Shown here one piece after another: positions 1 to 64,000 of a DNA stretch of 64,000 nucleotides. This DNA is from Sphingomicrobium sediminis. GTDB taxonomy: Bacteria; Pseudomonadota; Alphaproteobacteria; Sphingomonadales; Sphingomonadaceae. Below the pieces are notes generated by a model, which was given only the letters and a program-made list of their open reading frames with translations, had not been told where the DNA came from and made no database searches. The stretch is taken from contig NZ_JAMSHT010000001.1 of the NCBI RefSeq assembly GCF_023805295.1, positions 1,302,001-1,366,000 of the forward strand, given 5' to 3'. Numbering within the stretch: the stretch's first letter is position 1; each line of letters begins with the position of its first letter. The translations under genes and the position numbers were made by a program.

Positions 1-2
1 GG

Positions 3-1040
3 CATGCACGCCTTGCTGAGCTTGGCGGGGAGGATAAAGGTGCCGAAGGCGGGTTCGACCGAATCGAGATCGAAAATTATATCGGCGACATCGACCCGCG
101 CGAACAAGGCGGCGATATCGGCATCGTCACCATTGCCGGCACCATCGTCGACGGCGAAGGCCCGCTCGGCTCGGCCGCAGGCGAGAGCATCGCCAAGGCG
201 ATCGAGAAGACCATCGAAGACCGCGAGCTCGATGCGCTGGTCCTGCGCATCGACAGCCCCGGTGGCTCGGTGCTGGCGAGCGAGCGCATCCGCCTCGCCG
301 TCGAAAAGGCCAAGGCGAAGGACATCCCGGTGGTCGCCAGTTTCGGCAATGTCGCGGCGAGCGGCGGTTATTGGGTCGCCACCCCTGCCGATGCCATTTT
401 CGCGCAACCTTCCACGCTCACCGGGTCGATCGGCGTGTTTGCCATCCTGCCGAGCTTCGAGGGAACGATGGACAAGTTGGGGATCGGCACCGACGGCGTG
501 ACGACCACGCCCTTGTCGGGCGAACCCGATATCCTTGGCGGCATCTCGCCGGCGGCCGATGCGGTGCTGCAGGCCGGGGTCGACGACACGTATCGCCGCT
601 TCCTCGCGCTCGTTGCGGAGAGCCGCAACATGGATGTGGCGCGCGCCCGCGAACTGGCAGAAGGACGCGTCTATGTCGGCGGCACCGCGCAGCAGCTCGG
701 TCTTGTCGACCGGTTCGGCAGCCTCGACGATGCCATCGCCCATGCCGCGGAACTGGCGGACATCGAGGGCGAGCCCAGCCTTCACTACATCCAGCGCGAC
801 GAACCCTTCCCCGGCCTTCTCGGCCTCCTCAATGCGCAGCATCAGGAAGTCCAAGCGATCGACCCGTTCGAACGCCTGACCGGGAATCCGGAAGCGCGCC
901 TGCTGCAGGCGATCGCGGACGTCGAAGGCCTGCTCCAGGGACCGCGCATGCAGGCCCGCTGTCTCGAATGTGCAGGCGCGACGCCGCGTCCGGTGGAAGC
1001 GGCACCAAAAGGTTGGTTGGCGAGACTTCTGGGAGTCTAG
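3..1040 (+). CDS. sppA: Signal peptide peptidase SppA, 3' part (5' end outside window)
   Basis: This is a membrane-bound serine protease of family S49 that cleaves leftover signal peptides in the inner membrane. The reading frame is open to the left edge, and 345 residues are visible. The core fold is clear: a first half with LRIDSPGGS at about residues 83-91, then the nucleophile region NVAASGGYWVA with the serine at about visible residue 120. In long-form SppA the catalytic lysine lies about 200 residues before the serine, so here it would be outside the window. The stop codon shares the four bases CTAG with the stop of the convergent PepSY gene. Family assignment is secure; length and membrane anchor cannot be judged. 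Confidence 0.93.
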   Translation, partial: HARLAELGGEDKGAEGGFDRIEIENYIGDIDPREQGGDIGIVTIAGTIVDGEGPLGSAAGESIAKAIEKTIEDRELDALVLRIDSPGGSVLASERIRLAVEKAKAKDIPVVASFGNVAASGGYWVATPADAIFAQPSTLTGSIGVFAILPSFEGTMDKLGIGTDGVTTTPLSGEPDILGGISPAADAVLQAGVDDTYRRFLALVAESRNMDVARARELAEGRVYVGGTAQQLGLVDRFGSLDDAIAHAAELADIEGEPSLHYIQRDEPFPGLLGLLNAQHQEVQAIDPFERLTGNPEARLLQAIADVEGLLQGPRMQARCLECAGATPRPVEAAPKGWLARLLGV

Positions 1041-1711
1041 CGGCGCTTGCGCCGCCACGTCGCCACGGGCAGCAGGACCAACGCCATGAGGGTCGTGAGC
1101 ATCGCCAGCAGCGCGAAAATACGGACCCAATTGTTGGAAATATGCTCGCGTGTCTGGAGGTCCATGATGTGGATGCCCCACATGAAATCGAAGGCGCGCC
1201 ACCAGCCAGTGCGGACGGCGGCAATGCGCCCGCTATCCCGCTCGACATAGAAGCGCGTGCCGTCGTCCATCTCGACCTGCCAGGCCGGCGTCGCGCGGCG
1301 CCAGTCGGTCGGCGGATCGGCGGGAACTGTTGCCCTTACCGACGCGATCTTGCTTTCGCCAACATAGCGCGCCTCGACCTCGGCGACCGCGTCGGCTGCA
1401 CCCCACGGCGAGCGCCATTCCCCACTTGCGGGATCTGCGGTCCGGACACCGTCCGGCGAGGGAATGACCCATACGGGGCCCGATGCGCGCTGTTCGAGAC
1501 TGATGGTGCCCAACGGCACATCTTCAAGGCCGTCGGGCAAGCGAGGCGGCGCCGCTAGCCGGATTTGTTCGGCAGCGGAAAGCAGGTCGTTTCCGCGCAC
1601 TTCCTCAATCGGCTTCAACACCATGAAGAAGCCGCTCGCCGTCCAAAGAAGGATCGGCACCCCGACCAGCCAACCGAGCCAGATATGCCAGCGGCGGAGG
1701 GTCTTGCGCAA
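1037..1711 (-). CDS. PepSY-associated transmembrane protein
   Basis: A 224-residue membrane protein with one hydrophobic helix near the N-terminus (about residues 9-31, WHIWLGWLVGVPILLWTASG) and one near the C-terminus (about 198-217), with a periplasmic domain of about 160 residues between them. The order of a short basic N-terminus, WxxWxGxxxGxxxLxWxxSG and a final helix is that of PepSY-associated TM proteins, which are often linked to iron or redox functions at the inner membrane. It lies 10 bases downstream of lpd on the same strand and could be cotranscribed. The specific role is unknown. Confidence 0.7.
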   Translation of the reverse strand: MRKTLRRWHIWLGWLVGVPILLWTASGFFMVLKPIEEVRGNDLLSAAEQIRLAAPPRLPDGLEDVPLGTISLEQRASGPVWVIPSPDGVRTADPASGEWRSPWGAADAVAEVEARYVGESKIASVRATVPADPPTDWRRATPAWQVEMDDGTRFYVERDSGRIAAVRTGWWRAFDFMWGIHIMDLQTREHISNNWVRIFALLAMLTTLMALVLLPVATWRRKRR

Positions 1712-1721
1712 TGTGTTGGAC

Positions 1722-3125
<1,404 letters not shown>

Positions 3126-3308
3126 TGTCGATTTCTCACCTGAGGAAATTGGGTCGGTTCTTGGCTGCTCACATAGGGATTTTCCGCCGGGAAGCAACAG
3201 TGGCGAGGCGCGTCCGAAATCCGAACCCCGCTCTGGAACGACTTGTTAACTGCTTGAAGGCTATGACTTTTGTGAACGTTCTCAAGGTCAGAGAGAGGTT
3301 TAGGGCAA

Positions 3309-4244
3309 ATGAGTGAGCGTCATTGGTTGATCATCGATACGAGCGCGAGCGAGGGCATCCGCTTTTCCAAGGTTGCGCCGTCGGACAGGCCGCAGCTGGG
3401 GCCGGTGCACACTGTCGCCACCGAAGGTCAGCCGACTTTCACCGATGTCCTCCAGACCTATGCTCGCCAGACGGGTGAGAGCCTCTCCAATCTCGAACCG
3501 CTTCTGTGCATTGCCGGTGCGGCATCGGGCGAAATGATCAGCCTGGTGCGCTCCAACTGGACGATTACCCGCGGCGGCCTGTCCAGCCTGTTCGGCTGCC
3601 GCGTGCGCGTCATCAACGACGTCGTCGCGCGCGCTTGGGGCGTACAGAGCGGCCTTGCGCGGGTGAACAGCCTGCGCGGCTCCAAACCGCAGCCCGACTT
3701 CAAGTCGCCGGGGCGCATGGCCATGCTGTTCGTCGGTGGCGGTGTCGGCGCAGCGATCGTCGATATCGACCGCGAGGGGTATCAGCGCGTTCTAGAGACT
3801 GAGTCGGGCCATATGGACTTCGCCGCGACGACTGAGCGCGAGTTGAAGGTCGCCGATGCGGTCAAATCGACCCACAGCCATGTCAGCTGGGAACAGATGC
3901 TCACGCTGACGCGCGATGACCCGGCCTGGAATGCCTGTCCCGAAATGCGCGATCTCGAACGCGACAAGGCGATGGGCGAAATGCTCGGCCGCTACATCAC
4001 CAACCTCATCCATGCCCATGGCGCGTGGAATGGCGTGATGCTGACCGGCCCCCGCGTTGCCAGCATGACCGGCGGGGCGGCCAAGATCGCCTTCGACGGC
4101 GCTTTCACCCACCGCCGCCAGTTCCAGCGCCTGATGATGCAGACGCCGGTCTGGACGGTCGATCAGGCCGAATCCGTGCTCAATGGTGGCGCGGCGCTGA
4201 TGGCCGTGCGCTCGAAAGAAGGTACGACGCGGCTGGCGGCCTAG
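3309..4244 (+). CDS. Glucokinase-like protein with altered nucleotide loop
   Basis: A 311-residue protein with the order of landmarks of bacterial glucokinase (Glk). [20 protein letters not shown] resembles the Glk segment after the first sheet, [10 protein letters not shown] (102-111) keeps the catalytic-base aspartate (D104), and ETESGHMDF keeps the sugar-binding Glu/His (E165, H168). The N-terminal phosphate loop, usually DxGGTNxR, reads DTSASEGIR (10-18), and the second loop reads GGGVG (143-147) instead of GTGLG. ATP binding may therefore be weak or lost, and the protein may be a regulator or sugar sensor rather than an enzyme. The ATG follows GAGAGAGG. Its stop shares CTAG with the convergent sucB stop. 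Confidence 0.72.
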
Positions 4245-5524
4245 AGGTCGATCAGCAGGCGCGTCGGATCTTCCAGCGCTTCCTTGATACGGACGAGGAA
4301 GGTCACCGCTTCGCGGCCGTCGATCAGGCGGTGGTCGTAGCTTAGCGCCAGATACATCATCGGCTTGATGACGACCTCGCCATTCACCGCGATCGGGCGT
4401 TCCTCGATGCGGTGCATGCCGAGCACGGCCGACTGCGGCGGGTTGATGATCGGGGTCGACAGGAGCGAACCGAACACGCCGCCATTGGAAATGGTGAAGG
4501 TGCCGCCGGCCATGTCTTCCATGCCGAGCGTGCCTTCCTTGGCGCGCTTGCCATAATCGGCGATCGACTGCTCGATCTCGGCAAAGCTCATCTGGTCCGC
4601 CGAGCGGATGACCGGGACGACGAGGCCCTTGGGCGCGGAGACCGCGACCGAGACGTCGAGATAGTCGTGATAGACGATCTCGTCGTCCTCGATGCGGGCA
4701 TTGACCGCGGGCACGTCCTTGGCCGCCAGCGCGACGGCTTTGACGAAGAAGCTCATGAAGCCCAAGCGGATGCCATGCTTCTTGGCGAAGTGGTCCTTAT
4801 ATTTGGAGCGCGCTTCCATGACCGCGCTCATGTCCACATCGTTGAACGTGGTGAGGAGGGCGGCAGTGTCCTGCGCTTCCTTGAGGCGCTTGGCGATGGT
4901 CTGGCGCAGGCGCGTCATCTTGACGCGTTCCTCGCGGCGCTCGCCGGCGACCTTGATGCTGGTCGGGGCCGAGGCCTGACCACCCGATGCAGCCGCAGCC
5001 TTGGCGGCGGGTTCGGGCGCGGCGTCCTTGGCCTTGGCAGCGGCGAGCACGTCATCCTTGGTGATGCGGCCATCCTTTCCGGTGCCGGTGATCTTGGAAG
5101 GATCGACGCCATGTTCGAGGACCGCGCGGCGCACTGCGGGCGAGAGCGTGAGGTCGCTCGACAGTGCCTGCTCGTCGGCCTTGTCCTGGTCGATCACGTC
5201 GGAATTTTCGGTCGTGGCGTCGGGGCCACCATCCTTGGCTTCGTCGCCGGCCGGACGCGGTTCGTCCGCAACAGTCGCGGTGCCCTCGCCTGCACCCACC
5301 TTGGCGAGCAAAGCGCCGACTTCGACCGTGTCACCCACCGCCGCGACCTGCGCTTCGAGCACGCCCGCGACCGGGCTCGGCACGTCGACGCTGACCTTGT
5401 CGGTTTCCAGGCTTGCAATCGGCTCGTCCTGTTCGACGGGATCGCCAACCTGTTTCAGCCATTCGCCGACCGTCGCTTCGGTGATCGATTCGCCCAGCTG
5501 GGGGACCTTGACCTCGGTAGCCAT
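4241..5524 (-). CDS. sucB: Dihydrolipoyllysine succinyltransferase (E2 of 2-oxoglutarate dehydrogenase)
   Basis: The E2 core transfers the succinyl group from E1 through a lipoyl arm to CoA. It has 427 residues: an N-terminal lipoyl domain (about 1-75) with the lipoylated lysine K43 in ETDKV, an acidic and alanine-rich linker, a peripheral subunit-binding domain (about 127-165, with [14 protein letters not shown]) and a catalytic domain from about 195. The catalytic motif DHRLIDG supplies H398 and D402. The ending [11 protein letters not shown] is typical of SucB rather than AceF. It starts 38 bases after the sucA stop in the same direction, so E1 and E2 form an operon. Confidence 0.96.
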
Positions 5525-5562
5525 GGGGTGAGTCTGTTCCTTCTAGTGGTTTGCGGGGTGCC

Positions 5563-8322
5563 TTAGAGCCCCAAGGCGTCTTCGATCAAGGCGGCCTGTT
5601 GCGCGGCATGGCGCTTGGCAAGCCCGGTGGCGGGTGAGGCCGCCGCGTCGCGGCCCGCATAGACGGGACGCATGCCGCTATGGCCAGCTTCGTCGAGGCA
5701 GCGTTCGAGCAGTTCGTGCGCGAGCAGCCAGCTGCCCTGGTTGCGCGGCTCTTCCTGGCACCAAGTGAGCTTTTCCAGGTTCGGCATGTCCGACAGGCGC
5801 TTGATCAGCGGCTCGATCGGGAAGGGATAAAGCTGCTCGATGCGGATGATCTGCGTGTCGTCGATGCCGGCCTCGTCGCGCTTGTCCATGAGGTCGTAGG
5901 CGACCTTGCCCGAACACAGCACGACCTTCTTGACCTTGTCGCTGGGGCAGCCGTCCGGATCCGAGAGGATGCGGAAGAAATGACCCTCGCCGACAAAATC
6001 GTCGCGCTTGGAGACCGCGCGCTTGTGGCGGAGCAGGCTCTTGGGCGTCATGATAACGAGCGGCTTGCGGAAATCGCGGCGCATCTGGCGGCGGAGCACG
6101 TGGAAATAGTTGGCCGGCGTCGTGATGTTGCAGACTTGCATATTGTCCTCGGCGCACAGCTGGAGGAAACGCTCGAGGCGCGCCGAACTATGCTCGGGGC
6201 CCTGCCCTTCGTAACCGTGCGGAAGCAGCAGGACGAGCCCGCTGGCGCGCAGCCATTTGGCTTCGCCCGACGCAATGAACTGGTCGATCATGATCTGCGC
6301 GCCGTTGGCGAAATCGCCGAACTGCGCTTCCCACAGCGTCATCGTCATCGGGTCGGCAATCGAATAGCCATATTCGAAGCCCATCACGCCATATTCCGAC
6401 AGCGGTGAATCGCGCACTTCGAAGCGCGGGCCCGGCACCTTCATCTCGCGCAGCGGAATGAATTTCTCGCCGGTCTTCTGGTCGATCCAGGCGGCATGGC
6501 GCTGCGAGAAGGTCCCGCGGCCACTGTCCTGGCCCGACAGACGCACGCCATAGCCATCGAGCAGCAGGCTGCCGAAGGCCAACGCTTCGCCGGTCGCCCA
6601 GTCGATGCCCTCGCCTTCGCTCAGTGCCTTGTGCTTCGCCTTGAGGATGCGGGTCAGCGTCTTGTGGATGTCGAGATCTTCGGGGACGTGGGTCAGTACG
6701 TCGGTGAGCTTGTCGTACATCTCCGCGGGAATCGCGGTATCGGTGTTGCGGCGGCCCGAGACGCTCTCATCGGGCATTTGCAGCTTGGCCCAGCGCCCAC
6801 CGAACCAGTCGGCGGTCGTCGGACGGAATTCCTCTGCAGCCTCGAATTCGTCTTCGAGATGGCGGGTGAAGTCGTCGACCTTGCCCTTAAGCCATTGCGA
6901 GCCGATCACGCCTTCGTCGACGAGGCGCTGCGAATAGACTTCGCTGATCGGGGGATGTGTCTTGATCTCGGCATACATCAGCGGCTGGGTGAAGCTCGGC
7001 TCGTCGCCCTCATTGTGGCCGAAGCGGCGGTAGCACCACATGTCGATGACCACGTCCCGGCCGAAGGTCTGGCGGAATTCGATCGCGACCTTGCAGGCCC
7101 ACGTCACTGCCTCGGGATCATCGCCATTCACATGCAGGATTGGGGCCTGGATCGATTTGGCGATGTCGGAAGGATATGGCGAGGAGCGCGCGAACTGCGG
7201 ACTGGTGGTGAAGCCGACCTGATTGTTGATGACGAAATGGATCGTCCCGCCCGTGCCATAGCCCGGCAGGCCGCTCATCATCAGGCATTCGGCGACCACA
7301 CCCTGCCCTGCGAACGCGGCATCCCCGTGGAGCAGGATGGGAAGCACGGTCTTGCCATGCTTGTCGCCGCGGATCGTCATGACGGCGCGGCTCTTGCCGA
7401 GCACGACCGGATCGACTGCCTCGAGGTGCGAGGGATTGGGGACGAGGCTCAAATGGACCTCGTTGCCGTCGAAGCTGCGATCCGACGAGGTACCGAGATG
7501 GTATTTGACGTCACCCGACCCGCCGACATCCTCGGGATTGGAAGCGCCGCCGGCAAATTCGTGGAAAATGGCGCGGTAGGGCTTGCCCATCACGTTGGCG
7601 AGGACGTTCAGGCGGCCGCGGTGGGCCATGCCGATGGTCATCTCGGTCACCCCGAGCTGCCCGCCATATTTGATGATGGCTTCCAATGCCGGGATCATCG
7701 ATTCCCCGCCATCGAGGCCGAACCGCTTCGTGCCGACATATTTGCGAGCGAGGAATTTCTCCCACTGCTCACCCTCGATCACCTTCTCGAGGATCGCCTG
7801 CTTGCCCTCGGGCGTGAAGTGGATTTCGGCATTCTTGCCCTCGACGCGCTCCTGCAGAAAGCGGCGCTCTTCGAGGTCGTTGATGTGCATATATTCGACG
7901 CCGACCGTGCCGCAATAATTGGCCTGGAGGATGCCGACGATGGTGCGGATGGTGGCGCGGTCGAAGCCCAGCGCCCCGCCCAGCCAGACTTCTTGGTCAA
8001 GGTCGGGGAAGCCGTGCCATTCGGGCGTCAGCTCCTTGGGAAATTCGTGGTGCGAGAGACCGAGCGGATCGAGCCGCGCGGCAAGGTGGCCGCGCACGCG
8101 ATAGGTGCGGATGATCATCATCGCGCGGATCGCATTGTCGGCGACGCGGATCAGTTCGGCCTCGTCGACGACCCCGCTTGCCTGCGCAGCGGCTTTTGCC
8201 TGCTCGACATAGTTGGATTCGACGGGGTCGAGGCCCAGATTGGCATCGTCCAGTTCGCTGATCGGCCAGTTGGCTTTTTCCCAGCTCGGGCCTTGTTTCC
8301 TGTCGGGCGAAATCGCGTCCAT
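5563..8322 (-). CDS. sucA: 2-oxoglutarate dehydrogenase E1, short N-terminus
   Basis: This thiamine-diphosphate E1 decarboxylates 2-oxoglutarate and succinylates the lipoyl arm of SucB. It has 919 residues from the ATG at 8322, which is preceded by AAGGTGATC; a GTG two codons earlier is less likely. Landmarks are YRVRGHLAARLDPLG near residue 80, GVEYMHI, GMAHRGRLNVLANV, the ThDP region with HGDAAFAGQG, and the C-terminal WCQEEPRNQG. The usual SucA N-terminal docking helix (SGxNxxYVExLY) is missing: the protein begins close to the PSW motif. The upstream DNA reaches an in-frame stop near 8401 with no such motif in any frame, so this looks native rather than a sequencing error. Confidence 0.96.
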   Translation of the reverse strand: MDAISPDRKQGPSWEKANWPISELDDANLGLDPVESNYVEQAKAAAQASGVVDEAELIRVADNAIRAMMIIRTYRVRGHLAARLDPLGLSHHEFPKELTPEWHGFPDLDQEVWLGGALGFDRATIRTIVGILQANYCGTVGVEYMHINDLEERRFLQERVEGKNAEIHFTPEGKQAILEKVIEGEQWEKFLARKYVGTKRFGLDGGESMIPALEAIIKYGGQLGVTEMTIGMAHRGRLNVLANVMGKPYRAIFHEFAGGASNPEDVGGSGDVKYHLGTSSDRSFDGNEVHLSLVPNPSHLEAVDPVVLGKSRAVMTIRGDKHGKTVLPILLHGDAAFAGQGVVAECLMMSGLPGYGTGGTIHFVINNQVGFTTSPQFARSSPYPSDIAKSIQAPILHVNGDDPEAVTWACKVAIEFRQTFGRDVVIDMWCYRRFGHNEGDEPSFTQPLMYAEIKTHPPISEVYSQRLVDEGVIGSQWLKGKVDDFTRHLEDEFEAAEEFRPTTADWFGGRWAKLQMPDESVSGRRNTDTAIPAEMYDKLTDVLTHVPEDLDIHKTLTRILKAKHKALSEGEGIDWATGEALAFGSLLLDGYGVRLSGQDSGRGTFSQRHAAWIDQKTGEKFIPLREMKVPGPRFEVRDSPLSEYGVMGFEYGYSIADPMTMTLWEAQFGDFANGAQIMIDQFIASGEAKWLRASGLVLLLPHGYEGQGPEHSSARLERFLQLCAEDNMQVCNITTPANYFHVLRRQMRRDFRKPLVIMTPKSLLRHKRAVSKRDDFVGEGHFFRILSDPDGCPSDKVKKVVLCSGKVAYDLMDKRDEAGIDDTQIIRIEQLYPFPIEPLIKRLSDMPNLEKLTWCQEEPRNQGSWLLAHELLERCLDEAGHSGMRPVYAGRDAAASPATGLAKRHAAQQAALIEDALGL

Positions 8323-8437
8323 GATCACCTTGTCGTTTCGGGCTCTGCTTGCCCTTGTCCCTACGTCTCGGCACCGCCCCCGGTTGCACCGTTGGCGGCT
8401 TTACTGTCCTGCGCTTGCACTGGCTAGGCCACACGAA

Positions 8438-8454
8438 CGCATTGCTGCAATGCG
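8438..8454. promoter_or_regulatory. 17-bp perfect inverted repeat in the sucA/phosphodiesterase divergent promoter region
   Basis: CGCATTGC-T-GCAATGCG has two perfect 8-base arms around a single central base. It lies about 115 bases upstream of sucA and 66 bases upstream of the divergent lipoprotein gene. A further half-site-like CGCATTGC occurs near 8472. The symmetry is what a dimeric repressor or activator would bind, but the regulator is unknown. A structural hairpin is the alternative. Confidence 0.5.
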
Positions 8455-8520
8455 ACATAAGAAGGATGGACGCGCATTGCCACTGGAAAGCGTCGTCGCG
8501 CTCGACTAACCCCACTGGCC

Positions 8521-9480
8521 ATGACCAATCGCCTTCTCACCAGCATCGCCGCGCTCGCGCTTGCCAGCTGCGGCGGATCGACCGGCAGCGGCTCCAGCGC
8601 CGCGCCTACGCCCACCCCGACCGTGACGCCGACGCCAACCGCACTGCCCACGCCGCGCCTCGCGCTCGACATGCCTGCTGGCGGTCTTGGCGCCTTCATG
8701 ACCTGTCTCCGGGAAAATGACGCGGCGATCCTGTCCGCCCATCGCGGCGGGGCCGGCCCGGGCTATCCGGAGAATGCGATCGAGACGCTGGCCTGGAATG
8801 CAGCCGCCGCGCCGATGATGTTCGAGATCGACGTGCGCCAGACGGCTGATGGCTATTACGTGCTGTTCCACGACGAAGAGCTCGAGCAGGATACGGACGG
8901 TACCGGCGCGCTTGCCAGCCGCACGCTCAATGAGCTGTCGAGCGTGCGCTACAACGGCACCGACATCGGCATTTCGACATTGGAGGAAGTGGTCGAGTGG
9001 GCGCGTGGGCGTGCGCTGCTCCAGCTCGACGTCAAACCCGGGGTCGATTTCGACGAGCTGGTCGACTGGCTCGAGGGCGAAAATGCGACCGGCTTCAGCC
9101 TCGTCATCACCTACAATGTCGCCGATGCCGCGCGCGTGGCTGCAGCCAATCCCGACCTCATGATCTCCGCCACCGTCAACGACGAGGCCGATCTGGCGGA
9201 ATTGAACGCGGCCGGTGTCCCCGACAACCGCATTGCCGCCTGGACCGGCCTGTCGACCCCGCGCATCGACCTGTGGGGCTTTCTCGAGACGCGCGGGATC
9301 AGCGCCAATTACGGCGCCTTCGCGACGCTGGACGAACAAGGCGCGAGCGGGTCGGCCTATCGCGACCTTGCCAATGCCGGGCTCGACATCGTCAGCACCG
9401 ACAAGCCGCAATTCGTCTACGAGGCGCTGGAAGGCCGGCAGGACTTCGCCGCCGCCGCAACCGGCTGCATGGCCGGATAG
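8521..9480 (+). CDS. Glycerophosphodiester phosphodiesterase, lipoprotein
   Basis: A GDPD-family enzyme that would hydrolyse glycerophosphodiesters from phospholipid turnover to glycerol-3-phosphate and an alcohol. It has 319 residues. The lipobox LASC (C17) predicts a lipid-anchored export signal, followed by a flexible linker of alternating proline and threonine (about 31-47). The catalytic motifs are SAHRGG, the metal-binding EIDVRQTADG and VLFHDEEL. The C-terminal LANAGLDIVSTDKPQF is the usual end of the TIM barrel. It stands alone on the plus strand between sucA and sucD and ends at a bidirectional terminator. The exact substrate is unknown. Confidence 0.88.
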   Translation: MTNRLLTSIAALALASCGGSTGSGSSAAPTPTPTVTPTPTALPTPRLALDMPAGGLGAFMTCLRENDAAILSAHRGGAGPGYPENAIETLAWNAAAAPMMFEIDVRQTADGYYVLFHDEELEQDTDGTGALASRTLNELSSVRYNGTDIGISTLEEVVEWARGRALLQLDVKPGVDFDELVDWLEGENATGFSLVITYNVADAARVAAANPDLMISATVNDEADLAELNAAGVPDNRIAAWTGLSTPRIDLWGFLETRGISANYGAFATLDEQGASGSAYRDLANAGLDIVSTDKPQFVYEALEGRQDFAAAATGCMAG

Positions 9481-9483
9481 AAA

Positions 9484-9518
9484 AAGGGCCCCCGCATCGC
9501 TGCGGAGGCCCCTTCTTT
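9484..9518. terminator. Bidirectional terminator between the GDPD lipoprotein gene and sucD
   Basis: A GC-rich hairpin (AAGGGCCCCCGCA, loop TCGC, TGCGGAGGCCCCTT, with one bulge/mismatch) is flanked by TTCTTT on the right and AAAAA on the left. On the minus strand the left flank reads as a T run, so it can end sucD transcripts as well as the phosphodiesterase gene. Confidence 0.8.
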
Positions 9519-9534
9519 CGTTGGTGCCTCGGGA

Positions 9535-10419
9535 CTAGCCCTTGAGCACCTTGGTCAGCGTGGTGCCGAGTTCGCTGGGCGACGGCGAGACGGTGATTCC
9601 CGCTGCTTCCATCGCTGCGATCTTGTCCTCGGCGCCGCCCTTGCCGCCCGAGACGATCGCACCGGCATGGCCCATGCGACGGCCCGGAGGCGCGGTACGG
9701 CCCGCGATGAAGCCGACGGTCGGCTTGGAGCGACCCTTCTTGGCTTCGTCGGCGAGGAACTGCGCGGCCTGTTCTTCGGCGTCGCCACCGATTTCGCCGA
9801 TCATGATGATGCTTTCGGTCGCATCGTCGGCGAGAAAGAGTTCGAGCACGTCGATGAAGTTGGTGCCGTTGACGGGGTCGCCGCCAATGCCGACCGCCGT
9901 GGTCTGGCCGAGGCCTTCATTGGTGGTCTGGAACACGGCTTCATAGGTGAGCGTGCCCGAGCGCGAGACGACGCCGACGCTGCCCTTGGAGAAGATCTTG
10001 CCCGGCATGATGCCGATCTTGCACTCGCCAGGGGTGAGGACGCCGGGGCAGTTCGGGCCGATGAGGCGGCTGTTCGACCCTTCGAGCGCGCGCTTCACCT
10101 TGACCATGTCGAGCACCGGAATGCCCTCGGTAATGGCGACGATCAGCGGCACTTCGGCAGCAATCGCTTCGCAGATCGCGTCGGCGGCGAAGGGCGGCGG
10201 CACATAGATGACGCTCGCATCCGCGCCGGTCGCGTCCTTGGCTTCGGCGACGGTGTTGAACTGGGGGATGCCGAGATGCTCGGTCCCGCCTTTGCCCGGG
10301 GTCACGCCGGCAACCATCTGCGTGCCATAATCCAGCGCCTGCTGGGTGTGGAACGTGCCGGTATTGCCCGTCATCCCCTGGGTGATGACCTTGGTATTCT
10401 TGTCGACGAGAATGCTCAC
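9535..10419 (-). CDS. sucD: Succinate-CoA ligase (ADP-forming) alpha subunit
   Basis: The alpha subunit binds CoA and carries the phosphohistidine for substrate-level phosphorylation in the TCA cycle. It has 294 residues. The N-terminal CoA-binding Rossmann part contains [16 protein letters not shown] and [25 protein letters not shown] is the family signature, and the active-site histidine (about H251) is in [13 protein letters not shown]. It starts with GTG. Its Shine-Dalgarno AAGGAG overlaps the mdh stop codon, with an 8-base spacer, so mdh and sucD are translationally linked. The partner sucC, normally directly upstream, is not here. Confidence 0.96.
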
Positions 10420-10431
10420 GCTGCGCGCTCC

Positions 10432-11981
<1,550 letters not shown>

Positions 11982-12167
11982 GATATTGTCTCCCTCTTGG
12001 AAATGTCCCTACGCCTTGAGACGCCGGAGCGCGAGCCGATGCGACAATTGCGTTATTTTGCGCCGTTTACGCCGAACCGAGTGCTGGCGCGGGCGACCTG
12101 AGCGTTTTTATGAGATTTCCAACGTTTTTAAGGGCAAGTTCAGCACGAACAGTCTAGGGAAGAGACC

Positions 12168-12542
12168 ATGAACAAGATCATTTTTTCGCTGATCGGCGCG
12201 GCCAGCTTTGCGGCCGTTCCGGCGCTCGTCGCCGCCCCGGAACCTGCCGAGGCCAAGCCCAAGTGGAAGGCCGCCAGCCTCTACCAGCCCGCTTGCCCGC
12301 CGGGGCTCGCCAAGAAGGATAATGGCTGCCTGCCGCCCGGCCAGGCCAAGAAGCTGTACGAGCGCGGCCACCGTTTCGACCGCGATTTTCGCGGTTATAC
12401 CGATTATGAGCGCATCCCCTACGACCTGCGCCGTCGCTATGACCTCGATCCGCGCGATCGCTATGTCTATGACGACAATTACATCTACCGCGTCGATCCG
12501 ACCACGTTGATCGTCCGCGAAGTGCTCGACGCCATCTTCTAG
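12168..12542 (+). CDS. Small RcnB-like periplasmic protein
   Basis: A 124-residue protein with a signal peptide (about 1-23, ending around ALVAA). The body has CPPGLAKKDNGCLPPGQAKK, a basic/aromatic stretch rich in Arg, Asp and Tyr, then DDNYIYRVDPTTLIVREVLD at the C-terminus. The PPGLAKK...PPGQAKK pair and the Y-x-Y-R-V-D-x-x-T end resemble RcnB-type periplasmic proteins. A metal role should not be assumed. GGGAAGAG precedes the ATG, and a terminator follows 22 bases after the stop. Confidence 0.6.
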   Translation: MNKIIFSLIGAASFAAVPALVAAPEPAEAKPKWKAASLYQPACPPGLAKKDNGCLPPGQAKKLYERGHRFDRDFRGYTDYERIPYDLRRRYDLDPRDRYVYDDNYIYRVDPTTLIVREVLDAIF

Positions 12543-12564
12543 GCCGGGCACATTAAATCACGGG

Positions 12565-12596
12565 AAAGGCCGTTCGGTTGAGCGGCCTTTTTCTTT
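12565..12596 (+). terminator. Rho-independent terminator after the RcnB-like gene
   Basis: Perfect 8-base arms AAAGGCCG and CGGCCTTT enclose a 10-base loop and are followed by TTCTTT. Confidence 0.85.
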
Positions 12597-12673
12597 GACA
12601 GGGCGGGTCCGATTCAGCATCTTCGCCGCCATTCACATTCAAACACGTTTTCAAGGGGTTGGGGGATCTCACC

Positions 12674-13450
12674 ATGGATAAGGTACTTGCGGTCGGCACG
12701 ATCATCTTCGCAGCGGCCATCATTGGCAGCATTGCGGCCTGGCTAATGGGCCAGGGCAGCGGCGACCCGATGGCGATGCGTCGCAAGAAGCTGCACGGGC
12801 TGGCCACCTACCTGATGGTCGGCATCGTCGCGGCGGGCAGCGTGCCCTTGCTGCTGAGCCTGGTGCGCTCCGATCTCGTTTCCGGAATCTTCAACGCCGA
12901 ATGGAGCGCGATCTACGAGAATCTCGTCATCCTTTTCGGCCTCGGCCTCGTCGCCGCCTACCTGTCGCGCTTCTTCATCGAGAGCTCGTCGCGCCGGGTG
13001 GTCGAGGAAATGAGCCGCATGGAGATGGAGCTGAAGGACGCGCAGGCGAAGAACCGCGCGCTGGCCGAATATGTCGATGACCGCGCCGCCGCCCCGCGCA
13101 AGGACGCCAAGGGTGCCGCCGCCAAGAAGACCGCCGAAAAGGCCCGCGCCGCCGCCAATGACCTGTCCGAGCACCAGCAGCTCTTCATCAAGAGCCTGTC
13201 GAGCGACGACCAGAAGATGCTCAAGGCCGTGACCGAGCGCGACTATCGCACCGCTGCGGGCGTTGCCGCCGATCTCGAGCTGCCGCGCTTCAAGGTCGAG
13301 GAAAAGCTGGACGACATGGCCGAAGCCGGCCTCGTCAAGTCGAGCGAAAGCCCGGTCACGCACGGCACGCGCTACGCGATCAGCCCCATCGGCTGGGCCG
13401 CGCTGGCCGGCGAGCACAAGGCCGAAGCCTCGACCGGCAGCCTCGTTTAA
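12674..13450 (+). CDS. Three-helix membrane protein with C-terminal winged helix (YLATT-like)
   Basis: A 258-residue protein, not a standard annotated enzyme. Three hydrophobic helices lie at about 4-25, 40-63 and 82-101. A helical, coiled-coil-like segment rich in Glu, Lys and Ala follows (about 105-165). The C-terminus (about 175-245) looks like a MarR-type winged helix: DDQKMLKAVTERDYRTAAGV, a recognition-helix region around LPRFKVEEKLDDMAEAGLV, and a wing ending GTRYAISPIGWAAL. The membrane part resembles the 'YEATS-like-associating three TM' domain of bacterial conflict and sensing proteins, which I infer from pattern only. The ATG at 12674 is chosen over a TTG at 12659. Its TAA shares TTAA with the convergent zapE stop. 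Confidence 0.7.
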   Translation: MDKVLAVGTIIFAAAIIGSIAAWLMGQGSGDPMAMRRKKLHGLATYLMVGIVAAGSVPLLLSLVRSDLVSGIFNAEWSAIYENLVILFGLGLVAAYLSRFFIESSSRRVVEEMSRMEMELKDAQAKNRALAEYVDDRAAAPRKDAKGAAAKKTAEKARAAANDLSEHQQLFIKSLSSDDQKMLKAVTERDYRTAAGVAADLELPRFKVEEKLDDMAEAGLVKSSESPVTHGTRYAISPIGWAALAGEHKAEASTGSLV

Positions 13451-14580
13451 AGGGTCTCGCGCCCTTCGGGGCGATGGCCTGCCTCGAGATAATCCTCGCT
13501 TAGCATCTCCTCGATACGGCTGACGGTACGTTCGAATTCGAAGCTGCCGTCGCCCGAGGGGTAGAGATCGGCGGGCGCTGCATCGGCGCCGACGATGATG
13601 CGCACGCCATGTTCGTAGAGCGCGTCGATCAGGCTGACGAAGCGGGCGGCTTCGTTGCGATCCTCCTTCGTCATCTTGGGCACGCCGACGATGAAGAGCG
13701 TGTGGAAGGTTTTGGCGATGGCGAGATAGTCGGCGGACCCGCGCGGTTCGCCGCATAGCCGCTTGAAGCTCGACACGCCGACGCCCCCCAGCGCCTTGGG
13801 CATCACGAAATCGCGCCCGCCGCCCAGGTCGATGCGTTGCGATGGCACCATATGCGCCTCGTCGGCATCATGGCCGGTGAGCGCATAAAAAGCCGTGCGC
13901 AACTTTGCGGTGGTGTCGTCGCCCAGCGGGCTGAGCCACAGGTCCAGCCCCTTCATCCGGCCGACGCGATAGTCGCGCGGGCCGTTGAGGGGCACGACCT
14001 TCATCTGCGCTTCGATGAGGCGGATGAAGGGCATGAACAGGTCGCGGTTGAGGCCGTCCTTGTAAAGGTCGATGGGCGGGCGGTTGGATGTCGTGACGAT
14101 ACCGACACCCGCCTCGACCAAGGCGGTGAACAGCCGGCTCATGATCATGGCATCGGCGCTGTTGGTGACCATCATCTCGTCGAAAGCAAGGAAGCGCGCT
14201 TCGCTGGCAATGTCCTCGGCGACCTTTGGCAGCGCGTCCTTGTCGACTTCCTCGCGCTTTTTCTTCAGCCGCGCATGCACGTCGAGCATGAAGGGCGCGA
14301 AATGGGCCCGGCGTTTGCGGGCGATGGGGATGGCCTCGTAGGCAAGGTCCATGAGCATCGACTTGCCGCGCCCCACCCCGCCCCACATGTAGACGCCGCA
14401 AGGCGCAGGCGTTTCCCGGCCGAACAGGCGCGAAAGAAAGCCGGTGCGGGTCTTGCCGAGATCGGCGGCAAAGCGGTCCAACGCCTCGACGGCAGCAAGC
14501 TGGTCGGGATCGGCCTCGATCTCGCCGGCAGCAATCTTCGCGTCATAGGCGGCGCGGACCGGGCCCTTATCGCTCGTCAT
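13447..14580 (-). CDS. zapE: Cell division protein ZapE / AFG1-like ATPase
   Basis: An AFG1-family P-loop ATPase; the E. coli homologue ZapE acts at the Z-ring under stress, and mitochondrial AFG1 is linked to respiratory complexes. It has 377 residues. Walker A GGVGRGKS is at about 67-74, Walker B is in RFLAFDEMMV, and the sensor region TTSNRPPIDLYKDGLNR and the late segment VGVPKMTKEDRNEAARFVSL are family hallmarks. The ATG at 14580 lies inside the end of the thioesterase gene (14-base overlap). Position between sdhB and mdh is common in alphaproteobacteria. Confidence 0.92.
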   Translation of the reverse strand: MTSDKGPVRAAYDAKIAAGEIEADPDQLAAVEALDRFAADLGKTRTGFLSRLFGRETPAPCGVYMWGGVGRGKSMLMDLAYEAIPIARKRRAHFAPFMLDVHARLKKKREEVDKDALPKVAEDIASEARFLAFDEMMVTNSADAMIMSRLFTALVEAGVGIVTTSNRPPIDLYKDGLNRDLFMPFIRLIEAQMKVVPLNGPRDYRVGRMKGLDLWLSPLGDDTTAKLRTAFYALTGHDADEAHMVPSQRIDLGGGRDFVMPKALGGVGVSSFKRLCGEPRGSADYLAIAKTFHTLFIVGVPKMTKEDRNEAARFVSLIDALYEHGVRIIVGADAAPADLYPSGDGSFEFERTVSRIEEMLSEDYLEAGHRPEGRETL

Positions 14581-15058
14581 CGGCTTTCTTGCGCGGATCG
14601 CGGACGCGCTTGGCCATACCGCTGAAACTGTAGCAGGGCCGCCCGTCCTGCTCGACATGACCCTGCATGAAGGCGATGCCGCCGGGCGTCTGGCGCAGCA
14701 GCTTCACATGCGCGTCCAGTGGCTTTCCGGCGCGGGCGCGGTCCATGAAGCGGGTCTGGCAGTCCAATGTGACATAGTGAGCGCGCTGCATGCCCGCAGC
14801 GAACCCGCCCGCAAACATCGCCATGTCGATGAAAGTCATGATGCAGCCGCCATGCACCGAGCCGCCCGGATTGAGGTGGCGTTCCTCGGGGAACATGCGG
14901 ACGATGCCGGTCCCCTCTTCATCGCCCTTCTTGAAGAGCATGAGGCCGATCTGGGCGGCGAAGCTGTCGGGGTTTTTCCACCCACCCCACCAATACCAGC
15001 CTGGATGGTCGGGATGTTCGCTGACGCCGCGACTATCTTCGGTTTCCGGTGTCGTCAT
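14567..15058 (-). CDS. PaaI-family hotdog thioesterase
   Basis: A 163-residue hotdog-fold acyl-CoA thioesterase. The signature NPGGSVHGGCIMTFIDMAMF has the HGG turn followed by the central helix with a conserved acidic residue. LDCQTRFMDRARAGKPLDA is the following strand pair. The natural thioester is unknown. It is the middle gene of sdhB-thioesterase-zapE: 34 bases after sdhB and overlapping zapE by 14 bases. Confidence 0.88.
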   Translation of the reverse strand: MTTPETEDSRGVSEHPDHPGWYWWGGWKNPDSFAAQIGLMLFKKGDEEGTGIVRMFPEERHLNPGGSVHGGCIMTFIDMAMFAGGFAAGMQRAHYVTLDCQTRFMDRARAGKPLDAHVKLLRQTPGGIAFMQGHVEQDGRPCYSFSGMAKRVRDPRKKADDER

Positions 15059-15092
15059 GGCCTAAGCGGCTAGGCCGTTCGGCCCGTCACCG

Positions 15093-15872
15093 TCAAGCGC
15101 TGCGCTCGGCGATCATCTTCTTGGTTTCGGCGATCGCCTTGGCGGGGTTGAGACCCTTGGGGCAGGCATTCGCGCAGTTCATGATCGTGTGGCAACGATA
15201 GAGGCGATAGGGATCCTCGAGCTGGTCCAAGCGCTCGCCGGTCGCTTCGTCGCGGCTGTCGGCCAGCCAGCGATAGGCCTGCAGCAGGATCGCCGGACCG
15301 AGGAAGCGGTCCGAATTCCACCAATAGCTGGGGCAGCTGGTCGAGCAGCAAGCGCACAGGATGCACTCGTAAAGACCGTCCAGCTTGGCGCGGTCTTCCG
15401 GGGCCTGCTTGCGCTCGGCGCCCGACGGCTCGGGGCTTTCGCTCTTCAGCCAAGGCTGGATCGAGGCATATTGCGCGTAGAAATGGGTGAAGTCGCCGAC
15501 CAAATCCTTGACCACTTCCATGTGCGGCAGCGGGTGGATGGTGAGCGTGCCCGAATAATCCTCGATCGCGCTGGTACAGGCGAGGCCGTTCTTGCCGTCC
15601 ATGTTCATGGCGCACGAGCCGCAAATGCCTTCGCGGCAGGAGCGGCGGAAGGTCAACGTCGGGTCGATCTCATTCTTGATCTTGATGATCGCGTCGAGGA
15701 CCATCGGCCCGCATTTGTCGAGGTCGATGACATAATGATCGTAGCGCGGATTTTCCCCGCTCTCGGGGTCGTAGCGATAGATTTTCACCGTCTTGAGATT
15801 GGTACCATCCTGCGGGGCATGCTTCTTGCCCTTTTTGACACGGCTATTCTTGGGAAGACGGAATTCGGCCAC
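15093..15872 (-). CDS. sdhB: Succinate dehydrogenase iron-sulfur subunit
   Basis: This complex II subunit passes electrons from the flavoprotein through three iron-sulfur clusters to ubiquinone. It has 259 residues. The 2Fe-2S cysteines are C79, C84, C87 and C99 ([11 protein letters not shown]...C). The 4Fe-4S and 3Fe-4S motifs are [12 protein letters not shown] and [14 protein letters not shown]. It starts with GTG and has AAGGAC upstream. No sdhA, sdhC or sdhD precedes it; a 77-base gap and bcp do instead, so sdhB is physically separated from the other subunits. Confidence 0.96.
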
Positions 15873-15949
15873 GGGATAGTCCTTACGCTCTCAAAGTGTT
15901 GGGCACCCTATGGCAAAAGCCTAGCGCCCCTACAAGACAGTCGAAGGCC

Positions 15950-16408
15950 CTAAAGCCCCTTCACTGCCTCCAGCACGTCTTCGACATGGCCTTTGACCCG
16001 GACCTTGGGCCAGACCTTCTTCACTTCGCCATCCTTGCCGATGATGAAGGTGGCGCGGTGCATGCCCATGAACTTGCGGCCATACATCTGCTTTTCGCCC
16101 CAGGTGCCGAAGGCGTCCGAAACGCTGCCATCCTCGTCGGCCACCAGGGGCACGGTGAGGTCGTGTTTCTGCGTAAAGCGGTCATGGCTCGCCATCGGAT
16201 CGCGCGACACGCCGATGACCTGCGCGCCAGCTTCCTTGAAGGCATCGAGATGCTCGGAAAAGCCGATCGCCTGCTTGGTGCAGCCGGGCGTATTATCCTT
16301 GGGATAGAAATAGAGCACCGTCGTGCAGGTGGGGCTGGCCAGGTCGACCATCTCGCCCGTGCCCGTCTTCACCGTGATCGACGGCACCTTGTCTCCAGCT
16401 TCAAGCAT
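15950..16408 (-). CDS. bcp: Thiol peroxidase of the Bcp/PrxQ family
   Basis: A peroxiredoxin reducing hydrogen peroxide and organic peroxides in the cytoplasm. It has 152 residues. The peroxidatic cysteine is C43 in KDNTPGCTKQAIGF. The position five residues later, where two-cysteine Bcp proteins have the resolving cysteine, is isoleucine (I48). GVSRDPMASHDRF and the C-terminal VKVRVKGHVEDVLEAV are typical. The frame is open far upstream, but the ATG at 16408 fits the family start and has GGAAGGGAG before it. It overlaps the end of glnE by 8 bases. Confidence 0.93.
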   Translation of the reverse strand: MLEAGDKVPSITVKTGTGEMVDLASPTCTTVLYFYPKDNTPGCTKQAIGFSEHLDAFKEAGAQVIGVSRDPMASHDRFTQKHDLTVPLVADEDGSVSDAFGTWGEKQMYGRKFMGMHRATFIIGKDGEVKKVWPKVRVKGHVEDVLEAVKGL

Positions 16409-19079
16409 CACGCACTCCCTTCCAAAATTCGCGTATCCTTTGCCGTGCGGCATCGACCGCGTCCAGCAAAGAGGGCCAATCGTCCGCCCCCAGCCGCTTG
16501 GCCACCAATTCGCGCGCTGCACGCGCCGGGCTGGCGCTATCGGGGGCGACCAGCCGCTGCAACACCAGCATCCTGGTCAGCAACGCATGATCCTGGCCAA
16601 GCGATGCAGGCGCATGTCCTGCCTCGATCAGCGCCTCGACAGCATCGCCCAAATCGGGGCACAACCCGTCGCGCGTCACCAATTGCGTCACGTGAACGGC
16701 AAATTCCATGTCGACCAACCCGCCCTCGCCCAGCTTGAGGTCGAGCGGACCGGCGGAGGGTTTGTGCAGCGCCATGTCGGCGCGCATCGTCGCTGCGTCG
16801 GCGCGCACCTGCGCGGGATCGCGGTCGAGGCCGTAAATGCCCGCCAGCACATCGGCGATACGATCCATGGCCGCCTCGCTGCCGAACAGGGGCCGGGCGC
16901 GGCACAGCGCCATATGCTCCCACGTCCATGCCTCGCCGCGCTGATAGGCATCGAACCCGCCGATCGACACGGCGAGCGGGCCGTTGGCGCCTTGCGGCCG
17001 CAGCCGGGTATCCACCTCGTAGAGCGGCCCGACGGCGGTCGGCACGCTGAGCGCGGAGGAAATGCGGCTGGCGAGGCGGTTGTAATAGTCGGTGGGGCCG
17101 AGCGGCTTGGGACCGTCCGATTGCGCGCTCACCGGCTCGTCGAACAGGAAGATGAGGTCGAGGTCGCTGGCATGGGTCAGCGCCTCGCCGCCCAGTCGGC
17201 CCAGTCCGAGAATGGCGAGCCCCTCGCCATCGTGCCGACCATGCGCGAGCTCGAACTCGGCGATCGTGCGGGCGGCCAGCGCGCGGATCGCACCTTCTGC
17301 AACATGCGCATAGCCGCGTGCGACATCGAGCGGGTCGGCGCTGTCGTCGATAAGCTGCACGCCCAACGCGAAACGCTTTTCGTTGATAAGCGCACGCGCA
17401 CGGTCGAGCGCGACGTCATAATCGAGCCCCTCCATCGCCGCCTCGATCCGCGCCGCAAAGGCGGCGGCGGAAACGACCGGGTCGAAGGCCGACTTGTCGA
17501 GCAATCCGTCGATCAGCCCGGGGCGCCGGGCCAATTGCTGCGCCAGCGCCGGCGATTGCGACAAGAGAGTTGCCAGCAAGCGCGCCAGCCGCGGTTCGGC
17601 CTCGAGCAGGCGGAAGAAGTTGATGCCGCTCGGCACGCGCTCGACGATATCGGCGAAGCGGTTGAAGGCATGGGCGGGATCGGGCGCCTCGCCGATCGCC
17701 TGCATCATGCCGGGGAGCATCGCCTCGAACGCTTCGCGCGCAGCTTCGGACCGCAAGGAGCGCGCACGCCCGGTCCGCCAATTGGCGATGAGCCGCGCGG
17801 CCGACGCGCCATCCTTGAGACCCATTCGCCCAAGCGACGCTTCGAGCGCCTCGGGATCGGCGGGCAGCCGGTTGCGATCTTCGGCAACCAGCTTGTCGAA
17901 CCGCTGCCCCACTGCCTCGACATGGTCGGCGAGGTCGGCGAGCCAAGCATCGCCATCGCTTGCGCCAGCGAGCTGCGCCGCCCCGTCGAGCGCGTCGCCA
18001 TCGCGCGGCAATTCATGGGTCTGTCGGTCGCCGACCATCTGCAGGCGATGTTCCGCCGTACGCAACGCTCGATAGGCGTCCGAGAGGATCGTCGCATCCT
18101 GCTCCTCCAGATGCCCCGCCTCGCATAGCGCCTTGATGGCATCGAGCGTGGCGGGTGCGCGTAGCGCTTCGTCCCGGCCGCCATGGATCATCTGCAGCGA
18201 CTGGGCGAAGAATTCGATTTCGCGAATGCCACCGCGCCCGCGCTTGAGATCGAAACCCGGGCCGAAGCGCTGGCCGGAGGCATAATGGTCGCGCACCTGC
18301 GCCGCGATCCCGCGAATTTCGTCGAGCACGCCGAAATCGATGGCGCGGCGCCAGACGAAGGGCTGGATGGCCTCGAGGAAGGTCGCGCCGAGCATGCGGT
18401 CGCCGCCGGCCACGCGCGAACGGATGAAGGCCGCGCGCTCCCAGCCCAAGGCCGCGCTCTCATAATGCGAGATGGCCGCGCCGACGGGGATTGCGATGGG
18501 TGTGACCTCGGAGGCCGGGCGCAGGCGCAGGTCGACCCGCGCCACATAGCCTTCGGGCCGGCGCTCCTGCATCAGCGAGACGAACTCGCGGGCGATGCGA
18601 ACCGCGCTCTCGCCGGGGTCTCCGCCCTCGCGCACCGGCACGCGGGCAGGGTCTGTCAGGAGGATGAGGTCGACATCGCTCGAATAGTTGAGCTCTCGGC
18701 TGCCGAGTTTGCCGAGAGCGAGGACGGTAATGCCTTCCAAGGGCGCGTCCGGCACGCGCTTGCGGATCGCCGCGGCCAGCGCGCGATCGATGGCATCGTC
18801 GGCGAATTCGGACAGCGCCGCAGTGACCTGTTCCAAACCCCACTCGTCCGACAGGTCGGCCAGCGCGACTGCCAAAGCCAGCGCGTCGCGACGCAAGCGC
18901 AGGCCCCGCCCGACATCCTCGTCGCCAATTTCCAGCGCAGCCGCAACGGCGGCATCGCTGCCTTCCTCAGCGAAGATCTCGACAATCGCCGGATTGCGCA
19001 TCGATGCGCCTTTCAGGAAGGGCGAATGGGCCGCAACCCGGTCCAGTGCACTTCGTCGATTGGCGGCGAATTCATCCAT
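16401..19079 (-). CDS. glnE: Bifunctional glutamine synthetase adenylyltransferase/adenylyl-removing enzyme
   Basis: GlnE adds AMP to, and removes it from, glutamine synthetase in response to PII and glutamine. It has 892 residues, close to the family norm. Two nucleotidyltransferase domains are visible: the N-terminal one with LGKLGSRELNYSSDVDL (about 128-144) and the C-terminal one with LGRLGGEALTHASDLDL. Between them are the GKGRGGIREIEF-like segments (here KRGRGGIREIEFFAQ). A GTG-free ATG at 19079 with GGGGGT seven bases upstream is preferred to one six codons earlier. bcp is coupled downstream. The start is divergent from a small NepR-like gene. Confidence 0.94.
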   Translation of the reverse strand: MDEFAANRRSALDRVAAHSPFLKGASMRNPAIVEIFAEEGSDAAVAAALEIGDEDVGRGLRLRRDALALAVALADLSDEWGLEQVTAALSEFADDAIDRALAAAIRKRVPDAPLEGITVLALGKLGSRELNYSSDVDLILLTDPARVPVREGGDPGESAVRIAREFVSLMQERRPEGYVARVDLRLRPASEVTPIAIPVGAAISHYESAALGWERAAFIRSRVAGGDRMLGATFLEAIQPFVWRRAIDFGVLDEIRGIAAQVRDHYASGQRFGPGFDLKRGRGGIREIEFFAQSLQMIHGGRDEALRAPATLDAIKALCEAGHLEEQDATILSDAYRALRTAEHRLQMVGDRQTHELPRDGDALDGAAQLAGASDGDAWLADLADHVEAVGQRFDKLVAEDRNRLPADPEALEASLGRMGLKDGASAARLIANWRTGRARSLRSEAAREAFEAMLPGMMQAIGEAPDPAHAFNRFADIVERVPSGINFFRLLEAEPRLARLLATLLSQSPALAQQLARRPGLIDGLLDKSAFDPVVSAAAFAARIEAAMEGLDYDVALDRARALINEKRFALGVQLIDDSADPLDVARGYAHVAEGAIRALAARTIAEFELAHGRHDGEGLAILGLGRLGGEALTHASDLDLIFLFDEPVSAQSDGPKPLGPTDYYNRLASRISSALSVPTAVGPLYEVDTRLRPQGANGPLAVSIGGFDAYQRGEAWTWEHMALCRARPLFGSEAAMDRIADVLAGIYGLDRDPAQVRADAATMRADMALHKPSAGPLDLKLGEGGLVDMEFAVHVTQLVTRDGLCPDLGDAVEALIEAGHAPASLGQDHALLTRMLVLQRLVAPDSASPARAARELVAKRLGADDWPSLLDAVDAARQRIREFWKGVRDA

Positions 19080-19120
19080 GCGACCCCCATGCACCATTCG
19101 TCGCTTTTCCGAAACAATCC

Positions 19121-19146
19121 GGAACCCGCGGCGGGTTTTTGCCGTT
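19121..19146 (+). promoter_or_regulatory. EcfG (general stress) promoter, consensus match
   Basis: GGAAC at 19121-19125 and CGTT at 19143-19146 with a 17-base spacer match the alphaproteobacterial EcfG consensus GGAAC-N16/17-CGTT exactly. Transcription would start near 19153 and read the small NepR-like gene. A match of this stringency is expected about once by chance in 64 kb, but its place in the stress locus makes it convincing. Confidence 0.78.
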
Positions 19147-19211
19147 TGTCAAGCGAGATGAACAGCCATGCCCGCCTGAAGCCCGCACCCTGCAGGGACG
19201 AGAAACGCAAT

Positions 19212-19346
19212 ATGTCGACCATGTTCGACGATTGCGACCGTCGCCGCTTGGCCGGTTCGCTGCGGCTGATCTACGACAACCCAAATTATGGGGTGCCCGA
19301 GGACATGCAGGCATTGCTCGAGGAATTGGACAAGGTCGCACTCTAG
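19212..19346 (+). CDS. Second NepR-like anti-sigma factor
   Basis: A very short gene (44 residues from ATG 19212; 62 residues from the in-frame ATG at 19158). RRRLAGSLRLIYDNPNYG followed by VPEDMQALLEELDKV has the two-helix NepR pattern, a first helix with LRxxYD and a second with VPxxxxxLLxxLD, also seen in the longer NepR at 21344. The start at 19212 is preferred because the predicted transcript begins near 19153, leaving almost no leader for 19158, and AGGGACGAG lies upstream of 19212. It sits behind a consensus EcfG promoter and converges on ecfG, whose stop is 25 bases away. Inferred role: extra feedback on EcfG or PhyR. Some NepR paralogues have diverged functions. Confidence 0.68.
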   Translation: MSTMFDDCDRRRLAGSLRLIYDNPNYGVPEDMQALLEELDKVAL

Positions 19347-19371
19347 CGGCGCGTACCAAGGTCATGGGCGA

Positions 19372-20037
19372 TCAATTGTCGCCCGACAGCTCATCCACCT
19401 GGTTCATGATATTCTGAAGCGCCGTATGCTCGGGATCGCTATCCTGGCTTTTGCGCGGCGGTAGCTCCTCGCTGTTGAGGAGATTCTCGAGCGCCACGCG
19501 GCCGCGTGCGACACGGCTCTTGATCGTACCCACGGCGCAGCCGCAAATCTGCGCGGCTTCCTCATAGGCAAAGCCACCCGCCCCGACGAGGATCAGTGCC
19601 TCGCGCTGCGGCTGCGGCAATTGCAACAAGGCGCGCTGCATGTCGCCAAGGTCGATATGCTTGTCCTGGTCCGCGGGCGCGGCGAGGATCTTGGCCGCCG
19701 TCACATCGTCCCACTCGCCCTTGAAGCGCGCGCGGCGCATCTGGCTGAGGAACAGGTTGCGAAGGATGATGAAGGTCCAGGCCCGCATGTTGGTGCCCGC
19801 CTGGAAGCGCTTGCGCGCCGCCCAGGCCTTTAGCAGCGTCTCCTGGACGAGATCGTCCGCGGTGTCGCGATTGCCCGAGAGCGAACGGCCGAACGCACGC
19901 AGGTGCGGAATGACCTGCGCCAGCTGCTCCTTGAACTCGTCGTCCGGCAGCGGAATCGGATCGGGCTTCTTGTCGCCCTCGTCCTTTGCCTTGTTCGACT
20001 TGGCCAATTGCTTCCCCCGGGGGCCTTTGAACCCCAA
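19372..20037 (-). CDS. ecfG: General stress sigma factor EcfG
   Basis: The ECF15-type sigma factor that directs the general stress regulon and is held by NepR. It has 221 residues from a TTG at 20037. There is no in-frame ATG before the sigma2 domain; a TTG ten codons in (20007), close behind GGGGGAAG, is another candidate. Sigma2 shows LRAFGRSLSGNRDTADDLVQ and the downstream WTFIILRN; sigma4 shows QREALILVGAGGFAYEEAAQ and ICGCAVGTIKSRVARGR. A charged C-terminal tail follows. An EcfG-like promoter lies upstream. ecfG, phyR and nepR are neighbours, as in other sphingomonads. Confidence 0.92.
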   Translation of the reverse strand: MGFKGPRGKQLAKSNKAKDEGDKKPDPIPLPDDEFKEQLAQVIPHLRAFGRSLSGNRDTADDLVQETLLKAWAARKRFQAGTNMRAWTFIILRNLFLSQMRRARFKGEWDDVTAAKILAAPADQDKHIDLGDMQRALLQLPQPQREALILVGAGGFAYEEAAQICGCAVGTIKSRVARGRVALENLLNSEELPPRKSQDSDPEHTALQNIMNQVDELSGDN

Positions 20038-20119
20038 CTAAAACGACTCGGTACGCTCCCGCGCCATCATCATTGTCGATCAAGATGACAGGATGAAGGT
20101 AGGCATCGGGAATGAACGA

Positions 20120-20144
20120 AACAAGTCGCAAGCGACGAAGTTCC
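20120..20144 (-). promoter_or_regulatory. Candidate EcfG-type autoregulatory promoter of ecfG
   Basis: On the minus strand GGAAC (20144-20140) is followed after 16 bases by TGTT (20123-20120), one base from the CGTT consensus. Transcription would start about 75 bases before the ecfG TTG, in line with the positive autoregulation known for ecfG genes. Confidence 0.55.
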
Positions 20145-20201
20145 ATCCATTACCGATATGTAACAAGCCTTGAAAATACAGTCTTTTGTCGGCTCCCCGA
20201 C

Positions 20202-21002
20202 TTAAGCGGGCACCGTCGCGGCATCGAAGAACAATGCCTGGCTGATCGCCGCCTTCACCGTCGAGCGCTGGAACGGCTTGGTGATGAGGAAGGTCGGCTC
20301 GGGCCGTTCGCCGGTCAGCAGGCGTTCCGGGAAGGCGGTGATGAAGATCACCGGCACGCGGAATTCGCCGAGGATATCCTTTACCGCATCGATGCCCGAA
20401 CTGTCGTCGGCCAGCTGGATGTCGGCAAGGACGAGGGTCGGACGGTCGGCCTTGGCCTGCGCAACGGCCTCGTCGCGGGTCACCGCCACGCCGGTCACGT
20501 TATGGCCGAGGTCGCGCACGATCGTCTCGATATCCATCGCGATGATCGGCTCATCCTCGATGATGAGGACTTCGGCGCGGGTCTGCTTCTCGATCTCTGC
20601 CAGCGCTTCGCTGACGAGGTTTTCGACATCTTCGGGGCTGCTGTCGATCAGATAGGCGGTATCCTCGTTGGAAAATCCCTCGAGGCTGGTCAGCAGCAGG
20701 GCCTGGCGCGACAGCGGCGTGATCTGCGCGAGGCGCGCCTGCGCAATATGCTCGGGGCCATCGCCGGCAACCGCGCCGGGATCGCTGTCATCGTCGATAT
20801 GTGCGGTCGACCAGATGGCGTGGAAGATCCGGTAGAGACCAAGGCGCGGGTCGCGGTCGCGCGGGAATTCGTCGGGTTCGGCAACGATGGTTTCCAGCGT
20901 CGTGCGCACGAAATTGTCGCCATGGACCTGGCTGCCGGTCAGCGCGCGCGCATAGCGGCGCAAGAAAGGCAGATGAGGGGCGAGTTCCTGACCGAGAGAC
21001 AT
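20202..21002 (-). CDS. phyR: Response regulator PhyR with sigma-like domain
   Basis: The anti-anti-sigma switch of the general stress response: when phosphorylated, its sigma-like domain binds NepR and frees EcfG. It has 266 residues from ATG 21002 (GGAG upstream). The N-terminal half is a sigma-like domain (about 1-140) with LPFLRRYARALTGSQ and PLSRQALLLTSLEGF. The C-terminal receiver (about 144-262) has the acidic pair in IIEDEP, the phosphoacceptor D194 in VLADIQLADDSSG, TAFPE and the conserved lysine in ITKPF. The stop is followed by 164 bases that hold the ecfG promoter. Confidence 0.95.
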   Translation of the reverse strand: MSLGQELAPHLPFLRRYARALTGSQVHGDNFVRTTLETIVAEPDEFPRDRDPRLGLYRIFHAIWSTAHIDDDSDPGAVAGDGPEHIAQARLAQITPLSRQALLLTSLEGFSNEDTAYLIDSSPEDVENLVSEALAEIEKQTRAEVLIIEDEPIIAMDIETIVRDLGHNVTGVAVTRDEAVAQAKADRPTLVLADIQLADDSSGIDAVKDILGEFRVPVIFITAFPERLLTGERPEPTFLITKPFQRSTVKAAISQALFFDAATVPA

Positions 21003-21343
21003 ATAGACTTGCACTCCTGATTGGCGATGCGACCCTTCAACAGTGGGACCGTTTCGCCAGCGTTTCAATACCGCGCCTGCCCGAATGCGGGGGATCGGGA
21101 CCATTCGGCGCGGCCTGATTGCATTGGGTTCCCCGCAACCATTCTTGGTGTGGAACAAAGCTGGGCGCGTTTGGTTTCCCCATCCAACACCGCAGCGACG
21201 AATAATTCTCGCAGGTCGGTGGGCAGGAGGGAATCGACGCGCTTGACGACAAGAAGCGCGGATGCTTTCTCGCCATCCGATGTAAACGGTGAACGTTCTC
21301 GCGATCCGTTGGTTAGTAAGTCGATGCGTACAGGAGTTGCACT
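21003..21343. other. 341-base divergent intergenic region between phyR and nepR
   Basis: No credible gene is present in either strand. It holds the phyR Shine-Dalgarno (GGAG), the nepR Shine-Dalgarno (CAGGAG at 21332-21337) and a back-to-back pair of EcfG-like elements at 21152-21179. A GAACGTTC palindrome lies at 21291-21298. The rest shows no further structure that I can name. Confidence 0.6.
21152..21179. promoter_or_regulatory. Candidate overlapping divergent EcfG-like promoters (phyR / nepR)
   Basis: On the plus strand GGAAC-N16-GGTT (21152-21176) points to nepR. On the minus strand GAAAC-N16-TGTT, one base off at -35, uses the same DNA in the other direction towards phyR. Both are imperfect at -10, so this is a candidate only. 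Confidence 0.4.
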
Positions 21344-21556
21344 ATGGCGCGCGACAATCCGCGCGAAGGGGATGTGAGGTTGAGTGGTAAAAAAGACAGC
21401 GGCACTGCGGACGCCAAGTCCGGCGCAGCGCGCCGCACCACGACCGCACGCCCCAAAAGCGAACAGGTCAGCAGGGCATTGAAATCGGTCTATGACGACA
21501 CGCTGCGCGAAGACATTCCTGCCGAATTGCGGGACCTGCTGGGCAAGCTCGACTAA
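21344..21556 (+). CDS. nepR: Anti-sigma factor NepR
   Basis: A 70-residue anti-sigma factor for EcfG. The basic, unstructured N-terminus (about 1-38) precedes the two-helix NepR core: EQVSRALKSVYDDTLREDIP followed by AELRDLLGKLD. Start ATG follows CAGGAG with normal spacing. It is the first gene of a nepR-phyP pair (18 bases apart) that is divergent from phyR, so PhyR and its target are separated by a shared control region. Confidence 0.92.
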   Translation: MARDNPREGDVRLSGKKDSGTADAKSGAARRTTTARPKSEQVSRALKSVYDDTLREDIPAELRDLLGKLD

Positions 21557-21574
21557 GGCCCCGGGGGCCATCGC

Positions 21575-23122
21575 ATGAGCACTGACGACAACAAGATTGC
21601 GGGCCGCATCTCGACGCCGTTCAAGATGCTGGTTGCGATCGCGCTCGCGCTGCTTCCGATCGGCGGGCTGATCATCTGGAACGCGGTCGCCGAATTCAAC
21701 GACAGCCGACAAGCGCTGCGCGGCCAGGCGCAAGCGGAAATGTTTGCCGCGGCGCGTTCGGCCGAGACACTGATCGCCCGCAACACACTCGCACTGCGCG
21801 TCGCAGCTTATGGCGCGGTCGCTGCGGGGGAAGCCAATCCGTGCATGGCAGCACGCGAAGCTCTTTCGGTCGCTCCGGCTGTCGCTCGTGACTTCGTCAT
21901 CTCGGACGCCGATGGCAACGAGATATGCGGGGACTTGCCCACCGTGCCACCGCCCAACGGCGTCGCCGATGCGCGCGATCCGATCGCTTTGTGGGTCGAC
22001 CCTGCAAATGACGGCATCGTCCTCCAGGTCGCGGTGCCCGGCGCAACCGCGACCGGTCGAATCCAACGGCAGGAAATCCTCGAAGCCGTCGCGGCAGACG
22101 GGACATCGATCGATGAATTCAGTATCGGTGATGGCGAACGCCGGCTCGCGGTTGCCTCAGCCGAGCCGACACGCCGCCCCGGTATCGCAACGGAACAGCT
22201 CAATGTCCCCATCGCGGGCCAGCGGCTCGAGATGAATGCGGCGACCAGCTACCAGGATTTCACCAATCGTGACCGTTTGAGCTTCGTCCTGCCGGTCATC
22301 ATGTGGGCCTTTGCCGCCCTCCTTTCCTGGGTTTTGGTCCATTTCCTGCTGATCCGACCGCTGCGCCGTCTCAATCATGCCGTGCGCGAATATGACGTCG
22401 ATACCGACGATTTCGCGCTGCCCGAACGGCTCGGCCCGGCGCGCGAAATCCATGAACTCGGCAACAGCTTCATGGCAGCCGTCGGTCGCATGGAAGAGAG
22501 CGAAGACGAGCTGCGGACCGCGATCGACAATCAGAAGAAACTGGTTCGCGAAGTCCACCACCGCGTGAAGAACAACCTGCAGGTCGTCGCCAGCTTGCTC
22601 AACATCCACTCGCGCGGGGTCGAGGGCGAGGAGGCCAAGGCTGCCTACACCGGCATCGGGCGGCGGGTCGAAGCGCTGGCGGTCGTCCACCGCAACCACT
22701 TTGCCGAGATCGAAGAAAGCCGCGGGATCCAGCTGCGCCCGCTGCTCACCGAACTGGCCGCCGGCCTGCGCGCCTCGGCGAGCAATGCGGGCCATGCCTT
22801 CGACCTCGACCTCGACGCTGCGGCCACGACGCAGGATGCCGCCGTCTCGGCTGCCTTCTTCGTCACCGAGGTGGTCGAGCATGCCTTGCTGTCGGGCGGC
22901 GATGCAGCGATCGAAATCGGGCTTCGCCGCACCAGCGAGCTGACCGCGCGGCTGTCGGTCGCGAGCGCCGACCTCGTCAGCGGAGAGGATGCGCCGCCGC
23001 AACAGGCGCAGTTCGAGCGGATCGTCGAAGGCCTGTCGCGCCAATTGCGCTCACCGCTCGACAAGAAACTCGGCAACTACAGCGTGGAAATCCCCGTTTT
23101 CCCTGAAAAATCAAGCGACTAA
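21575..23122 (+). CDS. phyP: PhyP-type membrane histidine kinase/phosphatase
   Basis: A 515-residue sensor: helix at about 18-36, a periplasmic domain of about 200 residues, a second helix at about 236-260, HAMP (about 261-312), and a HisKA_2 dimerisation helix VREVHHRVKNNLQVVASLLN with H328. The ATP-binding domain is degenerate: the N-box region reads VTEVVEHALLSGG instead of ELxxNAxKH, and no DxGxG or GLGL boxes follow. In Sphingomonas sp. Fr1 the equivalent PhyP is a negative regulator of PhyR, probably a phosphatase; loss of the ATP site fits this. It is cotranscribed with nepR. Confidence 0.85.
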   Translation: MSTDDNKIAGRISTPFKMLVAIALALLPIGGLIIWNAVAEFNDSRQALRGQAQAEMFAAARSAETLIARNTLALRVAAYGAVAAGEANPCMAAREALSVAPAVARDFVISDADGNEICGDLPTVPPPNGVADARDPIALWVDPANDGIVLQVAVPGATATGRIQRQEILEAVAADGTSIDEFSIGDGERRLAVASAEPTRRPGIATEQLNVPIAGQRLEMNAATSYQDFTNRDRLSFVLPVIMWAFAALLSWVLVHFLLIRPLRRLNHAVREYDVDTDDFALPERLGPAREIHELGNSFMAAVGRMEESEDELRTAIDNQKKLVREVHHRVKNNLQVVASLLNIHSRGVEGEEAKAAYTGIGRRVEALAVVHRNHFAEIEESRGIQLRPLLTELAAGLRASASNAGHAFDLDLDAAATTQDAAVSAAFFVTEVVEHALLSGGDAAIEIGLRRTSELTARLSVASADLVSGEDAPPQQAQFERIVEGLSRQLRSPLDKKLGNYSVEIPVFPEKSSD

Positions 23123-23160
23123 CGGTTCGTCGCAAATCGCCCAAATTTTTTGGCTAGGCT

Positions 23161-23185
23161 GGAACCCACTTCCAGAAGGGGCGTT
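23161..23185 (+). promoter_or_regulatory. Orphan EcfG-type promoter downstream of phyP
   Basis: GGAAC (23161-23165), a 16-base spacer and CGTT (23182-23185) match the EcfG consensus exactly. It points away from phyP into the 3' end of tatC on the opposite strand. The -35 also lies in a small hairpin (CTGGAA-CCCAC-TTCCAG, 23159-23175). Only a 38-codon frame (ATG 23193) follows, starting at the predicted transcription start and without a ribosome site, so the product would be an RNA or antisense transcript. Confidence 0.5.
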
Positions 23186-23232
23186 GTATTGCATGGATAG
23201 TGACCTTTTGCCCCCCCGCTCTCGCTATCCAC

Positions 23233-24114
23233 TCAAGTGGGCCCGGAACCGCCAACCCTCCCCCCCCCCGGTGGCGTTTCCGGGCCCAAATTGTCTCCAG
23301 CTTCCGTAGAAACAGTCTGGGCCTCTTCCACCGAGGCTTCGGTTGTCGCGTCCGCATCTTTCGCCCCCTCTTTGGCGCTGCGCCAATGGGTGAAGCGGAT
23401 GGCGAGAATGGCGAATTCGTAGAGCAGCACCAACGGTACCGCGAGGATGATCTGGCTCACCGCATCGGGCGGCGTCAGGACGGCCGCGATCGCGAATGCC
23501 GCCACGATCATGTAGCGTCGGCCCGCAGCCAGTTGTTCACGCGTCACCAGCCCTGCACGCTCCAGGAGCATGACGAGGATGGGTAGCAGGAAGGCCAGCC
23601 CGAAGCCGAACAGGAATTTGGTCGAGAAGGAGAGGTAATTGCCGATGGCCGGCATGGCTTCGGTCTCGACCCCGCCGACCTCACCTTCGAACCCCAGCAG
23701 GAAGTCCAATGCGATCGGCATGGCGACGAAATAGGCAAAGCTGGCACCGCCTGCGAAAAAGAAGGGCGTGAGGATCAGGAAGGGCAGGAAGGCCTTTTTT
23801 TCCTTGGCGTAGAGGCCAGGTGCGACGAAGCGCCATAACTGCGTCGCCAGCACCGGGAAGGTGATCATCAACGCCGCGAACAAGGCCACCTTCACCTCGA
23901 CGAAAAAGGCTTCGAAGACGTCGGTGAAGATGAGACGGCCCTCGCCTGCCTCGAGCAGGGGCTGGACCAAGACCGAGAAGATCGGCTTGGCGAGGTAGAA
24001 GCAGGCGAAAAAGGCAACGGCCAGCACCGCCACCACCAACACCAGCCGCTTTCTCAGTTCGATCAGATGATCGAGCAGCGGCATCTTGGTGTCATCGATA
24101 TCGGAGAGCGGCAT
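23233..24114 (-). CDS. tatC: Sec-independent translocase subunit TatC
   Basis: The polytopic TatC subunit recognises twin-arginine signal peptides. It has 293 residues from ATG 24114, which overlaps the tatB stop as TGATG. Features are the N-terminal LLDHLIELRKRLV, the periplasmic FVAPGLYAKEKKAFLPF signature, and six hydrophobic helices spread to about residue 250. The C-terminal tail (about 255-293) is acidic then rich in Gly and Pro, not part of the core, and its DNA contains a run of ten G residues on the coding strand (23269-23260) inside a strong hairpin. Confidence 0.95.
   Translation of the reverse strand: MPLSDIDDTKMPLLDHLIELRKRLVLVVAVLAVAFFACFYLAKPIFSVLVQPLLEAGEGRLIFTDVFEAFFVEVKVALFAALMITFPVLATQLWRFVAPGLYAKEKKAFLPFLILTPFFFAGGASFAYFVAMPIALDFLLGFEGEVGGVETEAMPAIGNYLSFSTKFLFGFGLAFLLPILVMLLERAGLVTREQLAAGRRYMIVAAFAIAAVLTPPDAVSQIILAVPLVLLYEFAILAIRFTHWRSAKEGAKDADATTEASVEEAQTVSTEAGDNLGPETPPGGGRVGGSGPT
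23238..23288. other. Strong inverted repeat at the 3' end of tatC
   Basis: TGGGCCCGGAAC-CGCCA pairs with TGGCG-TTTCCGGGCCCA (one extra T), enclosing a loop with ten C residues. It lies in the last codons of tatC. There is no T run on either side, so it is a weak terminator at best. It may stabilise or insulate the ends of the converging tatC and EcfG-driven transcripts. Confidence 0.55.
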
Positions 24115-24449
24115 CAATCGCCCTCCTTTTTCGCGGCATCGGGCGCATCGCTTTCCGCATCATCGGCGGGCTTGCGCGCCTCTTTCGGCAGCATCTCGTC
24201 GGCATATTGGTCGGCGGGGAACTGGGCCATGATGGCCTCGTTCTGCGCCTTCCACTGCTTTTCCATTTCCTCCAGCTCGGCCTCGCGCACGATATTGTCG
24301 ATGCCCGCGTTGAAGTGGCGGACATAGGCGCGCATCTTGCCGACCCAGCGGCCGACCGTGCGCATCACGACAGGGAGCTGTTTGGGGCCGACGAAGAGCA
24401 GGGTCGCGATGGCGACCACCAGCAATTCGATCGTGCCGATGCCGAACAT
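24114..24449 (-). CDS. tatB: Twin-arginine translocase subunit TatB
   Basis: A 111-residue single-helix protein. The start MFGIGTIELLVVAIATLLFV with the following GPKQLP hinge is the TatB hallmark (Glu and Pro positions of the TatA/B family). An amphipathic helix with MRTVGRWVGKMRAYVRHFN and an acidic C-terminal tail follow. It partners TatC in signal-peptide binding. It lies 12 bases after tatA. Confidence 0.93.
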   Translation of the reverse strand: MFGIGTIELLVVAIATLLFVGPKQLPVVMRTVGRWVGKMRAYVRHFNAGIDNIVREAELEEMEKQWKAQNEAIMAQFPADQYADEMLPKEARKPADDAESDAPDAAKKEGD

Positions 24450-24461
24450 TGCTGGCGCGGC

Positions 24462-24695
24462 TTAGTTCGACGCCTGGTCGCGGTCGCGCGTCACCTCGGC
24501 ATCGATGGTCTGATTGTCGCCCGGAATCTGCTTGGGCGGCTGCGGCTTGCTGTCATCCTCGTCAGCCATGCCTTTCTTGAAGCTTTTCAAGCCCTTGGCG
24601 ACATCGCCCATCATGTTGGAGAAGCGATTGCGGCCGAATAGCAGCAACACGAGAATGGCGAGAATGAGGATACCGGGAAGGCCGATATTGCCCAT
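24462..24695 (-). CDS. tatA: Twin-arginine translocase subunit TatA
   Basis: A 77-residue pore-forming Tat component. It has an N-terminal helix (MGNIGLPGILILAILVLLLF), the FGRNRF hinge and an amphipathic helix DVAKGLKSFKKGM, then an acidic tail. First of tatABC. The pathway would export the DUF1501 protein encoded at 29.6-30.7 kb, which has an RR signal. Confidence 0.93.
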   Translation of the reverse strand: MGNIGLPGILILAILVLLLFGRNRFSNMMGDVAKGLKSFKKGMADEDDSKPQPPKQIPGDNQTIDAEVTRDRDQASN

Positions 24696-24728
24696 GGAAT
24701 ATGCTCCTAAGCTTGAGTTGGACCCAAC

Positions 24729-25343
24729 CTAGTCCTCTTCGCGCTCACTTTCCAGTTCATCCATGTCATCATCTGTATCCGCGCCCGCTTCCTCGAGCGC
24801 CAGCTGCATCGCCTCCTCGTCCAGCGGATCGAGCAGGCCGGCGGCCTTGAGGTCGTCGATCCCAGGCAAATCGCGGCGCGAACCGAGCCCGAAATGGGTG
24901 AGGAAGTCCTTGGTTGTGGCATATTGCAGCGGACGGCCAGGCGTCTCGCGGCGGCCCGCCGTGCGGATCCATTCAGCGGCCATCAGCACATCGAGCGTGC
25001 CTTTTGAAATCTGCACGCCACGAATGGCCTCGATCTCGGCGCGGGTCACCGGCTCGTGATAAGCGATGATGGCGAGCGTCTCGGTCGCCGCACGCGACAG
25101 GCGGCGCTGCTCCTCGCGCGTCCGGCGCAGCAAATGCGCAAGGTCGGCCGCGGTCTCGAAATGCCAGCGCTTGCCATGCTGGACGAGCCGCACGCCGCGA
25201 TTCTCGTAATGCGCGGCAAGCGCGTCCAGCGCGGCTTTCACATCGCCCTCGCCGACATGCGCCTCGATATCCTCGCGGGTCAGCGGCTCATCGGCGGCGA
25301 ACAAGACCGCTTCCACGCTGCGCTCGAAATCATCCATGCTCAT
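24729..25343 (-). CDS. scpB: Segregation and condensation protein ScpB
   Basis: A 204-residue kleisin-interacting winged-helix protein of the SMC-ScpAB condensin. It shows ERSVEAVLFAADEPLTREDI at the start, ATETLAIIAYHEPVTRAEIE and RGVQISKGTLDVLM (core), and GRPLQYATTKDFLTHFGL. The tail is acidic. It overlaps scpA as ATGA and lies 33 bases before tatA. Confidence 0.94.
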   Translation of the reverse strand: MSMDDFERSVEAVLFAADEPLTREDIEAHVGEGDVKAALDALAAHYENRGVRLVQHGKRWHFETAADLAHLLRRTREEQRRLSRAATETLAIIAYHEPVTRAEIEAIRGVQISKGTLDVLMAAEWIRTAGRRETPGRPLQYATTKDFLTHFGLGSRRDLPGIDDLKAAGLLDPLDEEAMQLALEEAGADTDDDMDELESEREED

Positions 25344-26095
25344 ACGACCCTCTTCACGCGGATCGGCTCGAACTCGCCTTCCTGCTCGAGGCTGAGGCGA
25401 CCGGTCCGCGCCAGTTCAAGGCTGGCAAGGAAACTGGAAGCGAGACAGCTTTTCAGGAACGCACCGTCGGTCGACTTGGGCAGGAAGCTGGTGAGATCGG
25501 TCCATTCGACCGCAAAGCCCAGCATCGAGGACAGGCGCTCCATCGCATGCTCGAGCGTCATCACCTTGCGGTCATGGACGACATGCATAGCCGGCTGCGT
25601 GCGCGCCCGGACCTGCCCGTAGGCGGCATAGAGATCGTAGGCCGAGACCTGCCAATTCGACTTGCGCAGCGTCTTGAGGCCTTCCGGAGCACCGCGCCAG
25701 AAGCGTTCGCGCCCCAGCCGATCGCGTCCCAGCAGCCGCGCCCCGGCATCGCGCATCGCATCGAGCCGCATCAGGCGCTGCTGGAGCCGCAGCGCCAGTT
25801 CCTCGGGACTGGGATCGGCCTCCGGGTCTTTGGGCAGCAACAAGCAGCTTTTGAGGTAGGCGAGCCAGGCCGCCATGACGAGATAGTCCGCAGCCAGCTC
25901 CAGCTGCAGCGTGTGCGCTTCCTCGATATAGCCGAGATATTGCTCGGTCAGCTGGAGGATCGAGATTTCATGGAGGTCGACCTTCTGCGCCCGCGCCAGG
26001 TTCAGGAGCAGGTCGAGCGGCCCCTCCCAATTGTCGAGGTCGAGATGCAGGCTCTCGGGCGGTGCCACAGGCGATCGGAATTCAAGCTCCCCCAT
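25340..26095 (-). CDS. scpA: Segregation and condensation protein ScpA (kleisin)
   Basis: A 251-residue kleisin bridging SMC heads. The N-terminal NWEGPLDLLLNLARAQKVDL and ISILQLTEQYLGYI are family signatures; LELAADYLVMAAWLAYLKSC is the third conserved helix region, and the C-terminal winged helix ends near ARTGRLSLEQEGEFEPIRV. It is downstream of nagZ, 26 bases away, in the same run. Confidence 0.94.
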   Translation of the reverse strand: MGELEFRSPVAPPESLHLDLDNWEGPLDLLLNLARAQKVDLHEISILQLTEQYLGYIEEAHTLQLELAADYLVMAAWLAYLKSCLLLPKDPEADPSPEELALRLQQRLMRLDAMRDAGARLLGRDRLGRERFWRGAPEGLKTLRKSNWQVSAYDLYAAYGQVRARTQPAMHVVHDRKVMTLEHAMERLSSMLGFAVEWTDLTSFLPKSTDGAFLKSCLASSFLASLELARTGRLSLEQEGEFEPIRVKRVV

Positions 26096-26121
26096 GGACG
26101 AACCCTAGCGCGAATGGGGCT

Positions 26122-27129
26122 TTAGGCAAGCGCGAGCAGCTGGTCGCGTTTCTCGAGCGCGGCGGCGAGGTCCAAGGGATCGCCGGCATCGGCACGGATC
26201 GCCATGGCCCGGTCCATGCGTTCGCAGCTGAGGCGATGCATGTCGGGCACGACCTTCGCGACGTCGACCATCTCGTCCATCTTGCCCGAACAATGGAGCG
26301 CGACATCGCAGCCTGCCTCGATAACGCCCTGCGCACGCTCGGCCATCGAGCCTTCCATCGCCGCCATGTTGAGGTCATCGCTCATCAGCCAGCCGTCGAA
26401 GCCGATACGGCCGCGAATGATATCGCCGATGACGGTCGGGGACTGGGTGGCGATATGGTCGGGGTCCCAGGCGGTGTAGACGATGTGCGCGACCATCGCC
26501 ATCGGCGCCCAGGAGAGGCTCTCGAACGGAGCAAGGTCGAGGTCGAGATCGGGCCCGATCGCCTGCACGACAGGACGGTCCTTGTGGCTGTCGACCATGG
26601 CACGGCCATGGCCCGGAATATGCTTGATGATGCTGACAACGCCGGCCGAATGGAGACCCTCGATCACCGCGCGGCCCAGCGCCGCCACTTGCATCGGTTC
26701 GGCGCCCAGCGAGCGATCGCCGACAATCTCGTCCGCGCCCTGCTGGAGCACGTCGAGCACGGGTAGCGCATCGACGGTGATCCCGGCCTCGGCGAGCATC
26801 AGGCCGATGGCGCGGGCATTGGCGCGCGCCGCCTCGATCGCCGAGGACGGGGCGATGTCATACAGCTTGGCGAACTTGCCCATCGCCGGAAATTCGGGAA
26901 ATTCGGGCGGGCGCATCCGTGCGACGCGGCCGCCTTCTTGGTCGATCAGGATGGGCAGGTCGTCACGGCCATGCAGGCTCTTCAGGCTATCGGTCAGCCC
27001 GCGCAGCTGCTCCATATCCTCGACGTTGCGGCCGAACAGGATGTAGCCCGCCGGATTGGCGTCTTTGAAAAAACGCGTTTCCTCGTCGGTGAGCGTAAGC
27101 CCCGACATGCCATAGATGACCGCCTGCAT
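26122..27129 (-). CDS. nagZ: Beta-N-acetylhexosaminidase NagZ
   Basis: A cytoplasmic family GH3 enzyme that releases GlcNAc from muropeptides in peptidoglycan recycling. It has 335 residues. The catalytic signature KHIPGHGRAMVDSHKD carries the mobile-loop histidine, and the nucleophile aspartate is in GWLMSDDLNM. ILIDQEGGRVARMRPP is also typical. Its ATG overlaps the stop of the SPOR gene as TGATG. Confidence 0.94.
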   Translation of the reverse strand: MQAVIYGMSGLTLTDEETRFFKDANPAGYILFGRNVEDMEQLRGLTDSLKSLHGRDDLPILIDQEGGRVARMRPPEFPEFPAMGKFAKLYDIAPSSAIEAARANARAIGLMLAEAGITVDALPVLDVLQQGADEIVGDRSLGAEPMQVAALGRAVIEGLHSAGVVSIIKHIPGHGRAMVDSHKDRPVVQAIGPDLDLDLAPFESLSWAPMAMVAHIVYTAWDPDHIATQSPTVIGDIIRGRIGFDGWLMSDDLNMAAMEGSMAERAQGVIEAGCDVALHCSGKMDEMVDVAKVVPDMHRLSCERMDRAMAIRADAGDPLDLAAALEKRDQLLALA

Positions 27130-27818
27130 CAGTTGACGATCACGCAGCTTTCGCCCGCGGCACGCAACGCGTTGCAGGCGCTGCGCGCGGCATCGGCATC
27201 GGCAGCGCGGGCGCGCAGGCGGAAGAGGTTCTGGCCGTTTACATTGGCCTCCTGGATGACCTTATCCATCGCCGCGACTTCGTCGAATTGCGAGGACAGC
27301 AGCGCCCAGCCGGTCTCGGCCGTGGCACGGCTCGAATAGGCGCCCAGCTGAATGAGCGGACCGCCGGCACTGCCGCGCGCGACGGGCGGCGGGCCTTCCG
27401 CGGGCACCGGACGGCGCGTCTCATTATCCGGCAAGGTCGCGGCGGGACGCTGCGGCTCATCGACGGCGATACGCGGCGTATTGTCTTCCAGCTTGTCGGT
27501 ATCGAGCTGCGCGTCGGGATCCTCGCCCTCGCTGGTGGCAAAGGCGGTCCCGCTATCGTCGGACAGATCGAGGCCACCCGGATCTTCGGGTTCCACCTTG
27601 TAGGGGGTCGACGGCGCGGCGATTAGCTCGGGCTCCCCACCGACACCGGAATCGCGGCCCAAAAGGAAGGTCGTAACGGCGAGTGCGCCCAAGGCGAGCA
27701 GGACGACGACGGCACCCACCGCCATCTTGGTCCCGCTGATCGTCTGCGGTGCCGACTCGTCCTCTACCGGCTCGAGCCAGGGCAACCGTTCTGCATCTTC
27801 CTGGGCGGCTTCGTTCAC
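27129..27818 (-). CDS. SPOR-domain membrane protein
   Basis: A 229-residue protein with a cytoplasmic N-terminus, one helix (about 31-52, GAVVVLLALGALAVTTFLLG), a periplasmic Pro/Glu-rich linker and a C-terminal SPOR domain (about 149-229) with PLIQLGAYSSRATAETGWAL and a final ESCVIVN. SPOR domains bind denuded peptidoglycan at division sites. It starts with GTG overlapping the argS TAG (TAGTG). This argS-SPOR-nagZ-scpAB order is conserved in alphaproteobacteria. Confidence 0.88.
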   Translation of the reverse strand: MNEAAQEDAERLPWLEPVEDESAPQTISGTKMAVGAVVVLLALGALAVTTFLLGRDSGVGGEPELIAAPSTPYKVEPEDPGGLDLSDDSGTAFATSEGEDPDAQLDTDKLEDNTPRIAVDEPQRPAATLPDNETRRPVPAEGPPPVARGSAGGPLIQLGAYSSRATAETGWALLSSQFDEVAAMDKVIQEANVNGQNLFRLRARAADADAARSACNALRAAGESCVIVN

Positions 27819-29548
27819 TAACGCATCTCCTCGGCCGCTTCGACGCCCATGATGGCGAGGCCGTTCCGTAGAACCTGCCCGATCGCACGGGCCAATTCCA
27901 GCCTCGCGCGCGACAATTCGGGCTGGTCCTCGAGCAGGAAGCGCTTGGAGGGATCGTCATTGCCGCGATTCCACGCCGCGTGGAAGGCAGCGGCAAGGTC
28001 GTAGAGATAGAAAGCGATGCGATGCGGCTCGTAGGCATCGGCGGCGAGCCGCACCTGGCGCGGGAACTGCGCGGCCAGCTTCACCACGCCGCGCTCCTCG
28101 TCGTCGAGCAAGGTGAGGTCGGCCTCGCCTGCATCGAGGCCAGCCTCAGCCGCCTTGCGGCCAAGCGAGGAAATCCGCGCATGCGCATATTGGACATAGA
28201 AGACAGGGTTTTCCTTGGTCGCTTCGGTCACCTTGGCAAAGTCGAAGTCCAGCGGCGCATCGGCCTTGCGGGTGAGCATCATGAAGCGCACCACGTCCTT
28301 GCCGACTTCGCGGACCATGTCGGCGAGCGTGACGAAATTGCCCGAGCGCTTGGACATCTTCACCGGCTCGCCATCGCGGAACAGGCGGACCATCTGGACC
28401 AACTTCACATCGAGGCTCTTCTCGCCATCGGTCAGCGCGTTGACCGCCGACTGGACGCGCTTCACCGTCCCGGCATGGTCGGCGCCCCAGATGTTGACGA
28501 GATGGTCAGCCTTTTCGGCCTTCTGGTAGTGATAGGCGGCATCGGCGCCGAAATAGGTCCAGCTGCCGTCCGACTTCTTCATCGGGCGATCCTGGTCGTC
28601 GCCGAACTGGGTCGAGCGGAACAAGGTCAGTTCGACCGGCTCCCAATCCTCGGGCGTTTCGCCCTTGGGCGCTTCCAGCATGCCGTCATAGACGAGGTCC
28701 TTGGCCTTCAATTCCTCCATCGCCGCCTCGACCTTGCCCGAGGCTTGCAATTCGGCTTCCGAGGCAAACAGGTCATGATGGATGCCGAGCAGCGCCAGGT
28801 CGGCGCGGATCATGTCCATCATGCGCTCGACCACGAAGGGCTTGAAGACGGGCAGCCATTCGGCCTCGTCCTTGCCGACATAGGTGTCGCCAAATTCGTC
28901 GGCGAGCGCCTGGCCCACCGGCTTCAGATAGTCGCCCGGATAGAGACCTTCGGGGATCTCGCCGATATCCTCGCCCAGCGCTTCGCGGTAGCGCAGGTGC
29001 GCCGAGCGCGAGAGCGTGTCGATCTGGCTGCCGGCATCGTTGACATAATATTCGCGGGTGACGTCGCGCCCTGCCCATTCGAGCAAGTTGGCGAGCGCAT
29101 CGCCGACCACCGCGCCGCGGCAATGGCCCATATGCATCGGGCCGGTCGGGTTGGCGCTGACATATTCGACATTGACGGTCTCGGTGTCGCCCGAGGTGGC
29201 GACGCGGCCATAGGCATCACCCTCGGCGATCATGGCATGGAGTTCGTCATTCCAGACCGCCGGATCGAGCCGCATGTTGATGAAGCCGGGGCCGGCAATC
29301 TCGACGCTGGTCACGCCATCCAGCGCTTCGAGCTTGGGCGCGATTTCGCCTGCAAGCGCACGCGGATTGGTCTTGGCCTGCCCGGCCAGAACCATCGCCG
29401 CATTTGTCGCCAGGTCGCCATGCGAGGGATCGCGCGGCGGTTCGACCGCGACGGGCTTGGTATTCACCGTCTCGGGCAAGGTGCCGGCGGCAATCAGCTC
29501 GGCAAGGATGGCGTCGAGTTTCGACTGGAAACGGGCGTAGAGCGACAT
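27818..29548 (-). CDS. argS: Arginyl-tRNA synthetase
   Basis: A class I synthetase charging tRNA-Arg. It has 576 residues. The N-terminal additional domain is present. HMGH (in [18 protein letters not shown]) is the HIGH motif, [13 protein letters not shown] the KMSKS motif, and the DALR anticodon-binding domain lies at the C-terminus ([20 protein letters not shown]). GGAAA precedes the ATG. It is the first gene of the minus-strand run to tatC, with 60 bases separating it from the gene upstream. Confidence 0.96.
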
Positions 29549-29608
29549 GGTGGATTTTCCGGAAATCTAAAAGCGTTTCCGGGCATCTAGCCGCCTTGGT
29601 CGGCCGCT

Positions 29609-30742
29609 TCAACCGATCAGCGTCTCGCGCATCAAATCCGGGCGGGTCTGGGGGAACAGCAAGGCGCCCGCATCGTCGATGCCGAAATGCTGCGCCAGCG
29701 CGCTCGCGATCAGCGCATCGAGCCCCAATGTCGGCATCAGATCGCGGCCCTGATAAAGCGCATTCCTCTTCAATCCCGGCCAGTCGGCCAGCACGTCGCC
29801 GCCTTTCACTGCACCGCCCAGCAGCATCGCCATCGAAGCGGTGCCATGGTCAGTGCCGTTGGTGCCATTCAAGGCTGCGGTGCGCCCGAATTCGGTGGCG
29901 ACAATGACGAGCGTGTCGCTCCATTCATCGCCCATCGCCGCTTCAAACCCGCCGAGCAGCGCATCGAGGCCGGTGAGCGCGCGGCCAAGGCGGCCAGCCT
30001 GCTGGTAATGCGTGTCCCAGCCGTCGGTCTCGACCATGACGATGCTGGCGCCGTCGGGGCCGGTCATGAGGTTGGCGGCAAGCTCGCCCATCGCCGCGCC
30101 ATCGCGGGCATTGGCGACATCGCCGGCCATGCCGCGCACCGCTTCGGCCTGTTCCCACATGGGTCCCAGTTCGGGATCTTCCGCATAGAGATTGCCGACC
30201 CGCGCCATCAGGTTGGCGGTGGCATCGGGAAGTCGTGACGGCGCGAAGCTGGCCGCTGCGACCGGCCCGCGTAGCGCCACCGGCAAGGCGGGTGCCAGCG
30301 CGACAGCGCGCGTGCCGGGCAATGCGCCGAGCAAGCGGTTCACCCAGCCATCCTTGACGGCATAGGCCTGCGCCCCGCCCGTCTCGAGGACATTCTGGCC
30401 ATCGAAATGCGAGCGGTCGCGATAGGGTGAGGCGACCGCATGGACGAAGCGCGCATCGCCCTTGCCGTGCATGGCAGCAACGCGTTCGAGCGAGGGGTGC
30501 AGCGCGAAGTCGCTGCCGATCGCCACGCCTTCGCCGACCCGCTCGGCTTCTTCACCACGCAATCCGCGATAGGCCGCATCGCCAATGGGCGCGAGCGTGG
30601 CGAGGCCATCGGCAGCGCCGCGCTGGATCACGAAGAGGAACTTCTTGGGCGTGTCCGCACCGGCAGCAAAGCCGATCTGCGGCAGCGTCACCAGGCCTGC
30701 GCCCAGCGCGCCCAACTTCAGGAGGTTGCGACGAGTGACCAT
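29609..30742 (-). CDS. DUF1501 exported protein with Tat signal
   Basis: A 377-residue protein with a twin-arginine signal (TRRNLLKLGALGAGLVTLPQ). The body resembles the alkaline-phosphatase-like fold of DUF1501: FVIQRGAADGL at the start, DRSHFDGQNVLETGG, and VETDGWDTHYQQAGRLGR. The metal-ligand-like ATEFGRTAALNGTNGTDHGT also fits. Catalytic activity is not established for the family. It lies 3 bases after the DUF1800 gene, whose last codons contain its GGAG ribosome site. Confidence 0.85.
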   Translation of the reverse strand: MVTRRNLLKLGALGAGLVTLPQIGFAAGADTPKKFLFVIQRGAADGLATLAPIGDAAYRGLRGEEAERVGEGVAIGSDFALHPSLERVAAMHGKGDARFVHAVASPYRDRSHFDGQNVLETGGAQAYAVKDGWVNRLLGALPGTRAVALAPALPVALRGPVAAASFAPSRLPDATANLMARVGNLYAEDPELGPMWEQAEAVRGMAGDVANARDGAAMGELAANLMTGPDGASIVMVETDGWDTHYQQAGRLGRALTGLDALLGGFEAAMGDEWSDTLVIVATEFGRTAALNGTNGTDHGTASMAMLLGGAVKGGDVLADWPGLKRNALYQGRDLMPTLGLDALIASALAQHFGIDDAGALLFPQTRPDLMRETLIG

Positions 30743-30745
30743 GAT

Positions 30746-32146
30746 CTATCTCCGCAGCATTTCAGGACTGACGAGGAAAAGGGCGAAGCCATCGGTGGCG
30801 CTGGCGGCGCGGCGCACTGCCTGTGCGCTCGTCTCGCTCCAGCGTGTCCCGACGATAGCGGGCGCGATGTCACGGGCATCTGCGCCCCGGGCGAGGCCGG
30901 CCATACGCTGCGCAGCCTCGACACGGCGCACCAGCGCGTCGGGTCCGGCCCAGCTTCCGGCGACATCGTCCCAGCCTGCCGGGCTCGGGACCTGCCAGGT
31001 CGGCTGGCCAAGCTCATTCAAGATGCCAAACAAGCGGCGACCGTCGGGCGTCTCGCCGCCCATCGCGCGCAGCGAGGCGATCGTCCAATCCCAGGGATTG
31101 CGGAACTTGGCGCTGGTCGCCTCCCACGCTTCGGGGCTGTCGATGATCGCGCGATAGACGGTCGGCAGGCTGCCCTGGCTTGCGAGCCAGGCCTGCTCGA
31201 TCCGCGCCACCATGGCGGGCGGCGGCTCGTCGGCAGCGAAGTGACGCGCCAATTTGGTCGCCATGTGCCGCGCGGTCGAAGGATGCCGCGCCAGCATGCG
31301 CAGGATTTCCGCCGCCTGGTCGGGACCGTCATCGCCGAAGCGTTGCCCTATGATCGTGCGGCTGCCCGGCTGGTGCATCGCGTCGACGAAGATCGTCTCG
31401 CCCGGCTCGCCCCGCGCAAAACGCTGGAGCGGGCCACGGGTCAGGCCGGCGACCGTCCACCCGGTCAATGCATGAGCAAATTCGGTGACGTCGGCCTGAC
31501 TATAGCCACCATCGACGCCGAGCGTGTGCAGTTCGAGGATTTCGCGCGCCAGATTCTCGTTGATCCCGAGATCGCGTCCGCGCCGCGCTGCGCCGCGTCC
31601 GATCATGCTGTCCGGTCCGATCGATTGTGCCTGGTCGAGGTAGAGGAGCATGGCGGGATGCGCCTCGGCGCTCAGCAACATGTCCTCGAAGCGGCCCATG
31701 ACATGCGGACGGATCGCGTCGAACTCCATGTTGCCGGCGAAGCCGAAGACGCCAGGTTTGCGGCCCGACGTTGCGAAATGGTTTGACCAAAAATGCACCA
31801 TCCGCTCGAGCATCGGCGCATCGCTGTCGATGGCGAGCCGGGCGCGGGCATTGACCATCGCGACCGTGTCGACGCCAACCGACTGGCGCAACTGGCGGCG
31901 GAGGTCGCGTTCGATCTCGGCCTGGTCCATCTCGCCGCTCTGGCCATTGTCGCGAAATTCGCGGAGCGTCCCGTAAAATGCCGCGACCTTCTCTGCCGAC
32001 GCGCGGCGGTCCGGGACGTCATCGGGAACAGGCGCGAGGCTGCGATCGAGCTGCGCCAGCGCCCAGCCTTTCGCCTCACTTCCCACTTGCTCTCCGGCGC
32101 GGGCACCGAGCCCGAAACGGGCCTGTGCAAAGCCGATATCGCTCAT
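30746..32146 (-). CDS. DUF1800 domain protein
   Basis: A 466-residue protein. The start at the ATG 32146 is set by a strong GGAGG; the frame is open 9 codons further. Family signatures are FAQARFGLGAR, MVHFWSNHFATSG, NENLAREILELHTLGVDGGY and AHALTGWTV. DUF1800 proteins are almost always encoded directly before DUF1501 proteins, as here. No cleavable signal is seen at its N-terminus. The pair is widespread in environmental bacteria, and its role is unknown; a cell-surface or export role is often suggested. Confidence 0.88.
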   Translation of the reverse strand: MSDIGFAQARFGLGARAGEQVGSEAKGWALAQLDRSLAPVPDDVPDRRASAEKVAAFYGTLREFRDNGQSGEMDQAEIERDLRRQLRQSVGVDTVAMVNARARLAIDSDAPMLERMVHFWSNHFATSGRKPGVFGFAGNMEFDAIRPHVMGRFEDMLLSAEAHPAMLLYLDQAQSIGPDSMIGRGAARRGRDLGINENLAREILELHTLGVDGGYSQADVTEFAHALTGWTVAGLTRGPLQRFARGEPGETIFVDAMHQPGSRTIIGQRFGDDGPDQAAEILRMLARHPSTARHMATKLARHFAADEPPPAMVARIEQAWLASQGSLPTVYRAIIDSPEAWEATSAKFRNPWDWTIASLRAMGGETPDGRRLFGILNELGQPTWQVPSPAGWDDVAGSWAGPDALVRRVEAAQRMAGLARGADARDIAPAIVGTRWSETSAQAVRRAASATDGFALFLVSPEMLRR

Positions 32147-32239
32147 GTCCGCCTCCTTGATCCTGGCGAGCATGATGTCACCTGACCTCAGTGGGAGCCA
32201 GTCGCAGAGTGTCGCAAATTGTCGGGAGGCTCGAGCGGC

Positions 32240-32749
32240 CTAAGGCAGCTGCGAAAATTCGGTTGAGCTGGGCACTTCCTCGCCCGGCCCTTCGGCAGCG
32301 CGGCGTGCTTCGTCGCGCAGGCGCCAGTCGCGCTCGAACATCCAGTAGGCCAGCCCCACGCTCGCGCCATAGATGATCCCGGCATCGACCGGCATGACGC
32401 CGAGCCCGCCGGGTCGTGCAAAGCCGCCGGCAAAGACGCTCACCAAAGTGATGCGCGTGATCAGCCCGGCAAGCCCGCCCATCAGCAAGGCGGCAATCCC
32501 GACCCATGGCTTGCGCCAGGCCTCGCCCACGGCGGCAGCGGCCGGATAGCCGAAGATGACGATGGCGAAGGCCGAGATCGGCACCAGCAAGGCCGTCATC
32601 ATCAGGAGCAATGGAATTTCCTGCAGCCCCGCATCGAAGCCTTCGCGGTCGAACAGCAATAAAGCGACGATCAGCAGGATCGAACCGATGAAGGTCCCGG
32701 TGATCGACCCCATGATGATGGGCGCGCGTGGGATGAAGGGCTTCATCAT
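32240..32749 (-). CDS. Small polytopic membrane protein, unknown function
   Basis: A 169-residue protein with four hydrophobic stretches (about 10-32, 46-68, 82-107 and 118-137), then a charged C-terminal tail rich in Arg and Glu. I do not recognise a family. Its ATG overlaps the stop of the upstream NAD-binding gene (ATGA). It ends 93 bases before the start of the DUF1800 gene. Confidence 0.6.
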   Translation of the reverse strand: MMKPFIPRAPIIMGSITGTFIGSILLIVALLLFDREGFDAGLQEIPLLLMMTALLVPISAFAIVIFGYPAAAAVGEAWRKPWVGIAALLMGGLAGLITRITLVSVFAGGFARPGGLGVMPVDAGIIYGASVGLAYWMFERDWRLRDEARRAAEGPGEEVPSSTEFSQLP

Positions 32750-33399
32750 GACGCAGTGTCCCCCTCGGCCAAGGCGTGGATCTCGCGATTATGGTGGATC
32801 GTCTGGCCACCGCCTTCTGCGCCCACCAAGGCGGCGATGGCTTGAGCCACGGTCTCGCCGTCGATGGCCTTCAGATTGGAGGGGACGATCAGATTGGTTA
32901 GCGGCGAGACGAGGATGCCGAGCCGCTCCTTGAGCCGCCTCTCCTTGCCGCGGTCGCCGCGCAATAAACCGGGGCGTACGATGTCGAGGCGGTTGAACCC
33001 GACGCCGGCGACGTCCGCCTCCATCTGTCCCTTGATCGCCAGATATTTGTTGCGCGAATTGGCGTCGGCGAGGCTCGATGAAACGACGATCAGCTGGCGC
33101 GCACCGGCCTGTTTGGCGGCATCGGCGAAATTGACGACGCCGTGCCGGTCGATGCGGTCGAACTTTTCCCAATCCTTCACCTTGGCCCACGTGGTACCGA
33201 TGGCCGCAATGGCGACATCCACCTCCTCGTCGGCAATGAGGCCCGGCCAATCCTTCATCGGGGCCACCTTTTCGCGCCATCCGACATGCGGCGGCAGGCT
33301 CGCGCGGCGGGCGAGCGAGAGCAAGCGATGGTCCTTCAAGTGCGGCACGAGGTGCGAGCCGATGAGGCCCGTCGCGCCGATAAGGGCGATGCGCGTCAC
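32746..33399 (-). CDS. Atypical short-chain NAD(P)-binding protein (HTATIP2-like)
   Basis: A 217-residue Rossmann protein starting with GTG directly before TRIALIGATGLIGSHLV, the glycine-rich loop. AIAAIGTTWAKVKDWEKFD and a YLAIKGQMEADV segment (Tyr and Lys spaced four apart, as in SDR enzymes) match the HTATIP2/Oxidoreductase family. VRPGLLRGDR is also conserved. It begins 4 bases after the dgt stop, so it is coupled to dgt. The substrate is unknown. Start chosen because upstream residues are not part of the fold. Confidence 0.78.
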   Translation of the reverse strand: MTRIALIGATGLIGSHLVPHLKDHRLLSLARRASLPPHVGWREKVAPMKDWPGLIADEEVDVAIAAIGTTWAKVKDWEKFDRIDRHGVVNFADAAKQAGARQLIVVSSSLADANSRNKYLAIKGQMEADVAGVGFNRLDIVRPGLLRGDRGKERRLKERLGILVSPLTNLIVPSNLKAIDGETVAQAIAALVGAEGGGQTIHHNREIHALAEGDTAS

Positions 33400-33403
33400 G
33401 GCG

Positions 33404-34564
33404 TCAGAAACGCGCCGCGGGAAGCGGTGATGGGCCCACCCATTCTTCGTAGCGGGCAATGGCGAAAGGATCGGTCATCCCAGCAATATAGTCGGCGATG
33501 CCGCGCATCCTAGGGGTCTCCCCGTCGCCGCGTGCCCATCCCGAAGGCAGCAGCACGGGATCCGCAAGCAAGGCCTCGGCCAGCCCGGTGACGATCCGCT
33601 TGGCCCCGCAACGGATCGGACGCAGCGTCTCGCTATTGTAGAGATTGGCGTAGAGATGGCGCTTCAACGCGCGTTCTTCGGCCTGCATTCCCTCCGAGAA
33701 GCCGACAAGCGGACGTCCGGCGGCGCGTACGTCGTCGACCGTGTCGACGCCCGTCTCGGTGATGCGTCGGCGCGTCTCGGCAAGCACATCGCCGACCATC
33801 GTGCCGATCATGTCGCGTACCAAGGCCGCGCGCTTGCGGTCGGGATCGAGCCCCGGATGGCGGTCTTCGATCGCGTCCCAATGGCGCTTTACCAGCGGCA
33901 GGGCGAGCAGATCGTCGAGGTCGAGGATGCCGGCGCGCAGCCCGTCGTCAATATCGTGATTGTCATAGGCGATGTCGTCGGCAATCGCCGCGAGCTGCGC
34001 CTCGAGGCTGGCATGCTGGCCGAGTTCGAGGCCGTAAGCGGCATCGGCTTCGTGCAGGGCCCATTCGGGGGCGGCGACAGGCCCGTTATGCTTGGCCAGC
34101 CCCTCCAGCGTTTCCCAGCTTAGATTGAGGCCGTCAAAGGCCGGATAGGGACATTCCAGCGTCGTCAGGATGCGGATCGAGTGGCCGTTATGGTCAAAGC
34201 CGCCACCGGCCGCGAGCGCCTCGGTCAGCGAATCTTCGCCGGCATGGCCGAACGGCGGGTGGCCGAGATCGTGGGCGAGGCAGAGCGCTTCGGTAAGGTC
34301 CTCGTTGAGGCCCAAGGTACGGGCCATCGCGCGGCCGATCTGCGCGACTTCCAGGCTGTGCGTCAGGCGGACACGATAATGATCGCCATCGGGCGCGACG
34401 AAGACCTGCGTCTTGTGGCGAAGGCGGCGGAATGCGACCGAATGGATGATGCGGTCGCGGTCGCGCTGGAAGGCGTCGCGGGGGCCTCGGGGGCCGCGAT
34501 CATCCTCGCAATGCTGGCGTCCGCGCGAGGCCGCTGGATCGCTCTTCAGCGTGGATGACAGCAA
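33404..34564 (-). CDS. dgt: dGTP triphosphohydrolase-like protein
   Basis: An HD-domain enzyme of the dGTPase family, which removes triphosphate from deoxynucleotides. It has 386 residues. The motif order is RDRDRIIHSVAFRRLRHKTQ, RLTHSLEVAQI (H), LAHDLGHPPFGHAGE (HD) and EAQLAAIADDIAYDNHDIDD (D). It starts with TTG, preceded by GAGGGGG; no better start lies near SDPAASRGR, where homologues begin. It lies 23 bases after the TPR-SPOR gene. Confidence 0.92.
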   Translation of the reverse strand: MLSSTLKSDPAASRGRQHCEDDRGPRGPRDAFQRDRDRIIHSVAFRRLRHKTQVFVAPDGDHYRVRLTHSLEVAQIGRAMARTLGLNEDLTEALCLAHDLGHPPFGHAGEDSLTEALAAGGGFDHNGHSIRILTTLECPYPAFDGLNLSWETLEGLAKHNGPVAAPEWALHEADAAYGLELGQHASLEAQLAAIADDIAYDNHDIDDGLRAGILDLDDLLALPLVKRHWDAIEDRHPGLDPDRKRAALVRDMIGTMVGDVLAETRRRITETGVDTVDDVRAAGRPLVGFSEGMQAEERALKRHLYANLYNSETLRPIRCGAKRIVTGLAEALLADPVLLPSGWARGDGETPRMRGIADYIAGMTDPFAIARYEEWVGPSPLPAARF

Positions 34565-34587
34565 GGTTGGCCCCCTCGAAGGTCGGG

Positions 34588-36162
34588 TTAGAGACGGTCG
34601 ATCTTGAGCGCGGCCGGATCACGCGACCAGACGAAGGCGTCGACGCCCTCGGCCTTGAGCTGGTTGACCCGGGCCTGCGCATCCGCCCTGCTGGAAAACG
34701 GGCCGACGAGCAAGCGGTGAAATTCGACGCCGCGCGTCACGAGGCCGGCATTCTCGCCGAGCAGGCCAGGCGCACGGCCGCGGATGCGACGATATTCGAA
34801 TGCCATTGCAGAGGCATTGTCGCTGCCGGCCAGCTGGACGAACCAGCGCCCCTCGACCCCGATATCGGGCGCGGGTGCGGCGGCAGGCGCAGCGGGACGC
34901 GGCGCTTCGACCTTGGGTCGCGGCGCGGGCGGCGCATCATATTTGGGCATGGGCGCGGGCGGCGGATTGATACCGGCCGCGCCTTCAGATTTTCCCAGCG
35001 GGGTCGCCTCGTCATCCGTCTCGATGCTGGCAAGCACGCTGTCGAGATTGGCAAGACGCGTGTCGCGGCTCGGCGTGGCGGCAGCCTGCTGCCCGCGGCG
35101 TTCGGCTTCGAACCGGTCCGCCTGGACCGCAGGGATATCGACCGCACGCACCTCTTCGCTGCGCACCGGCGCCTCGCGGACGGTTACTTGCGGGATGGGC
35201 GGCGGCGCGGCGGGTTCAGCCTCGGCCACGGCCCAGCCTTCGGGCATGTTTTGCGCTTCGGCGACTTCGGTATCGGGCGTCGAGACCTGCCAGCCTTCAG
35301 GCAGGTTCTGCGCCTCGGGGTCGACCGTGGCGACCGGACGCGGTGCCGGCGGGCCCGCGGGCTCTCGCACCGGCGACGTCGGCACGGTCGGCGTCGACAC
35401 GCGTTCGATCCGGTCGGCGGTCGGGAAGATGCCAAGATGTACGGCCGCGGCCTTCTGGCGCGGCGACATGGTGGGCAGTTCGGCGAAGAAGGGGTTCATC
35501 CGGTAGGAAGCGCCCGGCATGACTTCATCGATGGTCGCCGCAGCACCCTGCAGGTCGCCGGTCATGGCGAGCACGAACGCCCGCGCACGGATCGCCGCCA
35601 TGTCGTCCTGTGCGACCAACGGCGCGAGCAGGCGAAGCGCCTCGTCGCGTTCGCCGCGCATGCCGAGGTTGAGCGCAAGGCGACGGCCGGCCTTCTGGCC
35701 CTCCGAGCTGCGCAAGGCCGCACGATAATCGGCTTCGGCCTCGCGCTGGCGACCGAGCAGGTCATAGGCGAGACCACGGCCTGCACCCATGTCGCGCTGC
35801 GTCGCGCCAAGCGCTGCGGCATCGGCGAAATAGGCAAGCGCCTTTTCGGGATCGTTCATCTGCACCGCGACACAGCCGAGCCCGATCAAAGGACGGGGAT
35901 CGCTGGCGCGGATGTCTGCGGCGCGGCCATAGAAGCCGGCGGCGGCGGGCAGGTCGCCCAGCGCGAGCGCGGCCTCACCGGCACCGATCAGCGGGTCGAA
36001 GGCATCGGGACGCTCGGCCAGCACGCGCAGGTTGCGCGAGAGCTTTTCACCGGGCGTTTCCGAGGCGATTTGCGCCGTCGCGGGCGTAGGCGCGAGCGCG
36101 AGCATGACTGCCGCGAGCGCCGCCCCAATCGCGGGCGCGCGTTTGGATTTCGGATTAAGCAT
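34588..36162 (-). CDS. TPR and SPOR domain exported protein
   Basis: A 524-residue protein with a signal peptide (about 1-31, ending near ATAQ). The first 200 residues are TPR-like helices (PLIGAGEAALALGDLPAAAG, LIGLGCVAVQMNDPEKALAY). A long Pro/Ala/Glu-rich linker has an imperfect duplicated unit EAQNLPEGW / EAQNMPEGW. The C-terminal SPOR domain (about 440-524) has GRWFVQLAGSDNASAM and HRLLVGPFSSRADAQARVNQ. SPOR targets septal peptidoglycan. Downstream of ftsZ on the same strand, it may assist division. Confidence 0.85.
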   Translation of the reverse strand: MLNPKSKRAPAIGAALAAVMLALAPTPATAQIASETPGEKLSRNLRVLAERPDAFDPLIGAGEAALALGDLPAAAGFYGRAADIRASDPRPLIGLGCVAVQMNDPEKALAYFADAAALGATQRDMGAGRGLAYDLLGRQREAEADYRAALRSSEGQKAGRRLALNLGMRGERDEALRLLAPLVAQDDMAAIRARAFVLAMTGDLQGAAATIDEVMPGASYRMNPFFAELPTMSPRQKAAAVHLGIFPTADRIERVSTPTVPTSPVREPAGPPAPRPVATVDPEAQNLPEGWQVSTPDTEVAEAQNMPEGWAVAEAEPAAPPPIPQVTVREAPVRSEEVRAVDIPAVQADRFEAERRGQQAAATPSRDTRLANLDSVLASIETDDEATPLGKSEGAAGINPPPAPMPKYDAPPAPRPKVEAPRPAAPAAAPAPDIGVEGRWFVQLAGSDNASAMAFEYRRIRGRAPGLLGENAGLVTRGVEFHRLLVGPFSSRADAQARVNQLKAEGVDAFVWSRDPAALKIDRL

Positions 36163-36195
36163 GGCGGCCTTGTGCCACGTCGAAGCTTTCTAAAG

Positions 36196-36245
36196 CCTGT
36201 CGATACCGTCCGGCACGCGATGAAACGTGCCGGTCCAGCGACAGG
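36196..36245 (-). terminator. Nested stem-loop downstream of ftsZ
   Basis: CCTGTCG (36196-36202) pairs with CGACAGG (36239-36245), enclosing CCGGCACG (36210-36217) paired with CGTGCCGG (36226-36233). It lies 25 bases past the ftsZ stop. No T run follows, so it may be a Rho-type or partial terminator, or protect the 3' end. It separates the dcw operon from the TPR-SPOR gene. Confidence 0.55.
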
Positions 36246-36269
36246 TGGAAATCCATCAACCCGTTAATA

Positions 36270-37772
36270 TTACTGATTATTCTGGCGGTTAAGGAAGCCC
36301 GGAATGTCGACATTGTTGCCGAAGCTGCCGGCCTTTTCCTCTTCGCCCGCAGCAGCAGCGCCCTTGGCGATATTGCTCATGCGTTCGAACAGGCTGCCAC
36401 CGCCGCCCTGCGGCGCGCTCGGCGCTGCGGTCGGCTTGGCTTCACCCTTGGTCGCGAGGAGCGGCATCGGTTCGGCTTCTTCAGCCTCGGCGACTTCTTC
36501 CTCTTCATCCTCGTCGACCGGCGGGGCGATGGGCGGGCTCGAGACCGGCTCGGCCAGCACATCTTCCTCGTCGAGGGTCAGGATGTCGTCGTCATTCGTT
36601 TCTTCGACCATGTCGGTGAGGTCGAGCGCGTCGTCCTCATCTTCCTCGATGATCGCTTCGGGTTCGTCCTTGGGCGTCGGCGTGCCGATGGTGAAATCCG
36701 CCTTGGGCGCAGCGCCCGTGGCCGGACGACCCGCGCCGGGGAAGCTGAACACATGGCCCGAACCGGTCGCGCTGGTCGTGGTCCGCGTCGGCGCCTTCAT
36801 TTCGGCGTCGCCGTCGATGCCGGTGGCGATCACGCTGATGCGGATACGGCCTTCCAGCTCGGGATCGAAGGCCGAGCCCCAGATGATGTTGGCGTCTTCG
36901 TCGACCAGATCCTTGATGTGGCTCGCGGCCTCGTCGACTTCCATGAGCTTCATGTCGCTGCCGCCCATGATCGAGATGACGACGCCGGTCGCGCCAGCCA
37001 TCGACACGCCGTCGAGCAACGGGTTGCTGATGGCCTTTTCGGCGGCTTCGATGGCGCGATTGTCGCCCTCGGCCTCGCCCGTGCCCATCATCGCCTTGCC
37101 CAACTCGCCCATCACCGACTTCACGTCGTTGAAGTCGAGGTTGATGTGACCCGGCATGATCATGAGATCGGTGATGCCGCGCACGCCCTGCTTGAGGACC
37201 TCGTCGGCCATTTCGAAGGCTTCCTTGAAGGTCGTGTCGGGGGTCGCGAGGCGGAACAGGTTCTGGTTGGGAATGACGATCAGGGTATCGACATGGCCCT
37301 GCAGCTCTTCGATGCCGCTATCGGCAGCGCGGCCGCGGCGCGCGCCTTCGAAAGCGAACGGCTTGGTCACGACACCGACGGTAAGGATGCCCATTTCGCG
37401 GGCCGTCTTGGCGATGACCGGCGCGGCGCCCGTGCCGGTGCCGCCGCCCATGCCGGCAGCGATGAAGCACATGTGGCTTCCCGCGAGCGACTTTTCGATT
37501 TCCTCGGCGGTTTCTTCCGCAGCGGCGCGACCGATTTCCGGCCGCGAGCCTGCCCCCAGGCCCTCGGTAATCTTGAGACCCAGCTGGATCTTGGTGTCCG
37601 CCGGCGAGGCGTTCAGCGCCTGCGCATCGGTGTTGGCGACGATGAAATTCACGCCCTGGATTTCGGCCTCGATCATGTTGGCGATGGCGTTGCCGCCGGC
37701 GCCGCCGACCCCGACCACGCTGATGCGGGGCCGCAGTTCGTCTACTTCGGGTCGCATGAAATCGATGCTCAT
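36270..37772 (-). CDS. ftsZ: Cell division GTPase FtsZ
   Basis: The tubulin-like Z-ring GTPase. It has 500 residues from ATG 37772 (GGAGG at good spacing); the frame is open 9 codons further. The GTP motif [10 protein letters not shown], the NTDAQAL segment and the T7-like [20 protein letters not shown] are intact. The C-terminal linker (about 330-485) is long and acidic, and the terminal peptide [10 protein letters not shown] is the FtsA/ZapA binding tail. A 163-base gap upstream with four GANTC sites suggests its own promoter. Confidence 0.97.
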
Positions 37773-37818
37773 TGGGTCGCCCTCCCTGTTGGCGCGCAAA
37801 TCTTTGAAACCTGATAGG

Positions 37819-37922
37819 GAATCCTATGACATCGCGACTCCCACCCCAAGCGAAAAATGCGCTCACAGCCCAATAAGTGAATAAATGATTCAGTATGGGA
37901 CGACTAATCGACCCGCTGATTC
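37819..37922. promoter_or_regulatory. Cluster of four GANTC (CcrM-type) sites at the ftsZ promoter
   Basis: GAATC 37819-37823, GACTC 37836-37840, GATTC 37887-37891 and GATTC 37918-37922 all lie in the 163-base ftsA-ftsZ gap, where about 0.6 would be expected. In Caulobacter, CcrM methylation of GANTC activates ftsZ. No methyltransferase gene is in the window. Confidence 0.6.
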
Positions 37923-37935
37923 ATTTCGGGACGGA

Positions 37936-39177
37936 TCAGGCGCCCTTGAGAGCCTGGAACAGCCGCGCGATTATGCTGTCGCCGCGTCGCCGGCGGAGCG
38001 ATCCGAGCGCCAGGTCCTGTTCGCTCGCGCCGTCATCCTCGGCGCCCAGCAGCAAGAGGCCGGTCAGGGTCGAGAAGGCCGGGCCCGCTTGCGCTTCGGG
38101 CATGCCGGGCAGCTTGATCGGACGGCCGATGCGCACGCGGTGGCCGAGCACGCCTTGCAGGTAATCGTCGATATTCTTGAGCTCCGCCCCGCCGCCGGTC
38201 AGCACGACCTGTCGCTTGGCCGGGCCGCCAAAGCCGAGGCCCTTGAGGCCCGCGTCGATTTCGTTGGCCAGTTCCTCGACCCGCTGGCGGATGACGGTGA
38301 CCAGTTGGGCGCGGGTGATCCGCGCCGGCTCGCCATGCTCGCCAATCTCGGCATCGATCATCGCCTGGTTGTCCGACGGGCTCTGGATTGCCGAGCCGTA
38401 GAAGCATTTCATCCGCTCGGCATCGCGGCGCGTGACCCCGAAGGCCATGGCGATATCCTCGCTGATATCGCGCGCGCCGATGGGAATGGTGCGCAGGCCC
38501 ACCAGCATGCCGCCGACATGCACACCGATCGTGGTGACGTCGGCGCCAAGTTCGACCAACGCCACGCCAAGATCGCGCTCATCCTTGCTGAGACAAGCGC
38601 GCGCGCTGGCAAGCGGCGCGGCGATGATCGCGCCAACCCCGAGATGCGCAGCGCGGATGACGTAATCCAAATTGCGGAGTGGCGCTTCCTGCGCGGCGAT
38701 GACATGAATGTCGACGCCCAATTTGTCGGCATGGAGGCCGCGCGGATTCTTGACCCCTTCGACCCCGTCCAGCGTGTAGAGCGCGGGCTGGGCGTGCAGC
38801 ACGACTTGCCCATCGCGTTCGATCGCGCCCTGCCCGGCTGACAGCAATTGTGCGACGTCACCATCCTCGACCTGCTGGCCGCCCAGTTCGACCTCGACAT
38901 TGGCGACATCGCTCATCAAGCCGCCCGAGGCGAAACCCGCCCAGACGTCGTTGACGGTGACCCCGCTCATCCGTTCGGCAAGGTCGAGCGTTTCGCGCAC
39001 GGCGGTTTCCGACAAGTCTCGATCCGAGATCGAGCCGCGCTTGACGCCGCGGCTTTCGCGCTGACCCGAGCCGACAATGTCGAGTTCGCCATCCTCGCCG
39101 ACGCGCGCAATCAATGTCGCCACCTTGGACGATCCGATGTCGAGCGCAGCGATGAGCTTGCCGTCGGGCGCCGCCAT
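37936..39177 (-). CDS. ftsA: Cell division protein FtsA
   Basis: An actin-like ATPase tethering FtsZ to the membrane. It has 413 residues. LIAALDIGSSKVATLIAR is the phosphate-1 loop, the 1C domain follows, VALVELGADVTTIGVHVGG is the second phosphate loop, and VVLTGGGAELKNIDDYLQG the adenosine motif. The C-terminus (GDSIIARLFQALKGA) is the amphipathic membrane helix. Its ATG overlaps the ftsQ TAA as TAATG. Confidence 0.96.
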   Translation of the reverse strand: MAAPDGKLIAALDIGSSKVATLIARVGEDGELDIVGSGQRESRGVKRGSISDRDLSETAVRETLDLAERMSGVTVNDVWAGFASGGLMSDVANVEVELGGQQVEDGDVAQLLSAGQGAIERDGQVVLHAQPALYTLDGVEGVKNPRGLHADKLGVDIHVIAAQEAPLRNLDYVIRAAHLGVGAIIAAPLASARACLSKDERDLGVALVELGADVTTIGVHVGGMLVGLRTIPIGARDISEDIAMAFGVTRRDAERMKCFYGSAIQSPSDNQAMIDAEIGEHGEPARITRAQLVTVIRQRVEELANEIDAGLKGLGFGGPAKRQVVLTGGGAELKNIDDYLQGVLGHRVRIGRPIKLPGMPEAQAGPAFSTLTGLLLLGAEDDGASEQDLALGSLRRRRGDSIIARLFQALKGA

Positions 39178-40073
39178 TATTCGCTATCCTCCGTGACTTC
39201 CTGCTCGGACGCTGCGGCAGCAGCTTCCGCCGCCTCGCGCTCGGCGCGTTCGCGGGCATCCTCGAACTGTTCGCTCCGCGCGATGGCGCGTCCCGGCAGG
39301 CGCAAGTCGTAGCGCTCGACCCCGATGCCGAGGAGCGGCGAACGGCGGTCGACGCGGATGAAATTGTCGAGCGCTTCAGCGGCTTCGCGTTCGCCCTCGG
39401 GCAAAGCGAGAATTTCGCCTGTGGCGACGTTGAGATCCCAGCGGCGACCGCTCACCCAGCGCGCACTGGCCAGTTGCGGGCGCAAGGTCGGCGCGCGGTC
39501 GAGCAGGCGCTCCAGCGCTTCATATTGCTGGTTGGCCCCCTCCCCGATCAACAGCGGCAGGTCCGGCAATTCGGCAACCGGCACGCGCTCAAGGATGACG
39601 CCTTCATTGTCGATCAGGAACAGGCGGTCGCGGCCCTGCCACAAGGCCACCGGCTCACGTTCGACAATGTCGATGACCAACGTGTCGGGATAACGGCGAG
39701 AGACGCGCGCATCCTTCACATAGGGGAAGGCCAGCAGATCGCTGCGCACTGCGCCGACATCGACCAGCGGCAGCGCGCGGGTGCGCTGGCCGAGCGCGAT
39801 CTGGTAGACCGGTTCGCTCTCCATCCGCTCGACGCCTTTCACGTCGATGGTGCGAACGTTCATGCCGGCATCGCCCATCGCGCCGCCGAGGCCGCGCGCC
39901 GCCATGCTGGGCAATTCCAGCGCGAAAATGACAGCAATCACGGCGACCGCGATCAGCGCGCCCAGCGCCCCGCGAGCGACCTTGTCGGCACCCGGCGTCG
40001 TGCTCGGCGCGGCCTTCTTCTTGCGCGCCGGCGCCTTCTTTCGCGTCACTTTCTTGGCGGGGCGTTTCGCCAT
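39177..40073 (-). CDS. ftsQ: Cell division protein FtsQ
   Basis: A bitopic divisome protein linking early and late components. It has 298 residues: a basic cytoplasmic N-terminus (KKVTRKKAPARKKKAAPS), one helix (about 34-52), and a periplasmic POTRA domain beginning VRTIDVKGVERMESEPVYQI with the beta domain (LVIDIVEREPVALWQGRDRL). The C-terminal 30 residues are rich in Ala and Glu. Overlaps ddl as TGATG. Confidence 0.93.
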   Translation of the reverse strand: MAKRPAKKVTRKKAPARKKKAAPSTTPGADKVARGALGALIAVAVIAVIFALELPSMAARGLGGAMGDAGMNVRTIDVKGVERMESEPVYQIALGQRTRALPLVDVGAVRSDLLAFPYVKDARVSRRYPDTLVIDIVEREPVALWQGRDRLFLIDNEGVILERVPVAELPDLPLLIGEGANQQYEALERLLDRAPTLRPQLASARWVSGRRWDLNVATGEILALPEGEREAAEALDNFIRVDRRSPLLGIGVERYDLRLPGRAIARSEQFEDARERAEREAAEAAAAASEQEVTEDSE

Positions 40074-41008
40074 CAGGCCAGCGCCTCCGCGATCAGCTTC
40101 TCGACCAATTCGCCATAGTCGATGCCGCGATAGGCGGCCTGTTCGGGCACGAGGCTGAGCGGCGTCATGCCGGGCTGCGTATTCACCTCGAGGAGGAACA
40201 GTCCGTCCATCCCCCGCGCCTCATCCCAGCGGAAATCGGAGCGCGAGCAGCCCTTGCAGCCAAGATGGCGATGCGCATCGAGGGCGATCTGTTTCATGCG
40301 CTCCGCAATGTCGTCCGGCACTTCGGCGGGGCAGACGTGGACGGTCTGCCCTTCCTCATATTTATGTTCGTAATCGTACCAGCCATTGGCGATCTTGAGC
40401 TCGGTGACGCACAGCGCCTCGCCGCCCAGCACCGCGACGGTCAGCTCGTGCCCGGCGATGAATTCCTCGGCGAGCAGCCGGTCGAAATCCTGCCACGGCC
40501 CTTTCGCATCGGACGAGATGGGCGACCCGTAATTGCTCTCGTCAGTGACGATGGCGACCCCGACCGACGAACCTTCGTCGACCGGCTTCAAGACATAAGG
40601 CCGCGCCATCGGATCGGCTTTGTATAGGCTCTTCGTCTCGACGATCTTGCCCGGGGGCATCGGGATGCCATGCGGTTCCAGCACCGCCTTGGTCAGCTGC
40701 TTGTCGATCGCCACCGCCGAAGTGGTCACGCCACTATGCGTGTAAGGGATCTGCATGAGGTCGAGCATGCCCTGCACCGTGCCGTCCTCACCGGGCGTGC
40801 CGTGCAGCGCATTGAAGACGACGTCAGGTCGCATCGCGGCCAGCACCTGGGCGACGTTGCGGTCCATGTCGACCGCCGTGACATTGGTCCAGCCGCGCCT
40901 TTCGAGCGCCGCGACAACACCCTTCCCGCTCGACAGCGAGACGTCGCGCTCTGCCGACCAGCCGCCCATCAACACGGCGACATGCATGTCCTTGTTCAAC
41001 TCGCTCAC
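40073..41008 (-). CDS. ddl: D-alanine-D-alanine ligase
   Basis: An ATP-grasp enzyme making D-Ala-D-Ala for peptidoglycan. It has 311 residues from a GTG at 41008 that overlaps the murB TGA (GTGA); an ATG seven codons later has a ribosome site too close to work. MHVAVLMGGWSAERDVSL, NALHGTPGEDGTVQGMLD, KPVDEGSSVGVAIV and LLEVNTQPGMTPLSLVPEQA are the family motifs. It is followed by ftsQ. Confidence 0.95.
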   Translation of the reverse strand: MSELNKDMHVAVLMGGWSAERDVSLSSGKGVVAALERRGWTNVTAVDMDRNVAQVLAAMRPDVVFNALHGTPGEDGTVQGMLDLMQIPYTHSGVTTSAVAIDKQLTKAVLEPHGIPMPPGKIVETKSLYKADPMARPYVLKPVDEGSSVGVAIVTDESNYGSPISSDAKGPWQDFDRLLAEEFIAGHELTVAVLGGEALCVTELKIANGWYDYEHKYEEGQTVHVCPAEVPDDIAERMKQIALDAHRHLGCKGCSRSDFRWDEARGMDGLFLLEVNTQPGMTPLSLVPEQAAYRGIDYGELVEKLIAEALA

Positions 41009-41898
41009 CGACGTCCCACTCGTTTGATTTCCCATTCGAGCTCGACGCCCGAATGCTGCTTCACCTTCTCGCGCACTTCGTCACCGAGATCCTCGATATC
41101 CGCGCTCGTCGCATCGCCCGTATTGATGAGGAAGTTGCAGTGCTTTTCGCTCACCATCGCGCCGCCTTTTTTGAGGCCCCGGCAACCCGCCGCGTCGACC
41201 TGCTCCCAGGCTTTGCCGCCCTCGGGGTTCTTGAAGGTCGAGCCGCCGGTCTTGGTGCGCACCGGCTGCGAATTTTCACGCGCTTCCTGGATGCGGTCCA
41301 TCTCGGCCTGGACAACATCGGGATGTTCGGGATGCCCGCGAAAGGTCGCCGCAACAACGATCGCGCCGTCGGGTAATTCGCTGTGCCGATATGAATAACC
41401 AAGATCGGCATTGTCGAGCCGCTTCACTTCGCCCTCGCGGGTGACGATTTCGGCATCGATCAGCACGTCCTTGGTCTCGCGCCCATAAGCGCCGCCATTC
41501 ATGCGGACGAAGCCGCCGACCGTACCGGGAATGGAGCGAAGGAATTCGAGGCCGCCAATCCCCGCATCGCGCGCTTTGGAACTGACGAGGACGCCATGCG
41601 CGCCGCCACCACAGCGCAGCGAAACCGTATCGACCCGCTCGACCTGCGCAAAACTCTTGCCCAGCTTCACGACGACACCCGGCACCCCGCCATCTCGGAT
41701 GATGAGGTTGGAGCCGAGGCCCAGGCCCATCACGGGTACGTCCGGGTCCAAGGCCTTCAGGAAGTCGGACAGGTCTTCAATGTCGGCGGGTTCGAACAAC
41801 CAGTCGGCATTGCCGCCCGACTTGAACCAGACGAGCTTAGCCAGCGGCGCGTCGGGGGTCAGCTTGCCCCGCACCTCAATCTTGTCGGGTGTACTCAC
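41005..41898 (-). CDS. murB: UDP-N-acetylenolpyruvoylglucosamine reductase
   Basis: A flavoenzyme reducing UDP-GlcNAc-enolpyruvate to UDP-MurNAc. It has 297 residues from a GTG overlapping the murC TGA (GTGA); the frame is open upstream but the upstream residues are low-complexity basic. [20 protein letters not shown] and [21 protein letters not shown] are FAD-binding signatures, with [20 protein letters not shown] as the third domain segment. It is the type I/II-like short form. Coupled with ddl. Confidence 0.95.
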
Positions 41899-43310
41899 TT
41901 GGCCGCCCTCGCCGACTTGATGCCGTCCTCGAGCCGCGCGGCCCAGCCGGTAATATCGCCCGCGCCCATGCACAGGATGACGTCATTCTTGGCCGCAACG
42001 TCGCGTAGCGCCTCGGCAAGATCGGCTTCGTCCTCGACCGTGCGCACCATGCGGTGACCGCGCTGGCGCAAGCCCTCGGCAAGCGCTTCGGAATCGACAC
42101 CCTCGATCGGGTCCTCGCCCGCGGCATAGACGGGCGTGATCATGACGATATCTGCCTCGTTGAAGGCGGTCTGGAACTCGTCCATCAAATCGTTGAGACG
42201 GCTGTAACGGTGCGGCTGTGCGACCGCGATGACGCGGCCCACGCCTTCGGCTTCGCGTGCGGCTTCGAGCGCCGCTTTGATCTCGACCGGATGGTGGGCG
42301 TAATCGTCGATGATCGTCGCGCCATCGACTTCCCCGACCTTCGAGAAGCGGCGCTTCACGCCGTCGAAGCTCTTGAAGCCGTCGCGGATCTGCTCCTCTG
42401 TAACGCCCAATTCCATTGCCGCGCCGATCGCGGCCAGCGCATTCTGGACGTTGTGGCGTCCCGGGATGGGGACATGGATGTCCTTCATCACATGCTGCTC
42501 GCCGTCGCGGTCGGTGTGGACCACGTCGAAGCAGGTGCCACCAAGCTCGGCGCGGACATTGTCGGCGCGAAGATCGGCCTGCTGCGAGAAGCCATAGGTG
42601 CGGATGCGGCGATCCTGCACCTGGCCGATCACATTCTGCACTTCGGGATGGTCGATGCACATCACGGCAAGTCCATAGAAGGGCACATTCTCGATGAAGT
42701 CGACGAATGCCTCCTTCACCTCGTCGAAGCCGCCATAATGGTCGAGATGTTCGGGATCGATATTGGTGACGATGGCGATGGTGCCATCGAGCCGGAGGAA
42801 GCTGCCATCGCTCTCGTCGGCCTCGACGACCATCCAGTCGCTACTGCCGAGGCGCGCATTGGAGCCGTAGCGATTGATGATGCCGCCATTGATGACTGTC
42901 GGGTCGATCCCGCCAGCATCGAGCAAGGCCGCGACCATGCTGGTGGTGGTCGTCTTGCCGTGGGTGCCGGCGACCGCGATCGTTTGCTGCATACGCATCA
43001 GCTCGGCGAGCATCTCGCTGCGCTTCACCAGCGGCAGGCGTTTTTCGCTCGCGGCCTGGACTTCGGGATTGGTGCGGCGGATCGCGGTCGAACAGACCAC
43101 GACTTCGGCCTCGCCAAGGTTTTCGGGGTCATGCCCGATATGAATGGGGATGCCGAGATCGCGCAGTTTCTGGACGACGGGGCCGTCCTTCATGTCGCTG
43201 CCCTGCACCGAATAGCCGAGCTGGTGCATCACCTCGGCGATGCCCGACATGCCGATCCCGCCAATGCCGACGAAATGGATGGTGCCGAGGTTGCGGCCTA
43301 GTGCCTTCAT
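41895..43310 (-). CDS. murC: UDP-N-acetylmuramate-L-alanine ligase
   Basis: Adds L-alanine to UDP-MurNAc in the cytoplasm. It has 471 residues. [18 protein letters not shown] is the UDP-binding Rossmann start, [15 protein letters not shown] the ATP loop, and [19 protein letters not shown] the C-terminal signature. Its ATG overlaps the murG stop as ATGA, and its TGA overlaps the murB GTG. Confidence 0.96.
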
Positions 43311-44455
43311 GCGGGAACTCCCATGCCGCTGGGCCGCGGGGCGGCGACGCCGACGGGTCCGATAGGAATGGGATTATCGCCTGCCGCGATACGCTCGACC
43401 AGGTCTGCAAGCTCTTCGGCGGCGCGCGGACGGCCGACCGACAGGCTCCGCGCTGCTGCGTTGGAGAGCGCTTCCGGATCGCCGGCAATTTCTTCGATCT
43501 GGCGGGCCAGCTTTTCCGGCTTGAAATCAGGCTGCTTGATCATTGCCGCGCCGCCGGCCTTGGCCATTTCGCGCGCATTGAATGTCTGGTGGTCGTCGGT
43601 CGCAATCGGCAGCGGCACGAGGATGGCGGGCCGCCCCGCCGCAGTGAGTTCGGCGATGGTCGAGGCACCGGCGCGCGCGATGATGAGATGCGCATTGCCG
43701 ATACGGCGCGGCATGTCCTCGATATAGGTCAGCGTCTCGGCCGGGATGTCGAGCTCGGAGTAACGCTCGGTCACCCTTTCGATATCTTCAGGACGGCATT
43801 GCTGCACGACACTGAGGCGATGGCGTAGCGACGCGTCGAGCTGGCCCAGCGCCTCTGGCACGACTTCGCCCAGCACGCTCGCACCCTGGCTGCCACCGGT
43901 GACGAGGATGTTGAGCGGCGCGGTTTCGTCGAAAGCCGGGAACGGCATCTCGCCCAGCCGCGCTACCTCGACACGCACCGGATTGCCGACCATCACTTCC
44001 TTGGATTTGTCCTTGGAGCGCTGCACCTGCTTATAGGCCGTTGCGATGGCCTTGGCCTTGCCCGCCAGCATGCGGTTGACCCGGCCGAGCACTGCATTCT
44101 GTTCGTGAAGCACGGTCGGGATTTTCTCGGCATGCGCTGCAAGCAACGCGGGAAATGCCGGATAGCCGCCAAAGCCGACGACGCAATCGGGGGTGAAATC
44201 GCGGTAGAGTTCGCGCGCCGCCTTGCGTCCCTTCATTACGCTGAAAACCGCCTTGATCATACCGAGCGGACCACCGCCCAGGCGGCCTGCCGGCAGCACC
44301 TCGACCGGCACATCCTCGAAGATGGCGGGGATCTTGGCGCCGCGCGCGTCGGTGACGAGCATCACGCCATGGCCGCGCGTCTTGAGTTCGTTGGCCAGCG
44401 CATGGGCCGGCACCATGTGCCCGCCCGTCCCGCCGGCGGCCAGCGTGATATTCAT
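43307..44455 (-). CDS. murG: Lipid II synthase MurG
   Basis: A membrane-associated GT28 glycosyltransferase that adds GlcNAc to lipid I. It has 382 residues. [18 protein letters not shown] is the N-terminal phosphate loop, [20 protein letters not shown] is typical, and [18 protein letters not shown] and [20 protein letters not shown] form the UDP-GlcNAc site. The frame continues far upstream inside ftsW, but this ATG, overlapping the ftsW TGA (ATGA) and preceded by GGAG, is the start. Confidence 0.96.
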
Positions 44456-45621
44456 GTTCCGCTCCATCGGACCACATAGGGTGATCGGTTGAGATAGGGG
44501 TTTCGGCGACTGAAGGCGAGCAACAATCCCATGCCGACCGACAAAGCCAGCATCGAGGAGCCGCCATAGGAAATGAAGGGCAAGGTCATGCCCTTGGAGG
44601 GCGCGATCTGGACGTTGACCGCCATGTTGATGAAGGCCTGCAGCCCGAACTGGAGGACGAGGCCCGAGGCGGCGAGGATGGCCAGCGGGCTGTCCTCGTC
44701 GAGGAGCTTCACCAGCACGCGCGCCACGATGGCGAGGTAAAGAATGGCGATGGCGAAACAGGCGACCAGCCCGAACTCCTCGCCGATCACGCTGAATATG
44801 TAGTCGGTATGCGGCTCGGGCAGGTCGAACTTCATTTCGCCCGCGCCCGGGCCCAGGCCGAACATGCCGCCATTTGTCAGCGTCGCCATCGCATTGTCGG
44901 TCTGGAAATTGTCGCCCGTGCCGAACAGGAAAGCGTCGATCCGCTGGGTGGCGACGTCGTAGAAGAAGTAAGCGAGGACGAGCCCGATCAGACCGGCGAC
45001 GCCAAGGCCGATGACCAGCTTCATCCGCGCGCCCGCCAGCGCGAACAAGGCCGCCCAGGTCACGAAGAAGATGACGGTCGAGCCGAAGTCGGGCTGGCGC
45101 ATCAATAGGAAGCCCACCGCACCGACAAGAAGGGCGCTCGCCCCGGCGCGCGCGGCAAAGCTCATCTTGCGCGTGAAGATCCAGGCCAACGCGACGACGA
45201 AGACGGGTTTCATGAACTCGCTCGGCTGGACTCGGGTGAAGCCCAAGTCGATCCAGCGCTGCGCCCCGTTGATGGTCGAGCCGATAACCGGCACCAGCGC
45301 CAGCGCGATGAGGCCGACGCCGGTGGCCACAAGGCACAATTTCGTCAGCAGCTCGCGCGGCAGCATGGAGACAAGAATCATCACCGGGATCGAGGCAGCG
45401 ATCCACATCAGCTGGCGCCAGAAGAAATAGAGTTCGGGCAGCGTTTGCGTCGAGCTGGAATAACGATCCGCACCGGCGGGCGACGCCGCTGCGACGGCGA
45501 TAAGGCCGATGCCGATCAGGATGGCGAGCAGCAGCAGCAGCACGCCGTCAATTTCCCAGAACCAGCGCCCCAGTGCGGAGCGGTCGGCACGGCCATATTT
45601 CTGGGGGCTGAGCTTCAGCAT
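44452..45621 (-). CDS. ftsW: Septal peptidoglycan polymerase FtsW
   Basis: A SEDS-family polytopic glycosyltransferase working with FtsI. It has 389 residues from ATG 45621; the upstream open frame is an artefact of murD. About ten hydrophobic helices are visible. The conserved INGAQRWIDLGFTRVQPSEF and PFISYGGSSMLALSVGMGLL segments carry the polymerase motif residues. It begins one base after the murD stop. Confidence 0.95.
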   Translation of the reverse strand: MLKLSPQKYGRADRSALGRWFWEIDGVLLLLLAILIGIGLIAVAAASPAGADRYSSSTQTLPELYFFWRQLMWIAASIPVMILVSMLPRELLTKLCLVATGVGLIALALVPVIGSTINGAQRWIDLGFTRVQPSEFMKPVFVVALAWIFTRKMSFAARAGASALLVGAVGFLLMRQPDFGSTVIFFVTWAALFALAGARMKLVIGLGVAGLIGLVLAYFFYDVATQRIDAFLFGTGDNFQTDNAMATLTNGGMFGLGPGAGEMKFDLPEPHTDYIFSVIGEEFGLVACFAIAILYLAIVARVLVKLLDEDSPLAILAASGLVLQFGLQAFINMAVNVQIAPSKGMTLPFISYGGSSMLALSVGMGLLLAFSRRNPYLNRSPYVVRWSGT

Positions 45622-45622
45622 C

Positions 45623-46840
45623 TCAAAGCGCCTCCACCGCCGCGCGGAAGGCATCGCCGCGCACCGTGAAATCCTTGAACTGGTCGAAGCTCGCGCAGGC
45701 CGGCGACAGGAGGACGGTATCGCCCGCCACTGCATCCGCCGCTGCCATCTCGACTGCCTTGTCCACGCTTCCCGCTTTCACGGTTTCGACCTTGCCCGCC
45801 AGCAGCCCTTCGAACAAGTCCGCACTCTCTCCGACAAGGTAGGCCTTGGCGATATTTTTTAGGTGCTGCTCCATCGCGCCCAGATCGTCGGTCTTGGCCT
45901 CGCCGCCGAGGATCCAGCGGATGCGCTCATAGGCAGCGAGCGCGGGGGCAGCCGCATCGGGATTGGTCGCCTTGCTATCATTGACGAACAGGACGCCATC
46001 CTTCTCCGCCACAATCTCCATGCGATGCGGCAGGCCGGCATAGCTGGCGAGCCCCGCCTCGATCTCGTGACGCTCCAGCCCCAGCGCCGAGCAGGCGAGG
46101 ATCGCCGCCGTCGCATTTTGCGCATTATGCGGTCCGGCAAGCGCGGGCCATTTCGAGGTGTCGAGCGCGCTGCCGTCGGGCTCGCGGATCGCGACGCCGT
46201 CGTCGCCCTGCATCGCAAACAGTCGCTCCTTGGACGCGCGATATTTGTCGAAACTGCCATCGTAGCGATCGAGATGGTCGGGCGTGACGTTGAGCAGGAC
46301 AGCCACCTCGCAATCGAGGCTCTGCGTGATATCGATCTGATAGCTCGACAGTTCGAGGACATAGACGCCGCCCTCTGCCAACGGATCGATGCTGAGGATG
46401 GGCTCGCCGATATTGCCCGCAGCGATGCTCGGCACGCCGGCCTCGCGCAGGATATGGTCGATCAGCGCAGTCGTCGTCGACTTGCCGTTGGTGCCGGTGA
46501 TGCCGACCACCGCATGAGGAGGCAGTGCCGAGCGAGCGCGCGCGAACAGTTCGACATCGCCGATGATCTCGCAGCCCGCCTCGCGCGCCTTGTCGGCAAT
46601 GGGATGGCGGTTGATCGGGACGCCGGGCGAGACGACGAGGCTGTCATAGCCATTGAGCCCCTCGGTCACGAAATCGACTCGCGTCGCGAACGGATTGGCC
46701 TTGGCGCGGGCCTCTTCATTATCGTCCCAGCAGGCGACCTCGCAGCCGGCCTTGATCAGCGCATCGACGCTCGCGATCCCCGAGCGCGCAAGCCCGTACA
46801 CCGCGTAGCGTTTGCCACGCCAGGCGGTGCAGGCGATCAC
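45623..46840 (-). CDS. murD: UDP-N-acetylmuramoylalanine-D-glutamate ligase
   Basis: Adds D-glutamate to UDP-MurNAc-L-Ala. It has 405 residues, slightly shorter than E. coli MurD (438), but all three domains are present. It starts with GTG overlapping the mraY TGA (GTGA): [20 protein letters not shown] is the N-terminal domain. [20 protein letters not shown] is the ATP loop, LELSSYQID and [20 protein letters not shown] are conserved, and [20 protein letters not shown] is the ending typical of the family. Confidence 0.95.
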
Positions 46841-47907
46841 CGCAGTTTCAGAGTGCTGAGGCCCGCCAGCGCCAGCACGAAGCTGATGATCCAGAAGCGG
46901 ATGACGACGGTCGGCTCGGACCAGCCCATCTGTTCGAAATGGTGGTGGATGGGCGCCATCTTGAAGATGCGCTTGCCGGTCCGCTTGAAGAAGAAGACCT
47001 GGAGGATGACGCTGACCGCCTCCAGCACGAACAGGCCGCCGACGATGGCGAGGACGAATTCGTGATGGGTCGCGACCGCGACGGCACCTAGCGCGCCGCC
47101 CAAGGCAAGGCTTCCCGTATCGCCCATGAAGACTGCAGCCGGCGGGGCGTTGAACCAGAGGAAGGCAAGGCCCGCCCCGACGATCGCCAGCAGGAAGACG
47201 GTCAGTTCGCCCGTCCCAAGGACATGCGGGATACCGAGATATTCGGAGAAGACCGCATTGCCGACGAGATAGGCGATGAGCGTGAAGGCGATCGAAGCGA
47301 TGATAACCGGCATCGTCGCCAGCCCGTCGAGGCCGTCGGTCAGGTTCACCGCATTTCCGAAGGCGACGATCACGAATGCGCCGAAGGCGATGTAGAGCCA
47401 GCCAATATCCATCACCGACCCCTGCATGAAGGGCAGATAGAGATCGGTCCCCGACAGGTCGACCATCAGGAAGGTCGCAAGCCCCGCGACGAGGAATTCG
47501 AGCAGCAGCCGCAGCTTGGCCGAGAGGCCGGCATGATGGCGTTTCTTCACCTTGTCGAAATCGTCGACGAAGCCGATCACCCCGAAGCCTGCGGTGACCA
47601 GCAGCACGGCCCAGACATAGCGGTTGCCGATATCCATCCACAGCAAGGTGGCAAGGAAGACCGAGATGAGGATCAGCAGCCCGCCCATGGTCGGCGTGCC
47701 GCGCTTGGCGAGGTGCGATTGCGGTCCGTCGGCGCGGATCGGCTGGCCCTTGCCCTGTTTCTTCCTGAGCCAGGCAATGAAGGCCGGCCCGAGGATCAAT
47801 CCGATCAGCAACGCGGTACCCGTGGCGGCACCGGCGCGGAAGGTGATGTAGCGAAAGAGGTTGAGAGGCCCCGGGAATCCGAGCCATTCGGCAATCAGGT
47901 AAAGCAT
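46837..47907 (-). CDS. mraY: Phospho-N-acetylmuramoyl-pentapeptide transferase
   Basis: A polytopic enzyme that moves phospho-MurNAc-pentapeptide to undecaprenyl phosphate, forming lipid I. It has 356 residues and about ten helices. [25 protein letters not shown] (catalytic aspartates) and [18 protein letters not shown] are signatures; [20 protein letters not shown] is the C-terminal loop. Its ATG overlaps the murF TAA (TAATG). Confidence 0.97.
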
Positions 47908-49286
47908 TATGCGCCGCCTCCTGCCACCTGATCGACGACCTTGCCAAGCCTTAACGAATTGGAGGCTTTGACCAAAATCGCATCTCCGGGGCGGATTGCC
48001 GTTAACAGGGCATATCCCGCGGCATCCGCATCGTTAACGTGAATCACCTCGGTAGGGGTCAGCGAAAGAGCATCCGCGAGCGGCGCCATTTCCTCGCCGA
48101 CGAGGATCGCGAGCGCGATCTTCGCATCGGCGACCGGCCCGGCCAGACCGGCATGGAGCTTCGGTCCCTCCTCGCCCAACTCCTTCATCGCGCCCAAGAC
48201 CGCGACATGGCGCTTCGCCTCGACATCGCCGAGCATTTTCAAGGTCGCCGCCATCGAAGCGGGATTGGCATTGTAGCTTTCGTCGATGATGAGCACCTGC
48301 CCGCCCTCAATGTCGACATCGAGCCGCTGCCCGCGCCCCTTGAGGCCGGCCATCTCGGCAAGCGCGAGACCGGCACGCGCAACATCGCCGCGCGCTTCGC
48401 CCACCGTGGTCAGCACGGCGAGCGCATTGGACAGCCAATGGTCGCCCGGCATCGCGATGGTGAAGGTGATGGTGCGTCCGGGCAGGCGCGCGGTGACCTG
48501 GCTCCCGCCCTGCGGGGCTGCGGCAGCATAGAGGATCGAGGCATCGCCTTCCTTGCCGCCGAACGTCAGGACCCGATCGGTCTTCTGCTTGGCCGCCGCC
48601 ACAAGGCGATCGCGCTGTTCGCTCTCTTCGGGGACGATGGCGACGCCGCCGGGTTCGAGCCCTTCGAAGATCTCGGCCTTGGCATCGGCAATGGCTTCGA
48701 TGCTGCCGAGATTCTCGATATGCGCCGGGGCGATCGCGGTGACGAGCGCGATATGCGGGCGCACGAGCCGAGTCAGCGCGGCAATCTCGCCGGCATGGTT
48801 CATGCCCATTTCAAGGACCGCCGCCTTGGTCTCGCGCGGCATGCGCGCAAGACTCAGCGGCACGCCGGTATGGTTGTTGTAGCTCTTGACCGAGGCATGC
48901 GCCTTGCCGCCGGTGGTGCGCTCGAACGCGGCGCGGAGCGCTTCCTTGGTGGAGGTCTTGCCGACACTGCCGGTCACGCCGACGACGACTGCCTCCTCGC
49001 TCAAGCGGGCGCGCGCCGCCTTGGCCAATGCTTCCAGCGCAGCAGGGACATCCTCGACTTTAATGTGCGGCACGTCGACATCGCGGCTGACCAAAGCGGC
49101 GACGGCGCCATTGGCGAAGGCTTTCTCGATGAAATCGTGGCCGTCGTGCGCGGTACCGGGCATGGCGACGAACAGGTGACCGGGCTCGATCTCGCGGCTG
49201 TCGAAGGCGACGCCGTTGACGTCGAAATCCCCGCTGGCCGTACCGCCGGTGGCGGCGATAATCTCTTGCGCGGTCCACAGGCTCAC
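47907..49286 (-). CDS. murF: UDP-MurNAc-tripeptide-D-alanyl-D-alanine ligase
   Basis: Adds D-Ala-D-Ala to the tripeptide precursor. It has 459 residues. It starts with GTG overlapping the mur[23 protein letters not shown] is the N-terminal UDP site, [20 protein letters not shown] the ATP loop, and [20 protein letters not shown] the C-terminal signature. It uses the Ddl product from the same operon. Confidence 0.96.
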
Positions 49287-50698
49287 GCGGCGCTCTCCCG
49301 CGCAACCTCGACATCGTCGAACGGCAGGACATGGTCGCCCACGATCTGCCCCTGCTCATGCCCTTTGCCGGCGAGCAGGACGATATCGCCTGCTCCCGCC
49401 ATCCGGATGGCCTCGCGAATGGCCTCGCGCCGGTCGCCAATCTCGATGGCCTCGGGGGCTGCCTTGAGGATCGCCTTGCGGATCTTGGCCGGATCTTCGC
49501 TGCGCGGATTGTCGTCGGTGACAATCGCGATATCGCTATATTCGGCAGCGACTTCGCCCATCGGGCCTCGCTTGCCCGCATCGCGGTCGCCGCCCGCACC
49601 GAAGACGGTGATCAGCCGGCCCTCGACATGCGGCCGCAGCGCCGCAATCGCGGCCTCGAGCGCATCGGGCGTGTGCGCATAGTCGACATAGACAGGCGCA
49701 CCGCGCGCCGAGATGACCGCGCGCTCAAGCCGCCCGCGCACCGGCGAGATGCGGCCCATCGCCTGAAACAGCTTGCCCCAGCTGGCCCCGCTGGCCAGCG
49801 CAAGGCCGGCGGCGACGAGGACGTTGGCGGCCTGATATTCGCCGATCAATGGGAGCTTGAGCAGCTGCGTCTCGCCGTCATGAGTGATGCTGAGCGCCTG
49901 GCCTAGCGGCGTCGCGCGGCGTTCGCCGAGGCGGATCGTCTCGCCGCGGCTCCCCACTGTCATCAGCTTGACGCCACGCGCTTTAACCCGCGCGATAACC
50001 TCGTCCGATTTGTCGTCATCGGTCCAGACGACCGCCGTCCCCTTGGGATCGAGCCGCTCGTCGAACAATTTCATCTTGGCCTCGAAATAGGCCTCCATCG
50101 TCTCGTGATAGTCGAGATGGTCGCGCGAGAAATTGGTGAAGGCGGCGGCATGGACCGGCACGCCCGAGGTGCGGTGCTGGTCGAGGCCGTGGCTTGAGGC
50201 TTCGAAGGCGACATGGCTGATTCCCATGCGCTTCAGCCCAGCCATATTGTTGAGGAAGGTGACGATGTCGGGGCTGGTGAGCCCCGTCTTCACCTGGTCT
50301 TCCGAGGTCGTCACGCCCAGCGTCCCGATGCTCGCCGCCCGTGCACCCATCATGCGCCACAGCTGGCGCGTCATTTCGACGGTCGAAGTCTTTCCGTTGG
50401 TGCCGGTCACGGCGACGATCGTGTCGGGATAGGGCGCATAGAAGCGGCCGGCGACATGCGCGAAATAAGCGCGCGGATCTTCCGCCTCGATATGCTCGGC
50501 GCCATCGACCTTCACGCTGGGTCGGGCGATGACGCCGATCGCGCCGGCCGCAACCGCGCCTTCGATAAAGTCCTCGCCATTCACCTTGGCGCCCGGAAAC
50601 GCGCCGAAAATATTCCCTTGGACCACCTTGCGATGGTCGATGGCAAAGCCGGTAATCTTGATATCGCTCGCGCGGCGCGCGAGGTCGCACAGGCGCAA
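49283..50698 (-). CDS. murE: UDP-MurNAc-L-Ala-D-Glu-diaminopimelate ligase
   Basis: Adds meso-diaminopimelate to the peptide stem. It has 471 residues from a TTG at 50698. I chose it because GAGGAG inside the end of ftsI is 7 bases upstream and the residues RLCDLARRASDIKITGFAID match the usual MurE start; the frame is open upstream but only as low-complexity basic sequence. VAVTGTNGKTSTVEMTRQL is the ATP loop. VTDDNPRSEDPAKIRKAIL includes DNPR, the diaminopimelate-specific motif. Confidence 0.95.
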   Translation of the reverse strand: MRLCDLARRASDIKITGFAIDHRKVVQGNIFGAFPGAKVNGEDFIEGAVAAGAIGVIARPSVKVDGAEHIEAEDPRAYFAHVAGRFYAPYPDTIVAVTGTNGKTSTVEMTRQLWRMMGARAASIGTLGVTTSEDQVKTGLTSPDIVTFLNNMAGLKRMGISHVAFEASSHGLDQHRTSGVPVHAAAFTNFSRDHLDYHETMEAYFEAKMKLFDERLDPKGTAVVWTDDDKSDEVIARVKARGVKLMTVGSRGETIRLGERRATPLGQALSITHDGETQLLKLPLIGEYQAANVLVAAGLALASGASWGKLFQAMGRISPVRGRLERAVISARGAPVYVDYAHTPDALEAAIAALRPHVEGRLITVFGAGGDRDAGKRGPMGEVAAEYSDIAIVTDDNPRSEDPAKIRKAILKAAPEAIEIGDRREAIREAIRMAGAGDIVLLAGKGHEQGQIVGDHVLPFDDVEVARESAA

Positions 50699-50703
50699 AA
50701 TGC

Positions 50704-52416
50704 CTACTCCTCGTCTTCGCGGATGAACGGAAGCACGCTCGCCATGTCCGGTTCGCGCGTCGCATCGGGCGTGACGCCCAGCATCGGTGCGATCCGCGCA
50801 ACGGTTTCGGACACGACCGGCGCGACATTCCAGCCCGCGGTTCGCCAACCGAACGTTTCCTTGGTGCCTTTGGGTTCATCCAGCATCACGACGATCACAT
50901 AGCGGGGTTCATCGATCGGGAACACACCCGCAAAGCTGGTGGTGACGAGGGTGCGCGAATAGCGGCCGTTGACCAGCTTTTCCGCGGTTCCTGTCTTGCC
51001 GCCGACGCGGTAGCCCGGCGCATCGGCATTGCGACCGGTGCCGTGGGTCACGACGAGGCGCAGTAGCGCGCGCATCTTTTGGCTGGTCGATTCGGAGAAG
51101 ACGCGTTCGCCTTCGGGGACAGGATGTTCGGGCCCGACCTTGAGAATGGTCGGCGGACGATAGAGCCCGCCATTGAACAGGGTCGCATAGCCATTGGCGA
51201 GGTGAACGGGCGACACCGCAATGCCGTGGCCATAGCCGACGGTGATGGTCGCCAGTTCGTCCCACTCGCGCGGCGTCAGCGCGGGCCCGCGTTCCGGAAG
51301 CTCGTAATCGACCTTCTCGAGGAACCGCATCTTGCGCAGATATTCCTTCTGCCGCTCCGCACCCAGGCGCATGGCGATCTGTGCCGTGCCGATGTTGGAG
51401 CTTTCCATCATGATCTCGGCGACCGTGCAGGGGCGATTGAAGGGGTGCGTGTCGTTAATCTCGCGCTTGCGGATGACGAGCTTGTCGGGACAATCGTAGA
51501 CCTGCCCCATCGACACGATCTGGCCGGCCTCGATCCCCATGGCGACGGTGAACGGCTTGAAGGTCGAGCCCAGTTCGTAGGAGCCGAGGCTGGCGCGATT
51601 GAAACGCGCTTCGTCGCCGCCCTGCCCGGCCACATTGGGATTGAGCTGGGGAAGCGAGGTCATGGCGAGGATTTCGCCCGAATGGATATCCATGATGACG
51701 CCCGCCGCACCTTTGGCGTCGAAGCGGGTCATGGCGTCGGACAGTTCGGCCTTGAGCGCGCCCTGGACCGGCGCCGAAATGGACAGCACCACCGGATCGT
51801 TGCGGCGGGCGGGATCGAGCAGCAGGTCGTCGAAGGCGCGCTCGGCACCAGCGACGCCATGACCGTCAATATTGGTATAGCCGATGACGTGCGCGGCGAG
51901 CGCCGTCTGCGGATAGAGCCGGTCGGGCTCTTCCTCGATCTGGATGCCGGGCTCGCCCAGTGCGTTGACCGCCTCGACAAGGCGCGGGCTGGCGCGGCGG
52001 GCAAGGAAGTTGAACCGCTCGCCCTTCAGCAGCGCATAATAATCGGCCTCGTCACGCTCCGGCATGAGCTTGGCCAGTTCGCGTGCGAGGTCGAGCTTGT
52101 TGCCGATGACGCGCTTGGGGTTCACGCCGATGGTCCAGGCGTTGATCGTGCGGGCCAGCGGCTGGCCGTCGCGATCGACGATATCGCCGCGCGTCGGGAG
52201 ATAGTTGGACGCGTTGCGCGGCTCGCCATCGCCCATGCCGAAGGCGGCGAGCCAGGCGAGCTTGCCGCCGACCACCGTGATGCCCAGCCCGAATGCGATC
52301 ATCGCCAGCATCAGGCGCTGATGCATCATCGAGAGGAGCTGGCGCTTCTGGCCCTGCAGCTTGAGGCGCTCGGGCGCTGTGATGGGGGTGACGGGACCTG
52401 CGGGCGGGCGGTTCAT
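50704..52416 (-). CDS. ftsI: Septal transpeptidase FtsI (penicillin-binding protein 3)
   Basis: A class B penicillin-binding protein that cross-links septal peptidoglycan with FtsW. It has 570 residues: a cytoplasmic N-terminus, one helix (about 33-55), and a pedestal domain. The transpeptidase motifs are STFK in GSYELGSTFKPFTVAMG, SSN in MMESSNIGTAQ and KTGT in VGGKTGTAEKLVNG. The ATG overlaps the ftsL stop (ATGA). Confidence 0.96.
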   Translation of the reverse strand: MNRPPAGPVTPITAPERLKLQGQKRQLLSMMHQRLMLAMIAFGLGITVVGGKLAWLAAFGMGDGEPRNASNYLPTRGDIVDRDGQPLARTINAWTIGVNPKRVIGNKLDLARELAKLMPERDEADYYALLKGERFNFLARRASPRLVEAVNALGEPGIQIEEEPDRLYPQTALAAHVIGYTNIDGHGVAGAERAFDDLLLDPARRNDPVVLSISAPVQGALKAELSDAMTRFDAKGAAGVIMDIHSGEILAMTSLPQLNPNVAGQGGDEARFNRASLGSYELGSTFKPFTVAMGIEAGQIVSMGQVYDCPDKLVIRKREINDTHPFNRPCTVAEIMMESSNIGTAQIAMRLGAERQKEYLRKMRFLEKVDYELPERGPALTPREWDELATITVGYGHGIAVSPVHLANGYATLFNGGLYRPPTILKVGPEHPVPEGERVFSESTSQKMRALLRLVVTHGTGRNADAPGYRVGGKTGTAEKLVNGRYSRTLVTTSFAGVFPIDEPRYVIVVMLDEPKGTKETFGWRTAGWNVAPVVSETVARIAPMLGVTPDATREPDMASVLPFIREDEE

Positions 52417-52958
52417 TCGCCCTCGCCCGTATCGAGCGAAGCGCGGACCTTGCCGGCGCCATTTTCAAGGTCGGAGATGACTTCCGAAAGCGACGCCGCC
52501 GGAAGGGGGATATCCGGCGACGCCGCATCGGGCCCCTCGCCCTCATCGGAAGTCGGAATGGTGCGCTCGCTGGTCAGGCTGGCCTGGACCACGAGATCGG
52601 ACGGCGAACCAAGTCCGTCGCGCTCGGCTTCGGCCAGGATGACCGGCGCTTCGAGGCGCGGGGTCGGCTCGGGCCGCGCCATTGCGGCGACGACATAGGC
52701 ATTGGCGGCAAACTGATCGGCCTCGGGCGCGCTCAGGCGCAGGAAGCGCGCATTCCAGCGCTCGAGCTGCGATAGGCGGCCGCGGGTGCCAATTTCGGTT
52801 TCCAGCTTGCGGATATCGCGCGTCACATAAGCGATCTGCTCTTCGACCCGCTCCAGCTCGGCGCGCGACGAGGCGACCTGCAGGCTGACGAGATAGCAGG
52901 CGAGGATCGCGCCGGCGGCACCGGCCGTCCAGATGATCGAGGCGAAGCCGCGCATCAT
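52413..52958 (-). CDS. ftsL: FtsL-like bitopic division protein
   Basis: A 181-residue protein in the FtsL position between rsmH and ftsI. One helix (about 7-29) is followed by a leucine-zipper-like coiled coil ([20 protein letters not shown] to about 75), as in FtsL. The remaining 100 residues are an unusually long Pro/Glu/Ala-rich periplasmic tail. Sequence similarity to FtsL is weak, so assignment rests on topology and context. Overlaps rsmH as ATGA. Confidence 0.72.
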
Positions 52959-53881
52959 GCCGCCTTCTCCCAGGCAGGCGCCGAGGTGCGTGTTGCGGCG
53001 CGCAGCTTGGACGAGCGCGAACGCGGGTTGCGCAGGATTTCTTCTTCGCCCGGGCCGATCGCCTTGGTCACGTCTTCGAAGGTCGGCGCGGGGCCGTCCT
53101 GACGCTCGGGCATGTGGCGCGAGCCCTGCGGGCGATTGCCCGACCGGTCGCGCAGGAAATTCTTGACGATACGATCTTCGAGGCTGTGAAAGCTGACCAC
53201 GGCCAGGCGACCGCCAGGCTTGAGCACACGCTCGGCTGCACTGAGGCCCTTTTCCAGTTCCTCCAGTTCGGCATTGAGGTGAATGCGGATGCCTTGAAAA
53301 GTGCGCGTCGCCGGATCGGTCTTCATACCCTTGTGGTGGCCAAGGGTGTTGCGCACGACATCGGCCAGCTCGCCGGTACGCGAGAGCGGGCGCGCCTTGG
53401 CGATGGCGGCAGCGACGCGGCGCGCGCGCGGCTCCTCACCATATTTCTTGATGATGCGGGCAAGCTCGCCTTCATCGGCATTATTGACGAAATCGGCGGC
53501 GGTCTGGCCCGATTGCTCCATGCGCATGTCGAGCGGGCCGTCCTCGCGGAATGAGAAGCCCCGCTCGGCCTGGTCCAGCTGCATCGACGAAACTCCGAGG
53601 TCGAGCACGACCCCGTCTACCGTCCCGTCGATGCGCTGGTCCATTTGACTGAATGTCGCCTCGATGAGGGTAAGGCGATTGTCCGGCAGCCGCTCGCGCG
53701 CAGCCTCGATCGCATCGGGGTCGCGGTCGAAGCCGATGACTTCGCCGGCGCCGGCCTCAAGGATCGCGCGGCTATAGCCGCCCGCACCGAATGTGCCGTC
53801 GACAATCCGCGAGCCGTCGCTCACGCGCAGTTCGCGCACGACCTCGTCGAGAAGGACCGGAATATGGGGCGCACCGCTCAC
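52955..53881 (-). CDS. rsmH: 16S rRNA (cytosine-N4) methyltransferase RsmH
   Basis: Methylates N4 of C1402 in 16S rRNA. It has 308 residues. [13 protein letters not shown] and the SAM-binding [20 protein letters not shown] are the family start; [20 protein letters not shown] and [20 protein letters not shown] are signatures. It starts with GTG overlapping the mraZ TGA (GTGA). Second gene of the dcw operon. Confidence 0.96.
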
Positions 53882-54369
53882 AGCTTCACCCCGCGCTCTT
53901 CGAGGCGGAAGCGGGCAATATCCTTCATGTCTGCCGGGATTCGGTCGTCGGCAAGCAGCTTGGCCGGATTCCAGACCTGGAAGGTTTCGCCGACGCCGAT
54001 GAACAGAGCGAGATCCTCGATCCCGCCCTTCGATCGCATCATCGGGGGCAGGACGATGCGGCCGGATTTGTCGTAGGGCACTTCTTCGGTGGCACCGAAG
54101 GCCATGAGGTTGGCGGCCATATAGTCGACGTCAGCGCCCATCGCCGTCTCGGTCTTTTCCGCGCGGCGCTCCATCTTCTGGTGCTTCAATGCGGCATAGG
54201 CCGGATCGTAGGCATCGAGACAATCGAAGAGCGCATGCTTGGCCAGCACGATGGTGCGCGCATCGCCGCGCCGTTCGATCACCCCTCGCAGGAATACGGG
54301 CACGGAGACGCGACCCTTGGCGTCTACCGCGTTGACCGCGCTTCCCTGAAAGAAATGTTCGAGTCCCAT
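53878..54369 (-). CDS. mraZ: Transcriptional regulator MraZ
   Basis: An AbrB-like, ring-forming regulator that in E. coli represses its own dcw operon. It has 163 residues from ATG 54369. Two SpoVT/AbrB-like repeats are visible: [19 protein letters not shown] and [17 protein letters not shown]. The frame is open 35 codons further, but homologues start at [10 protein letters not shown]. Candidate MraZ boxes lie 130-170 bases upstream. First gene of the operon running to ftsZ. Confidence 0.94.
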
Positions 54370-54495
54370 TGCCGCCCTGTTTCCTGGTGCTGCTCCCACT
54401 CGCCGGTCGGGGCGCATGAGAGAGCCAACAAAGGCGGACGACCGGCGGGCGGAGGCAGCGCCTCCATCACCCAATGTGGGTAACCCATATCAGTG

Positions 54496-54540
54496 CGGGA
54501 TACAATGGGTTTTGATGCCATTTCATGGGTTTTCATGGAA
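54496..54540. promoter_or_regulatory. Candidate MraZ boxes: 10-bp-spaced TGGG repeats
   Basis: On the plus strand units begin at 54496 (CGGGA), 54506 (TGGGT), 54516 (TGCCA, degenerate), 54526 (TGGGT) and 54536 (TGGAA), exactly 10 bases apart, with similar spacers (TTTGA, TTTCA, TTTCA). E. coli MraZ binds TGGGN repeats separated by 5 bases. Location upstream of mraZ fits autoregulation; the repeats read opposite to mraZ. Confidence 0.6.
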
Positions 54541-54612
54541 TCTATAGGATTCCTGCGGGGTTGCGATGACAGGGTCGGGGACGCCGCGCCACCCATGCGG
54601 GAAGCACGACCC

Positions 54613-54621
54613 TGTGGATAA
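54613..54621 (-). promoter_or_regulatory. Perfect DnaA box upstream of the dcw operon
   Basis: The minus strand reads TTATCCACA, the consensus DnaA 9-mer, about 245 bases before mraZ. One such site is expected about every 130 kb of random sequence, so it may be chance, but it is intergenic in a division promoter. Confidence 0.45.
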
Positions 54622-54679
54622 GTCTGTTTGCAAGTGAATTTGGCCGAATCGCGCGACTCGGCAGCGAGGCGTTTCGGGC

Positions 54680-55420
54680 TCAGTCGAGGAAGACGTTCAT
54701 CCAGCCGACGAGCAGCGCACGGTTGCTGTCGCCAATCTCGCCCTCTTCCATCACGAAATCGGCATCGGCCACGAGCAAGGCCTGTCCCTCGCCCACGTCG
54801 CACAAAGCAATGAAGCCCTCTGCCTCGAGGCTGCACCTGCCGCCGTCTTCGACCGCGAAGCGGCCCGGTGCACGGGCGTAGACCAGCCGCTCGCCGACCG
54901 GCACGGCAAAGGCCCCCAAGGCTTCGGGTCCGGTCAGCCGCACGCCCCAGCGACCCAGCAATCCGGTATCGGCAAAGAATGGCGGCGGCGCGAGCGGCGC
55001 ACCAAGCGGCTGCCCGCTTTCATATTCGAGCCGCGGATCGGCCAGCAGCACGACCTTGCCCCCGGCACGGACCCAATTGTCGAAATCGACCAGCGCCTCG
55101 GCGGGCTGCGCGGCAGGATGCGCCATGAGGATGAGGTCGTGACCTTCGAGGCTGGCTTGGTCGGCCACCGCGATCGTCTCGACCCGATATTCGGATTGCA
55201 GCAGGCTCATCAGCGGAGAGCCAGTGTCGAGCAGATCGCCGCCACCCGAAAAAGCCACCGGCAGGCTGGAGAGCAGCAGCAGTTCCTCGGCAGTATCCAC
55301 CGCGACGATTTCGACGTCGGGCATCGGCTCGTCGTCCAGCGTATCGAGGAAAGCCAGCAAGCGCGCGCCGCCCAGCAGCAGCGCGAGCACCAGCGCGACG
55401 ACCCCTAGGACTGTCTTCAC
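54680..55420 (-). CDS. Membrane-anchored GldG-like domain protein
   Basis: A 246-residue protein with one N-terminal helix (about 4-25) and a periplasmic Rossmann-like domain. VEIVAVDTAEELLLLSSLPV, HDLILMAHPAAQPAEALVDF and LLADPRLEYESGQPLG resemble the auxiliary-substrate domain of GldG/ABC_transp_aux proteins. A late VGEGQALLVADADFVMEEGE also fits that class. It starts with GTG overlapping the upstream gene's TGA and lies just upstream of the dcw promoter. Function unknown. Confidence 0.6.
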   Translation of the reverse strand: MKTVLGVVALVLALLLGGARLLAFLDTLDDEPMPDVEIVAVDTAEELLLLSSLPVAFSGGGDLLDTGSPLMSLLQSEYRVETIAVADQASLEGHDLILMAHPAAQPAEALVDFDNWVRAGGKVVLLADPRLEYESGQPLGAPLAPPPFFADTGLLGRWGVRLTGPEALGAFAVPVGERLVYARAPGRFAVEDGGRCSLEAEGFIALCDVGEGQALLVADADFVMEEGEIGDSNRALLVGWMNVFLD

Positions 55421-55722
55421 TCGCCCTCCGGCGGGACGGTGATTTCGTTGACGATCAATTCTTCAGTCGCCGGATCGATCGGGATCGGGATGGGTGCGGG
55501 TGCCGGCTGTTCGGCCGCCTGGCCGGGCGCGACTCCGAGCTCCGACAAGGGCTCGTTCGCCGGCGGCGGTGGCACGTCTTCGGCAAACACATCCTCATTT
55601 TCGACCGGCACATCCTCGCGCGCGCCGGTCACTGCAGTGCCCAGAAGGACCAGCAGGAACACGACGGCAAGACCGGTGATTCCGATGCGGATACGTTGTT
55701 GCGGCATGACACCCATGGCCAA
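55417..55722 (-). CDS. Small bitopic, proline-rich protein
   Basis: A 101-residue protein with one helix (about 13-32) and a Pro/Glu-rich periplasmic tail ending in TVPPEGE. An ATG five codons in (55707) is equally plausible as start. It overlaps the following GldG-like gene by four bases (GTGA), so the two are a unit. No family recognised. Confidence 0.55.
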   Translation of the reverse strand: MAMGVMPQQRIRIGITGLAVVFLLVLLGTAVTGAREDVPVENEDVFAEDVPPPPANEPLSELGVAPGQAAEQPAPAPIPIPIDPATEELIVNEITVPPEGE

Positions 55723-55812
55723 AAGTTAGGCCCGCCCGTGCGCCTAGGCAATGGTCAGATGGGTGACAGTCGCACTTGACGCCTAGGCTCGCAGGTCTAA
55801 AAGCCGCCCATC

Positions 55813-56190
55813 ATGATCAAGCGCAACCTCACCATCGCCATCGCTGCCCTCGCCATTGCGGGGTGCAACAGCGAACCCGAGACCGTCACCGCCGGTGAAA
55901 TCATCGACCCGCAGGCCGAAGAGCTCGCCAAGCGCGAACCGATGGACATCAACGACCTGCCCGTTGGCGTGGGGAGCGACACGTATCGCTGCTCGGGCTC
56001 CAATGCCGTGGTCCGCGTCGACTGGGTGCGCACTGGCGAAGACCTGACCGCGCGAGTCACACTGCAGGGCAGCACCGGCATAACCTTGCCGGAAACCTCG
56101 CCCGGCGTGATGGCCAACGAAGACAATACGCTGCGCGGCACCCCGGGTAGCGACAGCATCACCTTCAACGGCGCGACCTGCTCGCAATAA
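55813..56190 (+). CDS. Small lipoprotein, unknown function
   Basis: A 125-residue protein with a lipobox LAIAGC (C17). The mature part has DTYRCSGSNAVVRVDWVRTG and an ending SITFNGATCSQ, with a Cys pair (C59 and C122 approximately) that may form a disulfide. The YxCxG...V pattern is loosely like MliC-type lysozyme inhibitors, but this is only a guess. Ends at a strong terminator before purL. Confidence 0.6.
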   Translation: MIKRNLTIAIAALAIAGCNSEPETVTAGEIIDPQAEELAKREPMDINDLPVGVGSDTYRCSGSNAVVRVDWVRTGEDLTARVTLQGSTGITLPETSPGVMANEDNTLRGTPGSDSITFNGATCSQ

Positions 56191-56206
56191 GCGCGCACCG
56201 CCAAGG

Positions 56207-56251
56207 AAAAGAGGCCCTCCCAACCAGCATCGGTTCGGAGGGCCTTTTTTT
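56207..56251 (+). terminator. Rho-independent terminator before purL
   Basis: Perfect 9-base arms AGGCCCTCC and GGAGGGCCT, with an inner AACC...GGTT, are followed by seven T residues. It ends the lipoprotein transcript; purL starts 30 bases later and so needs its own promoter or read-through. Confidence 0.9.
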
Positions 56252-56280
56252 ATCCCGCCCACACCATTAGAGCCGCTGAC

Positions 56281-58500
56281 ATGACCGACCAGCCCATCAC
56301 GCCCGAAACCGTCGCCGAACACGGCCTGTCGCAAAGCGAATATCAGACCATCCTCGACGCGCTGGGGCGCGAGCCGAACCTTGTCGAACTCGGCATCTTC
56401 TCGGTGATGTGGTCGGAGCATTGCTCGTACAAATCGTCCAAGCTTCATCTGAAGAAGCTGCCGACCGAAGCGTCCTGGGTCATCCAGGGTCCGGGCGAGA
56501 ATGCCGGCGTCATCGATATCGGCGATGGCGATGCGGCCATCTTCAAGATGGAGAGCCACAACCACCCCAGCTATATAGAGCCCTATCAGGGCGCGGCGAC
56601 GGGTGTCGGCGGGATCCTGCGCGACGTCTTCACCATGGGCGCGCGTCCGGTAGCCAACATGAATGCGCTGCGCTTCGGTCGCCCCGACCATCCCAAGATG
56701 CGCCACCTTATCTCGGGCGTCGTCTCGGGTATTGGCGGCTATGGCAATTGCGTCGGCGTCCCCACGGTCGGCGGCGAGACCAATTTCGACAAGGCCTATG
56801 ACGGCAACATCCTCGTCAACGCCATGACGGTCGGGCTCGCGAAAGCCGACAAGATTTTCTACTCGGCCGCCACCGGCATCGGCAATCCGATCGTCTATGT
56901 CGGCTCCAAGACCGGCCGCGACGGCATCCATGGCGCGACCATGGCCAGCGCCGATTTCGACGAGGGCATCGAGGAGAAGCGCCCGACCGTGCAGGTCGGC
57001 GATCCCTTCACCGAAAAGCTGCTGATCGAGGCCTGCCTCGAATTGATGGCCACTGATGCCATTGTCGCGATCCAGGACATGGGCGCGGCCGGCCTCACTT
57101 CTTCTTCTGTTGAAATGGCGACCAATGGCGAGACGGGCCTGCGCCTCGACATGGACAAGGTGCCGCAGCGCGAAGAGGGCATGACGCCCTACGAGATGAT
57201 GCTGAGCGAAAGCCAGGAGCGCATGCTCATGGTGTTGAAGCCCGGCAAGGAAGCGATGGCCGAGGCGATTTTCCGCAAATGGGAACTCGACTTTGCGGTC
57301 ATCGGCGAAGTCACCGATACGGGTCGCATGGTGCTTGAATGGCAAGGCGATGTCGTCTGCGACATCCCGCTCGCCCCGCTCGCCGACAAGGCGCCCGAAT
57401 ATGACCGCCCGCATCTCAGTCAGGACGAATATAAGAAGTGGGCCAATGTCGCCTCGCTCGATGACCTGCCCGACAGCAAGGATGTGTGCGGCGACCTATT
57501 GAAGATGATGGGCAGCCCCCATCTCGCCAGCCGCCGCTGGATCTGGGAGCAATATGATTACCAGGTCATGGCCGACACGGTGCAGGGCCCGGGCGGCGAC
57601 GCTGCCGTGGTCCGCGTGCATGGCAGCGACAAGGCGCTCGCCATCACCACCGATTGCACGCCGCGCTATTGCTATGCCGACCCGGTCGAGGGCGGCAAGC
57701 AAGCGATCGCCGAGGCCTATCGCAACCTCAGCGCCGTGGGTGCCAAGCCGCTCGCCGTCACCAACTGCCTCAACTTCGGCAATCCAGAGCGGCCCGAAAT
57801 CATGGCCCAGTTCGTCGGCTGCCTGGAAGGCATGGGCGAAGCCTGCCGCGCACTCGATTTCCCGATCATCTCGGGCAACGTCTCGCTTTACAACGAATCC
57901 AAGGCGACCGGCGGCGGCAGCGCGATCCTGCCGACCCCCGCCATCGGCGGTGTCGGCGTCATGCCCGATTGGAAGAATAGCGCGACGATCAAGCTCGGCA
58001 CGGTCGGCGAAAGCATCGTCATCATCGGCACCCGCCATCATGAGGATCTCGGCCAGTCGCGCTGGCTGGACATCTGCCATGATCGCCGCGACGGCGCGCC
58101 GCCGCGGGTCGACCTTGCCGCCGAAAGCAAGCATGCCGAAATGATCCGCGACCTTATCGATGCGCGGCTCGTGTCGGGCGTCCATGACGTGTCCGACGGC
58201 GGACCGCTGGTCGCCATCGCCGAGATGGCGCTGGCCTCGAACCAGGGCGTGCAGCTCGACAGCGATATCGGCGATACCGCTGCCGACTGGTTCGCCGAGA
58301 GCCAGGGCTGCTACGTGGTCTCCACGCCCAAGCTGGCCGAAGTGAAGGGTCGCCTCGCAGAGGCCGGCATCGAGTTCGATGTCTGCGGCACGGTCGCCCC
58401 GCACCAGGACGTCGCAATCGACGGCCGCGGCGTGCGGCTGGAAGACCTGCGCGCCGCGCACGAAAGCTTCTTCCCCGAATTGATGGCCAGCGAGCTCTAA
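56281..58500 (+). CDS. purL: Phosphoribosylformylglycinamidine synthase II
   Basis: The ATP-dependent subunit that makes FGAM in purine synthesis with PurQ and PurS. It has 739 residues, the small PurL type. [17 protein letters not shown] is the N-terminal signature, [20 protein letters not shown] the ATP-grasp-like PurM fold, and [20 protein letters not shown] the C-terminal signature. The ribosome site is weak (AGAGCCGC). No purQ or purS is adjacent. It converges on the receiver gene 14 bases downstream. Confidence 0.96.
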
Positions 58501-58514
58501 GGCTCCCGCCTCGT

Positions 58515-58886
58515 TTATTCTTCGAGGTCGGGCAGCACCTTGCGCAAGGTGCTGAGGACTTGGCTGCTGGTCACCGGTTTGGACAGCACCTTTTCATCGC
58601 TCGTCTTGAAGCTGATCTGGTCGGCGCTGTAGGCGGTGATGAAGACGAACGGGATGTCCCGGTCGCGCAGGATCTCGGCCACCGGTTTGGACGTCTTGCC
58701 CGCGCCCATGTTCACGTCGAGAAAGGCCGCGTCGATCTTGGCTTCGTCGGCGAGCCGCTTGGCATCCTCGACGTGGACGCTAGGGCCCACGACCTCGAAT
58801 CCGAGGTCCTCGAGCATGTCGGTCATTTCGAATGCAACCACGACTTCGTCTTCGACGATGAAGATGCGATGAGTGTCACTAGTCAC
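58515..58886 (-). CDS. Single-domain response regulator
   Basis: A 123-residue receiver with no output domain. VEDE (acidic pocket), D57 in AAFLDVNMG, PFVFITAYSADQI and the lysine in LSKPV are intact. The segment is close to the FAT GUY receivers (PFxFATGYG), to which the stress hub SdrG of Sphingomonas belongs, though with TAYS here. It starts with GTG overlapping the end of the kinase gene by 8 bases, behind GGAGG, so it is cotranscribed with it. Confidence 0.86.
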   Translation of the reverse strand: MTSDTHRIFIVEDEVVVAFEMTDMLEDLGFEVVGPSVHVEDAKRLADEAKIDAAFLDVNMGAGKTSKPVAEILRDRDIPFVFITAYSADQISFKTSDEKVLSKPVTSSQVLSTLRKVLPDLEE

Positions 58887-59970
58887 TGGCGGCCTCCTCC
58901 TCGCTGAGGAGTGGGAGCTGGAAGTGCCATTCAAATCCCTCCGGTTCGTATGATGTCTGGACGGCGCCGCCGGTTTCGGCGACCAGCGCCTTGCTGGTCA
59001 CGAAACTGCCGAAGCCCTTGCCCTTTGTCGCGCTGGGCTGCGGACCGCCACGCTCTATCCAATCTATATGGAGTTGCTCGCGGCCATCGACATGGACCTT
59101 GTCCCAGTTGAGCAACACTTCACCGCCCTCGACCGACAGGCTGCCATATTTAACGGCGTTGGTCGCGAGCTCGTAAAAGGCCATCGAGAAGCTGATTGCC
59201 TGCCGCGTCTGCAATTGCGCAAGCGGCCCTTCATATCGGATGCGCTCGCCGCAAATCGGGTCGAGTACGTCACGCGCGACATCCTCGAACGGCGCACGCG
59301 ACCAGTCATTGCCGATCAGCTTGGAATGAGCCGCAGCATAAGCGGCGAGGCGATTGTCGATGGTGCCGGTAATCTCGGCCTCGACCTCGGCATTGCGCAG
59401 CGAGCGCGCGACGATCGCCTTGGTCACCGAAAAGGCATTCTTCACGCGGTGATTGAGTTCGGCGATGAGGATCTTCTGCTTTTCGCGCAGCTGCACCTCG
59501 GTATCAATATCGACACAGGCCACGACCGCCCCGGTGCGCTGACCGTCGTCATTGAGGATGGGCGACCCGATAATCTTCATCCAAAATTTGGTGCCATCAC
59601 CACGCTGGTAATGAACGTCGAGTTCGGCGCGCTCTTCGCCAGCGATGACGCGGGCGAGCGGATATTCCTGCGAGGCCACCTGGCGACCATCGGCATGGAA
59701 GCTTACCCACTCGCCATATTCGTCGACGCCCTCGCTCATGAAAATGGGATGGCGAACCATCCGCTCCATATGCGCATTGCCGTGGACGATCTGTCCCCCG
59801 GCATCGGTCACGACCACGCCGACAGGGACGATGTCGAGCATCGCTTCCAGCTGGCTTACCTTGGCCCGGTGACTGCGTAGCTCGATCGCGCGGTCAGCTT
59901 CGGACTTTTCCAAGCTGGCCTTGAGCGCAATCAGTTGCGCTGCGGCATCCTGGATCTCATTTTCAACCAT
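58879..59970 (-). CDS. PAS domain HWE-type histidine kinase, cytoplasmic
   Basis: A 363-residue soluble kinase: an N-terminal coiled coil (about 5-42), a PAS domain (about 43-160) with IVPVGVVVTDAGGQIVHGNA, then the phosphoacceptor H174 in IAELNHRVKNAFSVTKAIVA. The N box is FYELATNAVKYGSLS (Tyr in place of the His that names the HWE family) and WIERGGP is the WxE segment. ATP sites look intact. It starts at ATG 59970 with GAGGGACC; the frame is open 25 codons upstream. It is coupled to the receiver. Confidence 0.88.
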   Translation of the reverse strand: MVENEIQDAAAQLIALKASLEKSEADRAIELRSHRAKVSQLEAMLDIVPVGVVVTDAGGQIVHGNAHMERMVRHPIFMSEGVDEYGEWVSFHADGRQVASQEYPLARVIAGEERAELDVHYQRGDGTKFWMKIIGSPILNDDGQRTGAVVACVDIDTEVQLREKQKILIAELNHRVKNAFSVTKAIVARSLRNAEVEAEITGTIDNRLAAYAAAHSKLIGNDWSRAPFEDVARDVLDPICGERIRYEGPLAQLQTRQAISFSMAFYELATNAVKYGSLSVEGGEVLLNWDKVHVDGREQLHIDWIERGGPQPSATKGKGFGSFVTSKALVAETGGAVQTSYEPEGFEWHFQLPLLSEEEAASD

Positions 59971-60090
59971 GGTTGCTGGGTCCCTCTCTGCGCGCCTGAC
60001 GATGAAGCGGGCTGTGAATGACGGAAAGTCCCGGACGCCCAGCAAGTTCCACGACCCAATGCCTAGCCATCCGCATCGGCGTCGTTTTAC

Positions 60091-60111
60091 TATTGCAAAT
60101 CATTCGCAATA
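60091..60111. promoter_or_regulatory. Fur-type iron box upstream of bfd
   Basis: TATTGCAAATCATTCGCAATA is an imperfect palindrome with 6-base outer arms (TATTGC/GCAATA) and the core AATCATT. It ends 15 bases before the bfd ATG and resembles alphaproteobacterial Fur sites. Confidence 0.7.
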
Positions 60112-60126
60112 GCATACAGTCGCACC

Positions 60127-60324
60127 ATGATCGTTTGCAGCTGCAATGTGATTCGCGAGAAAGATATTCGCGACGCCGCGCGCCGGGGATGCCCCGACGC
60201 GGAGACCGCTTATCGTTCGCTCGGCTGCCAGTTCCAGTGCGGCGGCTGCGAGGACCATGCCGACGACCTGGTCGCCTGCGAGCGCGCCAAGTTGCTCGCC
60301 CCGCGCGACGTCCGCGCCGCTTGA
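60127..60324 (+). CDS. bfd: Bacterioferritin-associated ferredoxin
   Basis: A 65-residue 2Fe-2S protein that reduces and releases iron from bacterioferritin. C4, C6, C38 and C41 (CSC...CGGC) are the cluster ligands, in the exact spacing of E. coli Bfd; two extra cysteines are at C22 and C34. A Fur-type box precedes it, suggesting expression under iron limitation. bfr follows in the same direction. Confidence 0.9.
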   Translation: MIVCSCNVIREKDIRDAARRGCPDAETAYRSLGCQFQCGGCEDHADDLVACERAKLLAPRDVRAA

Positions 60325-60335
60325 TCGCCGCGCCT

Positions 60336-60354
60336 GCTAATCACTCGCATTAGC
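60336..60354. promoter_or_regulatory. Fur-type iron box between bfd and bfr
   Basis: GCTAATCACTCGCATTAGC has perfect arms GCTAAT/ATTAGC and matches the bfd box at 15 of 18 positions when aligned from GC. It lies about 95 bases before the bfr start, so bfr may have its own iron-responsive promoter. Confidence 0.65.
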
Positions 60355-60449
60355 GCAAAACCCTGAAAATCCGCCATTCTTTGTCTTGATGCGTCGCGTT
60401 TCAGGGCGTATCAATGCGCCCAGAATTTGCCCCATCCAAGGATTGCGAC

Positions 60450-60944
60450 ATGGCCAAGATCGCCGACAAGAAGATGATCGAATATTTGAACCAGGCGCTC
60501 ACCAACGAGCTGACTGCGGTCAACCAATATTGGCTTCATTATCGCATTCTCGACAATCTCGGCGTCACCCGCCTTGCCGCGTTCGAGCGCAAGGAATCGA
60601 TCGAGGAGATGGAGCATGCCGATCGCATCACCGAGCGCATCCTCTTCCTCGATGGCCATCCCAACTATCAGCGCCTTGCCGGCGTTCGCACGGGCGAAAA
60701 TGTCGAGGAGATCATCCAGGCCGATCTCGACCTTGAGATGGACGCCATCCCGCTGCTGCGCGACGCAGTCGAATATGCCGAGAGCATTCGCGACTATGTG
60801 ACCCGCGAGCTGCTCGCCGACATCCTCGTCAACGAGGAAGAGCATCTCGATTATCTCGAGACGCAGCAGGACCTCATCAAGCAGATGGGGCTGCAGAATT
60901 ACGTCCAGCTGCAATCCAAGCCGGCGGACGATAGCGACGGCTAG
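60450..60944 (+). CDS. bfr: Bacterioferritin
   Basis: A 24-mer iron store with heme at the subunit interface. It has 164 residues. The helix bundle is regular: ALTNELTAVNQYWLHYRIL (E20 ferroxidase ligand), the heme ligand M54 with E53 and H56 in SIEEMEHADR, and AIPLLRDAVEYAESIRDYVT further on. The start at ATG 60450, behind AAGGA, is preferred over one 12 codons upstream. It pairs with bfd. Confidence 0.94.
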   Translation: MAKIADKKMIEYLNQALTNELTAVNQYWLHYRILDNLGVTRLAAFERKESIEEMEHADRITERILFLDGHPNYQRLAGVRTGENVEEIIQADLDLEMDAIPLLRDAVEYAESIRDYVTRELLADILVNEEEHLDYLETQQDLIKQMGLQNYVQLQSKPADDSDG

Positions 60945-60983
60945 GGCTTGTAACTTCCCCGCCATTCGCGCGAAGGAAGGAGC

Positions 60984-61658
60984 ATGAAAGACGTTCCTTC
61001 CATTCCCTATACCGACCTGCCCGACCTCACGCCGACCGAGCGTGTCGAGCGCGCGCGTGAATTCTACGAGAGCATCAAGGATCGTCGATCCTGCCGTTTC
61101 TTCTCCGACGCCCCTGTCCCGCGTGCGGTGATCGAGGAAGCGGTGCGCGCTGCGGGGACCGCCCCCAATGGCGCGAACCACCAGCCATGGCATTTCGCGG
61201 TCGTCGAGAACCCCCATGTGAAGCAACGCATTCGCGAGGCGGCCGAAGAGGAAGAACGCGCCTTTTATGAGGGCCGCGCCGGCGACGAATGGCTCGACGC
61301 ATTGGCCCCGATCGGGACCGATGCAGAGAAGCCATTTCTCGAAACCGCGCCCTATCTCATCGTCGCTTTCGGGCAGCGCAAGGGCGGGCCCGATCCGGGC
61401 GACCGCAAGCAGAATTACTATGTGACCGAGAGCGTCGGGCTGGCCTGCTCGCTGCTCATCACCGCACTGCATCGCGCCGGGCTGGCGACGCTGACGCACA
61501 CCCCCTCGCCCATGGGCTTCCTGCGCGACATTTGCGAGCGGCCCAAGGACGAGAAGCCGGTGATGATCATCGTCGCAGGGCTTCCCGCCGAAGATGCGAC
61601 CGTCCCCGAACATGCCGCCAATAAGAAGCCACTCGACCAGATCATGAGCTGGCTCTGA
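60984..61658 (+). CDS. Iodotyrosine-deiodinase-like nitroreductase-family flavoprotein
   Basis: A 224-residue FMN enzyme of the nitroreductase superfamily. RRSCRFF (34-40) contacts FMN, APNGANHQPW follows, and HTPSPMGFLRDICERPKDEK is the iodotyrosine deiodinase (IYD) signature. The human IYD active-site lid residues Glu, Tyr and Lys align with E91, Y95 and K116. It could dehalogenate halotyrosines, though bacterial IYD substrates are little known. AAGGAAGGAG precedes the ATG. It follows bfr by 39 bases. Confidence 0.78.
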   Translation: MKDVPSIPYTDLPDLTPTERVERAREFYESIKDRRSCRFFSDAPVPRAVIEEAVRAAGTAPNGANHQPWHFAVVENPHVKQRIREAAEEEERAFYEGRAGDEWLDALAPIGTDAEKPFLETAPYLIVAFGQRKGGPDPGDRKQNYYVTESVGLACSLLITALHRAGLATLTHTPSPMGFLRDICERPKDEKPVMIIVAGLPAEDATVPEHAANKKPLDQIMSWL

Positions 61659-61763
61659 CCGTTCGTCGGTCGGTGCCTCCTGTTCGCCCTTTCATCGAAG
61701 CGGCGTAGCGCGCCTCCGCGCCGACTGCCATGTGCGACCCTGAAGCGAAGTAGGGGAAGCAAA

Positions 61764-63011
61764 TTGGCCACCACGCAGCCCGGGCGGATCATCAGCCTGG
61801 ACATCATCCGCGGCATTGCCGTCATGGGCATCCTGTCCGTCAACATCGTCGGACTGGGTATGATGCAGGGCGCCTATTTCTGGCCGACCCTCAATGGCTT
61901 CGACGCACTTGGCGACCGGATCATGTATCTTGTTAATTTCGTCCTGATCGACGGCAAGATGCGTTCGCTCTTCTCGATCCTGTTCGGGGCCAGCCTGGTG
62001 TTGATTTGCGAGAAAGCGCTGGAAAAGGGCCAGTCGCCCGCCAAGACGCACTATGCGCGCATGGTCACATTGCTGCTCATCGGCCTTGCCCATTTCTATT
62101 TCCTCTGGTGGGGCGACATTCTCTCCCACTACGCGCTGATCGGCCTCGTCGCCTTCCTGTTCTGGAAGCGCAGCCCCAAGGTGCTCCTCATCTGGTCGAT
62201 CATTTTCCTGGTGCTCAACGCCCTCATGATGATCGGCGGCAGTTTCGACATGGCCCGCGCCATTGGTGCGGATCCGGAAGAAAGCCAGCAAGCCGCTGCC
62301 TTCGCGCAAATGGCCAAGGGCGCCCCGCCCGAAGCGCTGGCCGCGACCGCCGCTGCCGTCGCCAACCCGATCGCGCACCTCATGCACATGATCGACAACC
62401 AACTGCTCCAGCCCTTCATGGTCAGCATCTTCCTGCTGCCCGAAACACTGGGCCTGATGCTGCTCGGCATGGCGACCTACAAATTGGGCTTCCTCACCGG
62501 CGAAATGCGCGACAGCGTCTACAAGAAATGGGCGTGGATCGCGCTGGGTGGCGGCATCGTCTTCACCGCCTTCGTCGCCTACATCATCCATGTCCACGAT
62601 TATGCGCCGCCCTGGCCGATGATCGGGCGCAATGGCGCGACCGCATGGACGCGCGCGCCGATGGCGCTGGGCTATGCCGCCTTCCTGATCCTCGCCTTCC
62701 GCAACATCGGATGGCTGGGCGAGCGGGTTGCCGCGGTAGGCCGCGCCGCCTTCACCAACTATCTGGGGCCCACGCTCATCACGACGCCGATCTTCTTCGG
62801 CTTTGGCGGCGGCCTGTTCAACGAACTGTCGCGGGGCGAGCTGTGGCTCTTCTTTGTGCCGGCCTTGTGGGCGCTGATGCTGCTCTGGTCGAAGCCGTGG
62901 CTCGATCGCCATCGCTACGGCCCGCTCGAATGGGCGTGGCGCTCGATGGCGCGCGGGCGTATAGAGCCTAATCGCAAGGCATTGCCCAGTGGGGTAGCGG
63001 CAACCGCCTGA
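61764..63011 (+). CDS. DUF418 polytopic membrane protein (first copy)
   Basis: A 415-residue protein with about eight to ten hydrophobic segments. It starts with TTG behind GGGGAAG. LDIIRGIAVMGILSVNIVGL is the typical N-terminus of the DUF418 family (YeiB-like); the C-terminal half (about 260-400) has NIGWLGERVAAVGRAAFTNY and a GGGLFNELSRGELW loop. The family is often considered a possible transporter, without proof. The next gene is a paralogue. Confidence 0.85.
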   Translation: MATTQPGRIISLDIIRGIAVMGILSVNIVGLGMMQGAYFWPTLNGFDALGDRIMYLVNFVLIDGKMRSLFSILFGASLVLICEKALEKGQSPAKTHYARMVTLLLIGLAHFYFLWWGDILSHYALIGLVAFLFWKRSPKVLLIWSIIFLVLNALMMIGGSFDMARAIGADPEESQQAAAFAQMAKGAPPEALAATAAAVANPIAHLMHMIDNQLLQPFMVSIFLLPETLGLMLLGMATYKLGFLTGEMRDSVYKKWAWIALGGGIVFTAFVAYIIHVHDYAPPWPMIGRNGATAWTRAPMALGYAAFLILAFRNIGWLGERVAAVGRAAFTNYLGPTLITTPIFFGFGGGLFNELSRGELWLFFVPALWALMLLWSKPWLDRHRYGPLEWAWRSMARGRIEPNRKALPSGVAATA

Positions 63012-63039
63012 CGGAATAGAAATTGGGGGATTTCAGCTT

Positions 63040-64000
63040 ATGGCGACGACCACGCAGCAACGCATCCTGACGCTCGATATCGTGCGCGGGGTAGCGGTGA
63101 TGGGCATCTTGGCGATGAACATCTACGCTTTCTCGATGCCGTTGGGGGCCTATTTCAACCCCAACGTCTATGGCGGCGACAGCGGTATCAATCTCGGCAC
63201 CTGGTATGCCGACTACATCCTGTTCGACGGCAAGATGCGCGGTCTCTTCTCGATCCTGTTCGGTGCATCCGCGCTCCTGGTCGTCGAGAAAGCCATGGCC
63301 AGCCAGAAGAGCGCGGCCTTCACCCACTACAGCCGCATGTTCTGGCTCTTCCTCTTCGGCATGGCGCATTACTGGTTCATCTGGTGGGGCGACATCCTCG
63401 CCATGTATGCGCTGTCTGGCCTGTTCCTCTTCTTCTGGCGCAAGAATAGCGCGAAGGTCCTGCGCAACTGGGGCATCGCATTGTTCGGCGTCATGACCGC
63501 CTTCTCGCTGGTCCAGATGGGCGGCCTCGCTGCGGTGATGTCCAATCCCGACATGATCCCCGCCGAGGATTATGAAGGCATGATGGAGAATCTCGCGGTG
63601 GCCAAGATCTTCATGGGCATCGACACGACCGGTGTGGCCGCCGAAATCGCCCGCATGAAGGGCGACTATGCCGGGATCCTCGACTGGCGCTTCAACGAGC
63701 ATCGCTGGAAGATGCTGGGCTTTGCCGCGCAGGGCCTGCCGCAATCGATCGGCATTATGCTGATCGGCATGTGGCTGTTCCGCAATGGCTTCCTCACCGG
63801 CAGCTGGGAGGCGGCCCGCTACAAGAAGGTCGCGACCTGGTGCCTCGCCATTGGCGGGCTTGGGTCGGCAGCGATCGGCTATGCCATGATGTCCGCCGAC
63901 TTCACCTTCATGTCGATCATGATCGGCATGACCGCCAACGGCCCGTTCCAAGTCGTCATGGCGATTGGTTGGGCGGCGCTCATCATCCTGCTTGCCAAGA
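63040..64000 (+). CDS. DUF418 polytopic membrane protein (second copy, 3' end outside window)
   Basis: An open frame of 320 codons running off the right edge. The N-terminus TLDIVRGVAVMGILAMNIYA, FDGKMRGLFSILFGASALLV and the HYWFIWWGDIL segment are nearly the same as in the first copy 28 bases upstream, showing a tandem duplication. Its middle region (about 180-215) is longer than in the first copy. TTTCAGCTT precedes the ATG; no clear Shine-Dalgarno. Confidence 0.85.
   Translation, partial: MATTTQQRILTLDIVRGVAVMGILAMNIYAFSMPLGAYFNPNVYGGDSGINLGTWYADYILFDGKMRGLFSILFGASALLVVEKAMASQKSAAFTHYSRMFWLFLFGMAHYWFIWWGDILAMYALSGLFLFFWRKNSAKVLRNWGIALFGVMTAFSLVQMGGLAAVMSNPDMIPAEDYEGMMENLAVAKIFMGIDTTGVAAEIARMKGDYAGILDWRFNEHRWKMLGFAAQGLPQSIGIMLIGMWLFRNGFLTGSWEAARYKKVATWCLAIGGLGSAAIGYAMMSADFTFMSIMIGMTANGPFQVVMAIGWAALIILLAK

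Follow-up and report, generated by a model that had tools for sequence, protein, structure and literature searches.

A Probable nepR2 Gene Convergent With ecfG: Conservation Beside the Sigma Factor Gene and a Predicted, Nearly Leaderless mRNA

NepR2 in Described General Stress Response Systems

The closest described counterpart of the gene considered here is NepR2 of Sphingomonas melonis Fr1 (#1448, encoded next to ecfG), which is described as a negative feedback regulator whose expression depends on EcfG (Gottschlich et al., 2019; PMC6599016). Knockout of Fr1 nepR2 raised the activity of a general stress response (GSR) reporter and overexpression lowered it; overexpression also cut salt resistance, NepR2 bound PhyR in co-immunoprecipitation, alanine at L31 or F35 weakened it (section 59), and a plasmid-borne copy acts in trans (PMC6599016). 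In two-hybrid work, for which data are not shown there, NepR2 and EcfG were both unstable when present together, unlike NepR and EcfG; the authors consider that possibly no complex forms and suggest that NepR2 is a PhyR antagonist (PMC6599016). In the Fr1 numbering PhyT is #1443 and nepR #1444 (PMC6599016). The same authors also describe MexAM1_meta2p0735 of M. extorquens as a PhyR antagonist (PMC6599016); the term meta2p0735 is absent from the available text of the M. extorquens paper PMC4814048.

In the literature found, an ecfG-flanking NepR2 has been characterised in one strain, Fr1. The name requires some caution, as the available descriptions also apply it to a differently arranged gene, nepR2 (SGRAN_1162) of Sphingopyxis granuli TFA, whose expression is lost without EcfG2 and whose product is called a negative-feedback anti-sigma factor (PMC7083833, PMC11165598). 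Compared by published description, the TFA gene shares the name and is NepR-like, but it lies upstream of ecfG1 with a 4 bp overlap in one operon, whereas the gene described below is convergent with ecfG (PMC7083833). The local copy is very probably of an already known kind, and what is added here is evidence on how widely NepR2 occurs, on its start codon and on its leader.

A Small Unannotated Frame Beside ecfG

The window (the whole 64,000-nucleotide stretch of Sphingomicrobium sediminis DNA analysed) contains an unannotated frame of 62 codons on the + strand, running from ATG 19158 to a stop codon that ends at 19346 (Table 1); an alternative start in the same frame, ATG 19212, would give 44 residues. 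Its stop lies 25 bases from that of ecfG (19372, opposite strand), for which TTG 20037 and 20007 are candidate start codons. The frame, promoter match and distances given in an earlier note on this DNA all proved correct on recomputation. We read the frame as nepR2, encoding a small paralogue of NepR that would depend on EcfG for its expression and act as a brake on the general stress response, with a probability of roughly 0.86.

Table 1. Coordinates of the stress response island and its flank in the window.
Feature	Position	Strand	Basis
glnE (name presumed), conserved flank, divergent from nepR2	16401..19097	-	Position beside ecfG
EcfG-type promoter of nepR2, GGAAC-N17-CGTT	19121..19146	+	Exact match and conserved geometry
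nepR2, 62-residue NepR-like protein (probable)	19158..19346	+	Start 11 nt after -10 element; profile match; convergent with ecfG as in relatives
NepR-like core LRLIYD...VPEDMQALLEELD (helix 1 / loop / helix 2)	19260..19331	+	Alignments
ecfG, general stress response sigma factor	19372..20037	-	Sigma70_r2, Sigma70_r4_2, PhyR_sigma2; convergent with nepR2
phyR, response regulator, anti-anti-sigma factor	20202..21002	-	NCBIfam NF006623 (PhyR family) 373.8 bits (cut-off 240); PhyR_sigma2 and PhyR_sigma-like
EcfG-type promoter of canonical nepR, GGAAC-N16-GGTT	21152..21176	+	Sequence match
Canonical nepR, anti-sigma factor	21344..21556	+	Pfam NepR 32.7 bits (cut-off 25.7); Sphingomonas NepR profile 42.4 bits
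HisKA_2/HWE-type kinase gene, in phyT position	21575..23122	+	HisKA_2 63.6 bits

Pfam and NCBIfam, which found nothing in the frame at E<=10, both miss this copy. Across the whole genome the Pfam NepR model matched the canonical nepR alone, and the nepR2 frame, unlike canonical nepR, stays below the PF18557 cut-off. Direct searches with the protein itself failed because it is short and divergent: against a 5.8-billion-sequence database its single match was itself, among 61 genomes (its own and 60 relatives) only the match in its own genome was returned, a pattern search of genome contigs gave 377 matches with no confirmed relative, and the best PDB matches had E 0.26 or worse. Position beside ecfG was therefore used to find counterparts.

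Counterparts Beside ecfG in Related Genomes

Two samples were used. The first comprised 61 genomes of the same genus, drawn from a larger group and including the window's own; ecfG was found in 59, and the other 2 were left out of the counts. The second comprised the best 80 of 244 loci retrieved with the PhyR domain of PDB 2lfw, which we take to be the Fr1 complex; nearly all are titled Sphingomonas. The search reached 500 nt from the ecfG stop in the genus and 700 nt in the Sphingomonas-type loci. The earlier note had proposed that a frame unconserved in relatives would speak against the gene; in fact, 57 of the 58 other same-genus loci have a small convergent NepR-like frame adjoining ecfG, and at least 61 of the 80 Sphingomonas-type loci (the best 80 of 244) have a counterpart no more than 700 nt from the ecfG stop. 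The sequences and pairs behind these and later NepR2 counts are related rather than independent. NepR2 would thus seem, as these counts suggest, to be a regular part of the stress response island in the sampled genus and Sphingomonas loci.

By pattern, 20 of the 139 loci gave no frame, one in the genus (L016) and 19 of the Sphingomonas type. Four of the latter (L100, L110, L127, L138) hold NepR2 candidates in other listings, so that 61 of 80 is a lower bound. When seven pattern-negative loci were re-examined to 1.5 kb, the gene was found 0.7-1.1 kb away in three (L076, L078, L087), and no nepR2 frame was present within 1.5 kb of ecfG in L016, L066, L068 and L108. The canonical nepR was recognised in 79 of the 80 Sphingomonas-type loci. 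An order-wide profile search (match in 66 of 147 genomes) was rejected as a count of NepR2 because many of its matches cover the core only and may be canonical NepR.

The flank is conserved as well: glnE lies next to ecfG, in the same orientation, in 58 of the 59 same-genus loci counted with the window, and 76 of the 80 Sphingomonas-type loci contain a match to it. Gene order in L062 and L063 is kinase, phyR, ecfG, NepR2 frame and glnE, as in the window. Both are Fr1-like loci. The PhyR domain of L063 shares 99% identity with the query, and its NepR2 frame carries L31, R32, F35 and M46 at the exact numbers given in the available text of the Fr1 NepR2 paper (PMC6599016). The window gene resembles Fr1 nepR2 in adjoining ecfG within a phyT-nepR-phyR-ecfG island, with flanks as in L062 and L063, in small size, in its LR..[YF] and LL..[LI]D core and in its profile match. 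Fr1 NepR2 is EcfG-dependent, and an EcfG-type promoter is present at both the window gene and its counterpart in L063. The window protein differs from that of L063, to which it is 23% identical, in an inter-helix loop two residues longer.

Two minor observations concern the records themselves. Those titled Arthrobacter sp. TPD3018 and Microvirga sp. SRT01 (L063 and L102) carry Sphingomonas-type stress islands, so their names look wrong. In L068, nominally Sphingomonas melonis AS2.3, no nepR2 is recognisable within 1.5 kb of ecfG and the locus has no glnE match, so this flank seems rearranged.

Probable NepR2 Rather Than NepR Lineage

A profile of 61 Sphingomonas NepR2s, from which the window and its genus were excluded, placed the window frame first among 3,068 sequences (the frame together with the 1,066 further open frames in the window, 2,000 shuffled sequences and canonical nepR) at 23.3 bits (E 5e-6), against 11.9 bits for the best shuffle and 11.8 for the window's canonical nepR. 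A profile of 79 canonical Sphingomonas NepRs gave 42.4 bits to the window's canonical nepR and 6.0 bits (E 3.2) to the nepR2 frame. For 57 of 58 same-genus NepR2s, window included, the NepR2 profile outscored the NepR profile; in L008, of the same genus, the NepR profile (20.3) was slightly higher than the NepR2 profile (16.8). Profiles built within the genus gave another picture: that of 53 more distant NepR2s scored the window frame at 0.7 bits (rank 308), and that of all 57 others at 11.0 bits (E 0.054), with 11.0 for the best shuffle and 12.0 for canonical nepR. The Sphingomonas profiles thus place the frame in the NepR2 lineage and not in that of NepR, and the same-genus profiles count against this placement. 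The presence of a second NepR-like gene, as put forward in the earlier note, is borne out by the Sphingomonas NepR2 profile and by the conserved place beside ecfG.

Other NepR2s are 15-33% identical to the window protein in pairwise comparison, so orthology rests on position and profile. The NepR2 family is fast-changing, and the window copy stands with L004-L006 and L008 apart from the common same-genus form, which reads ALRRAF...DFxELLRxLN as against LRLIYD...VPEDMQALLEELD in the window. The two positions whose alteration weakened Fr1 NepR2 are conserved in the window, where L35 and Y39 correspond in the alignment to L31 and F35. Several Sphingomonas NepR2s likewise carry tyrosine at the position of F35, and the matching residue of canonical NepR is Y36. 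A one-residue-shorter L-to-M spacing was considered as a mark of NepR2 and dropped: the distance from the proline to the methionine is five residues in L063 (M46) and three in the window (M50). An internal methionine, in the sequence MDRR, recurs at the same place in many same-genus NepR2s, about 60 nt upstream of the core, and might be a second start; the window has CDRR instead, closer to the core.

Promoter, Start Codon and Leader

The promoter consists of GGAAC (19121-19125) and CGTT (19143-19146), separated by a spacer of exactly 17 bases. Taken alone, the match is at chance level: GGAAC-N15-18-CGTT occurs 3 times in the window, where 1.62 occurrences are expected, and a count of 3 or more arises in 19 of 100 shuffles. 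Its geometry across relatives is more informative. Among the 119 NepR2 loci, window included, 111 have a G[GCA]AAC-N16/17-NGTT site that ends 6-13 nt upstream of the start codon, and in 105 of these the distance is 8-11 nt; start codons were chosen here partly by their promoters. For this reason the count was repeated with a promoter-blind start rule, under which 3 of the 119 loci had no ATG; the site then stood at the expected distance in 98 of 116, compared with a mean of 0.8 (maximum 5) in shuffles and 0-5 at 20 shifted positions. GAAAC or GCAAC serves as the -35 element in 109 of the 111 loci, and GGAAC, the full consensus, is found solely in the window and L056; L063, by comparison, has GCAAC.

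Between ATG 19158 and ATG 19212, a choice that the earlier note had left open, the conserved promoter-to-start distance (98 of 116 blind starts, 111 of 119 loci) favours 19158. Transcripts of ECF sigma factors begin a few bases after the -10 element. Given this habit and the fixed distance, the nepR2 mRNA would be leaderless or carry a leader of a few bases. The fixed distance thus yields a sharp prediction, a nearly leaderless nepR2 mRNA, together with a likely start codon. A literature search combining 'leaderless' and 'EcfG' returned no prior report, EcfG appearing merely in the reference list of the match.

Unlike nepR2, canonical nepR has its promoter further from the first in-frame start. 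An EcfG-like site precedes it in 76 of 79 Sphingomonas loci, at a median distance of 38 nt and within 12 nt in 6. The GGAAC...GGTT form seen in the window also lies upstream of nepR in eight Sphingomonas loci among those listed, and Table 1 of the Fr1 paper, as available, gives the same form (PMC6599016).

Two further motifs were seen near these sites. GGAAC-N16-TGTT upstream of ecfG (20144-20120, - strand) may be an EcfG-type promoter that drives ecfG itself. Within the nepR2 promoter, the spacer (19125-19140, + strand) reads CCCG-CGG-CGGG-TTTTT, a small hairpin and then a run of five T; it is absent from the output of the terminator scan, for which five pairs are required.

Alternative Explanations

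Comparison with relatives lifts the frame above chance and confirms it as real: its position and promoter spacing are conserved, a NepR2 profile recognises it, and it bears a signal of purifying selection. It is accordingly most improbable that it is a spurious product of GC-rich DNA, in which long stop-free stretches are common, even though the frame is the end of a 387-codon ORF that stays open back to 18183 antisense to glnE and chance would account for the promoter match by itself. The selection estimate, a pooled pN/pS of 0.37 over 291 NepR2 pairs differing at 4-35% of bases, is indicative because the pairs overlap; it points to purifying selection on the protein frame. That selection also speaks against the idea that the transcript made by EcfG serves, in part or entirely, as an antisense RNA against the ecfG 3' end. 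This idea was raised because no more than 25 bases lie between the converging genes and no terminator is visible: a scan of 19000-19700 found no intrinsic terminator, none lying between nepR2 and ecfG, and 58 of the 59 same-genus loci, counting the window, keep the convergent arrangement. The stop-to-stop gap, however, ranges from -20 to 409 nt and reaches 0.7-1.1 kb in three further loci; since it varies so widely, overlap with ecfG appears unconstrained. With plasmid-borne NepR2 acting in trans in Fr1, by the available account (PMC6599016), an antisense role is improbable.

A recent in-genome duplicate of canonical nepR, outside the NepR2 lineage, would explain why LRLIYD...VPEDMQALLEELD looks by eye more NepR-like than ALRRAF...DFxELLRxLN, why the same-genus NepR2 profiles rank the window frame under canonical nepR, and perhaps the scores of L008 (20.3 with the NepR profile, 16.8 with the NepR2 profile). 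Such an origin is very improbable in view of 23.3 bits with the Sphingomonas NepR2 profile against 6.0 with the NepR profile, and of a place, orientation, flanks and promoter geometry that match the NepR2 of relatives. A different question is whether the small protein is a classical anti-sigma factor that binds and titrates EcfG directly, like NepR. The two-hybrid instability of Fr1 NepR2 with EcfG, in contrast to NepR with EcfG (data not shown in that paper; PMC6599016), and the failure of the canonical NepR profile to recognise the frame make this unlikely, although the protein has the NepR-like LR..Y and P..M..LL..LD pattern, with M50 three residues after the proline as in NepR of 2lfw. AlphaFold2, given the window protein and 36 Sphingomonas NepR2s, placed helices at 24-39 and 48-61 at low confidence (mean pLDDT 64.7, pTM 0.32), which is weak evidence but would fit a two-helix protein that may be ordered only on its partner.

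Proposed Role in the Stress Response

The window NepR2, which may share the two-helix pattern of canonical NepR, would take part in the same partner switch. Under stress PhyR is phosphorylated and draws NepR off EcfG, as is established for the family. Free EcfG would then transcribe nepR2 from 19121-19146, to judge from the site and its conservation, with transcription probably starting 0-5 bases before ATG 19158. NepR2 would occupy PhyR, as co-immunoprecipitation showed for its Fr1 counterpart, leaving NepR presumably free to recapture EcfG, and the response would be damped or shut off; damping was seen in Fr1 in reporter and salt assays. By analogy, nepR2 of the window most likely serves as a delayed brake: by occupying PhyR, its product would let NepR recapture EcfG. 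The earlier suggestion of a second NepR-like gene under EcfG control, working as a feedback brake through PhyR, is supported in this respect and corresponds to the experimental picture of Fr1 NepR2 in the available account. Binding of EcfG, which the earlier note had also considered, is less favoured by analogy with the Fr1 two-hybrid instability described there.

A wider reading is tentative and, taken as a whole, somewhat doubtful: NepR2 might be a nearly universal, fast-changing second brake in this genus and Sphingomonas, made from a conserved leaderless mRNA whose initiation pathway differs from that of the longer-leader nepR, so that the brake is made preferentially when stress alters initiation. 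Such preferential synthesis would then time the shut-off.

At the other end of the island, the kinase gene in the phyT position has counterparts in the same place that are 35-37% identical in the six Sphingomonas loci listed, with a match in 79 of 80. Its product is PhyK-related, scoring 84 bits with the PhyK model, far under the cut-off of 750; Fr1 has the phosphotransferase PhyT there.
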